Shown here in pieces: positions 1 through 36,108 of a stretch of 36,108 nt of DNA. Both the position numbers and the translations under genes were made by a program. Each line of letters opens with the position of its first letter. Position 1 is the stretch's first letter. The notes beneath the pieces were generated by a model. It ran no database searches. It was not told where the DNA came from and saw nothing but the letters and a program-made list of their open reading frames with translations. The DNA lies in assembly GCA_910575605.1 (NCBI GenBank), contig CAJTEW010000023.1, positions 1-36,108 on the forward strand, given 5' to 3'. The stretch comes from Lachnospiraceae bacterium. GTDB taxonomy: Bacteria > Bacillota > Clostridia > Lachnospirales > Lachnospiraceae.

Positions 1-177
1 CATTAAATCTAAAGAGACTGGTAAAAGCGGTGTAAAAACTGAATTTACCAGCCTGTTTATAACATTTCATAAGATGGTATATAAAATCGGATCTGGAAAA
101 GGGAGTTTGTCAACAGGTCCACTTTGGGATAGTCCCGCATATTGTATCTGTACGCTGTCCTTTTTACCATTTCACTT

Positions 178-771
178 CTATTTTTTTAGTCTACCCTTCT
201 CCAAATTAGGGCTTATAAAATTCTCATATGCATACCTCCACAATTCTTCCGACCCTTCAGCCGTACTTTCATTCCTTTTCATCACCTGATTTAAACGAAC
301 TTCATGCTCTATCCAGCTCTTCCCATCCGTCACGCCATTTAACATAAGAGGCTGTACATGATCCATAGCATGTGCAAACTTTGCCTCCGCAGTCTCTGCC
401 GCCTCGAATTCCTCCCACAGTCCTAGAAGCTTCTCCTTCTGGTCCTTGGGAAGCAGTCCGAATATCCGCGCAGCTGCCTTCTCCTCGCGTTCACGCTTAT
501 CCTTATGGCCTTCCTCGTCATATGCATATGTATCTCCTGCATCAATCTCAACCAAATCGTGGATAAGAAGCATGGTTACCGTTTTCAGTACATCAATCTT
601 CTCGTTTGAATACTCACTTAGCAAAATCGTCATAAGCGCCATATGCCATGCATGCTCCGCATCATTTTCCTTGCGCTTGCCGCCGGTAAGGTAAGTCTGG
701 CGTCCTATAAATTTTTCTTTGTCAACTTCTCTGCAGAAGTCAAACTGCTTGTCAAGTCTGTTTTTTTCCAT
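178..771 (-). CDS. HD-domain 5'-nucleotidase-like phosphohydrolase (YfbR/HDDC2 type)
   Basis: The 197-residue protein carries an HD metal-binding core: His40 in NDAEH, the His71-Asp72 doublet in LLIHDLVEIDAGD, Glu75 and Asp80 just after it, and a distal Asp137 in HAMDHVQP. The EID/AGD stretch after the HD doublet is typical of the YfbR/HDDC2 group of 5'-deoxynucleotidases, which dephosphorylate deoxynucleoside monophosphates in the cytoplasm. That exact substrate is inferred from the family. The start at 771 is chosen over an ATG 15 codons upstream because GGAGGA lies at the right spacing before it. It begins 53 bases after the sensor-kinase gene on the same strand and may be the last gene of that operon, though its role differs. 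Confidence in the HD fold is high, in the substrate moderate. Confidence 0.82.
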   Translation of the reverse strand: MEKNRLDKQFDFCREVDKEKFIGRQTYLTGGKRKENDAEHAWHMALMTILLSEYSNEKIDVLKTVTMLLIHDLVEIDAGDTYAYDEEGHKDKREREEKAAARIFGLLPKDQKEKLLGLWEEFEAAETAEAKFAHAMDHVQPLMLNGVTDGKSWIEHEVRLNQVMKRNESTAEGSEELWRYAYENFISPNLEKGRLKK

Positions 772-824
772 TTTAGTCCTCCCTGATAAAGTATTATTTT
801 TTGAACAAATCATCATATTCTCCT

Positions 825-1745
825 CTATATCCTCACCTCCGAATACATCTTCACATGAAACTGCGTCCCCTTCCCCGGCTCACTTTTTACATATACCATC
901 CCATTTTGCAGCATGATAAGCTGCTTTGACAGCGCAAGCCCAATGCCGACACTGTTCTCAGGAGAATTTTTCCCCTTATAAAACCGTTCAAAAATATGTC
1001 CCAGCTCCTCCGGCTCAATCCCTGTTCCGTTGTCCTTAATATAAATATTGGTAGAGAAATTATTCTTCTCCCCTGTTATCTCAATCCTTCCGCCTTCTCC
1101 TGTATGCTCAAGACTGTTTTTCACAATATTAGAAAATGCTTCGGCCATCCAGCGCCTGTCGCACTCCAGTATAATCTCCTCACCGAGCACTGTTTTTATC
1201 TCAATTGCTCTAAGCTCAGCCATAAGCTCAAAAGGCTCTATAACCTCATAAATTAGCTCCCGCAGCTTTATCCTTTCCTTTTTCATCTGAATCATATCTG
1301 CATCAAGCTTTGACAAAGTTAAAAGACTCTTTACAAGCCATGTCATTCTCTCCATCTGCCGCTCAATATTTGAAGCATAACGGATACGCATCTCTTCCGT
1401 AAGCTCCCGGCTTTTCAATAAGTCTACCATAATCCCCATAGAGGTAAGGGGGGTCTTGAGCTGATGAGAAATATCTGAAAGCATTTTTGCCAGATACTCC
1501 TTTTCCTTCTGAGAAACATCCGTTCTCTCTCTTAGCTGTACCACAAGCTTATAGATTTCACTTGCCAGAATCCCTGCATGGCCTTCTGAGAAATCCTCCG
1601 GCGGCGGCAGGAGCCGGCTGTCCTGTACCTTCATGAGATATTCTGTCAGACAGCTAAGCTCTTTTTCCTTTTTATACCTGACAGTCAGGAAAGCTGCCCA
1701 CTGCACAGTCATTAAAATTACAAGTACAACAATTATCTTTTCCAT
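825..1745 (-). CDS. Sensor histidine kinase, short intramembrane-sensing type
   Basis: The 306-residue kinase has one hydrophobic segment at about residues 3-21 and essentially no extracellular domain. A dimerisation/phosphoacceptor box DISHQLKTPLTS follows, with His94 as the likely phosphorylation site. The HATPase region then shows an N box (NIVKNSLEH), a G1 box (DNGTGI), an F box (FERFYKG) and a G2 box (GIGLALSKQ). It starts on the last base of the response-regulator stop codon (TAATG), so the two are translationally coupled. Lack of a sensor domain next to an ABC transporter is typical of kinases that read transporter activity rather than a ligand, as in BceS-like systems. The signal is inferred to be transporter flux or a cell-envelope-active peptide. 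Confidence 0.93.
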   Translation of the reverse strand: MEKIIVVLVILMTVQWAAFLTVRYKKEKELSCLTEYLMKVQDSRLLPPPEDFSEGHAGILASEIYKLVVQLRERTDVSQKEKEYLAKMLSDISHQLKTPLTSMGIMVDLLKSRELTEEMRIRYASNIERQMERMTWLVKSLLTLSKLDADMIQMKKERIKLRELIYEVIEPFELMAELRAIEIKTVLGEEIILECDRRWMAEAFSNIVKNSLEHTGEGGRIEITGEKNNFSTNIYIKDNGTGIEPEELGHIFERFYKGKNSPENSVGIGLALSKQLIMLQNGMVYVKSEPGKGTQFHVKMYSEVRI

Positions 1746-2422
1746 TATTCCATCCGATATCCTATTCCCCTGACAGTTGTAATAAGAGGTTCTTTTTCCG
1801 AAGCTTTAAGCTTTTTCCTCAGACGCTTTACATAAACACTCAGCGTATTATCATTTACAAATTCACCTACATCATCCCAGATGTTGTTTAAAATCTGCTC
1901 TCTTGTCAAGACACGCCCGCGATTAGAAATAAAAATCATAAGAAGCCGGTATTCCATAGCGGTAAGCTGTACTGCCTCATTTTCGGCATACACACGTCCT
2001 GCTTCTGGATAAACCTTATTTTTCCCCACACTGATAACCGTTTCCTCTTCTGTTCGATGACCGGCCATTCTCCTTAAGACTGCTTTCATACGCGCAGTAA
2101 GCTCCCTGATACGGAAAGGCTTTACGATATAATCATCTGCCCCCAGCTCTAATGCCAGAACTGTATGAATCTCATCTTCACAGGCTGTCAGAAAAAGAAT
2201 AGGCAGATTGCTTTTTTGACGGATTTTCTGGCACACCTGATATCCGTCCCCATCCGGCAGCATAACATCCAAAAGACAAATATCAGGCAGTACATCTTCT
2301 GAAAGAACCGCAAATGCCTCAGCACAACTTTTAGCAGCCGTAACCTCATATCCTTCCTGTCTAAGAGCAATAAAAAGCCCTTCTAATATCAATTCGTCGT
2401 CCTCCACGAGCAGCACTCTCAT
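1745..2422 (-). CDS. OmpR/PhoB-family response regulator
   Basis: The 225-residue protein has a receiver domain at residues 1-115 with the acidic pair in VEDDE, phosphoacceptor Asp52 in CLLDVMLPDGDG, and the conserved Lys in YIVKPFR. A C-terminal winged-helix DNA-binding domain follows (about 125-225), ending in the usual TVRGIGYRME signature. It overlaps the permease stop by four bases (ATGA) and the kinase start by one base, so permease, regulator and kinase are a single translational unit. It most likely controls the promoter of its own ABC transporter operon. No operator is identifiable from this window. Confidence 0.95.
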   Translation of the reverse strand: MRVLLVEDDELILEGLFIALRQEGYEVTAAKSCAEAFAVLSEDVLPDICLLDVMLPDGDGYQVCQKIRQKSNLPILFLTACEDEIHTVLALELGADDYIVKPFRIRELTARMKAVLRRMAGHRTEEETVISVGKNKVYPEAGRVYAENEAVQLTAMEYRLLMIFISNRGRVLTREQILNNIWDDVGEFVNDNTLSVYVKRLRKKLKASEKEPLITTVRGIGYRME

Positions 2423-5193
2423 ACCATGAACACCGTCCTCAAATCATAATTCTTTTCTCTAGTGTAATGATACAGCATAAATCCAAAAATAGCAATTACA
2501 TCAAGAACCGCTGCCATCAAGTAAATTCCCCACGGGAAGTCCGCCTGAACATATCCAAATCGATTAATCAGGCACTTTTTTACTCCCAAAATAAGAGGAG
2601 TCCCTATAAAAACTGTCCAGATACAGCTCCTGGCTAGAATATATCCTGCCTCATATAACAGCATTCTCCTAATCTGCCTCTGTGTCATTCCCACTGATAC
2701 AAGCATAGCAAAATACACCTTTTGCTCCACAATCCATCCATGAATCGAGTTATACAAATTCAAAAGGCAGATAATAGATGTAAGCAAAATAAAACATATC
2801 AGCAAAATGAGTATAATACTGTTTATTGCCTTCGGAAGCGTCTCACTGGCTTTCACTTCCCCCAATATAAGACCTGAGTTCTCCTCCTCTGCAAGCATGC
2901 CAAGCTTACTTAACAGTCCCGTATCCTTTCCATTCATATGCAGATATAAAGTGTGCTCCAATCCGTAGGAGTCCTCCGGATTTCCGTGATTTCTCATAAT
3001 TTCTTCTATCTGGCTGCCCGTTTCCAGACTAATAATTACCCACAATGTCTCCGAATGAAAGGAAAAATAACCTTCAAGCTGTTCATTATCTGCGTAACCT
3101 GCAATACATAAGGGAAACTCTACCTGGCGGTCCTCATCTGGCGAATATACCGTCAGCGGAATACTCTCGCCTTTTTTTAAGTCTGTCATCTGCCCAATCT
3201 CATAAAACTCATATTTTTCTGCCTCCATGCCATATACTCTCCAGTTTTCTGTCGAAACCTCGCCGCTTTGTACAACAATTGCCGGAGGGATGTCTGTATC
3301 CTTAAGAAGCTCTATATCTGTATCCGACGCCTCTGCAATCTCCTCAAATATTTCTTCATCAACTGCAATAAAGTTCATAACTGCCGTACCTTCACCGGAC
3401 ATTTCCCTAAACTCTTCCTCCGAAAGCTCTCTGTGATAATACAGATTATATACCCTGTGAAGGGCCTTCTGGTATTCTCTGCTTAACACCTTTTTCGGAA
3501 TATTACCGATAAACATTCCTGTATATTCCTCACACACTTTCTTAACACCTGTGTCGGACATAATTTCTTTTTTCATCTCTCTGTATTTTTCAAGATTCCC
3601 CCCATATTCCGTCACAAAATAATCCCAGCCGTCATGTTCTATATTAATGGTATTTGTGTCCACCATCCGGTAATAAATAAGCTTTGTCACAAGCTGGCCT
3701 GAGGACAGCACAACAGTCAGTATTATCATAAAAAGCGCCGCTGCCCGGACCATTCCTCTTGTTTTTCTTCTCTGATATTTCAGAGAATTATCTGCTAGCA
3801 TTTTCTCTGCACTTGTATTAAGGTAATTCTTTTTCCTCCGTCTTAAGGCTTCTCCTCCTTTTTCCAGATTCCCCCGGATACATTCAACAGGACCTATTCT
3901 GCTTATTTTCACTGCCGGCAGCAGCGCAGACAAAAATACTGTCAGCCCGCTTCCTATAGTAATAAACAGAAGTATTTTCCACGAAATCACAAGATGTACC
4001 GGAAGTCTTTCTGGAAGAACTGCCCAGACTGACGTAAGGGAATAGATAAAGGGCAGAAGTAGATGCATCCCCAAAAAAATCATCAGTAAGCCGGCCAGAA
4101 TTCCAAGGGGCAGCGCCGGAAGGAAGAGTGAAAAGGCTTCAAAATAAACGCTGCTCCTCTTCTGCCTTCCTGTTGCTCCTACAGAGCACAGCATCCCCAG
4201 ATACCGGCTTCTTTCTTCAAAAGAAATATTAAACACATTATAAATCAAAATTATTGCTGCAGTTACAATAACTGCCAGAAAAAACACTGTCATAACCTGC
4301 GTAATAAAATTTACAACAGAGTCCGAAGAATCCCCTGAAAAAGAAAGGACATAATTATTAAGCTCTACTTCTCTATCCCCGGCTATTTTCCTGAAATCCT
4401 CATACAGATCACCCTTTACAGACTTTAAATCCATAATTCCCATAACATTTACTGATCCATCCCATTTCTCATCATAGCATGTAAATGCCATATATCCTGC
4501 TGCTCCTTCCTGCTCAAAAACAGGGCTCTCTATAATTCCTGCTACTGTAAGCTCTTCCCTTTTTCCCGTATAGCTTTTATCCACACGAAAGCTGTTATTT
4601 TCTTCATAAAAGGGAAACTCCTGAGAGACCTTTTTTGTCTCTCCATATTCCAGCTTCAAACTAGAAAAAGGAAAGATACTAGTGACCCCTTCCTGAATTC
4701 CTGTAACTGTCCTCTCAAAATATTCCGCCTCAAAAGTATCTCCAACCGAAACCTTAGCGCCCTCTTCTATTGCTTTCTGACTAATAACAATTTCACCCTT
4801 TTTTTCAGGCAGCCTTCCCTCTTTAAGAGTGATATTCATCCAGTCAAAGAGAGGAGCTTCATAGGATTTCACAAACAGATAGGGTCTCTCTGGATTCTCT
4901 GATGCAGAAAATCTGGTAAATCCATAATCTACCGACCTTCCTGTCTCCTTTACATACCCAAGTTCCTCTATCTTCTTAAGCTCATTCTCTGTCATGTTAT
5001 ACATACTGACATGCCATTTGCCCTTAACCTGTGAACCTACATTCTGAAGATAGTTTACTGCCGTCTCCCTCCCTGAAAATACACAGGTCAATAAAAGTAC
5101 CATTAAAAAAATTCCAAGAAATGTGATACAGGTTCTTCTTTTATTCATCTTCATATGTTTCCAAGTCACTTTATATACAACCGCATTTCTCAT
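2419..5193 (-). CDS. ABC transporter permease with two FtsX domains
   Basis: The 924-residue membrane protein has an N-terminal membrane segment at about 23-41, a large extracytoplasmic region to about 295, and a cluster of three membrane helices between about 299 and 435. A second N-terminal-type helix at about 485-503 is followed by a second extracytoplasmic region and three C-terminal helices (about 785-905). This is a tandem FtsX/MacB_PCD layout, as in permeases that pair with LolD/MacB-like ATPases. They move peptides or lipids or transmit force rather than import solutes. Start and stop both overlap the neighbours by four bases. With its ATPase and the two-component pair it forms a likely peptide-antibiotic detoxification or envelope-stress module. 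The two large ectodomains differ from classic BceB, which has one. Confidence 0.9.
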   Translation of the reverse strand: MRNAVVYKVTWKHMKMNKRRTCITFLGIFLMVLLLTCVFSGRETAVNYLQNVGSQVKGKWHVSMYNMTENELKKIEELGYVKETGRSVDYGFTRFSASENPERPYLFVKSYEAPLFDWMNITLKEGRLPEKKGEIVISQKAIEEGAKVSVGDTFEAEYFERTVTGIQEGVTSIFPFSSLKLEYGETKKVSQEFPFYEENNSFRVDKSYTGKREELTVAGIIESPVFEQEGAAGYMAFTCYDEKWDGSVNVMGIMDLKSVKGDLYEDFRKIAGDREVELNNYVLSFSGDSSDSVVNFITQVMTVFFLAVIVTAAIILIYNVFNISFEERSRYLGMLCSVGATGRQKRSSVYFEAFSLFLPALPLGILAGLLMIFLGMHLLLPFIYSLTSVWAVLPERLPVHLVISWKILLFITIGSGLTVFLSALLPAVKISRIGPVECIRGNLEKGGEALRRRKKNYLNTSAEKMLADNSLKYQRRKTRGMVRAAALFMIILTVVLSSGQLVTKLIYYRMVDTNTINIEHDGWDYFVTEYGGNLEKYREMKKEIMSDTGVKKVCEEYTGMFIGNIPKKVLSREYQKALHRVYNLYYHRELSEEEFREMSGEGTAVMNFIAVDEEIFEEIAEASDTDIELLKDTDIPPAIVVQSGEVSTENWRVYGMEAEKYEFYEIGQMTDLKKGESIPLTVYSPDEDRQVEFPLCIAGYADNEQLEGYFSFHSETLWVIISLETGSQIEEIMRNHGNPEDSYGLEHTLYLHMNGKDTGLLSKLGMLAEEENSGLILGEVKASETLPKAINSIILILLICFILLTSIICLLNLYNSIHGWIVEQKVYFAMLVSVGMTQRQIRRMLLYEAGYILARSCIWTVFIGTPLILGVKKCLINRFGYVQADFPWGIYLMAAVLDVIAIFGFMLYHYTREKNYDLRTVFMV

Positions 5194-5891
5194 AGAACAT
5201 CACCTCCCAGACTTCGGATTCTCTCATCCCTGGTGATTTCTCCGTCCTCAATACACAACATCCTGTCTGCCTGCAGCGCAATATTTTCATCATGCGTAAT
5301 CAGAAGCAGTGTCTGCTTCCACGTCCGGTTTGCCTCCTTTAACAGTCTTACAATCTCTGCACCTGTACTCCTGTCAAGATTCCCTGTAGGCTCATCTGCC
5401 AGAAGAATTGCAGGGCGGTTATAAAGTGCTCTTGCAATAGATACTCTCTGCTGCTGTCCTCCGGATAACTGTCCCGGAAGGTGCCTCCTTCTGTCTGAAA
5501 GTCCCATTTCGTCCACTATCGTATTAAGCCGCTCCCTGTCTAATTTCCTCCCGTCCAGCAGATGCGGCAGACCGATATTTTCGTCCACATTGAGCATGGG
5601 AAGCAGATTATAAAACTGATAAATAAGCCCAATCTGTCTACGTCTAAAAATTGCAAGCTTATCCTCCTTTAAGCCGTGGATATCTGTCCCGTCAATATAT
5701 ACTTTTCCGCAGGTCGGCTTATCAACACCGCCCATAATATGAAGAAGCGTGGATTTCCCGCTTCCTGACGGTCCGACAATGGACACAAACTCCCCTTTTT
5801 CCACAGAAAATGAAAGATTCCTTAAGGCGTGGGTCCGTATAGTGCCCTCCCCATATATCTTCGATAAATTCTCACATCTTAAAATCTCCAT
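5190..5891 (-). CDS. ABC transporter ATP-binding protein (LolD/MacB/BceA type)
   Basis: The 233-residue ATPase shows Walker A GPSGSGKST, a Q-loop in YQFYNLLP, the signature LSGGQQQRV, and Walker B followed by the hallmark LADEPTGNLD of the MacB/LolD/BceA subfamily. An H-loop is visible in LITHDENIA. The start at 5891 is preferred to an in-frame ATG 13 codons upstream because GGAGGTG sits at good spacing before it. It is the first gene of the operon and its stop overlaps the permease start by four bases. It powers the FtsX-type permease at the cytoplasmic face of the membrane. Confidence 0.95.
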   Translation of the reverse strand: MEILRCENLSKIYGEGTIRTHALRNLSFSVEKGEFVSIVGPSGSGKSTLLHIMGGVDKPTCGKVYIDGTDIHGLKEDKLAIFRRRQIGLIYQFYNLLPMLNVDENIGLPHLLDGRKLDRERLNTIVDEMGLSDRRRHLPGQLSGGQQQRVSIARALYNRPAILLADEPTGNLDRSTGAEIVRLLKEANRTWKQTLLLITHDENIALQADRMLCIEDGEITRDERIRSLGGDVL

Positions 5892-6016
5892 GATACACCT
5901 CCGCTTTCTGGGCATGACGCAGACTGACATGCCTTTTGTATTTTTCCCTCTTAAAATAGAAATTATAATGTTATATCTAGCATATCATGGCCTGGTGACG
6001 CTGCCGTGAATTCTAA

Positions 6017-6034
6017 AGTGACAGTTTTGTCACT
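6017..6034 (-). terminator. Short hairpin overlapping the glucanase stop codon
   Basis: AGTGACA and TGTCACT form a perfect 7-bp stem with a 4-base loop, and the TGA stop of the GH5 gene lies inside the stem. The T tract after it on the minus strand is poor (TTTAGA), so this may be a weak terminator or only an mRNA 3'-end structure. It separates the glucanase gene from the ABC/two-component operon that follows. Confidence 0.3.
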
Positions 6035-7253
6035 GTGTATCGGCATCCCAGCTGTTCTTAATCCCTGTCGTAACTTTCATGTCTCCATTGTCCAACACTG
6101 CTTTATTCTCTGCCGGCAGTGCCTGCGGCAGGTTCTGCCCACTTTCCTTCGCAGATGATTTTTCTCCTGTCAGCGTACGGTACAGCCATTTTCCAGAATC
6201 ACTGATGTCCTCCTCTATAAACCCGCTTGTTTTGCTGCAGGAGCTCTTAAATATAGCTGAAGTTTCCTCCTTATTTGACAGATTCCATGCCACATAGCTG
6301 ATTCCAAGACTATCAAGCATCTCCGTCCACAAATCTGCCTGTGCCTCGTCAATAGCACCATTCCCGCTGGCGTCACAGATTCCATATTCCGATACAAAGA
6401 CAGGAAGGCCTCCATCTACTGCAGACAAAAGCCTTGCCCGCAGGTCATCTGTGTGGGTTGCCGCATAAAAATGAAGTGTATACATAAGATTGTCATATCC
6501 TGTAACCGGGTCAGCGGCCGCCTCATCTACAAACTGGGACCAGTTGGGTGTACCTATGAGAATCACTGCATCAGAGTCATTCTTACGGATTACTCCTGCC
6601 ACCTCTTCGGCATAGGACTTAATCTCACTCCACCCCGTACCTCCGTTAGGCTCATTGCAAATCTCATATAAAACATGCTCCGCGTCTGCATATTCTGCTG
6701 ACATTTCCTCAAAAAAAGCCTTCGCTTCATCAATATATATATTTGGATTGTTGTCTGATAGAATATGCCAGTCAATAATTACATACATATCCTGCGCAAG
6801 TGCATATTTTACTCCGTCATGTATAAGTCCTTTTAAATATTCCTTGTCCCCGTCTGTACAATAACCGCCGGATTCCGCTGTATACATGGCAAGGCGGATT
6901 ACATTTGCATTCCATTTCTCATGAAGCTCTTTAAAGCATTCCTCGTTTACATAGCCGGGAAACCACGCAAGGCCGTGGGTGCTGATCCCCCTAAGCTGTA
7001 CTGGCCGGCCATCACTGCCTGTAAGCTGTGTGCCTTCCACATGAAGGGCGCCTGTAACAGACGGGACCGCGGTTTTCTCTTGGCCGTCTTTTGTCTCCTT
7101 TTGTAGGTCCTCTGTTTCCGCTTCCGTCTTTAGCTCCTTTTCCGGTTCCCCTAAAGGAGTCTCCTTCTCCTGATTTTTTTTACATCCCTGCAGACAGCAG
7201 GCTGCTATTATTAAAACAATTATAAAACAGATGCTCGCTTTTTTCCTTTTCAT
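6030..7253 (-). CDS. GH5-family endoglucanase-like lipoprotein
   Basis: The 407-residue protein starts with a lipoprotein signal peptide ending in lipobox LQGC (Cys24), then an acidic, Lys/Glu-rich linker to about residue 62. The catalytic (beta/alpha)8 domain spans about 68-365. ICNEPNGG carries the acid/base Glu201 and VFVSEYG carries the nucleophile Glu289. VIRLAMY, the IIDWH motif and the late VAWNLSNK (Trp at the substrate site) also fit GH5, probably the cellulase-like subfamily 2. The enzyme would be anchored outside the membrane and cleave beta-1,4-glucan or a related polysaccharide. AGGAG precedes the start. It lies 34 bases after the HD phosphohydrolase gene, so the two are probably co-transcribed. 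The C-terminal tail after about 365 has no recognisable carbohydrate-binding module. Confidence 0.88.
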   Translation of the reverse strand: MKRKKASICFIIVLIIAACCLQGCKKNQEKETPLGEPEKELKTEAETEDLQKETKDGQEKTAVPSVTGALHVEGTQLTGSDGRPVQLRGISTHGLAWFPGYVNEECFKELHEKWNANVIRLAMYTAESGGYCTDGDKEYLKGLIHDGVKYALAQDMYVIIDWHILSDNNPNIYIDEAKAFFEEMSAEYADAEHVLYEICNEPNGGTGWSEIKSYAEEVAGVIRKNDSDAVILIGTPNWSQFVDEAAADPVTGYDNLMYTLHFYAATHTDDLRARLLSAVDGGLPVFVSEYGICDASGNGAIDEAQADLWTEMLDSLGISYVAWNLSNKEETSAIFKSSCSKTSGFIEEDISDSGKWLYRTLTGEKSSAKESGQNLPQALPAENKAVLDNGDMKVTTGIKNSWDADTQ

Positions 7254-7287
7254 TTCCCTGTCTCCTATACTTTCCTATATCATTATA

Positions 7288-8061
7288 CTATTTGTTTTCC
7301 ACAGTCTCCCTGACAAAAGCATTCAACATCTTCCTCACCGTGTCCATTCTTTTCTTTGTCTCCTGATTTGAATAAGGAATCCGGTCAATCAGCCGGTTTA
7401 CATAATTTTTCTCCCGTATGATATCTAATGTCTCTCTGAAATTAATGTCAAAAAAGTATGCCAGATAGGAAAGCCAGTAATCCATCTTTGTCCTGCGAAG
7501 CGATGACAATATAGATTCTTTTTTTAAAAATTGTTCCATTACTTCTGTACTGATTTCTGTCCTTCCGACCTCCCTGGCCGTCACTCCCAGCATTGTTTCA
7601 ACTGCATCCTCTAACTTCACTCTGCAGTTATCCAGCTTATCTGCGTCCCTGATAAGCCTTGCGTGAAGAAGCATGTGTTCATGGGAGATACCTTCCAGCT
7701 TAAAATCACTGTGCCTCTCTATGGCGGTACGGATGACAGAATCCCACCTGTCCTCTTTTATAAATATACGTATCATTCCCTCTTTAAAAAGAATCTCTGC
7801 CCCAAATGCCGCATGGTCCATTGTATCCGGCTCAAAGCTGTCATAGCGCTTGAGCTGTTCAAATCTCCCAATATCATGCAGTAAACCGATAAGCCCGGCA
7901 AGCTCTCTTTCTTCCTTAGTAAGTCCAATACGTCCGGCAAGCTCGAGAATACAGTCCACGACTCCATAAGTATGTATAATTTTCAGCTTTACCTTATCAT
8001 CTTCTCTGTCATAATTATCAAGATACAGCTCAAACTGCTGTTTTGCATATTGTAAGTTCAT
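7288..8061 (-). CDS. HD-domain phosphohydrolase
   Basis: The 257-residue protein has a full HD-superfamily metal set: His30 in IIHTYGV, His62-Asp63 in GLLHDIGRFEQ, His83 in MDHAAFG, His117 in IERHSDF, and Asp139/Asp141 in IRDADKLDN. Proteins of this shape are common in Firmicutes and are predicted phosphohydrolases, but no natural substrate is recognisable from sequence. It is divergent from the 8161 gene, sharing an intergenic region of about 100 bases, and lies upstream of the glucanase lipoprotein on the same strand. Confidence 0.8.
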   Translation of the reverse strand: MNLQYAKQQFELYLDNYDREDDKVKLKIIHTYGVVDCILELAGRIGLTKEERELAGLIGLLHDIGRFEQLKRYDSFEPDTMDHAAFGAEILFKEGMIRIFIKEDRWDSVIRTAIERHSDFKLEGISHEHMLLHARLIRDADKLDNCRVKLEDAVETMLGVTAREVGRTEISTEVMEQFLKKESILSSLRRTKMDYWLSYLAYFFDINFRETLDIIREKNYVNRLIDRIPYSNQETKKRMDTVRKMLNAFVRETVENK

Positions 8062-8093
8062 ATTTTTCTCCCTGCTTTATTTACCTCAAATTT

Positions 8094-8123
8094 TTGACTA
8101 TCTCTGTGGAACTATAGTATAAT
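8094..8123 (+). promoter_or_regulatory. Sigma-A type promoter for the 8161 gene
   Basis: A -35 box TTGACT (8094-8099) and a perfect -10 box TATAAT (8118-8123) are separated by 18 bases. The predicted transcript start lies about 30 bases before the 8161 start codon, which has AAAGGAGG upstream. Confidence 0.7.
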
Positions 8124-8160
8124 ACGATTAAGACTATTATGTAAAGGAGGGTAAAGCCCT

Positions 8161-8403
8161 ATGAATATGAACTTTAACCAGCTTGCCATGCTGCAGCAGT
8201 TAAAAGCAGGTATAGACCGTTTCCAGCTTAACCACCCCAAATTTCCTTTATTTTTAAAAGCTGTATCCCAGGAGGCACTTCACGAAGGAACACTGATTGA
8301 AATAAATGTCACCACAGCCGATGGAAAAACCTACTGTTCTAATTTAAGGTTAAAATCTGACGATATGGAATTTATTGATTCACTAAAATCCATGAATTCC
8401 TGA
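8161..8403 (+). CDS. Small conserved-type protein of unknown function
   Basis: The 80-residue soluble protein has no signal peptide and no catalytic motif I recognise. An N-terminal helical part (LAMLQQLKAGIDRF) is followed by a short beta-rich part (TLIEINVTTADGKTYCSNLRL). A strong promoter and an AAAGGAGG ribosome site support it as a real gene. It stands alone, with purC 84 bases downstream under its own promoter. I do not assign a function. Confidence 0.65.
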   Translation: MNMNFNQLAMLQQLKAGIDRFQLNHPKFPLFLKAVSQEALHEGTLIEINVTTADGKTYCSNLRLKSDDMEFIDSLKSMNS

Positions 8404-8418
8404 AACTGTATTGCTTTT

Positions 8419-8447
8419 TTGTCCAAAATCTGTTTATCTATTATTAT
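8419..8447 (+). promoter_or_regulatory. Probable promoter of purC
   Basis: TTGTCC (8419-8424) and TATTAT (8442-8447) are spaced by 17 bases, giving a predicted start about 35 bases before the purC start codon. No purine riboswitch or PurR-box-like structure is apparent in the short leader. Confidence 0.45.
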
Positions 8448-8487
8448 AGAACATTTTATAAAATAAAACTTAAGAGAGGTAAGTAAA

Positions 8488-9351
8488 ATGAAGCCAGTTA
8501 AAGAAGGAAAAGTACGGGAAATATACGATAACGGCGACAGCCTGATCATGGTTGCCACTGACCGCATCAGCTGCTTTGATGTAATTTTAAAAAATACTGT
8601 AACAAAAAAAGGAACTGTCCTTACACAAATGTCCAGGTTCTGGTTTGATATGACAAAGGACATTCTGCCCAATCATATGATTTCTGTTGATGTTAGTGAC
8701 ATGCCGGAATTTTTCAGAAAACCGGAATTTGACGGTAACAGCATGATGTGTAAAAAGCTCGAGATGCTTCCAATTGAGTGTATTGTCCGCGGATATATTA
8801 CCGGAAGCGGCTGGGCAAGCTATAAAAAAGACGGAACTGTGTGCGGCATCCGCCTGCCGGAAGGCTTAAGGGAGTCCGACAAGCTGCCGGAGCCGATCTA
8901 CACACCATCCACGAAAGCAGAAATCGGCGACCATGATGAAAATATTTCCTATGAGCAGAGTATCACACATTTGGAAAAGTATTTCCCAGGCAAGGGAGAA
9001 GAATATGCGGCAAAGCTCCGTGACTGTACACTATCTCTTTATAAGAAATGTGCAGACTATGCGCTGGAACGGGGAATCATTATTGCAGACACCAAATTTG
9101 AATTTGGACTGGATGAGAATGGGAATGTGGTAATCGGCGATGAGATGCTTACCCCTGACAGCTCACGTTTCTGGCCTGCCGATACTTATGAGCCTGGCCA
9201 CGGACAGCCGTCCTTTGACAAGCAGTTTGCCCGTGACTGGCTGAAAAATAATCCAGATAACGACTGGACACTGCCTGAAGATATTGTAGAAAAGACAATT
9301 AATAAATATCTTTCAGGGTATGAGATGCTTACGGGAGAAAAGCTGGGATAG
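8488..9351 (+). CDS. purC: Phosphoribosylaminoimidazole-succinocarboxamide synthase (SAICAR synthetase)
   Basis: The 287-residue enzyme catalyses ATP-dependent joining of CAIR and aspartate in de novo purine synthesis. Recognisable family motifs are GKVREIYD at the N-terminus, TDRISCFDV, PIECIVRGYITGSGW, the STKAE/GDHDENIS stretch, IIADTKFEFG, and DEMLTPDSSRFWP. Length and full motif order fit the long PurC form. The ribosome site AGAGAGGT precedes the start. It is monocistronic here: it has its own promoter and is followed by a hairpin terminator, rather than sitting in a pur operon. Confidence 0.97.
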   Translation: MKPVKEGKVREIYDNGDSLIMVATDRISCFDVILKNTVTKKGTVLTQMSRFWFDMTKDILPNHMISVDVSDMPEFFRKPEFDGNSMMCKKLEMLPIECIVRGYITGSGWASYKKDGTVCGIRLPEGLRESDKLPEPIYTPSTKAEIGDHDENISYEQSITHLEKYFPGKGEEYAAKLRDCTLSLYKKCADYALERGIIIADTKFEFGLDENGNVVIGDEMLTPDSSRFWPADTYEPGHGQPSFDKQFARDWLKNNPDNDWTLPEDIVEKTINKYLSGYEMLTGEKLG

Positions 9352-9361
9352 TTTAAATTAC

Positions 9362-9416
9362 AAGCCTGTGTTACTGTTCATTTCGTTCGCAGTAACCAGG
9401 CTTAATTATTTTTTTC
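9362..9416 (+). terminator. Rho-independent terminator after purC, built on a GTTACTG hairpin
   Basis: AAGCCTG pairs with CAGGCTT, and inside it GTTACTG pairs with CAGTAAC across a 13-base loop, giving a 14-bp stem with one bulge followed by a T-rich tract. The inner hairpin recurs at 28188-28214. Confidence 0.8.
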
Positions 9417-9445
9417 TTGACTTTAGTTTGGTAAACTGCTAATAT
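9417..9445 (+). promoter_or_regulatory. Promoter of the amino acid ABC importer operon
   Basis: TTGACT (9417-9422) and TAATAT (9440-9445) are spaced by 17 bases. The -35 box directly abuts the T tract of the purC terminator. The spacer contains a small dyad AGTTT-GGT-AAACT that could be an operator; no regulator is identified. Confidence 0.55.
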
Positions 9446-9510
9446 GGTAGCGTGTCACTGATATTATACTAAATTTATGCTGCCATCCTGGCGGCGGAAT
9501 GGAGAAGTTT

Positions 9511-10344
9511 ATGAAAAAAATATTTGTATTTATGTTAACTATGGTTATGATTTTATCTCTGTCTGCATGTAACAGCGGTTCTGGTGCAGATTCTAAGTCC
9601 GAATCCAAATCAGACTCTAAGTCTGACATTTCTTCTGAAAGCGATATGGAATACGTAAAGGACAAAGGGACTCTAGTTGTAGGCATTACAGACTTTGAAC
9701 CAATGGATTATAAGGATGACAGCGGCGAATGGATTGGCTTTGACGCTGATATGGCAAAGGCCTTTGGTGAAAGCCTCGGTGTGAATGTGGAATTTGTAGA
9801 AATTGACTGGGACAATAAGATTATGGAGCTTGACGGCAAGACAATCGACTGCGTATGGAACGGTATGACACTGACTGATGAGGTGACAAGCTCTATGGAA
9901 TGCTCTAATGCATACTGCAATAACGGACAGGTTGTCATTGTTCCTTCTGATTCTTCTGACAAATATCAGGACACTGACAGTCTTTCTGACCTCTCCTTTG
10001 CTGTTGAAGCCGGAAGTGCGGGTGAAAAGGAGGTTGATGCTCTGGGGCTTAATTATACATCTATAAAAACACAAGCCGACGCTCTTATGGAAGTTGCTGC
10101 AGGAACTTCGGATGCAGCAGTTATCGACTCACTTATGGCAGCCGCAATGGTCGGAGAAGGAACCGGATACGACAAGCTCACTTACACCTGTCAGTTAAAC
10201 AGTGAGGAATACGGAGTAGGCTTCCGCAAAGGCTCTGACCTTACAAAGGCTGTGAATGATTTCTTTAAGGAAAGCTTTGGAGACGGAAGCATGATAAAAT
10301 GCGCTGAAAAATATGGTGTACAGGCCGCTGTTATTGAGCAGTAG
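9511..10344 (+). CDS. Polar amino acid ABC transporter substrate-binding lipoprotein
   Basis: The 277-residue protein has a signal peptide with lipobox LSAC (Cys20), a Ser/Asp/Lys-rich linker, and a family-3 solute-binding domain. That domain begins at KGTLVVGITDFEPMDYKDD and contains GFDADMAKAFGESLG, CVWNGMTLTDE and DAAVIDSLMAA. It would be lipid-anchored outside the membrane and deliver an amino acid to the permease encoded next. The start at 9511 is chosen over an ATG four codons upstream because GGAG sits seven bases before it, and the shorter form begins with the expected MKK signal peptide. The specific amino acid cannot be read from sequence. Confidence 0.92.
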   Translation: MKKIFVFMLTMVMILSLSACNSGSGADSKSESKSDSKSDISSESDMEYVKDKGTLVVGITDFEPMDYKDDSGEWIGFDADMAKAFGESLGVNVEFVEIDWDNKIMELDGKTIDCVWNGMTLTDEVTSSMECSNAYCNNGQVVIVPSDSSDKYQDTDSLSDLSFAVEAGSAGEKEVDALGLNYTSIKTQADALMEVAAGTSDAAVIDSLMAAAMVGEGTGYDKLTYTCQLNSEEYGVGFRKGSDLTKAVNDFFKESFGDGSMIKCAEKYGVQAAVIEQ

Positions 10345-10399
10345 GTACTGCACAGAAGATACCAATTCTAAATAAGTTTCAAGCAAAGGACAAAGTTTT

Positions 10400-11086
10400 A
10401 TGGAGCGAATATTCGAACAGATGCCGATAGTTATAAGTTCCTTGAATGTCGGCTTTATCCAGACATTAAAATTATTTTTTGTAACGCTCATCGGAGCTTT
10501 CCCCCTGGGACTTTTGATTGCGTTTGGCTCTATGTCCCGTTTCCGCCCTTTAAGTTATTTTGCTAAGTTCCTTGTATGGATTATACGAGGCACTCCTTTG
10601 ATGATTCAGCTTCTCATTATTTACTATTTTCCCGGTCTGGTACTGCATAACCCGGTCTGGGGAGGCGGTGAGACAGGACGTTTCCTTGCGGCATCTGTTT
10701 CATTTATCCTGAATTACGCCTGCTATTTTTCTGAAATATACCGTGGCGGCATACAGGGTGTACCTATTGGACAGGAAGAAGCCGGGCTGGTGCTTGGTAT
10801 GACAAAGAGCCAGATATTTTTTAAGGTTACGCTTCTTCAGATGATTAAACGCATTGTTCCTCCTATGTCAAATGAAATTATCACTCTTGTAAAAGATACT
10901 TCCCTTGCCCGAATTATTGCCCTTCAAGAAATTATATGGGCGGGACAAGCATTTATGAAAGGCTCACATGGCATATCAGGTGCTATCTGGCCCCTGTTTT
11001 TTACGGCCGTGTACTATCTCATTTTTAACGGTATTCTCACAATGCTTCTCGGACATCTTGAAAGGAAGCTCAATTATTTCAGATAA
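10400..11086 (+). CDS. Polar amino acid ABC transporter permease (HisM/GlnP type)
   Basis: The 228-residue membrane protein has about five hydrophobic segments and the cytoplasmic EAA loop in [17 protein letters not shown], followed by [19 protein letters not shown], a signature of polar amino acid permeases. It also has the upstream RGTPLMIQL motif of this subfamily. It lies 55 bases after the binding-protein gene and 14 bases before the ATPase gene. A single permease suggests that a homodimer forms the channel. Confidence 0.94.
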
Positions 11087-11100
11087 AGGAGGCGCATGTA

Positions 11101-11874
11101 ATGTCAATTCTGGAAGTAGAACATATTAGTAAATCATTTAACAAAACGGAAGCTTTAAAGGACATCAGCTTTTCTCTTGAAAGAGGACAGGTTCTTTCTA
11201 TCATCGGATCCTCCGGAAGCGGCAAAACAACGCTTCTTCGGTGTCTGAACTTTTTAGAAACACCAGATAGAGGAATCATCCGCGTAAACGGAGAAACACT
11301 CTTTGACGCAGACAATCCGGCAGCAAAGCTTGAATCTGTCATCCGAAAGAAAAGGCTTCATTTTGGCTTGGTGTTTCAATCCTTTAATCTGTTTCCTCAG
11401 TATACTGCACTGCAAAATGTTATGCTGGCAAAGGAGCTTCTGGCAAGGGAACAGCCAGATTACAAGACACGAAAAAAAGAAATCTATGAGGAAATACGGA
11501 GCCTTTCCGAGTCCCTCCTTTCGCAGATGGGACTGGAAAAGCGGAAAGAGAACTATCCCCATCAGCTCTCCGGCGGGCAGTGCCAGCGCGTCGCAATCGC
11601 ACGGGCACTCGCCCTAAACCCTGACATTCTCTGTTTTGACGAGCCCACCTCTGCCCTTGACCCGGAACTTACCGGAGAAGTGCTTTGTGTCATTAAAGAG
11701 CTTGCAGATAACAACACTACAATGGTAATTGTGACTCATGAAATGGCATTTGCAAAAGACGTGGCAGACCATGTAATTTTTATGGATGAAGGAAGTATCA
11801 TTGAGCAGGGAAAGCCAGCCCAAGTATTTGGAAATCCATCCGAAGAAAGGACGCGGCAATTTTTGGGGACGTAG
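11101..11874 (+). CDS. Polar amino acid ABC transporter ATP-binding protein (GlnQ type)
   Basis: The 257-residue ATPase shows Walker [10 protein letters not shown], a Q-loop in [21 protein letters not shown], the signature LSGGQCQRV, Walker [15 protein letters not shown] and the H-loop [15 protein letters not shown]. These are characteristic of the GlnQ/HisP subfamily that energises polar amino acid import. AAAGGAGG precedes the start. About 15 residues of extra sequence between the Q-loop and signature ([17 protein letters not shown]) lengthen the helical domain slightly. Its TAG stop lies inside a palindromic element. Confidence 0.95.
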
Positions 11875-11919
11875 TAAAATGAATTTTACTACGTCCCAGA
11901 TTCATTTTTCCCTGTCCCC
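11865..11919. repeat. REP-like palindromic element spanning the stop codon of the importer ATPase gene
   Basis: GGGACGTAGTAAAAT (11866-11880) is perfectly complementary to ATTTTACTACGTCCC (11883-11897). The whole unit is bounded by GGGGAC at 11865 and GTCCCC at 11914-11919, giving a nested alternative pairing. The TAG stop at 11872-11874 is inside the stem. It shares its GGGGAC/TAAAATGA/CTGTCCCC vocabulary with the larger palindrome at 14016-14090. It may act as a terminator or mRNA-stabilising structure. Confidence 0.6.
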
Positions 11920-12181
11920 AACTATAAAAATGTATAAATTTTGCCACATAAGTTTTCTTGTATTTCAATATTTCTTATGTTACAGTTATCTTACGAAGTT
12001 TCATTCCGAATCTTCAGACTCTAATGTCCGTAAATCGGACAATCGGTGTATCCGCTTGAACTATTCTTCAACCATACCCGTATTTTAATTTATGAGGTGA
12101 TGCCTATGATTGTATAATGGAGCTATTCTCTTAAAATACAAGCCAAGTAAATTCTGAATCGTAATTTGGTGAAAGGAGTGC
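11920..12181. other. Intergenic region without a recognised gene
   Basis: No convincing reading frame or RNA gene is seen. A GTCCG-TAAAT-CGGAC mini-hairpin lies near 12027-12041. A TATAAT lies near 12113-12118, about 64 bases before the Rpn-family gene, but without a clear -35 box. Confidence 0.4.
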
Positions 12182-13669
12182 ATGTCTTTTACATGTAACA
12201 TATCTATGAAAAACACATCTAATACAGCCAACTCTAATACGAACAAATCTGATAGTAAAATATTTCAAATCTATGACCGGATGTTTAAACGGCTTCTGAC
12301 GCTGTCATCCCGCATAGTCATTGCACTTATTAATTCACTCTTCAAAACCAGCTATCTTCCTGACAGTAAAATTACATATAACTGGACCGAGCACACCGGT
12401 GACGAGCTGGAGCGCACTGTCGCTGATGTTATTCTCACTGTTAATGATGAGCATTCCTACCATATGGAAGCCCAAATGTACCCGGATGAAGAAATTGAGT
12501 TTCGTGTTTTTGACTATGGATATAAACATGCTCTCACAACTAGAAGGGGACACTGTGAGCTTAAGTTTCCAGAACCACATATCATTTTTCTGTATAAACA
12601 CAATAATTTCCCTGACAATGTATCTATTTTTCTTAACTTCGGAACACAGGGCATATTTGAATATAAGGTTCCTTCCCTTAGGCTTTTAGAATACAGCCCA
12701 AAGGAATTAGAAAAAAAGGACCTTCTTATTCTTCTCCCCTTTATGATTTTGAAACTCCGGCCAGATATCGAAAAAAAGCGTACTCCTAAAAATATGGAAG
12801 CCTTGCGCAGCCTCATTTTCAATGATATAATGGGATTAATCAGAAAGAATCAGGAAGCTGGAACTATTACCGCGGCCGATGCCGCTCATCTTCTTGAAAT
12901 GACGCGAAAATTATATAATCATTTATATGCCCGATATAAAGAATTTGTTGAAGGAGGGCTCAACGATATGATTCAAGATGAACTTGTGCTGGAAACTGAT
13001 ATTATAATTGCAGAAAATACGAAAAAGGTAAGGGAAGAGCTTAAGCTTGAAACAGATTTACTTATTGAAGAAAGTACCAAAAAATTGCAGAAAGAGTTTA
13101 AGTTAAAAACAGCTTCTGCTATCGCGGAAAACACTAGAAAATTACGGGAAGAATTTAAGCTGAAAACCGATGCTGCTATTGCGCAAAATACTAAAAAAAT
13201 TCAGGAGGAAGCCAAATTAAAGGCTGACGCTGCTATTGCTCAAAACACTAAAAAAATTCAGGAGGAAGCTAAATTAAAGGCTGACGCTGCTATTGCTCAA
13301 AACACTAAAAAAATTCAGGAGGAAGCTAAATTAAAGGCTGACGCTGCTATTGCTCAAAATACTAAAAAAATTCAGGAGGAAGCCAAATTAAAGGCTGACG
13401 CAGTTATTGCTCAAAACACTAAAAAAATTCAGGAGGAAGCTAAATTAAAGGCTGACGCTGCTATTGCTCAAAACACTAAAAAAATTCAGGAGGAAGCTAA
13501 ATTAAGGACTGACATTGCCATTGCGGAAAACACCAAAAAGTTTGAGGAAGAATTAGAGCAGTATCAGCTTGATACTATCCACAAACTATACTCAAAGTTA
13601 GGCAGTATTGATCAGGTTTCTGAGCTTCTTGAGCTTCCGATTGAAACCATACAAGCGGCTCTTAGGTAA
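12182..13669 (+). CDS. Rpn-family PD-(D/E)XK nuclease with repeat-rich coiled-coil tail
   Basis: The 495-residue protein has an N-terminal region (about 25-250) of the Rpn/PD-(D/E)XK transposase-like family. The catalytic pattern is Asp82 in ERTVADVILTV and Glu96-x-Gln98 in YHMEAQMYPDEE, followed by the conserved FDYGYKHA. Known members are Mg-dependent DNA nucleases that promote RecA-independent recombination in E. coli. From about residue 268 come ten 19-residue units of the form AKLKADAAIAQNTKKIQEE, predicted to form one long charged helix or coiled coil. The last 40 residues (YSKLGSIDQVSELLELPIETIQAAL) look like a small helical domain often found at the end of these proteins. AAAGGAG precedes the start. 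The glutaredoxin-like gene follows after 34 bases. Confidence 0.85.
   Translation: MSFTCNISMKNTSNTANSNTNKSDSKIFQIYDRMFKRLLTLSSRIVIALINSLFKTSYLPDSKITYNWTEHTGDELERTVADVILTVNDEHSYHMEAQMYPDEEIEFRVFDYGYKHALTTRRGHCELKFPEPHIIFLYKHNNFPDNVSIFLNFGTQGIFEYKVPSLRLLEYSPKELEKKDLLILLPFMILKLRPDIEKKRTPKNMEALRSLIFNDIMGLIRKNQEAGTITAADAAHLLEMTRKLYNHLYARYKEFVEGGLNDMIQDELVLETDIIIAENTKKVREELKLETDLLIEESTKKLQKEFKLKTASAIAENTRKLREEFKLKTDAAIAQNTKKIQEEAKLKADAAIAQNTKKIQEEAKLKADAAIAQNTKKIQEEAKLKADAAIAQNTKKIQEEAKLKADAVIAQNTKKIQEEAKLKADAAIAQNTKKIQEEAKLRTDIAIAENTKKFEEELEQYQLDTIHKLYSKLGSIDQVSELLELPIETIQAALR
12983..13552 (+). repeat. 57-bp tandem repeats, ten in-frame units
   Basis: Ten units of 57 bases encode 19 residues each within the Rpn-family gene. 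The first four and the last are diverged. The five central units (about 13211-13495) are nearly identical at the DNA level, which points to recent expansion by slippage or unequal recombination and to likely copy-number variation between strains. Confidence 0.92.
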
Positions 13670-13703
13670 ATTTTTAATATATAGCAGAAAGGAGTATCCT
13701 CAA

Positions 13704-13997
13704 ATGAAAGTATACGGCGCTGATATCTGCATTGACTGCAGGAACCTCAAACACATCCTTAAGCTCCGGAAGTTAAATCTGGAGTATATTGACATCATCG
13801 CAGACACTACATCATTAAAAGAATTTTTAATGATACGTGACAAAGAAGATATCTTTAAAGCCTGCCGAGATCAAGGCGGAATAGGTATCCCCTGTTTTGT
13901 AGATGATGACAGGATGACACTGGATATTGACGAGGCTTTCTCATGGATTGGACAGCCTCCCGTGCGTGACGAAGAGATATTAGAAACCCGTGACTAA
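13704..13997 (+). CDS. Glutaredoxin-like thiol-disulfide protein
   Basis: The 97-residue protein begins MKVYGADICIDC, a thioredoxin-fold first strand followed by a CxxC pair (Cys9, Cys12). It has a glutaredoxin-type cis-proline region in GGIGIPCFVDDDRM. The spacing fits small glutaredoxin-like proteins of Clostridia that act as thiol oxidoreductases. The start at 13704 has AAAGGAG upstream; longer frames starting within the previous gene have no ribosome site. It is probably co-transcribed with the Rpn-family gene, with no obvious functional link. Confidence 0.8.
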   Translation: MKVYGADICIDCRNLKHILKLRKLNLEYIDIIADTTSLKEFLMIRDKEDIFKACRDQGGIGIPCFVDDDRMTLDIDEAFSWIGQPPVRDEEILETRD

Positions 13998-14015
13998 TAA
14001 TCACTTCGTAAATCT

Positions 14016-14090
14016 GGGACGGGGTAAAATGAGAAAGTGCCTGTCCCCAGCTTAGTTGGGGACAGGCACTTTCTCATTTTACCCCGTCCC
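14016..14090. terminator. 34-bp perfect inverted repeat between convergent genes
   Basis: The arms 14016-14049 and 14057-14090 are perfectly complementary over 34 bases around a 7-base loop. The arm reads GGGACGGGGTAAAATGAGAA and continues to CTGTCCCCA. It lies between the ends of the glutaredoxin-like gene and the minus-strand nucleoside operon and probably terminates both. Its ends match those of the element at 11865, so it is likely one copy of a dispersed REP-like family rather than a simple terminator. Confidence 0.75.
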
Positions 14091-14104
14091 CAAATGTCTT
14101 TTCC

Positions 14105-15301
14105 TTAGATTCCTGCAAAATACTCGTCTACTACTTCTTTCCAGTCGCCTTTGCAGATAATATGATGATTGCTGATAGGACGACAGGAAAAATATTCTGT
14201 TCCATCCTCCAGCCTAAGTCTCATCTGGGAGCGGCAAAGATCGCTTCTGTGCAAGGTTTCCAACAGTTCCGCCCGTCCTGCATAATATCGTTTTAACGTA
14301 TCGTCGCATTTAAAAATAGTCATCTTCTGAGGTGCAAGGTCGCAGGAAACGGCCACGCCGATTCCCGATTCAAAATGGGTGGTCAGACTGTACTTATCCG
14401 GCATGTCTATAGGCAGCGTACAATGCGCAAAGATAATCTCACCTGTCTCAGGATCCATGCAGCTTGGATTTGCCATGAAGCCAGATTCACCGGTCAGCGT
14501 CTGAAGAACCGCCATGCTCACAAGACTCTTCTGATCCCCTTCACACGCCGCCGGAATCCCTTCTGCATTTAAAATTGCAAGTGCAAGGCATCCCGTCGTA
14601 TGAATCGACTCTAACAGATCAAAGCATTTGACTGTAACTCCCTGCAGATTATATTTTGAAATCAGCCTTTTCAAAGCGCCGTACACATGCAGCGCCTTTT
14701 TTGTCTCCTCTGGTACGTATCCCTTTTTCAATAATTCCTCTGTATAGGAATTCTCAGGATATCCCCCTTTATGGTACTCCTCTACCAATTCGGAAAGATC
14801 ATAGAGTACAAGCTCCATACCTCCCACCTTCTTAAGGACTTCAAAATCTGCGTCGCTGGCAATCAGTCCTCCCGGAGTTCCAAAACATCCCAGTCTCATC
14901 TGCGAAAGCCTTTCCTTCGCCTCTGCAACTTTCTTTAAAATTTTAAGTCTTCTTGCAATCGTTTCCGGAGAACCATGAAGAATTTCGCCTTTCAGCCCCT
15001 TTTCCTGCAGAAATCCCATAATTTCCATAGAAGCCGCCAAAGAATTATATCCTGGAGTCGTCAAGAGAATATAGGGTTCTTTCGTCTCTGTGTATACCTC
15101 TTCAAATCCCCGCTCTGCTCCTCCGGAAGCAATAAAATAAACCGGCAGAGCCTGCGCCTTAACCTCATTCATATCCGCGCACAGAACCTGCTCGCCCAGC
15201 GCTTCGCTTAAATTCCCCAGAAATTCCTCGCTGTATGCCGGAATATTCCTGTCGTTGCATTCTGCCGGACCCATAAGAAATTTAACTTTCAGCTCGCTCA
15301 T
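14105..15301 (-). CDS. L-fucose/D-arabinose isomerase-like protein
   Basis: The 398-residue protein resembles the FucI/AraA-fold isomerase-like family. It has an N-terminal Rossmann-like region (PYILLTTPGYNSLAASMEIM, then RLGCFGTPGGLIASD) and a C-terminal catalytic region with VKCFDLLES, AACEGDQKSLVSM (Glu as metal ligand) and EIIFAHCTLPID (His as ligand). Fucose isomerases also interconvert D-arabinose and D-ribulose. Members this short are often annotated only as fucose isomerase-like, so the substrate is unknown. It is the last gene of the nucleoside operon, 13 bases after the nucleoside hydrolase gene, so a role on the sugar released from nucleosides is inferred. Confidence 0.75.
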   Translation of the reverse strand: MSELKVKFLMGPAECNDRNIPAYSEEFLGNLSEALGEQVLCADMNEVKAQALPVYFIASGGAERGFEEVYTETKEPYILLTTPGYNSLAASMEIMGFLQEKGLKGEILHGSPETIARRLKILKKVAEAKERLSQMRLGCFGTPGGLIASDADFEVLKKVGGMELVLYDLSELVEEYHKGGYPENSYTEELLKKGYVPEETKKALHVYGALKRLISKYNLQGVTVKCFDLLESIHTTGCLALAILNAEGIPAACEGDQKSLVSMAVLQTLTGESGFMANPSCMDPETGEIIFAHCTLPIDMPDKYSLTTHFESGIGVAVSCDLAPQKMTIFKCDDTLKRYYAGRAELLETLHRSDLCRSQMRLRLEDGTEYFSCRPISNHHIICKGDWKEVVDEYFAGI

Positions 15302-15314
15302 TTTACTCTCCTCT

Positions 15315-16262
15315 CTACAAAACTCTTAATGTTTTATAAATATAGTTTTTATATTTTTCCGCATGCAATTTGCTGCAGATATACACGTTAGGCTCTCTGC
15401 CTGTAACGTGATTCACATCGACGATCAGCGCGCCATAGCACGGACCGCCGGAAATGTCCACCTCACAGTAATATTTCTCGCAGCATGCAATACATTCCGG
15501 AAATAAAGCCGCCGCCATCGCAGACGGATCCGCCATATCCAGATAATCGTCTCCGAATCTTTCCCGGTTCATCTCCAACAGGTTTTTGTTACAGTCAATG
15601 GCAAATTTCCCCAAAGGGCCGCCGTCCCTGATTCTGGCAATTTCCTGTGGATTCAGCATACTATCCCCCAGACACGCATCCCAGCCTACGAACATGACAT
15701 AGTCAAGTCCTGCCTCCGCCACAATCTTCGCCGCCTCGGCGTCCTGCCATACGTTGAACTCTGCAAGGGGAGTCACATTCCCTGCTCCCAGTCCGGCGCT
15801 TCCCATAATGATAATTCTTCCTGCTTTTTTCATGGCCTCATAATCCAGGCGGATAGCCAGCGCCAGATTCGTAAGCGGGCCCAGCGCAACAATATCTATT
15901 TCTCCCGCCTTGCTGTTCCTGAGGGCGTCCAGCATCTTTATAACGCCGTTTCCTTCTTGTGCCTGAAGCCTTTCAGGCACAAGGCCGATGTCGCCCATGC
16001 CGTCGTTTCCGTGTGTCTCATAGGCATAAGTCATTTCGCGCAGCAGCATATCCCTGCACCCTTTATATACCGGCGGCTCGTAAGTTGCGGCATACTCGAT
16101 GGTTGTCAGCGCATTTATCGTCGCCTGCTCCATCGGAACGTTTCCTGAAACCGTTGTAATCATGATAATTTCATATGCAGCATCATTCAGCGCCATTGCA
16201 ATTGCCATTGCGTCATCGGAACCACAGTCTGTATCAATAATTATCTTCTTCTTTTCTGTCAT
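15315..16262 (-). CDS. Nucleoside hydrolase (inosine-uridine type)
   Basis: The 315-residue enzyme would hydrolyse the N-glycosidic bond of ribonucleosides to base and ribose. The Ca-binding N-terminal motif is IDTDCGSDD (Asp10, Asp12, Asp16, Asp17), with Cys where Pro is usual. THGNDGMGD (83-91), IVALGPLTNLALA and AEFNVWQDAEAA (167-178) are further family landmarks. In the C-terminal motif the usual HDP is ADP (Ala244-Asp245), so the catalytic His of classic inosine-uridine hydrolases is missing. This could mean a different purine/pyrimidine preference. It overlaps the uridine phosphorylase gene by four bases. Confidence 0.92.
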   Translation of the reverse strand: MTEKKKIIIDTDCGSDDAMAIAMALNDAAYEIIMITTVSGNVPMEQATINALTTIEYAATYEPPVYKGCRDMLLREMTYAYETHGNDGMGDIGLVPERLQAQEGNGVIKMLDALRNSKAGEIDIVALGPLTNLALAIRLDYEAMKKAGRIIIMGSAGLGAGNVTPLAEFNVWQDAEAAKIVAEAGLDYVMFVGWDACLGDSMLNPQEIARIRDGGPLGKFAIDCNKNLLEMNRERFGDDYLDMADPSAMAAALFPECIACCEKYYCEVDISGGPCYGALIVDVNHVTGREPNVYICSKLHAEKYKNYIYKTLRVL

Positions 16263-17014
16263 AGTGCTCTCCTGTCCTTTTCAATTAATAATTTCACTGC
16301 ATCGCACGCCAATTCGATGGTATGGTCGTTCATACTTCCATAAGCCATAATCGCGCCGGCGCGCGCTCCTCTTATCGATGATACAACAAATAATGCCGCC
16401 GTCTCCATCTCCGACGCCATAACGCCGCTTTTCTCCCAGGCCTCCCACCTCTGGTAAAGCCTTCCGCTGCCAGGCATATGCTCCGGGTCATGCTGTCCGT
16501 AAAACGCGTCCTTGGACTGTGCGATTCCTTCTGCAAACCGATAGCCTTTGTCGGCGCAGGCCCTTGCCAGCGCATCCGTTACATGCCGGTCGGCAATTGC
16601 CGGATATTCAACCGGCACATAATGAATCGTTGTCCCTTCGTCTCTTACCGCACCGGTGATAATCACCCCTTCCAGACTTTCATCATAGCTTTCCGGGCAT
16701 ACACGGCCGCAGGTTCCCACACGGATAAACGTATCTGCTCCGCAGTGTATCAGCTCTTCAAGCGCAATGGCTGCCGACGGGCAGCCCATGCCGGTACTGG
16801 TAACAGATACTTTCTCCCCGTTCAGCGTTCCTGTCCAGGTCTTATGCTCTCTGTTGTGCGCCACCAGTTTCGGATCATCAAAATACTGCGCGATCGCGTC
16901 TGTCCGAAACGGGTCGCCGGGAACCAGCACATATCTTCCGACATCTCCTTTTTTACAATGAATATGGTACTGCCTTCCATCCTCTGTCAATACTTCTTTA
17001 CTCTGCATTGCCAT
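16259..17014 (-). CDS. udp: Uridine phosphorylase
   Basis: The 251-residue member of the nucleoside phosphorylase (PNP_UDP) family cleaves uridine with phosphate to uracil and ribose-1-phosphate. Motifs are VPGDPFRTD (phosphate site), TGMGCPSAAIALEEL, IRVGTCGRV, QSKDAFYGQHDPE and SEMETAALF, where Glu202-Met203-Glu204 bind the ribose and distinguish nucleoside phosphorylases. AAGGAGGG precedes the start. The gene starts 17 bases inside the end of the MFS gene. Having both a phosphorylase and a hydrolase in one operon suggests either different nucleoside substrates or flexible use of phosphate. Confidence 0.93.
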   Translation of the reverse strand: MAMQSKEVLTEDGRQYHIHCKKGDVGRYVLVPGDPFRTDAIAQYFDDPKLVAHNREHKTWTGTLNGEKVSVTSTGMGCPSAAIALEELIHCGADTFIRVGTCGRVCPESYDESLEGVIITGAVRDEGTTIHYVPVEYPAIADRHVTDALARACADKGYRFAEGIAQSKDAFYGQHDPEHMPGSGRLYQRWEAWEKSGVMASEMETAALFVVSSIRGARAGAIMAYGSMNDHTIELACDAVKLLIEKDRRAL

Positions 17015-18185
17015 CTATATTCCCTCCTTTTTCCGTCGTACTCACTTTAAGCACGACTGCCGCCATAATACTGATTACAATCATGATTGCCGCATAACTG
17101 AAGGAAAACCCTATACCCAGCTTCCCTACAAGAAAACCGGTAACAACCGGGGTCAGTATATCTGAAGCTCCTCCCGCGGTGGCCACCAGAGAGCTGGCGA
17201 CACTGATATGTTTATAACCAATTCTTGTTGCAATTGTCACAATCACACTAAACAATACACCCAAAAAGAATCCTGCTATGAATAATCCCACAAAATAAAC
17301 AGCCGTCTTGTTGATAAAAAGGGCCGCTTCTATCGCCGCCAGCGCACACAGACAATTTATAAGAAGCACTTTTTGTATCTCCGCCTTTTTCAGCACGATG
17401 ACAAATACAAAAGAGCCCGCCACACATCCAATGTTATAGACGGTAAGCATAAACGCTGATGTTGACTGAGCAATTCCAAGGCTTTCGGCAAAGCTTGAAG
17501 TATACAGGCCGATGGTATTTACCACGGCGCTGTATGCCGCACAGACGATGATGATCGCTGCATATGCAAGAAAAATATTTTTTGCATAGAGTGGTTTCAC
17601 TCCTTCTTCGCCCGCCGTCTCCTGTTTGTTCCCATCCATTCTGGCAAATGGAATACAGATAAGCATAACCGCCGGCACAATAAGAAGAAGGTAATAAGCG
17701 TAATAAAACGGTCTGTCTCCCGAAAGCAGTACGCCGATAAGAAACGGCGTCGCAAAATTTCCGAGTCCGAACAGCGCCTGCCCGGCGCTTAAAGAGCCTG
17801 CATAATTTTCTTTAAATGCAGCGCTCAAAAGGACGGGACACACTGTATCCTGCGCCCCCATTCCCACGCCGCCCAGAAAAGCAAAGACCAGTCCCGCATA
17901 ATAATTTACAATTGTCGGAACGCCCAGAAGAAATACTGCGATCAAAGCAGTACCGCCTGCCAGAACCTTCATCGGCCCTGATTTTTCCACCAGACGTCCC
18001 GTCATATATACAGTAAGCACTCTTCCCATTGCATAAGCAGAACCTAAAAGCACTACCTGATTCAATTTCATCCCATACATTTCCACCAGATGCGGCAGAC
18101 TGCTGCCTACCAGAATGCAAGCCGCTCCGGTAAGAAAATACATTGCAAAGGCCAAAAAGGCGATAAGTTTGTAGTTTCTCTGCAT
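16998..18185 (-). CDS. MFS transporter, likely nucleoside or sugar-related
   Basis: The 395-residue major facilitator protein has about twelve hydrophobic segments in two halves, the loop-2 motif GRVLTVYMTGRLVEKSGPMK (G-x-x-x-D/G-R-x-G-like) and a central cytoplasmic loop around ARMDGNKQETAGEEG. It resembles sugar/FucP-like or drug MFS proteins; the substrate is inferred from context only. It begins four bases after the second ECF ATPase gene and its 3' end overlaps udp. Two transporters (MFS and ECF) in one operon could divide import and export or serve nucleoside and base. Confidence 0.85.
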   Translation of the reverse strand: MQRNYKLIAFLAFAMYFLTGAACILVGSSLPHLVEMYGMKLNQVVLLGSAYAMGRVLTVYMTGRLVEKSGPMKVLAGGTALIAVFLLGVPTIVNYYAGLVFAFLGGVGMGAQDTVCPVLLSAAFKENYAGSLSAGQALFGLGNFATPFLIGVLLSGDRPFYYAYYLLLIVPAVMLICIPFARMDGNKQETAGEEGVKPLYAKNIFLAYAAIIIVCAAYSAVVNTIGLYTSSFAESLGIAQSTSAFMLTVYNIGCVAGSFVFVIVLKKAEIQKVLLINCLCALAAIEAALFINKTAVYFVGLFIAGFFLGVLFSVIVTIATRIGYKHISVASSLVATAGGASDILTPVVTGFLVGKLGIGFSFSYAAIMIVISIMAAVVLKVSTTEKGGNIDGNAE

Positions 18186-18189
18186 AAAA

Positions 18190-18993
18190 TTACCTGTTTA
18201 AAATCCCTTCTACCGCATCCTCGATGCTTATAATGTCGCCGTCAATGTGAAGCGCTCCTAAAACTCTGCTGACATATGGCTGCTTCAACATCGCCTTTTC
18301 TAATGTCTCCAAATCCCAGAAGATTTCTCTAGGCGTGCCTGTCCGCACAATTTTCTTCTTCGCCATAACGATCACCTTCTCGAAATTTGCTGCCACAAAC
18401 TCCATATCGTGAGAAATGGTAATCACGGTTTTTCCCTGGGCATGCAAAAGCTTTAAAATTTCACTGAGCCTTTTATTCCCTGCCATATCCTGTCCCGCCG
18501 TCGGTTCATCAAAGATCAGAATTTCCGTCCCCATTGCAACCACCGCCGCAATGGTTACAAATTTGCGGGTAGACAAAGGAAGATTTAAAGGATTTTCATC
18601 CTTAAACTTATCCATTCCTGTAAGCGCAAGCGCTTCCTCTACTCTTTTGTCTTCTTCCTCTTTTGAAAGCTTCAGCGTCTTCGGGCCAAACCTGACCTCG
18701 CTCTCTACCGTAGCGTGGAAAATCTGGTCGTCCGGATTTTGAAATACATAGCCTACAATTCTGGAAATTTGTGCCGTTGTGTAATCCTTTGTGTTCTTAT
18801 CGCCAATCAGCACATCGCCTCCCGTAGGACGGAGAAGCCCGTTCATCATTTTGACCGTCGTTGTTTTGCCCGCTCCGTTCTGTCCTACAATGGCTACATT
18901 ATCCCCCGCCTTAATTTCCATATTGATATGGTCCACTGCCAGAAAACCGCCGGGATAGGAAAAACTTACATCTTTTAATCTTAAATCTCTCAT
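18190..18993 (-). CDS. ecfA2: ECF transporter ATPase with degenerate signature motif
   Basis: The 267-residue ATPase has Walker A GQNGAGKTT (37-45), a Q-loop VFQNPDDQIF typical of ECF/CbiO ATPases, and Walker B ILIFDEPTAGQD (158-169), with an H-loop in TISHDMEF. At the place of the ABC signature it reads LPLSTRKFV (138-146) instead of LSGGQxQRV, so one composite ATP site of the heterodimer is probably weak or non-hydrolysing. It overlaps the first ATPase gene by four bases. The pair forms the energising module with the EcfT protein encoded upstream. The gene symbol reflects role and position only. Confidence 0.88.
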   Translation of the reverse strand: MRDLRLKDVSFSYPGGFLAVDHINMEIKAGDNVAIVGQNGAGKTTTVKMMNGLLRPTGGDVLIGDKNTKDYTTAQISRIVGYVFQNPDDQIFHATVESEVRFGPKTLKLSKEEEDKRVEEALALTGMDKFKDENPLNLPLSTRKFVTIAAVVAMGTEILIFDEPTAGQDMAGNKRLSEILKLLHAQGKTVITISHDMEFVAANFEKVIVMAKKKIVRTGTPREIFWDLETLEKAMLKQPYVSRVLGALHIDGDIISIEDAVEGILNR

Positions 18994-19850
18994 TGTTTCT
19001 TCCTTTCTTCCAGTGCTCTTGCAATGACTTCTATCGCCTGCTTTTCTGTTACCGGAATTTCAGAAAGGGGTAGTCCTCTTTCCTTCAGCATGCTTCCCAG
19101 TACCGCCACCTGCGGGAGGGAGGCTCCCTTTTCAAGCAGCGACATATCCGATAATATCTTTCTTTTATCTCCTGCTGCAATGACCTGTCCGTCTTTAAAC
19201 ACCAGTACCTCGTCGGCATACTCGGCAATCAGGTCTATTTTATGCTCCACAAGAATAATGGTTTTCTGCTTTTCCTTCAGCGTCTTTATAATTGCGAATA
19301 CACTTTCTGTTCCCTCCGGGTCCAACTGGCTCGTAGGCTCGTCAATGATAAGAATATCCGGCTCCAGAACAATCACAGAGGCAAGCGCCACCCGCTGCAT
19401 CTGCCCGCCGGACAAATCAAAAGGACTTTTCATTGCCAGGGCCTCAATGTCTGTCATTTGCATAACCTCTACAACGCGCCTCTCGATCTCCTCCGCTGGA
19501 ATTCCAAAGTTTTCAAGTCCGTAGGCAACCTCTTCAAATACGGTATCCTTTACCCCGCTGATCTGCGTAAATGGGTTTTGAAATACATACCCGATTTTTG
19601 CAGACAGTTCGCCGCCGTAATCCGTTGTCTTTTTCCCTTCCACCAGCACCTCGCCTTTCAGCTCTCCTTTGTAAAAGCTGGGAGCAAATCCCCGAAGAAG
19701 CGCGCAAAAGGTTGTTTTCCCGGAACCATTTTCACCTACAACGCCATAAAATTTACCACGCTCAATTTCAAGACTCAAATCTTTAATCGCGGGCTCTTTT
19801 GCAAGAGGATAGGAATATGTCACATTTTTACATTCTATTACAGCACCCAT
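18990..19850 (-). CDS. ecfA1: ECF transporter ATPase with canonical motifs
   Basis: The 286-residue ATPase has Walker A GENGSGKTT (39-47), Q-loop VFQNPFTQIS, canonical signature DLSGGQMQRVALAS (145-158), and Walker B ILIIDEPTSQLDPEGT. A C-terminal extension (about 240-286) with LGSMLKERGLPLSEIPVT is typical of ECF ATPases. It starts 13 bases inside the end of the EcfT gene. Together with EcfA2 it drives substrate uptake through the S component. Confidence 0.92.
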   Translation of the reverse strand: MGAVIECKNVTYSYPLAKEPAIKDLSLEIERGKFYGVVGENGSGKTTFCALLRGFAPSFYKGELKGEVLVEGKKTTDYGGELSAKIGYVFQNPFTQISGVKDTVFEEVAYGLENFGIPAEEIERRVVEVMQMTDIEALAMKSPFDLSGGQMQRVALASVIVLEPDILIIDEPTSQLDPEGTESVFAIIKTLKEKQKTIILVEHKIDLIAEYADEVLVFKDGQVIAAGDKRKILSDMSLLEKGASLPQVAVLGSMLKERGLPLSEIPVTEKQAIEVIARALEERKKQ

Positions 19851-20644
19851 AATGCAATCCTCCCTGCTATGATTAAAATCGTAATCATGACTGCGGCTGC
19901 CGCAGCCGTTTTTTCTGCCCCTGATTTTTCAAGGTTAAACAGATGGGTTTTTTCCCCCTGTATGGAAAAACCTCTTGCCTCTAGCGTCAGAACCCTCTCC
20001 TCAGAACCGATAACCGCTCCCAGAATCAGTGGAACCAGGGACGGGAAAAATGCTTTTGCACGCACGATCATGTTCCCCTCTGTCTCAACCCCCCGCGCTT
20101 TCTGCGCGTTCATAATGGTCTTGCTGTTTTCACTTAAGATATCAATCATCTGCAGGGTAGAAGTAAACACATACGCCGCCTTATAGTTCATCCCTGATTC
20201 TTCCAGCGCTCTTGCAATTTCCTTATTTTCTGTAGTCTGAAAGAGCCATACAAAGATACCGGCGATATTCATAATCATAAAGGACAGGGAAACCGCCGTC
20301 TTAAGTCCCTTCTCACAGATTCTAAGGAATCCGAACCGCACCAGCACCTCGCCGCCCGGTACAAGAAAAGTCTGTACCAGAAGGATAATCAACGCAATAA
20401 GCGCCACTGCCTTTAACGCCTTCACACATTTCCCAAGAGCGCCACTTGAAGCGCATAGAATCGGAATCACCAGAAACCACGGAATCAAAAGCAGCGACAG
20501 GTCCACCCTGGTAAAATGTACCGTTCCAAGCACAAATGTACATACTGTATATAAGACGACGACCAAAAGCTTCACGGAAGGATAAAGGCCTGCCAGCTTA
20601 TTCGTCTTGTGAATCTGTATTCGCTCTGTATATGTTTTCTCCAT
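19838..20644 (-). CDS. ecfT: ECF transporter transmembrane protein EcfT (CbiQ family)
   Basis: The 268-residue membrane protein has hydrophobic segments at about 25-75, 85-115 and 245-265 plus a long cytoplasmic helical region. Two Ala-Arg-Gly motifs, NAQKARGVETEG and TLEARGFSIQG, are the coupling motifs that bind the grooves of the two ATPases. It follows the S-component gene by two bases. It is the scaffold that transmits ATPase movements to the S component. Confidence 0.92.
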   Translation of the reverse strand: MEKTYTERIQIHKTNKLAGLYPSVKLLVVVLYTVCTFVLGTVHFTRVDLSLLLIPWFLVIPILCASSGALGKCVKALKAVALIALIILLVQTFLVPGGEVLVRFGFLRICEKGLKTAVSLSFMIMNIAGIFVWLFQTTENKEIARALEESGMNYKAAYVFTSTLQMIDILSENSKTIMNAQKARGVETEGNMIVRAKAFFPSLVPLILGAVIGSEERVLTLEARGFSIQGEKTHLFNLEKSGAEKTAAAAAVMITILIIAGRIALWVL

Positions 20645-20646
20645 AG

Positions 20647-21252
20647 CTATTTACTCTCTTTTATGTAATTGCTTCCACATCCGAACTTAACAAGCGTTCT
20701 CGGCGGAATGACTTTAATAACCAGCCAGCAGATGACAAATGAAATAATACGGTCAAGCACAGTAAAGATACCTTCTGTCCCAAAAAATGCCGCCCAGATA
20801 TTCGCTCCTGCCGCCATAGCCGCCGCCGTAATAATCGATGTACCGCCGCCGGTAACTCCTCCGTATACGAGCACAACAATCGGTGCAGAAGAAATAATGG
20901 ATACTGCCGCCATAACGAGCATGGAAATAATCCATTTCCACCACACACTGAACATCTTCCTCCTTGCAAGAAAACCTGTCACAAGGCCTGCCAGCACATT
21001 CACAGGAATAAACGCAAAGTTTACAGGATTGGCAATACCTGTAACAATGTTCGTAAGTCCGCCCGCTACTGCGCCTACCCACGGGCCGCAGAGCATTGCC
21101 GCAAAAATAGTGCCGATTGTGTCAAGATACATAGGAAGCTTTAAGATGGAGGCAAGCTGTCCTCCAACAAAATTGACCGCCACGCCCACCGGGATAATTA
21201 ACAGCGCCAGCATTGAAAAATCTTCCTTGATTGAGTATTTCTTTTGTTCCAT
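20647..21252 (-). CDS. ECF transporter substrate-binding S component, probably for nucleosides
   Basis: The 201-residue protein is nearly all hydrophobic, with about six membrane helices. It has the S-component-like stretches LPMYLDTIGTIFAAMLCGPWVG and GGLTNIVTGIANPVNFAF. It gives specificity to the ECF complex encoded downstream. The start at 21252 is chosen over one 15 codons upstream because AAAGGAGG precedes it at good spacing. It is the first gene of an operon that also codes for uridine phosphorylase and nucleoside hydrolase, so a nucleoside or nucleobase is the likely cargo. That is inferred from context; the family's substrate cannot be read from sequence. Confidence 0.82.
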   Translation of the reverse strand: MEQKKYSIKEDFSMLALLIIPVGVAVNFVGGQLASILKLPMYLDTIGTIFAAMLCGPWVGAVAGGLTNIVTGIANPVNFAFIPVNVLAGLVTGFLARRKMFSVWWKWIISMLVMAAVSIISSAPIVVLVYGGVTGGGTSIITAAAMAAGANIWAAFFGTEGIFTVLDRIISFVICWLVIKVIPPRTLVKFGCGSNYIKESK

Positions 21253-21287
21253 TTTCAGTTCCTCCTTTAGAATAATAAAATTAATTG

Positions 21288-21316
21288 TTGACTTCATTGT
21301 AGTATAATTCTATAAT
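21288..21316 (+). promoter_or_regulatory. Promoter of the Crp/Fnr-type regulator gene
   Basis: TTGACT (21288-21293) and a perfect TATAAT (21311-21316) are spaced by 17 bases on the plus strand. The predicted transcript start falls at about 21323, at the edge of the TGACA-TC-TGTCA dyad. The ribosome site AAGGAG lies an unusually long 14 bases before the start codon. Confidence 0.65.
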
Positions 21317-21324
21317 ACAAAAAA

Positions 21325-21336
21325 TGACATCTGTCA
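21325..21336. promoter_or_regulatory. Candidate operator dyad between regulator and nucleoside operon
   Basis: TGACA-TC-TGTCA is a perfect 5-bp inverted repeat around two bases, placed between the divergent genes. It overlaps the predicted start site of the regulator. On the other strand CTGACA could serve as a -35 box for the nucleoside operon, 17 bases from TATAGA. A site for the adjacent Crp/Fnr-type protein is a plausible inference. Confidence 0.4.
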
Positions 21337-21382
21337 GTTTTTTTGTATATTTTTTACAGCAAAAGGAGCATATTTTACTTTT

Positions 21383-22078
21383 ATGTACAGCAATACATCC
21401 AAAGCATTAGAAATAATACTAAAAGAAACTTATGACAAAAAAAATCCTATGGACTCTCTTCGCGGACTGATATCCGAAAGCCATTTTATAACAGCCAGAG
21501 AAAATGAAACTATTATCTACCAGAAAGATCCTGCTGTATATTTGTATATGCTGCTAAGCGGCCGGGCAGTCATACTAAATCAGATCTCATGGAACAACGA
21601 TAACATCATAGACTATGTGGAATCCCCGCATATATTAGGGCTTGTGGAATATCTGAATAATATTGATTATTATACTGCCTTTGTTGTGGCACAGACAAAG
21701 TGCATTATGTTCCGTATCTGTGTGTCCGATTTTGTACAGATTATAAAAAAAGATGCTTCCTTGTGCTATCACACTCTGGTCATTATGGGAAAAATTACAG
21801 ACTCCAACATGAATCATGCAGAAAGACATAAAACATTCCACTCAAAGGACATTTTAGGACACTATCTGTATCTTCGCTCCATGAACTGCCTTCCATACAT
21901 TTGCCCCTTGACGCGAAGTACCATGGCCGAAGAATTACATATCAATCTGAGAACACTTTATCGTCATATCGACGATATGGAAAAAAAGGGATTTCTTACC
22001 CTTAGAAAAGGAAAAATCACAATTGAAAAAGAACACTTTGAAAGGCTGGCCGCTCGGTACGGCGACATCATATTATAA
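21383..22078 (+). CDS. Crp/Fnr-family transcription regulator, YeiL-like
   Basis: The 231-residue protein has an N-terminal cyclic-nucleotide-binding-like beta roll (about 30-130, with the glycine turn in LYMLLSGRAVIL) and a C-terminal helix-turn-helix at about 178-215 (PLTRSTMAEELHINLRTLYRHIDDMEKKGFL). It lacks the Arg/Ser phosphate-binding cassette of true cAMP receptors, so cAMP is unlikely to be its ligand. In E. coli the related YeiL is encoded beside the nucleoside hydrolase gene rihB and a nucleoside transporter, matching this layout. It is divergent from the nucleoside operon and probably controls it and itself. A TudS-related gene follows after nine bases. Confidence 0.87.
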   Translation: MYSNTSKALEIILKETYDKKNPMDSLRGLISESHFITARENETIIYQKDPAVYLYMLLSGRAVILNQISWNNDNIIDYVESPHILGLVEYLNNIDYYTAFVVAQTKCIMFRICVSDFVQIIKKDASLCYHTLVIMGKITDSNMNHAERHKTFHSKDILGHYLYLRSMNCLPYICPLTRSTMAEELHINLRTLYRHIDDMEKKGFLTLRKGKITIEKEHFERLAARYGDIIL

Positions 22079-22087
22079 GGAGGACTT

Positions 22088-22654
22088 ATGAAAAAAATAA
22101 TTTTTGTATCACACTGTATTCTAAATACTGCATCCAAGGTCATTCTATACAACCAAGAGGAGATGGATACTGAAGAGGCTCTTCGAAAAAAATTTTTACA
22201 AAAGGCTGTTGCTAATGATATCCATATCATTCAACTCCCCTGTCCCGAGTTCACCCTTTACGGTGCAAAACGCTGGGGGCATGTAAGCGACCAGTTTAAT
22301 AATCCTTTTTTCCGCTCCCACTGCCGCAAGATTCTTGCCCCTGTCATCCAGCAGCTGAAAGAATATCTTGCAAACGAAAATTGGTTCGAAATTCTTGGAA
22401 TTGTAGGCGTTGACGGAAGCCCCAGCTGCGGCGTCGATTATACCTGCCGCGGAAACTGGTACGGCTCCTTTGACCAACGGACGGACCTGGAAGAAACTCT
22501 GGCCGGCTGCCGTTTCGAAAAAGGCGCGGGGGTATTCATGACTGTATTGAAAGAAATGCTGAAGGAGGAAGACCTGGAAGAAAAAATTACAGTATCTTCT
22601 CTGTTCGCACCAGAACCGGAGAAATGCATGGGTCTGATACAAACAGACAAATAA
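22088..22654 (+). CDS. TudS-related putative desulfidase (DUF523-like)
   Basis: The 188-residue protein has three cysteines in the arrangement of the TudS/DUF523 family: Cys10 in VSHCILN, Cys52 in LPCPEFTLYG and Cys114 in DGSPSCGVDY. In TudS, three such cysteines hold a [4Fe-4S] cluster whose free iron removes sulfur from thiouracil. AAGGAGG lies four bases before the start and overlaps the end of the regulator gene, so the two are one unit. Placement beside uridine phosphorylase and nucleoside hydrolase genes supports action on a thiolated base or nucleoside. It is a short stand-alone form without the extra C-terminal domain of longer relatives. The family call is strong, the substrate inferred. 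Confidence 0.8.
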   Translation: MKKIIFVSHCILNTASKVILYNQEEMDTEEALRKKFLQKAVANDIHIIQLPCPEFTLYGAKRWGHVSDQFNNPFFRSHCRKILAPVIQQLKEYLANENWFEILGIVGVDGSPSCGVDYTCRGNWYGSFDQRTDLEETLAGCRFEKGAGVFMTVLKEMLKEEDLEEKITVSSLFAPEPEKCMGLIQTDK

Positions 22655-22658
22655 CAGG

Positions 22659-22696
22659 CGGCAGCCCCGCTGAACATCTTTTCAGCGGGGCTGCCG
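22659..22696. terminator. Shared terminator between convergent desulfidase and asnB genes
   Basis: A perfect 16-bp GC-rich stem (22659-22674 with 22681-22696; arm CGGCAGCCCCGCTGAA) encloses a 6-base loop. It lies just after the desulfidase stop and just before the asnB stop on the other strand. The T-rich tract is modest on the plus strand (TCCTTT). Confidence 0.8.
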
Positions 22697-22716
22697 TCCT
22701 TTCAGCTCCTGCCCCT

Positions 22717-24255
22717 TTAACGTTTCACAAAATATTCTTCATACCATACTAAAAAGGTATAAATCGTCCATACCTTTCTCCAGTTATCGGAATTTCCACC
22801 TACATAATCATCAAAAATTGTATTAATTTCTTCTACATTAAAAAATTTCTCTGCCATATCACTACGGAACTTCTCACGTACGTCCTGATTATACCGGTCA
22901 TCTGCCATCCAGATACGAATCGGCACAATAAATCCAAGTTTCTTTCTAAAAGCAATCTCCTCTGGCAGCACCTTTGCCGCCGCAGTACGGAAAGCTACCT
23001 TATTCTGCTCCTCGTTTACCTTGTATTTTGACGGCATACGGGAAGCAATATCAAAAATTCTTCTGTCCGTAAGAGGCATACGTATTTCCAGTCCGGCGGC
23101 AGTACTCATCTTATCTACGTTCAGGTAAATATCTCCCTCCAGCCATATCTGGATATCCACGTCAGACATCTTCGTGAGCGGGTCCAATCCTTCTGTTTCC
23201 TCGTAAATCTCTTTTACCAAATTGATAGGCAGAACATCCTCGGAGTAATTTTTAAGAATCCTCTTCTTCTCATCCTCCTTCATAATGTTCGTATTCCCTA
23301 CATAAAAGGTTTTCAGATTATCGCCATACCGCTCAGCATTTCGGTACATATTATACCCGCCGAAAAATTCGTCAGAGCCCTCACCGGAATAGCAAATCTT
23401 CGTATGCTCTGCCGCCGCCTGGCATGCAATGGCAAATGCAATCGCAGAAGCATCACCAAGCGGCTGCTCCATATTATACATAACATAGGGGACAATCTCA
23501 AAATATTCTTCCGGGGTAATCCGGCATCTTAAGTTCTCGCGGTTCAAAATCTGCGCAGTCTCTGCTGCCAGCCCTGACTCGTCGAAACGCTCCTCGTCAT
23601 AGCCACAGGAATCTGTTGTCTGCACATCGGACATAGCCAGCACATAGGAAGAATCAACTCCGCCGGAAAGGAAAGACTCTGCCGTCTCATCCTCTGATTT
23701 TACCTCTGGCATAATACTTTTAAGGGTTGTATGTATTTCCTCTGCCCAGTCCTCTAAGGATTTACTGTCATCAGGATAAAATTCAGGTTTCCAGTACCGC
23801 TCTATCCTCATCTCCCCATCCTTCCAGATAAGATAACGGCCTGGAAGAAGCTTTTTTACCCCCTTAAAAAATGTATCCTCGCCTGCCACATAGGTAAGGC
23901 TTAAATATAATTGGAGCATTTCCTCATTCAGCTCCTTTACGAAGCCCGGCTGCTCCATAATGCCCCGGATTGTGGTGCCATAAAGAAGCCTTCCATCTGA
24001 AGTTTTATAATAATAAAATGGCTTTGTACCGAACTGATCCCTGAGACAGAACAGCTCCTGCTTATCATCATCCCACAATGCAAAAGCAAACATTCCATGC
24101 ATATGGTCCGCCATACGGCTGTTCCATTTTTCGTATGCTTTTACAAGGATTTCAGGCTCCCTCTCCTTCCTTTTAAGTGACTTGTCAATTCCAAGCTCTT
24201 CGCAGATATCTTCCCAATTTCTGATATGTCCTCTGTATTCTTTAACCTTTATCAT
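22717..24255 (-). CDS. asnB: Asparagine synthetase (AsnB-like) lacking the glutaminase nucleophile
   Basis: The 512-residue protein has the ATP-pyrophosphatase/synthetase domain with PP-loop SGGVDSS (197-203), ICYSGEGSDEFFGGYNMY and LEIRMPLTDRRIFD, all typical of AsnB. The N-terminus starts MIKVKEYRGH and aligns only with the second half of the class II glutaminase domain (HMHGMFAFALWDD, FCLRDQFGTKPFYY). The Cys1 nucleophile and the first block of about 75 residues are absent. No in-frame coding for them is seen upstream, so it is not a frameshift. The enzyme may use free ammonia or a partner. GAGAGGT precedes the chosen start at 24255; an upstream ATG 18 codons earlier has no ribosome site. 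Confidence 0.88.
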   Translation of the reverse strand: MIKVKEYRGHIRNWEDICEELGIDKSLKRKEREPEILVKAYEKWNSRMADHMHGMFAFALWDDDKQELFCLRDQFGTKPFYYYKTSDGRLLYGTTIRGIMEQPGFVKELNEEMLQLYLSLTYVAGEDTFFKGVKKLLPGRYLIWKDGEMRIERYWKPEFYPDDSKSLEDWAEEIHTTLKSIMPEVKSEDETAESFLSGGVDSSYVLAMSDVQTTDSCGYDEERFDESGLAAETAQILNRENLRCRITPEEYFEIVPYVMYNMEQPLGDASAIAFAIACQAAAEHTKICYSGEGSDEFFGGYNMYRNAERYGDNLKTFYVGNTNIMKEDEKKRILKNYSEDVLPINLVKEIYEETEGLDPLTKMSDVDIQIWLEGDIYLNVDKMSTAAGLEIRMPLTDRRIFDIASRMPSKYKVNEEQNKVAFRTAAAKVLPEEIAFRKKLGFIVPIRIWMADDRYNQDVREKFRSDMAEKFFNVEEINTIFDDYVGGNSDNWRKVWTIYTFLVWYEEYFVKR

Positions 24256-24371
24256 CTTAAGTACCTCTCTTAAAATTTTTGACAGACTATCATATTGTGC
24301 CTCTAACACTTCTATAGTTTAGCACGATATGTACAGACCGGCAACTGATGAATAACAATAGGACACTTTTA

Positions 24372-24878
24372 TCATTTATCTCTAAGTATCCTATCCAAAA
24401 ATCTCAAAAAATCACTCTTCGCTTCCGACAATATCTTATCATTTCGATATACATAATCATAATTATATTCTTCCACATTATCGTCCGAGGAATTTCCCCA
24501 GCTTTTCAAAATGCCTTCCCGGCGTATCAAAAGAGTAATGCATCGTGTCTTTACGCACTGCTTAAATTTGTCTATCTCTTCTCCCTCTCTGATATGTACG
24601 AAAAGAATCTCGCAGTCTCCTTTTAAAAACTCCTCATACTTCTCCGCCAAGTATCTGCATGGCAGATCATTATAATCAACAAAGGTTTTTTTCAAATCTG
24701 CAAGAAACTTTCGGGAACGAGGATCCTTTTCCCCCCGCCATCCATGCTCCAGAGCTATATTTTTAATAGGAGTAATGGCCGAAATATTCATCGTCTTATA
24801 TTTCGCATTTGCAAAATCACATAAGGTATCCTTGCCCACTCCTCCATTTCCATTAATAATAATAACTATTTTTTCCAT
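24372..24878 (-). CDS. P-loop kinase, (deoxy)nucleoside monophosphate kinase-like
   Basis: The 168-residue protein starts with a beta strand and Walker A loop INGNGGVGKDTLCDFA (Gly-Lys-Asp), as in small nucleotide kinases of the dNMP/adenylate-kinase-like superfamily. FLADLKKTFVDYND, EILFVHIREGEEI and the C-terminal SSDDNVEEYNYDYVYRND, with its conserved Asn-Asp, follow the order expected for a substrate-binding and lid region. The specific substrate is not identifiable. GGAAGG lies about 12 bases before the start. It sits between asnB and a stretch of degraded genes and may itself be part of a mobile region. Confidence 0.7.
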   Translation of the reverse strand: MEKIVIIINGNGGVGKDTLCDFANAKYKTMNISAITPIKNIALEHGWRGEKDPRSRKFLADLKKTFVDYNDLPCRYLAEKYEEFLKGDCEILFVHIREGEEIDKFKQCVKTRCITLLIRREGILKSWGNSSDDNVEEYNYDYVYRNDKILSEAKSDFLRFLDRILRDK

Positions 24879-24905
24879 GTTTGTCTACATACCTTCCTAC
24901 TTCTG

Positions 24906-25109
24906 TCATCTGCCATTTTTCCATCCGATCTGAATACTTTTAGATAATAAAAGAACTGTACGCTGCTTTGCTGTACCGATAAAGTCATCATAGACACCGG
25001 AATGCACAGTTTCCACATAGCTCTCCAGATTTTTATCACTGCTCCAATCATCTGCCCACGCAAAATTAAACAAAGAATTTCCACGGTCAAACAGAGTAGC
25101 CGGTTCCAC
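24906..25109 (-). pseudogene. Unrecognised gene fragment
   Basis: An open stretch of 67 codons reads from VEPATLFDRGNSLFNFAW to SIQIGWKNGR. It has protein-like composition but a stop immediately upstream and no ATG start or ribosome site. I do not recognise the family. It directly follows the AbiEii-like fragment and both look like decayed remnants. Confidence 0.3.
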
Positions 25110-25128
25110 AATTCAATTTGTATCATTA

Positions 25129-25374
25129 TTAACCAACAAACTTAAACTGTCCAACTGTAAAGGTTTGTCCACGGTTTTCAAAAGTCCTTTTCAAAGCCTT
25201 GGCAAATATTTTCAAGATATTTCCAGTAAATGTTTCAATGATTTCTTCCAATACATGTTTCAATTGTCCAGGGGTATTTGGTATTTTCCGAAGAAAAAAA
25301 TCAACATCCATTGTAACACGGCTATCAAAGTTGGTAACAGAATAAATAAACCGCCTTTGAGAACAAGAATGCTT
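25129..25374 (-). pseudogene. Truncated AbiEii-type nucleotidyltransferase toxin
   Basis: The frame reads FIYSVTNFDSRVTMDVDFFL, then RKIPNTPGQLKHVLEEIIET. This matches the start of the AbiEii/MenT-like nucleotidyltransferase core, where the MDVDF aspartates are metal ligands. Two TAA codons precede it, so the N-terminal part is gone. The frame ends after about 80 codons, whereas intact proteins of this family are far longer. No AbiEi antitoxin gene is nearby. It is a relic of an abortive-infection toxin-antitoxin pair. Confidence 0.6.
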
Positions 25375-25494
25375 TTATTATATAGTACTGCAAAATAGAT
25401 TTCAATAATTTTAGACAGACATTTTTATTCCAAAAAATAAGAGGGTAAGATATTTCAACCCTGCCCTCCATTTTCAGTTTATATTATGTTATAT

Positions 25495-25640
25495 CTATGC
25501 ATGTATGATTTCCTCATTCACGATCTTCCTCGCACAAGCCGTCTGCTCTTCTTTGGCGGGCAATCTTAAATTGGGAATAAGATACCCACTTTCTTCATGG
25601 TATTTGCCTCCTAATTGCTCAAATAGTAATTTTTGTCATA
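25495..25640 (-). pseudogene. Probable TnpV (transposon-encoded protein) fragment
   Basis: The minus strand reads LLFEQLGGKYHEESGYLIPN, then LRLPAKEEQ, before diverging and ending at a TAG. LGGxYxEExGYLIPxLxLP is the N-terminal hallmark of TnpV proteins of Clostridia conjugative transposons. There is no intact start codon (a TGA precedes the frame) and the protein is cut after about 40 residues. One copy of the roughly 90-bp palindromic repeat lies just upstream of it. Confidence 0.45.
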
Positions 25641-25665
25641 GTAAATTACCATTCTATTCATACAG

Positions 25666-25755
25666 AAAAGTTCCCCCAGAACGATTTCCCAAACTGAAAT
25701 TTTGACGCTGCCAGCCTAAAAATTTCAGACCACCCATAAGGACTCCTTATTAAGG
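25666..25755. repeat. Palindromic intergenic repeat, copy 1
   Basis: About 90 bases are shared, imperfectly, with 27115-27201: AAAAGTTCCCCC, then CGATTTC, then AAATTTTGACGCTGCCAGC, AAAAATTTC and CCCATAAGGA. The core GAAATTTT--CGCTG/CAGC---AAAATTTC is an inverted repeat. It lies beside the TnpV fragment, suggesting origin from a conjugative or transposable element. Confidence 0.65.
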
Positions 25756-25782
25756 CTGCCGTCCCGTATCTGTGAAGCGTAG

Positions 25783-26181
25783 GCCTCTGACAGCCCAGAG
25801 CTAAGGCGGCTGAAGGAGGAGCTTGCCGATGCGGAGGACAAGCTTTCTGAAACAAAACGCGGTCATGCCGTTGACATGCAGGAGGAGGGCTATCACGCCA
25901 TGTCTGATGAGCTGGATGCCATCCTCTCGGACACGGAATACGAGAGCATCCACAGCGCAGACAAGCAGCAGTCCGTGATCCAGAGCATGCTGCAGAACGT
26001 TGTATCCATGTACTCTTCCGCCTACGGCAAAATCAATGAAATCATCCACAATACCGGATGGGCGGGAAGCGCAGGCTTCCAGTACAATCAGTCAGAATTA
26101 GGCACACAGGAAGGCGCCGCCAGCCAGGTATCCTATCGAAACTATTCTAACTCATCAATCATAACACACGGTATTTCATGA
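25783..26181 (+). pseudogene. Detached C-terminal fragment of a phage tape-measure protein
   Basis: The frame reads LRRLKEELADAEDKLSETKR, then HAVDMQEEGYHAMSDELDAI and SMYSSAYGKINEIIHNTGW. This is the heptad-rich C-terminal style of the long tape-measure proteins found in Clostridia phages. A TAG at 25780 cuts the frame on the left and a shift is likely there. From about 26138 the frame reads antisense through the PIN gene, so true homology ends at about that point. It probably corresponds to the part of the 28884 gene that lies beyond the window edge. Confidence 0.6.
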
Positions 26182-26561
26182 AATTGTTTTAATTGTTTAT
26201 CATTCGATAAAAATAAATCACATCCAGACAGACAGGCAACGGCAAGCTGTAAAGCATCCATCGTTTTAAAAAACTTATATTCAGCCCTTATTTATGCTGC
26301 CTTTTCTGCAATCATTTTATCAATACTTTTAATTTCTATATCCATCCCATCAGCAAAGGCATAGAACGCATTGATTAGCTTTATATTATTCTGTCGATAA
26401 GGATATGTTAAATATTCCGTTACGGTTACAGCCGATGTTACGTAATCACAATTTTTATAATCATTCCAAAATTTCTTCATTTTTGGATAATATAACCCAC
26501 TCTTTTCCAAATAATACACAATTGGAGATGTATCAAGGAAAACCTTTTTATATTCTGTCAT
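26142..26561 (-). pseudogene. PIN-domain toxin interrupted by a single in-frame stop
   Basis: The N-terminal part (89 codons) shows the PIN start LDTSPIVYYLE (first Asp) and VTVTEYLTYP (conserved Glu). A TAA at 26292-26294 then stops the frame. Directly after it, in the same frame, the sequence continues IRAEYKFFKTMDALQLAVAC and LSGCDLFLSNDKQLKQF to a TAG at 26142. That part supplies the missing acidic residues (Asp in TMDALQLA and SNDKQL) of the RNase active site. The full length would be 139 residues, the usual PIN toxin size. The truncated product lacks half the catalytic quartet and is probably inactive. It overlaps its antitoxin gene by 14 bases. Confidence 0.8.
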
Positions 26562-26799
26562 CGTCCCTCATCTCCCTAATATATTTATCTATTTCTTCTA
26601 CTGTTCTGCCACTTGGAATAACAAAAGCATCAGATTCTATTAAACGCTTTCTTTTCTCCGCTCTTGCATCAACTTTTTGGTTTTTTAATTTTTCTAAAAT
26701 GGTAATAATAACTTCATCCCCCAAACTAAGGTTTTTACGCTCATTTTCATCTACTATTATTTGTTTCCCATCATAATATCCTTTTAAAGCTACTAACAT
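26548..26799 (-). CDS. Type II antitoxin partner of the PIN toxin
   Basis: The 83-residue protein begins MLVALKGYYDGKQIIVDENE with a short beta-rich region (DEVIITILEK) that resembles small DNA-binding/antitoxin N-termini. A charged helical tail follows (RKRLIESDAFVIPSGRTVEE, then IDKYIREMRDDD), of the kind that wraps a PIN toxin. The start at 26799 has AAAGGGG eight bases upstream and is preferred to an ATG seven codons earlier. Its 3' end overlaps the toxin start, the usual antitoxin-first order. It appears intact while the toxin is broken. Confidence 0.7.
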   Translation of the reverse strand: MLVALKGYYDGKQIIVDENERKNLSLGDEVIITILEKLKNQKVDARAEKRKRLIESDAFVIPSGRTVEEIDKYIREMRDDDRI

Positions 26800-26998
26800 G
26801 TAATCATCCCCTTTAATCATTTACTCAACTCTATTTGCATACACCAATCAGTTACTAATAAAAAATATCATCCTTTTATTAAAATATCTAAACGAATGTT
26901 ACATCCTACCACAACAGAGCTTCTGACATCTGCTTACCACCCTTATCTATACTTATTATACCCTCTGTCTTTCATACTTACAATTCCTTTCGCAATTC

Positions 26999-27106
26999 TT
27001 ACGGCAACTTTATATTGCTATGGTTACGGTTCACTCTGTTTTCTGCGCAATAAATGTGCAGATCTGTAAGCAGCAGCTTGCCGTACTGCTGCTCACTATC
27101 TGCCAT
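26999..27106 (-). CDS. Possible 35-residue peptide, doubtful
   Basis: The frame begins MADSEQQYGKLLLTDLHIYC and ends at a TAA. It starts directly after repeat copy 2 (read on the minus strand), with only a weak GGGTGA before the ATG. It may be the truncated start of a conjugative-element gene. Support is thin. Confidence 0.25.
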   Translation of the reverse strand: MADSEQQYGKLLLTDLHIYCAENRVNRNHSNIKLP

Positions 27107-27114
27107 TTCACCCA

Positions 27115-27201
27115 AAAAGTTCCCCCTGCCCGATTTCTCAAGTCAAAATTTTGCCGCTGCCAGCGTAAAAATTTCGCTCTGCCCATAAGGAACCTTTAAG
27201 G
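27115..27201. repeat. Palindromic intergenic repeat, copy 2
   Basis: This copy matches 25666-25755 over its full length with scattered differences. Its core AAATTTT-GC-CGCTG-C-CAGCG-TA-AAAATTT is a better palindrome than copy 1. Both copies lie in the same orientation about 1.45 kb apart, bracketing the tape-measure fragment and the toxin-antitoxin pair. Confidence 0.65.
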
Positions 27202-27304
27202 AAGAAGATAAAAGTATAACTATGATTCAACAAAAAACTAAAAAGAATACAATTATACCTCCCCTTCTCCCGGATTATGCATAATTCTTATATTCCAGTC
27301 TAAC

Positions 27305-27324
27305 TGCCGGAACCCATTCCGGCA
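27305..27324 (+). promoter_or_regulatory. Perfect hairpin in the leader of the tail tube-like gene
   Basis: TGCCGGAA and TTCCGGCA form an 8-bp stem with a CCCA loop, 33 bases before the start codon and upstream of the AGGAGG ribosome site. It could stabilise the mRNA 5' end or act as a weak terminator for upstream transcription. Confidence 0.4.
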
Positions 27325-27357
27325 ACAAAAACATTAAGAAAACAGGAGGATTACAAC

Positions 27358-28176
27358 ATGAGTGTAAATTCAAACAAGTACATTGTACAAAACATGGAAA
27401 GGATTTCTTTCTTTGACCTGGAAAACGGCGCCTGCCAGTTCGTGGCTGACGATCTCCAGGAAGCAACTATGACAAATGAACAGGAAACGGTCTACGCGAC
27501 TGGTAAGAACGGCGTAAAAATCGGTTCCGCCGACAGAAACAAAGCGAGCAGGATTACTGCTACAAACGGCACTATTGTAGACGGCATTATGGCCATGCAG
27601 GTTGGTTCTGATGTCGTAGTCGGAAAAACTACTGTCCCCAACCATTTCTTCGCCCTTGAAACACAAGACGGCGTAAGCGCAGATGTTAAAATCAAGCCTA
27701 TCGGAGCGGTAGGGAATGAAATTAAGTACATCTACAAAAGAAACACAGACGGCACCGTAGGAAAGGCATACCCGATTGCGGCCGCTGCAAGCGCGGACGC
27801 CTTCAAGTACGACCCTGCGGCAAAGAAAATCACCCTCCCGACAGGGGCCTTCCACGCAAATGAAACCATCTATACCTTCTACGATATCGAGGTATCTGAC
27901 GCAAAGAAAATCACAAACGCGGAAAACAGGTTCTCATCTACAGGAATGTTAATCGCTGACGTATTCGCAAAGGACATCTGCACCGAGAAATCCTACTACG
28001 GCAAGATTATCTACCCGAAGGCAAAGGCATCCGGAAACTTCGACATGCAGTTCGGTACAGACCCTTCCGTACAGAGCATGGAATTCGAGGCGCTGTCCGG
28101 CGGCTGCTCTTCCACTGCCACAAAGACACTGTGGGATTTCATTGTATTTGATGAGGATGACGCGGCAGTACTTTAA
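27358..28176 (+). CDS. Phage major tail tube-like structural protein
   Basis: The 272-residue soluble protein is rich in small residues and beta-strand patterns (TGKNGVKIGSADRNKASRIT, FFALETQDGVSADVKIKP). It lies immediately upstream of the probable tail assembly chaperone and tape-measure genes, the standard place of the tail tube gene. The C-terminal half (MLIADVFAKDICTEKSYYGK, then FDMQFGTDPSVQSMEFEALS) resembles phage structural proteins of Clostridia. No sheath gene is seen, so a non-contractile tail is suggested. AGGAGG precedes the start. The call rests largely on gene order. Confidence 0.65.
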   Translation: MSVNSNKYIVQNMERISFFDLENGACQFVADDLQEATMTNEQETVYATGKNGVKIGSADRNKASRITATNGTIVDGIMAMQVGSDVVVGKTTVPNHFFALETQDGVSADVKIKPIGAVGNEIKYIYKRNTDGTVGKAYPIAAAASADAFKYDPAAKKITLPTGAFHANETIYTFYDIEVSDAKKITNAENRFSSTGMLIADVFAKDICTEKSYYGKIIYPKAKASGNFDMQFGTDPSVQSMEFEALSGGCSSTATKTLWDFIVFDEDDAAVL

Positions 28177-28187
28177 TCACACAAGCC

Positions 28188-28214
28188 GTTACTGTTTATT
28201 TTACTCACAGTAAC
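28188..28214 (+). repeat. GTTACTG hairpin, second copy, after the tail tube-like gene
   Basis: GTTACTG and CAGTAAC flank a 13-base loop, the same arms and loop length as inside the purC terminator (9370-9396), and ACAAGCC precedes both. No long T tract follows here. It may reduce transcription into the chaperone gene relative to the abundant tube protein. Confidence 0.5.
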
Positions 28215-28395
28215 TGCAGAAACCAGTTGATTCAAAATCAGATAACAGGGGACGTCCCGGCATTGTACAAAAAACATATGCAGGAACTTCCCCTGTTCCA
28301 CAGGAAACAGCAATCCAGGTATCTATGTAAGCATGGCTGCCCGGCCTGCTGCCCCGCTGGAATAAATTTAACAAACTATACAAGGAGGAAAACAC

Positions 28396-28884
28396 ATGAC
28401 AAAAACAAATATGAAGATAAAAAACCACATTTCCTTAGAGGATAAGATTCATGCCATAAACATCATGGCCCATTCTTATTTCCAGGAAAATGAATCCGGC
28501 GAAACTGAATATGTCCCCTACTTAAAAGAAGTGGGAAAGGTTATTGCTGCGGTAAAATATTTTATTGAGGGTATTACATTTGATGAGGACGAAAGCATCT
28601 ACGATTCCGCGGTAAACGACACTGATGTAAAGCTCATGGTAAACAAGGTCTTATCTTCTCCGAAATTTACAGAGCTTCTGGATGACGTAAAGGATTTGGT
28701 AGAATATAAGAAAGTCAGAAGCCTTGCTAAGCTTCAGAACGAAGCCGCTGTCATACTGGCTTATAAGCTGGCTCTGCTTACTGACAGCGAAGCACAAAAA
28801 GCCAAAGCCGAAACAGAAGCCCTCACAACCTTAAATAACTGGATCAATGACCAGGGCGGATCCAATGAGGGGCAGGGTGAGTAA
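28396..28884 (+). CDS. Probable phage tail assembly chaperone
   Basis: The 162-residue, mostly helical, acidic protein (for example EVGKVIAAVKYFIEGITFDE and FTELLDDVKDLVEYKKVRSL) sits between the tail tube-like and tape-measure genes, where siphophages encode the tail assembly chaperone (gpG/gpGT position). No canonical slippery heptamer for a programmed frameshift is evident near the 3' end. Its TAA overlaps the tape-measure ATG by one base (TAATG), giving translational coupling. AAGGAGG precedes the start. The assignment is from position and composition only. Confidence 0.55.
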   Translation: MTKTNMKIKNHISLEDKIHAINIMAHSYFQENESGETEYVPYLKEVGKVIAAVKYFIEGITFDEDESIYDSAVNDTDVKLMVNKVLSSPKFTELLDDVKDLVEYKKVRSLAKLQNEAAVILAYKLALLTDSEAQKAKAETEALTTLNNWINDQGGSNEGQGE

Positions 28885-30242
28885 TGATGGCTGATTATAA
28901 TGTAAATGTCAAGGTAAACCCCTCTGATTTAAAACTTCTGGATGACATTGAAAAACGGTTGCAGGCTGTAGTAAAAACTCCTGTCAAGCTTAACTTTGAT
29001 GTCAAATATAAGGATCTGGATAATGTTTTAAAACAGCTTTCAAAGAGTACAGACAGCTATAAGATAAAGCCCGGCATAGATACAAGCGTCATAGAAGAAG
29101 CCGGAAAAAGACTCGGCCAGCTCAGTAGCAGCGCCATACAGAAAATCCCTGAATTAATGGGCCGCATGGCAAAAGAGACGCTGAACATCGATACTGCCAT
29201 AGCCAGCCTCTATAAGTCCACGGACGAGGCCGGTGCAAAATATACCCGGTTCCTGAATAACGCGGGCAGCTCCTCAAAATCTGTCGGCCGTGATATGTCA
29301 TCCTACATATCCCAGACTGACGAATGGGCCAGACGGGGATACTCCTTAGACCAGAGCGCAAAGCTTTCAAAATCAAGCTCTGTCTACGCAAACATCAGTG
29401 GGACTGACGATAAGACCGCCATAAACGATCTTGACGCAGTTATAAAGGCATATGCTCTTCAATACACAGACGCCCTGTCAATCGTGGACCGCTACAGTAA
29501 GCTGGGAAGCGAATTCTCCGTCTCCGCACAGGAATTAGGTGCAGGCATGTCCAATGCCGCTTCTGCCCTCGCCCTTGGAGGCACTGACTTAAATAAAGCC
29601 CTCGCAATGCTCACCGGCGGCGCGGAGATAACACAGTCTGCCAGTGACCTTGGGAACACCCTCAAAGCAGGACAGCTCCGTATCCAGGGAATGAAGGACA
29701 GCCTGGAAGCCCTCGGCGAAGAAACGGAAGGCATGGGTTCTGTAGGTGAAATCCAGGCCCGTATTAAGGAGCTTACAAAGGGGCAGGTAAATATCATGGA
29801 TTCCTCCGACCCTTCCAGGGTCAGGGATTACTATGACATCCTGCAGGATGTTTCCAGAGTATGGGACAGCCTGAAAAACACGCAGCAGACCGATTTGCTT
29901 GAAACTATGTTCGGAAAATCCGGCAGTAACCAGGGAGCTGCCCTGATAAAAGCCTTCCAGTCCGGACAGGTACAGAAGGCCTATGACGCTTCCATACATG
30001 CCGACGGTTCTGCCATGCAGGAACAGGAAAAGTGGATGGACAGCATGGACGCAAAGCTCCAGCAGTTCCACGGCCAGTTCCAGGAGCTGTCCACCACAGC
30101 CCTTGGCTCTGATTTCCTGAAGGGCGCCGTGGATGCAGGAACCGGATTTCTGGATATTCTGACCCGGATCGCAGATGTGGGAGGAACACTCCCTCTCATA
30201 TTAGGCGCCGTCGGAGGCGTAAAATTATTTAAGAACCTGGAT
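28884..30242 (+). CDS. Phage tail tape-measure protein, exon 1
   Basis: These 453 codons encode the N-terminal part. A helical start is followed by a PhageMin_Tail-like region (about 70-330) with AIASLYKSTDEAGAKYTRFL, FSVSAQELGAGMSNAASALA and LGGTDLNKALAMLTGGAEIT. A hydrophobic stretch, GGTLPLILGAVGGVKLF, lies near the end. Without splicing the frame would stop at 30257 after a few intron-encoded residues (LFYY). The predicted 5' splice site follows GAT at 30240-30242. Tape-measure proteins set tail length and are packed in the tube lumen. An ATG one codon later is an alternative start. Confidence 0.85.
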
Positions 30243-30755
30243 TTGTTTTATTATTAAGCTGGTCCAATCTATACGAAAGGATACGGCAGATATGGTGCCG
30301 TAAACAATCGTGTGGTGTTATGTTCTAAAACTGGAGGAGTAATTGCTGGGAAGCCTAATGCTCATTAAGCTACAACGTAACCTGAAAATGGTAAGCGTGA
30401 CACGCGGCGAAAGCAGAAAAAATTAATGAGATGGTATATGGTGAAACAAAAGGCATCAGGATGATGCCCCTAAGTACCTGGAAAAAGGGCAGAGGCTATA
30501 TATGGCAAAAGCTGTGTATATCCGGTTAACCAATCAGCAGTGCACCAATATGCCGTTACGGCATAGGGGTACATTCAGAGACTACCGATCCTCTGAGTAA
30601 ATACAGACCTTATTGTATTTGCTTATAATGTATAGTCCAAAATAAAAGAACAAAATGACAGTATCCTGTCCGGTGTGCTCCCAACCGTTGTTGGCAGGGG
30701 AGAAAGAAAAGATTCAAAACATCAATAAAATTTAAATATGCGTTTGTATTGAAAA

Positions 30756-30780
30756 TAAGGTATCCTCTAAAGATACCTTA
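30756..30780 (-). terminator. Probable terminator of the zinc-ribbon gene
   Basis: TAAGGTATC and GATACCTTA form a 9-bp stem with a 7-base loop. On the minus strand the stem is followed by a short T-rich tract (TTTTCAA). It lies about 120 bases beyond the zinc-ribbon stop codon, inside the intron. Confidence 0.5.
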
Positions 30781-30900
30781 ACATGTTTTTCACATCAGAT
30801 ACTACTTCTTCGGCTGAAGTATATGAAGTTCGAGCAGAAGGAGAATCAGATGGCTACACGTAATTAAAACTTTTTTTGAGAAGATCTAGCATAAATAAAT

Positions 30901-31281
30901 TTATCTCCCTGGCTTCCAAGTGTGTCCACAATTAGCACAGCGATTTACTGTTTTGTTACTTCCTAAAAATCCTGTTAGTAACGAATATCCACGTTGACCT
31001 GCAGTAATTGCGGTTGAGCCACATTTGGGACACTTAGGATCCGGTAATAATTCTTTATGGTTTTTTACATATTCTTCATTGAACATATAACCACAAACAG
31101 AACATACTTCTTTGATATTATCTTTAATAATATGTTTTTTTTGGACTCCGCACATAGGACATCTCGAATCAGACAAATCATTATCACCTAATGATGACTC
31201 CTCTATCGGATATCCACAATAAATACATTGTTTTGATTTGCTAGATATTTCTTTACCACATTCTGGACAAAGTATCAACAT
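30901..31281 (-). CDS. Zinc-ribbon protein encoded antisense inside the intron
   Basis: The 126-residue protein has four zinc-knuckle pairs: CPECGKEIS with CIYCGYP at the N-terminus, CPMCG with CSVCGYMF in the middle, and CPKCGSTAITAGQRGYSLL with CANCGHTWKPG at the C-terminus. Cysteine-rich ribbons of this kind occur in small Firmicutes and phage-borne proteins of unknown function that may bind nucleic acid or protein. The start at 31281 is preceded by AGGAAGG; a longer form from 31341 lacks a good ribosome site. It lies antisense to the tape-measure gene with its own promoter and terminator, so it can be expressed when the phage genes are silent. Confidence 0.75.
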   Translation of the reverse strand: MLILCPECGKEISSKSKQCIYCGYPIEESSLGDNDLSDSRCPMCGVQKKHIIKDNIKEVCSVCGYMFNEEYVKNHKELLPDPKCPKCGSTAITAGQRGYSLLTGFLGSNKTVNRCANCGHTWKPGR

Positions 31282-31312
31282 AATTATATACCTTCCTAAA
31301 TTATTTGTTTTA

Positions 31313-31341
31313 ATTATATCACACATAATTACTAACAACAA
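31313..31341 (-). promoter_or_regulatory. Promoter of the intron-borne zinc-ribbon gene
   Basis: On the minus strand TTGTTG (31336-31341) and a perfect TATAAT (31313-31318) are spaced by 17 bases. The start would fall about 25 bases before the zinc-ribbon start codon. Confidence 0.55.
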
Positions 31342-31367
31342 TATTTTTACATGATTTTACCATATCA

Positions 31368-31390
31368 CTTATTTTGAATTTCAAAATAAG
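31368..31390. repeat. 10-bp perfect palindrome near the intron 3' end
   Basis: CTTATTTTGA-ATT-TCAAAATAAG lies 23 bases before the predicted 3' splice site. It could be a peripheral P9-type stem that brings the 3' end to the core, or a boundary of the inserted cassette. Confidence 0.45.
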
Positions 31391-31413
31391 AAAATAAATT
31401 TATAGAGCCCTAG

Positions 31414-34400
31414 CAGCTAAAAGGATTCTATAATATACTTATAAATGTAGGTGAAAATGGTGGAAACCAACTTTTATTTCTGAAAAATAATATAAAAAAG
31501 GGGGTAGGTTCATTTCTCAAAAGTTTCAGTGGACAAGCTACACTAACAATAGCTTCTGCTGTAGGCATATATAAAGCAATTGATTACCTTCAAACCGGCT
31601 GGACAAGGGCCGGTGAAGCCGCCGAGAAAGCGACTTCCGAGTTTCAGGATGCAAATTCAGAACTGGAATCTCTGAAATCACAGAAAGCAGACCAAGAGAC
31701 AAGAGTCCAGGAAATTGCCGCCAAATACGATATCGATACTTCCGAACTGCAGGACGCAGACGGTAAGTTAAAAAGCGTAGACGAGATGATTGCCGCTATT
31801 AATTCCCACGGCGGCATATCACTTGTAGACCAGGCTGAACTTGACGGCTTATCTTCCGCAGGCTCAAAGCTCGAAGCCCAGTTAGCCATTCAGGAGCAGA
31901 TAACAGAAGCGAAGAAGCAGGCAATGATTCACTCTGCCGAAAAAGCCGCTGGTACCGAAAAAACCTACTATGAACAGATGAAGGAAGAGCACGGCGGTTT
32001 TAAAGGGTTTTTCAAATGGCTCCAGGGGCAGAGCCATTTTGAAGTTGACGAGTACGGCAATCAGGTCTACAAGGCGCAGTCTGATGCTGACAAATTTTAC
32101 GGTGAAAGCGGGGACACTACGGATCTCGGGTTATTAAAGACAAGGACTTCGGAACTAAAGGAATACAAGGCAGAACTGAAAAGCCTTGATGAGGAAATTG
32201 CCAATAGCAAGAAAAATGGAGAAGAAGTCTCACAAAGCACCCTTGACAGGCACAAGGAACTCTCTGCCTCTATAGACGACGTATCTGTCCGCCTCGCAGA
32301 TTCGGCCGCAGCGGTATCTTCTGACATGGAGATCCTGTCCCAAAGTGACAGTGATTTCGCAGTTTCATACATGAAAGACGCCGAAGACGCGCTCCATGAC
32401 TTCAATACAATGGATCTCTCCCCAAAACAGAAAGCCCTAAAGGATCTAGATTTTTATTTCAGCGGAGATAAAAATACCTTTATAAAAGATCAGTTACTGG
32501 ACGCGGCAAAAAGCGGGGAAAGCCTTGAGGGTGTTTTAGGGCGTCTTGGGCTGAAGTTATCCGATTTAGGCGAAGGAGTCTCATCCGATACACTAAGGCA
32601 GTATTTCCAGGATATTGCAAAGTCTGCAAAAGACGCAGAAAAGGCTGTCAGCAAAACAAATAATAACCTGACTATGGACGATATCGGGGCCGCCTTTCAG
32701 TCAAAAAATGCCGGTGATGATTATGTTTCTTTTTATGGTTATATGAAAAAGGCAAAGGAATTATTTGACCAGGGACTAACCGGGACAGATGACTTTAAAG
32801 TTTTCGCAGAGGCCCTAAGCTATGGCATTGATTCTTCTGCTGCATCTTTTGCGGAAAATTATGAGAATGCACAGAAATTTTTCATTGAAGATGAAAAAGG
32901 AAACCTGACCGTCGAAGGCGTTGATAACTTTGTCAATGCCCTGGCGGGCCTTGACAAAGGCTATGCCTCATGGAATGAAGAGGCCGGCAAATGGGACATC
33001 AACATAGAAAATACCGCCAAGGCAGCCCAGGAGCTTGAAGTCAGCGTACAGCTTATGGAAGCCCTCCTGGGCAGGATTAAGGATTACGATAATGTGGGAA
33101 ATTTCGATTTCCATTCCGCTGTCGAAGACTTTAACACGGCCAGATCCTCTCTGGAAGGCCTGCGCTCCATATATGACGAAATGTCAGACGATTCTCCAAA
33201 AAAGAAGCTCTTAGGCGCTAAGCTTGAAGGCTGGGAAGCCCAGCTTGGCACATGGGAAGAAAACCTGGCAGAGCTTGACACCGACATTGTCATGAACATC
33301 AGGCTGGAGTACGATCTGGCGGCAATCCAGGCGCAGATTGATGAAGCACAGGCATTAATAGATTTTGGTCAAAACACCGTCGGAAATAACGCAGAGGTAC
33401 TGGCCGGTAATGAAAAATATATTGATACTGCCAGGGAAGGAACCGGACTAAATATAGAAGGCATAACAGCCCCTCCTGAATTTAGTGCCAACGAAGAAAT
33501 CATAGAACTCTTAAAAACCCAGTTAGGAAATGCTTCCTCCGAGGAAGAAACCCTCGAAATCCAGGGAGTAATTGAAGGCCTGCAGGAGCTTCAAAAACAG
33601 CTGCTTGACGAGTTTTCATTCGAGCATCCCGAAATAAATGCTGACAGCACAGAAGACGAAGCCAGTGCGGCATGGGAATCCTTTCTTTCCTCTGCCGGAA
33701 ATCAGGAAAAGCTTGCCGATATAGCTGTAAACGATGAGGAAGCAATTGAAAAGGTTGCTGATATATTAGGAGTCGAACCAGAAGATATAGTGGTTGATAT
33801 AAAAGCCAATGATGAGGCAAGCGGTACGATAGACCTCATTCAGGGAATCGAGGTTATGGACAAGGTTGTTACACTGGTTGGCGAGGATGAAGCATCTTAT
33901 GTGATGACCATATGGAATGCCCTGTCTGCCGATCCTAAATTTGCCATGCTGTCAGCCCAGGATCAGGCCACCTATGTCATCCAGCAGTGGAATTCCCTGA
34001 CACCAGAACAAAAAGAGGCGTATATGAAGGGCGAAATCAGTATCGTAGATGATGCCACCGGCATAGTTGCTAATGTGAATCATTCGATTAATTCGATACC
34101 TTTAAATCCACATGCAAAAATCACTGCTTCCAATTTAACAGCAGGGCCGGCTGCGGCTGCAGCATTTACATTAAATACGTTAGATGGTAAAACCGCCCAT
34201 ACCTATATCATTACACACAGAAGTGAAACAGGAGGCAGCAGCTTAAATGGTTCTGCACAGAAAGACGGAACCTTAGGGGGCTTATCCCCCATTCCGAAGC
34301 TGTCAGCCCGGGCACTGGCCATGGGAACACTTCAGGATGATTCCTGGCTTAATCCCCGGTGGAAAACAAAAAAAGGCGAGGTAGCTTTAACTGGCGAAGT

Positions 34401-36108
34401 CGGCCAGGAAATGGTGGTCCATGGGAACAGATGGTGGACTGTAGGCAATAAGGGAGCAGAATTCTCTTCCATTCCTGCCGGTTCCGTAGTATTTAACGCA
34501 CGGCAGACAAAAGAACTGCTGAGAAAAGGCTTTACCAATTCAAGAGGCAGGGCACATCTGGAGGGTACTGCTTATGCCGGAAGTGCAGATGGTTCCTTTT
34601 CCTTTAGCGGAGGGGCTGCACAGCCCAACAGCTATAAATCCTACTCTTCAACACTAAATAATGTTTCCGCCGCAAACACCGTATCTTCCGCTGCCTCCTC
34701 CATGGCGCAGGCCGCCGAGGATTTAAAGGATTTTGTGGAAATCTATCTTGACCGGGCATCCGATATAACCCAGAAACAGATTGATGCCATAGACAGAGCT
34801 GTCGGGCTTGCAGACAAACAGAATGAAAATGCAAAGGCTGTTTCTAACATTCAGGCTGAAATCTCAAAAAACAGGCAGGCTTATGACCTCTATATGCAGC
34901 AGGCTGATTCCGTAGGTCTGTCAGAAGCCTATGCTTCACAGGTTCGGGATGGCAGCCTTAATATCGAAAGCATTTCTGATGAAACACTCAGTAAAAATAT
35001 TAAGAGCTATGAAGAATGGTACAAAAAGGCTCAGGACTGCCTGGACAAGGTCTCAGAATTACAGGATAAGGAACGCGAGCTTGCCATTGAACGGCTTGAA
35101 CAGATAGAAGCCTTCTATAAGCTTGTAACGGATGTTCATGAAGCATTGCAGGATGCCAATGATTCAAAATTAGAGTTCTCCGAAGCAATGGGCTTTTCTG
35201 CCGTATCTGATTCTGTACGTAAAACCTATCAGGAATCCTTAAATGCAGCCGAGGAAATCTATCACAGCCTGTCACAGCAGTTAACGGACTACCAGCTTGA
35301 ATTCAGCGACCTTATAGCCAAGGGCTATATTCAGAAGTATTCTGACGAATGGTATGAGGGATACGCCAAAATCCATGAGTTTAATGAAGCGCTGGATTCT
35401 GCCGGTGTTTCTGTTGTTGATTTCGAAGATAAGATAAGAGAAATCACTTATACCAAAATCCAGCAGCTCATAGACAGCTTTGAACGTACAATGGACAAGC
35501 TGGACGCCCGTATAGATCTTATGGAATCCCGTGATGAGGCTGTCCCGGAAGCAGTCTATCAAAAACAGCTTGACGCCAATAATTCACACATTTCGGGCAA
35601 CAAACAGATGCGTGACGCAAAGCTTTCCGAGCAGGCCCTCTATGCAGTAGATTCCAAACGTTATCAGGAGCTTGCCAAGGAAATCAATAAGCTTGATACA
35701 GAGACATTAGGTCTGATGGAGGATAACGAAAAGCTTAAGGATACGATTTTTGAACTGAGGTTCACCCCGTTGGAAGAGGGCATTGATAAAATGGAATCCT
35801 TAAGGAGTGAGCTTAAGAATTTCATGAACCTGTTAAATGATGATGCCTACTTTGGCAGAAAGGGAGAGCTGACATCCGAGGGCGCTGCTGCTCTTGCACT
35901 CCTTGAGCAGAGTATGTATTCCGCAAAACAGGAAATCGCAGACTACCGCAAAGGACTGGATAAGCTGCAGGAATCCTTTGACAATAATGTAATCTCACAG
36001 GCTGAATTTGATGAAAAGTCCGAAGAGTACCGAAAAGGCATCCGGGATTCTATTGCAGATGTACAGGATTATTCAGAAGCATTAACCAAGCTGTACCTGA
36101 ATCAGATG
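31414..36108 (+). CDS. Phage tail tape-measure protein, exon 2 (runs off the window)
   Basis: The frame is open for 1565 codons from the predicted 3' splice site to the window edge. It begins QLKGFYNILINVGENGGNQL and continues through FLKSFSGQATLTIASAVGIY into long helical, Ala/Glu/Lys-rich repeats. Near 34380-34580 lies the motif VALTGEVGQEMVVHGNRWWT, then AEFSSIPAGSVVFNARQTKE, common in tape-measure proteins of Firmicutes phages. The last part is coiled-coil-rich (ERTMDKLDARIDLMESRDEA, SEEYRKGIRDSIADVQDYSE). With exon 1 the protein exceeds 2018 residues and is incomplete, which predicts a long non-contractile tail. Confidence 0.85.

Follow-up and report, generated by a model that had tools for sequence, protein, structure and literature searches.

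The window analyzed here is the whole of a 36,108-nucleotide stretch from a Lachnospiraceae bacterium (contig CAJTEW010000023.1 of assembly GCA_910575605.1), in which the coding sequence of a prophage tape-measure protein (TMP) is divided between two separate open frames. The locus raises the question of whether this gene is broken or is interrupted by an intron, and if the latter, what the intron carries.

Predicted splice sites and ribozyme core of the TMP intron

The original prediction placed a group I intron in the TMP gene at 30243 to 31413, and its class, host gene, and both splice sites are supported. The proposed guide pairings, GTCCA with TGGAT and AGCTG with CAGCT, were read directly from the bases, and P10 was retained over 14 introns. 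P1 (UGGAU/GUCCA) conforms to the group I rule that the 5′ splice site follows a U paired to G, and the 3′ end, CCCTAG followed by CAGCT, conforms to the rule of a terminal G and a P10 that aligns exon 2; the exon 2 start at 31414 is immediately preceded by this G. In the exon 1 frame, four intron codons are followed by a stop, and the codon directly before 31414 in the exon 2 frame is also a stop. The claim that splicing would join the two frames in phase also stands, exon 1 comprising 453 codons exactly with stops in the intron on both sides. As a check on chance, 12 P1-type guides were found in 29500 to 30400, three of which had a G-preceded 5-mer matching the P10 half in 30701 to 33000; by arithmetic, the two alternative guide/exon 2 pairs (29995/32801 and 30225/31675) give out-of-phase joins. 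The TMP gene intron is confirmed as an observation, and its removal from the transcript is predicted from these features. Coordinates are collected in Table 1.

Table 1. Positions in the window of the interrupted TMP gene, its intron, and features within the intron
Feature	Coordinates	Strand	Evidence or remark
TMP exon 1, 453 codons, ending ...KLFKNLD	28884..30242	+	PF10145 E 3.9e-15; TIGR01760 E 2.6e-16; phrog_4211 tape measure 3.4e-55
P1 exon strand TGGAT	30238..30242	+	U.G at 5′ splice site
Group I intron, 1171 nt	30243..31413	+	Preceded by U (GAT), G-terminated (CCCTAG)
Internal guide	30257..30266	+	P10 half AGCTG 30257-30261; P1 half GTCCA 30262-30266
P3 5′ strand GGAGGA, partner TCCTCT 30589-30594	30333..30338	+	Hand-drawn
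P4 5′ strand TGCTG, partner CAGCA 30535-30539	30344..30348	+	Hand-drawn
Core segment matched by covariance model R1	30354..30488	+	101 bits with E 5.2e-21, over positions 25-136 of the 229 in the model
P7 5′ strand GACTA, partner TAGTC 30633-30637	30580..30584	+	Hand-drawn
P8, between the P7 strands	30599-30605/30614-30620	+	Hand-drawn
Terminator-like hairpin, between antisense gene and ribozyme core	30756..30780	-	Consensus scan
Antisense zinc-ribbon gene, 126 aa, ATG at 31281	30901..31281	-	PF13240 2.3e-10; PF12773 1.8e-8; family alignment
Ribosome-binding-site-like GGAAGG of antisense gene	31291..31296	-	
Extended -10 promoter-like motif TGATATAAT of antisense gene	31313..31321	-	
TMP exon 2, 2108 codons	31414..36108 in window; frame ends at contig position 37740	+	About the first 55 codons variable, conserved from about DYLQTGW

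The original prediction also proposed comparison with intron-free homologs. In the intron-free TMP of genome G023, an 804-codon frame, the homologies to exon 1 and exon 2 lie 105 nt apart in one frame. This TMP aligns across the predicted spliced product of locus L066 (score, 247) with the junction residues in a 6-residue gap, so that the spacing rather than the exact joint is tested, and the window aligns weakly to it at the same place. The residues LD-QL, put forward as the expected intron-free junction, proved not to be diagnostic because exon 2 opens with a hypervariable stretch.

The P4 and P7 pairings described earlier could be drawn by hand, as could P3 and P8, with covariation judged by eye; inspection of introns from outside this group suggests different P3 pairs, such as CACTT/AAGTG and ACCT/AGGT. 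A match to the Rfam group I model RF00028 had been expected at about 30250 to 30700, and none was obtained in the window intron up to an E value of 10. This miss is not decisive because the same model misses the annotated intron of Staphylococcus phage 812 and that of T4 td, and RF00028 was dropped as a deciding test. The cut-off is 50 bits; T4 nrdB reached only 35.7 bits, and Klebsiella phage Miami and Brochothrix phage A9 were also below the cut-off. No match at an E value of 0.1 or better was found in ten other TMP-intron loci, or at 1 in seven more interrupted-TMP loci. RF00028 is thus shown to miss a class of phage introns.

A covariance model, R1, was built from nine outside introns only. 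The set includes L026 and L027, and only two of the nine (L031 and L032) exceed the RF00028 cut-off; among the others scanned, L028 falls below it (E value, 7.5e-8), and L007, L030, and L033 were missed. Over 31 sources, R1 matched all 16 searched introns of the recurrent site described below, and it found the phage 812 intron, absent from its training set, with 98 bits. In the window, the alignment covers model positions 25 to 136 of 229 only, and the P3/P7 half was assigned by hand pairing and a shared motif. Among other interrupted TMPs, R1 matched L079, L145, L146, and L149; no match was found in L075, L078, L083, or L147, and L077 reached only an E value of 0.32. Nothing was matched in three intron-free TMP loci (L082, L084, and L085). 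Compared in this way, the core is homologous to those of established group I introns, and the 5′ part of the intron matched 171 of 50,697 phage records.

Elsewhere in the host genome, another group I intron was observed (G000:C2:386180-386509), scoring above the cut-off with RF00028 (63.3 bits) and 147.8 bits with R1. In Klebsiella phage Miami (L028, 233685-237386), the stretch starts with the annotated nuclear shell gene, and two genes farther on lies a core without intron annotation (RF00028, 42.9 bits, below cut-off).

A recurrent intron site in TMP genes

The host genome holds two further copies of the intron, whose 5′ parts match that of the window intron at 96% identity over 518 and 498 nt, and another copy, also 96% identical, is present in one genome of the same genus. 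A search with TMP exon 1 in 295 relatives gave a match in 14. The P7 motif, GACTACCNATCCTCNGAGTA, was used to probe viral and genome contigs and identified 2 and 11 stretches, respectively; one of these 13 (L072, from a Bacteroidales metagenome-assembled genome) was dropped as a chance match, there being nothing TMP-like upstream. In all, 16 introns lie after the same KN(L/F)(D/A) codons (the KN site), 13 of them in TMP genes as judged by similarity to exon 1 of the window; by that comparison, exon 1 was unrecognized in L068, L069, and L070. TMPs of other lineages are interrupted at the matching KNVG/KNIG position or after KLF. The TMP site is a recurrent intron site common to several related phages. 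Introns of this type had been called known but uncommon in phage tail genes; the former holds, and the latter understated a position that is a repeated intron site, occupied three times in this one genome.

Both ends were in view for 14 of the 16 KN-site introns; these come from 11 genomes or viral records, a number of which are close relatives. L070 and L074 were excluded because their contigs end before exon 2. Across these 14, 70 of 84 P10 positions were Watson-Crick pairs, compared with a shuffle mean of 56.8 and a maximum of 69 in 50,000 (p 2e-5; first 11 introns alone, p 0.0016), in a test that was partly non-blind since the search for exon 2 starts had used patterns of the sequence expected there. 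The 14 introns differ in their guides and in how exon 2 begins, and the pairing is kept, the weakest P10 being that of L093 (2 of 6 Watson-Crick). P1, counted with G-U pairs in 11 introns, had 5/5 pairs in nine and 4/5 in two. By peptide back-translation in IMG/VR, exon 1 gave 13 pattern matches and no relative, and exon 2 gave one weak, unhelpful relative; exon 2 of L066 had no match in phage records.

In one gene of genome G178 (L143/L076), TMP exon 1 is itself interrupted by an additional group I intron, at about 461 to 859 (R1, 90.5 bits at L076:467-791), and a truncated exon 2-like frame precedes its full exon 2.

The antisense zinc-ribbon gene and the variable start of exon 2

The downstream half of the window intron holds an antisense gene absent from the earlier description. 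It is the sole frame of at least 60 aa wholly inside the intron, and Pfam assigned it to zinc-ribbon-type families; no homing endonuclease was recognized in the intron, nor were tnpA, tnpB, or a transposase recognized in this frame. A consensus scan of 30600 to 31500 identified three terminator-like sites (shuffle mean, 0.2), and a promoter scan requiring a -35 reported nothing for the antisense gene. In each of the 14 KN-site introns whose 3′ end could be read, the gene closest to exon 2 was a zinc-ribbon gene; these loci were found by intron or TMP searches and not via this gene. The L081 copy is apparently frameshifted, and L095 has two zinc-ribbon genes in tandem. Relatives share a C-terminal CPxC...CxxC ribbon and differ in the middle, one of them carrying a ribosomal L7/L12-like domain (E value, 8.5e-11).

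Ribosome-binding-site motifs were found upstream of 14 of 16 zinc-ribbon genes with a first pattern that missed L073 and L151, and of 16 of 16 (shuffle mean, 1.8) after the pattern was widened, which makes the latter count partly post hoc. The extended -10 motif was present in 15 of 16 upstream regions (shuffle mean, 2.3, with shuffles of two-letter blocks), in a test designed after examples had been seen and in which a poor -10 was counted for L067; none was found in L069. L151 has two zinc-ribbon genes in tandem, and these signals were scored for the first one rather than for the one adjacent to exon 2.

The zinc-ribbon gene keeps its position where the intron spans several kilobases and carries additional cargo, including HD-domain, DUF3800, and retropepsin-like genes. 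Retropepsin-like aspartyl protease cargo was seen in L064/L093, L075, and L076 (by Pfam for L064 and L075; by eye for L076). In L093 and L095, an antisense frame resembling MazF/PemK toxins by eye lies beside the zinc-ribbon gene. L083, another interrupted TMP with its 3′ end out of view, has a GmrSD-like gene, and the TMP-interruption cargo of L079 includes a skipping-rope RNA (RF02924, 74.7 bits; 2499-2581, minus strand). PADLOC, run on ten proteins, identified an NsnA-like protein in L083 (E value, 6e-32) and a dGTPase-like protein in L062 (E value, 3e-7); of four zinc-ribbon proteins, one had a weak match (L068; PDC-S64; E value, 8e-4) and three had none. No nuclease family was recognized in the zinc-ribbon protein of the window, its predicted structure was uninformative (pLDDT, 57.5), a search of solved structures gave nothing usable (best E value, 0.097), and tblastn found no homolog in phage records.

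The start of exon 2 is hypervariable, and in relatives readable that far the zinc-ribbon gene lies just before it. Upstream, the host prophages C45 and C23 share 94.8% identity over 2083 nt, a similarity that ends roughly 540 nt inside the intron. Downstream of this switch, C45 shares 94.5% identity over 3490 nt with C4, and C23 and C45 share 77.8% over 854 nt. Farther downstream, C23 and C4 are 96.7% identical over 1442 nt, and the three prophages are mosaic elsewhere too. On the simplest reading of these alignments, C45 would be a recombinant inside the intron, with cargo and TMP segment swapped together.

Proposed explanation, alternatives, and the wider zinc-ribbon family

These observations are best explained, with high confidence, by a spliced intron that recurs in TMP genes and has a cargo bay, a constant antisense zinc-ribbon gene, and a capacity for block swapping. 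This explanation builds on the core homology, the splice-site pairing, the repeated site, the antisense gene with its signals, and the block structure, all evident in the sequences compared. Once the late operon is transcribed, the intron would fold and be cut after U30242, and codon 453 would be joined to the CAG at 31414 to give a single TMP of ~2561 aa. The 3′ half of the intron, outside the core, would serve as the cargo bay, with the small opposite-strand zinc-ribbon gene as its constant occupant at this site. Given its own promoter-like, ribosome-binding, and terminator-like signals, that gene could be expressed in a lysogen with the TMP untouched, to the possible benefit of lysogen or phage. 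Since the core is conserved and the cargo and the beginning of exon 2 are both variable, recombination within the core or next to it could swap a block comprising cargo, zinc-ribbon gene, and variable TMP segment between prophages. The intron would act as a shelter, a late phage gene carrying separately expressed cargo with its function kept, at a position used by several phages of gut bacteria. If right, this would explain the TMP genes that seem broken in these genomes, point to where accessory and defense genes borne by phages might be sought, and make it possible to test directly if small prophage proteins and TMP variants recognize each other as pairs.

Several known systems resemble parts of this arrangement. 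Introns of Staphylococcus phages (in the phage 812 recombinase gene, and unannotated in Silviavirus near the tail sheath gene) have a homologous core, 73 to 87% identical over 45 to 112 nt among the matches listed; the host genes differ, and the phage 812 intron has its endonuclease gene on the coding strand, unlike the window. According to the available text of PMC3706429, cluster J mycobacteriophages have introns in capsid and tail genes, structural genes as here, and their splicing was seen by reverse transcription-PCR; one of them has a bottom-strand frame that putatively encodes a homing endonuclease, the interrupted tail gene is for a minor tail protein rather than a TMP, and a recurring accessory gene is not described in that text. 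Such precedents, and the diversity of the remaining cargo, would suit a plain selfish intron that persists only because splicing hides it, with antisense genes as chance passengers in neutral space. This is a possibility of distinctly lower probability, since random passengers would not be expected to give a single gene family with constant orientation and position in 14 of 14 KN-site introns, its ribosome-binding and promoter-like motifs are kept, and the window intron has no recognized homing endonuclease. Related ribozyme cores also occur beside tnpA/tnpB on plasmids of Enterococcus faecium and Paenibacillus larvae, and these match RF00028 (61 and 67 bits, respectively), which would accord with a decayed IStron (an intron combined with an IS element) whose transposase genes have been replaced. 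That origin is improbable: no transposase or TnpB was recognized in the window intron, the 3′ ends seen were TAG, CCG, ATG, or TTG rather than the TCAG of group A IStrons (PMC4227781, available text), and 14 introns lie after the same KN(L/F)(D/A) codons in a fixed TMP site, not at scattered TTGAT-type targets. Least probable of all, and very unlikely, is a broken gene in a defective prophage with an unspliced insertion; the genome assembly is a 92-contig draft, yet different genomes retain the pairing, the phase, and an open exon 2, and three prophages in one genome keep them.

The small prophage proteins gp15 of HK97 and Ltp of TP-J34 act on TMP-guided DNA entry. With them and a bacterial analog, SNIPE, the zinc-ribbon gene could share the TMP as a partner, a likeness by analogy only. 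SNIPE, a membrane nuclease, reportedly blocks entry and associates with the TMP of lambda (PMC13190303, available text), and the zinc-ribbon gene might be a factor for superinfection exclusion or immunity that is matched to the adjacent variable TMP segment, in the manner of polymorphic effector-immunity pairs. We consider this unlikely, albeit less so than the IStron origin. Consistent with it are the fixed adjacency, divergent orientation, and promoter-like motifs of the gene, a tandem array of zinc-ribbon genes (L148, 11 profile matches) beside genes that look tail-like by eye, and a correlation of zinc-ribbon similarity with that of exon 2 (Mantel r 0.28, p 2e-4, n 24) that is confounded by phage relatedness. 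Against it, C23 and G003a share exon 2 similarity of 0.59 (mostly after the variable segment) with unlike zinc-ribbon proteins (0.08), and the window protein has neither a recognized nuclease family nor an informative structure model. An extension in which phages use the TMP introns as a site dedicated to exchange, the spliced intron protects an antisense gene for lysogeny, the zinc-ribbon gene and variable segment move as one unit, and the zinc-ribbon protein is a self-exclusion factor reading the adjacent TMP variant is similarly doubtful; if true, tandem zinc-ribbon arrays would be collections of immunities against other TMP types.

The intron adds a new member to the group I introns. No description of a TMP intron site with a recurring antisense zinc-ribbon gene was found in the available text of the open-access literature, including PMC3706429, PMC3984707, PMC4227781, PMC13190303, PMC11318856, PMC6145125, and PMC3888941; in the accessible part of the review PMC3984707, the terms "tape measure," "antisense," and "cargo" do not occur.

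The zinc-ribbon family was found in 24 of the 295 relatives, with 45 matches listed, and in the genome of the window at the three TMP introns and in one weak match (E value, 7e-4). Twenty further stretches were examined, leaving out seven listed matches (two in G006 and one each in G052, G065, G199, G261, and G090). In 10 of the 20, a divergent TMP-like or long open frame starts within about 230 nt of the zinc-ribbon start; this frame has PHROG tape-measure support in L132, L136, L145, and L146 and lacks it in L131, L135, L138, L147, and L149, and the tenth, L143, was recognized by its upstream TMP exon. No TMP was seen in nine stretches (L133, L134, L137, L139 to L142, L144, and L150), among which the divergent frame of L142 matches PHROGs without an assigned function. 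TMP interruptions are thus a frequent location of the family, though not its only one. The array in L148 (G090:C1:2192000-2208500) gave 11 profile matches or, counted another way, 12 CxxC-rich frames, and it adjoins frames resembling tail genes by eye and a TMP N terminus.
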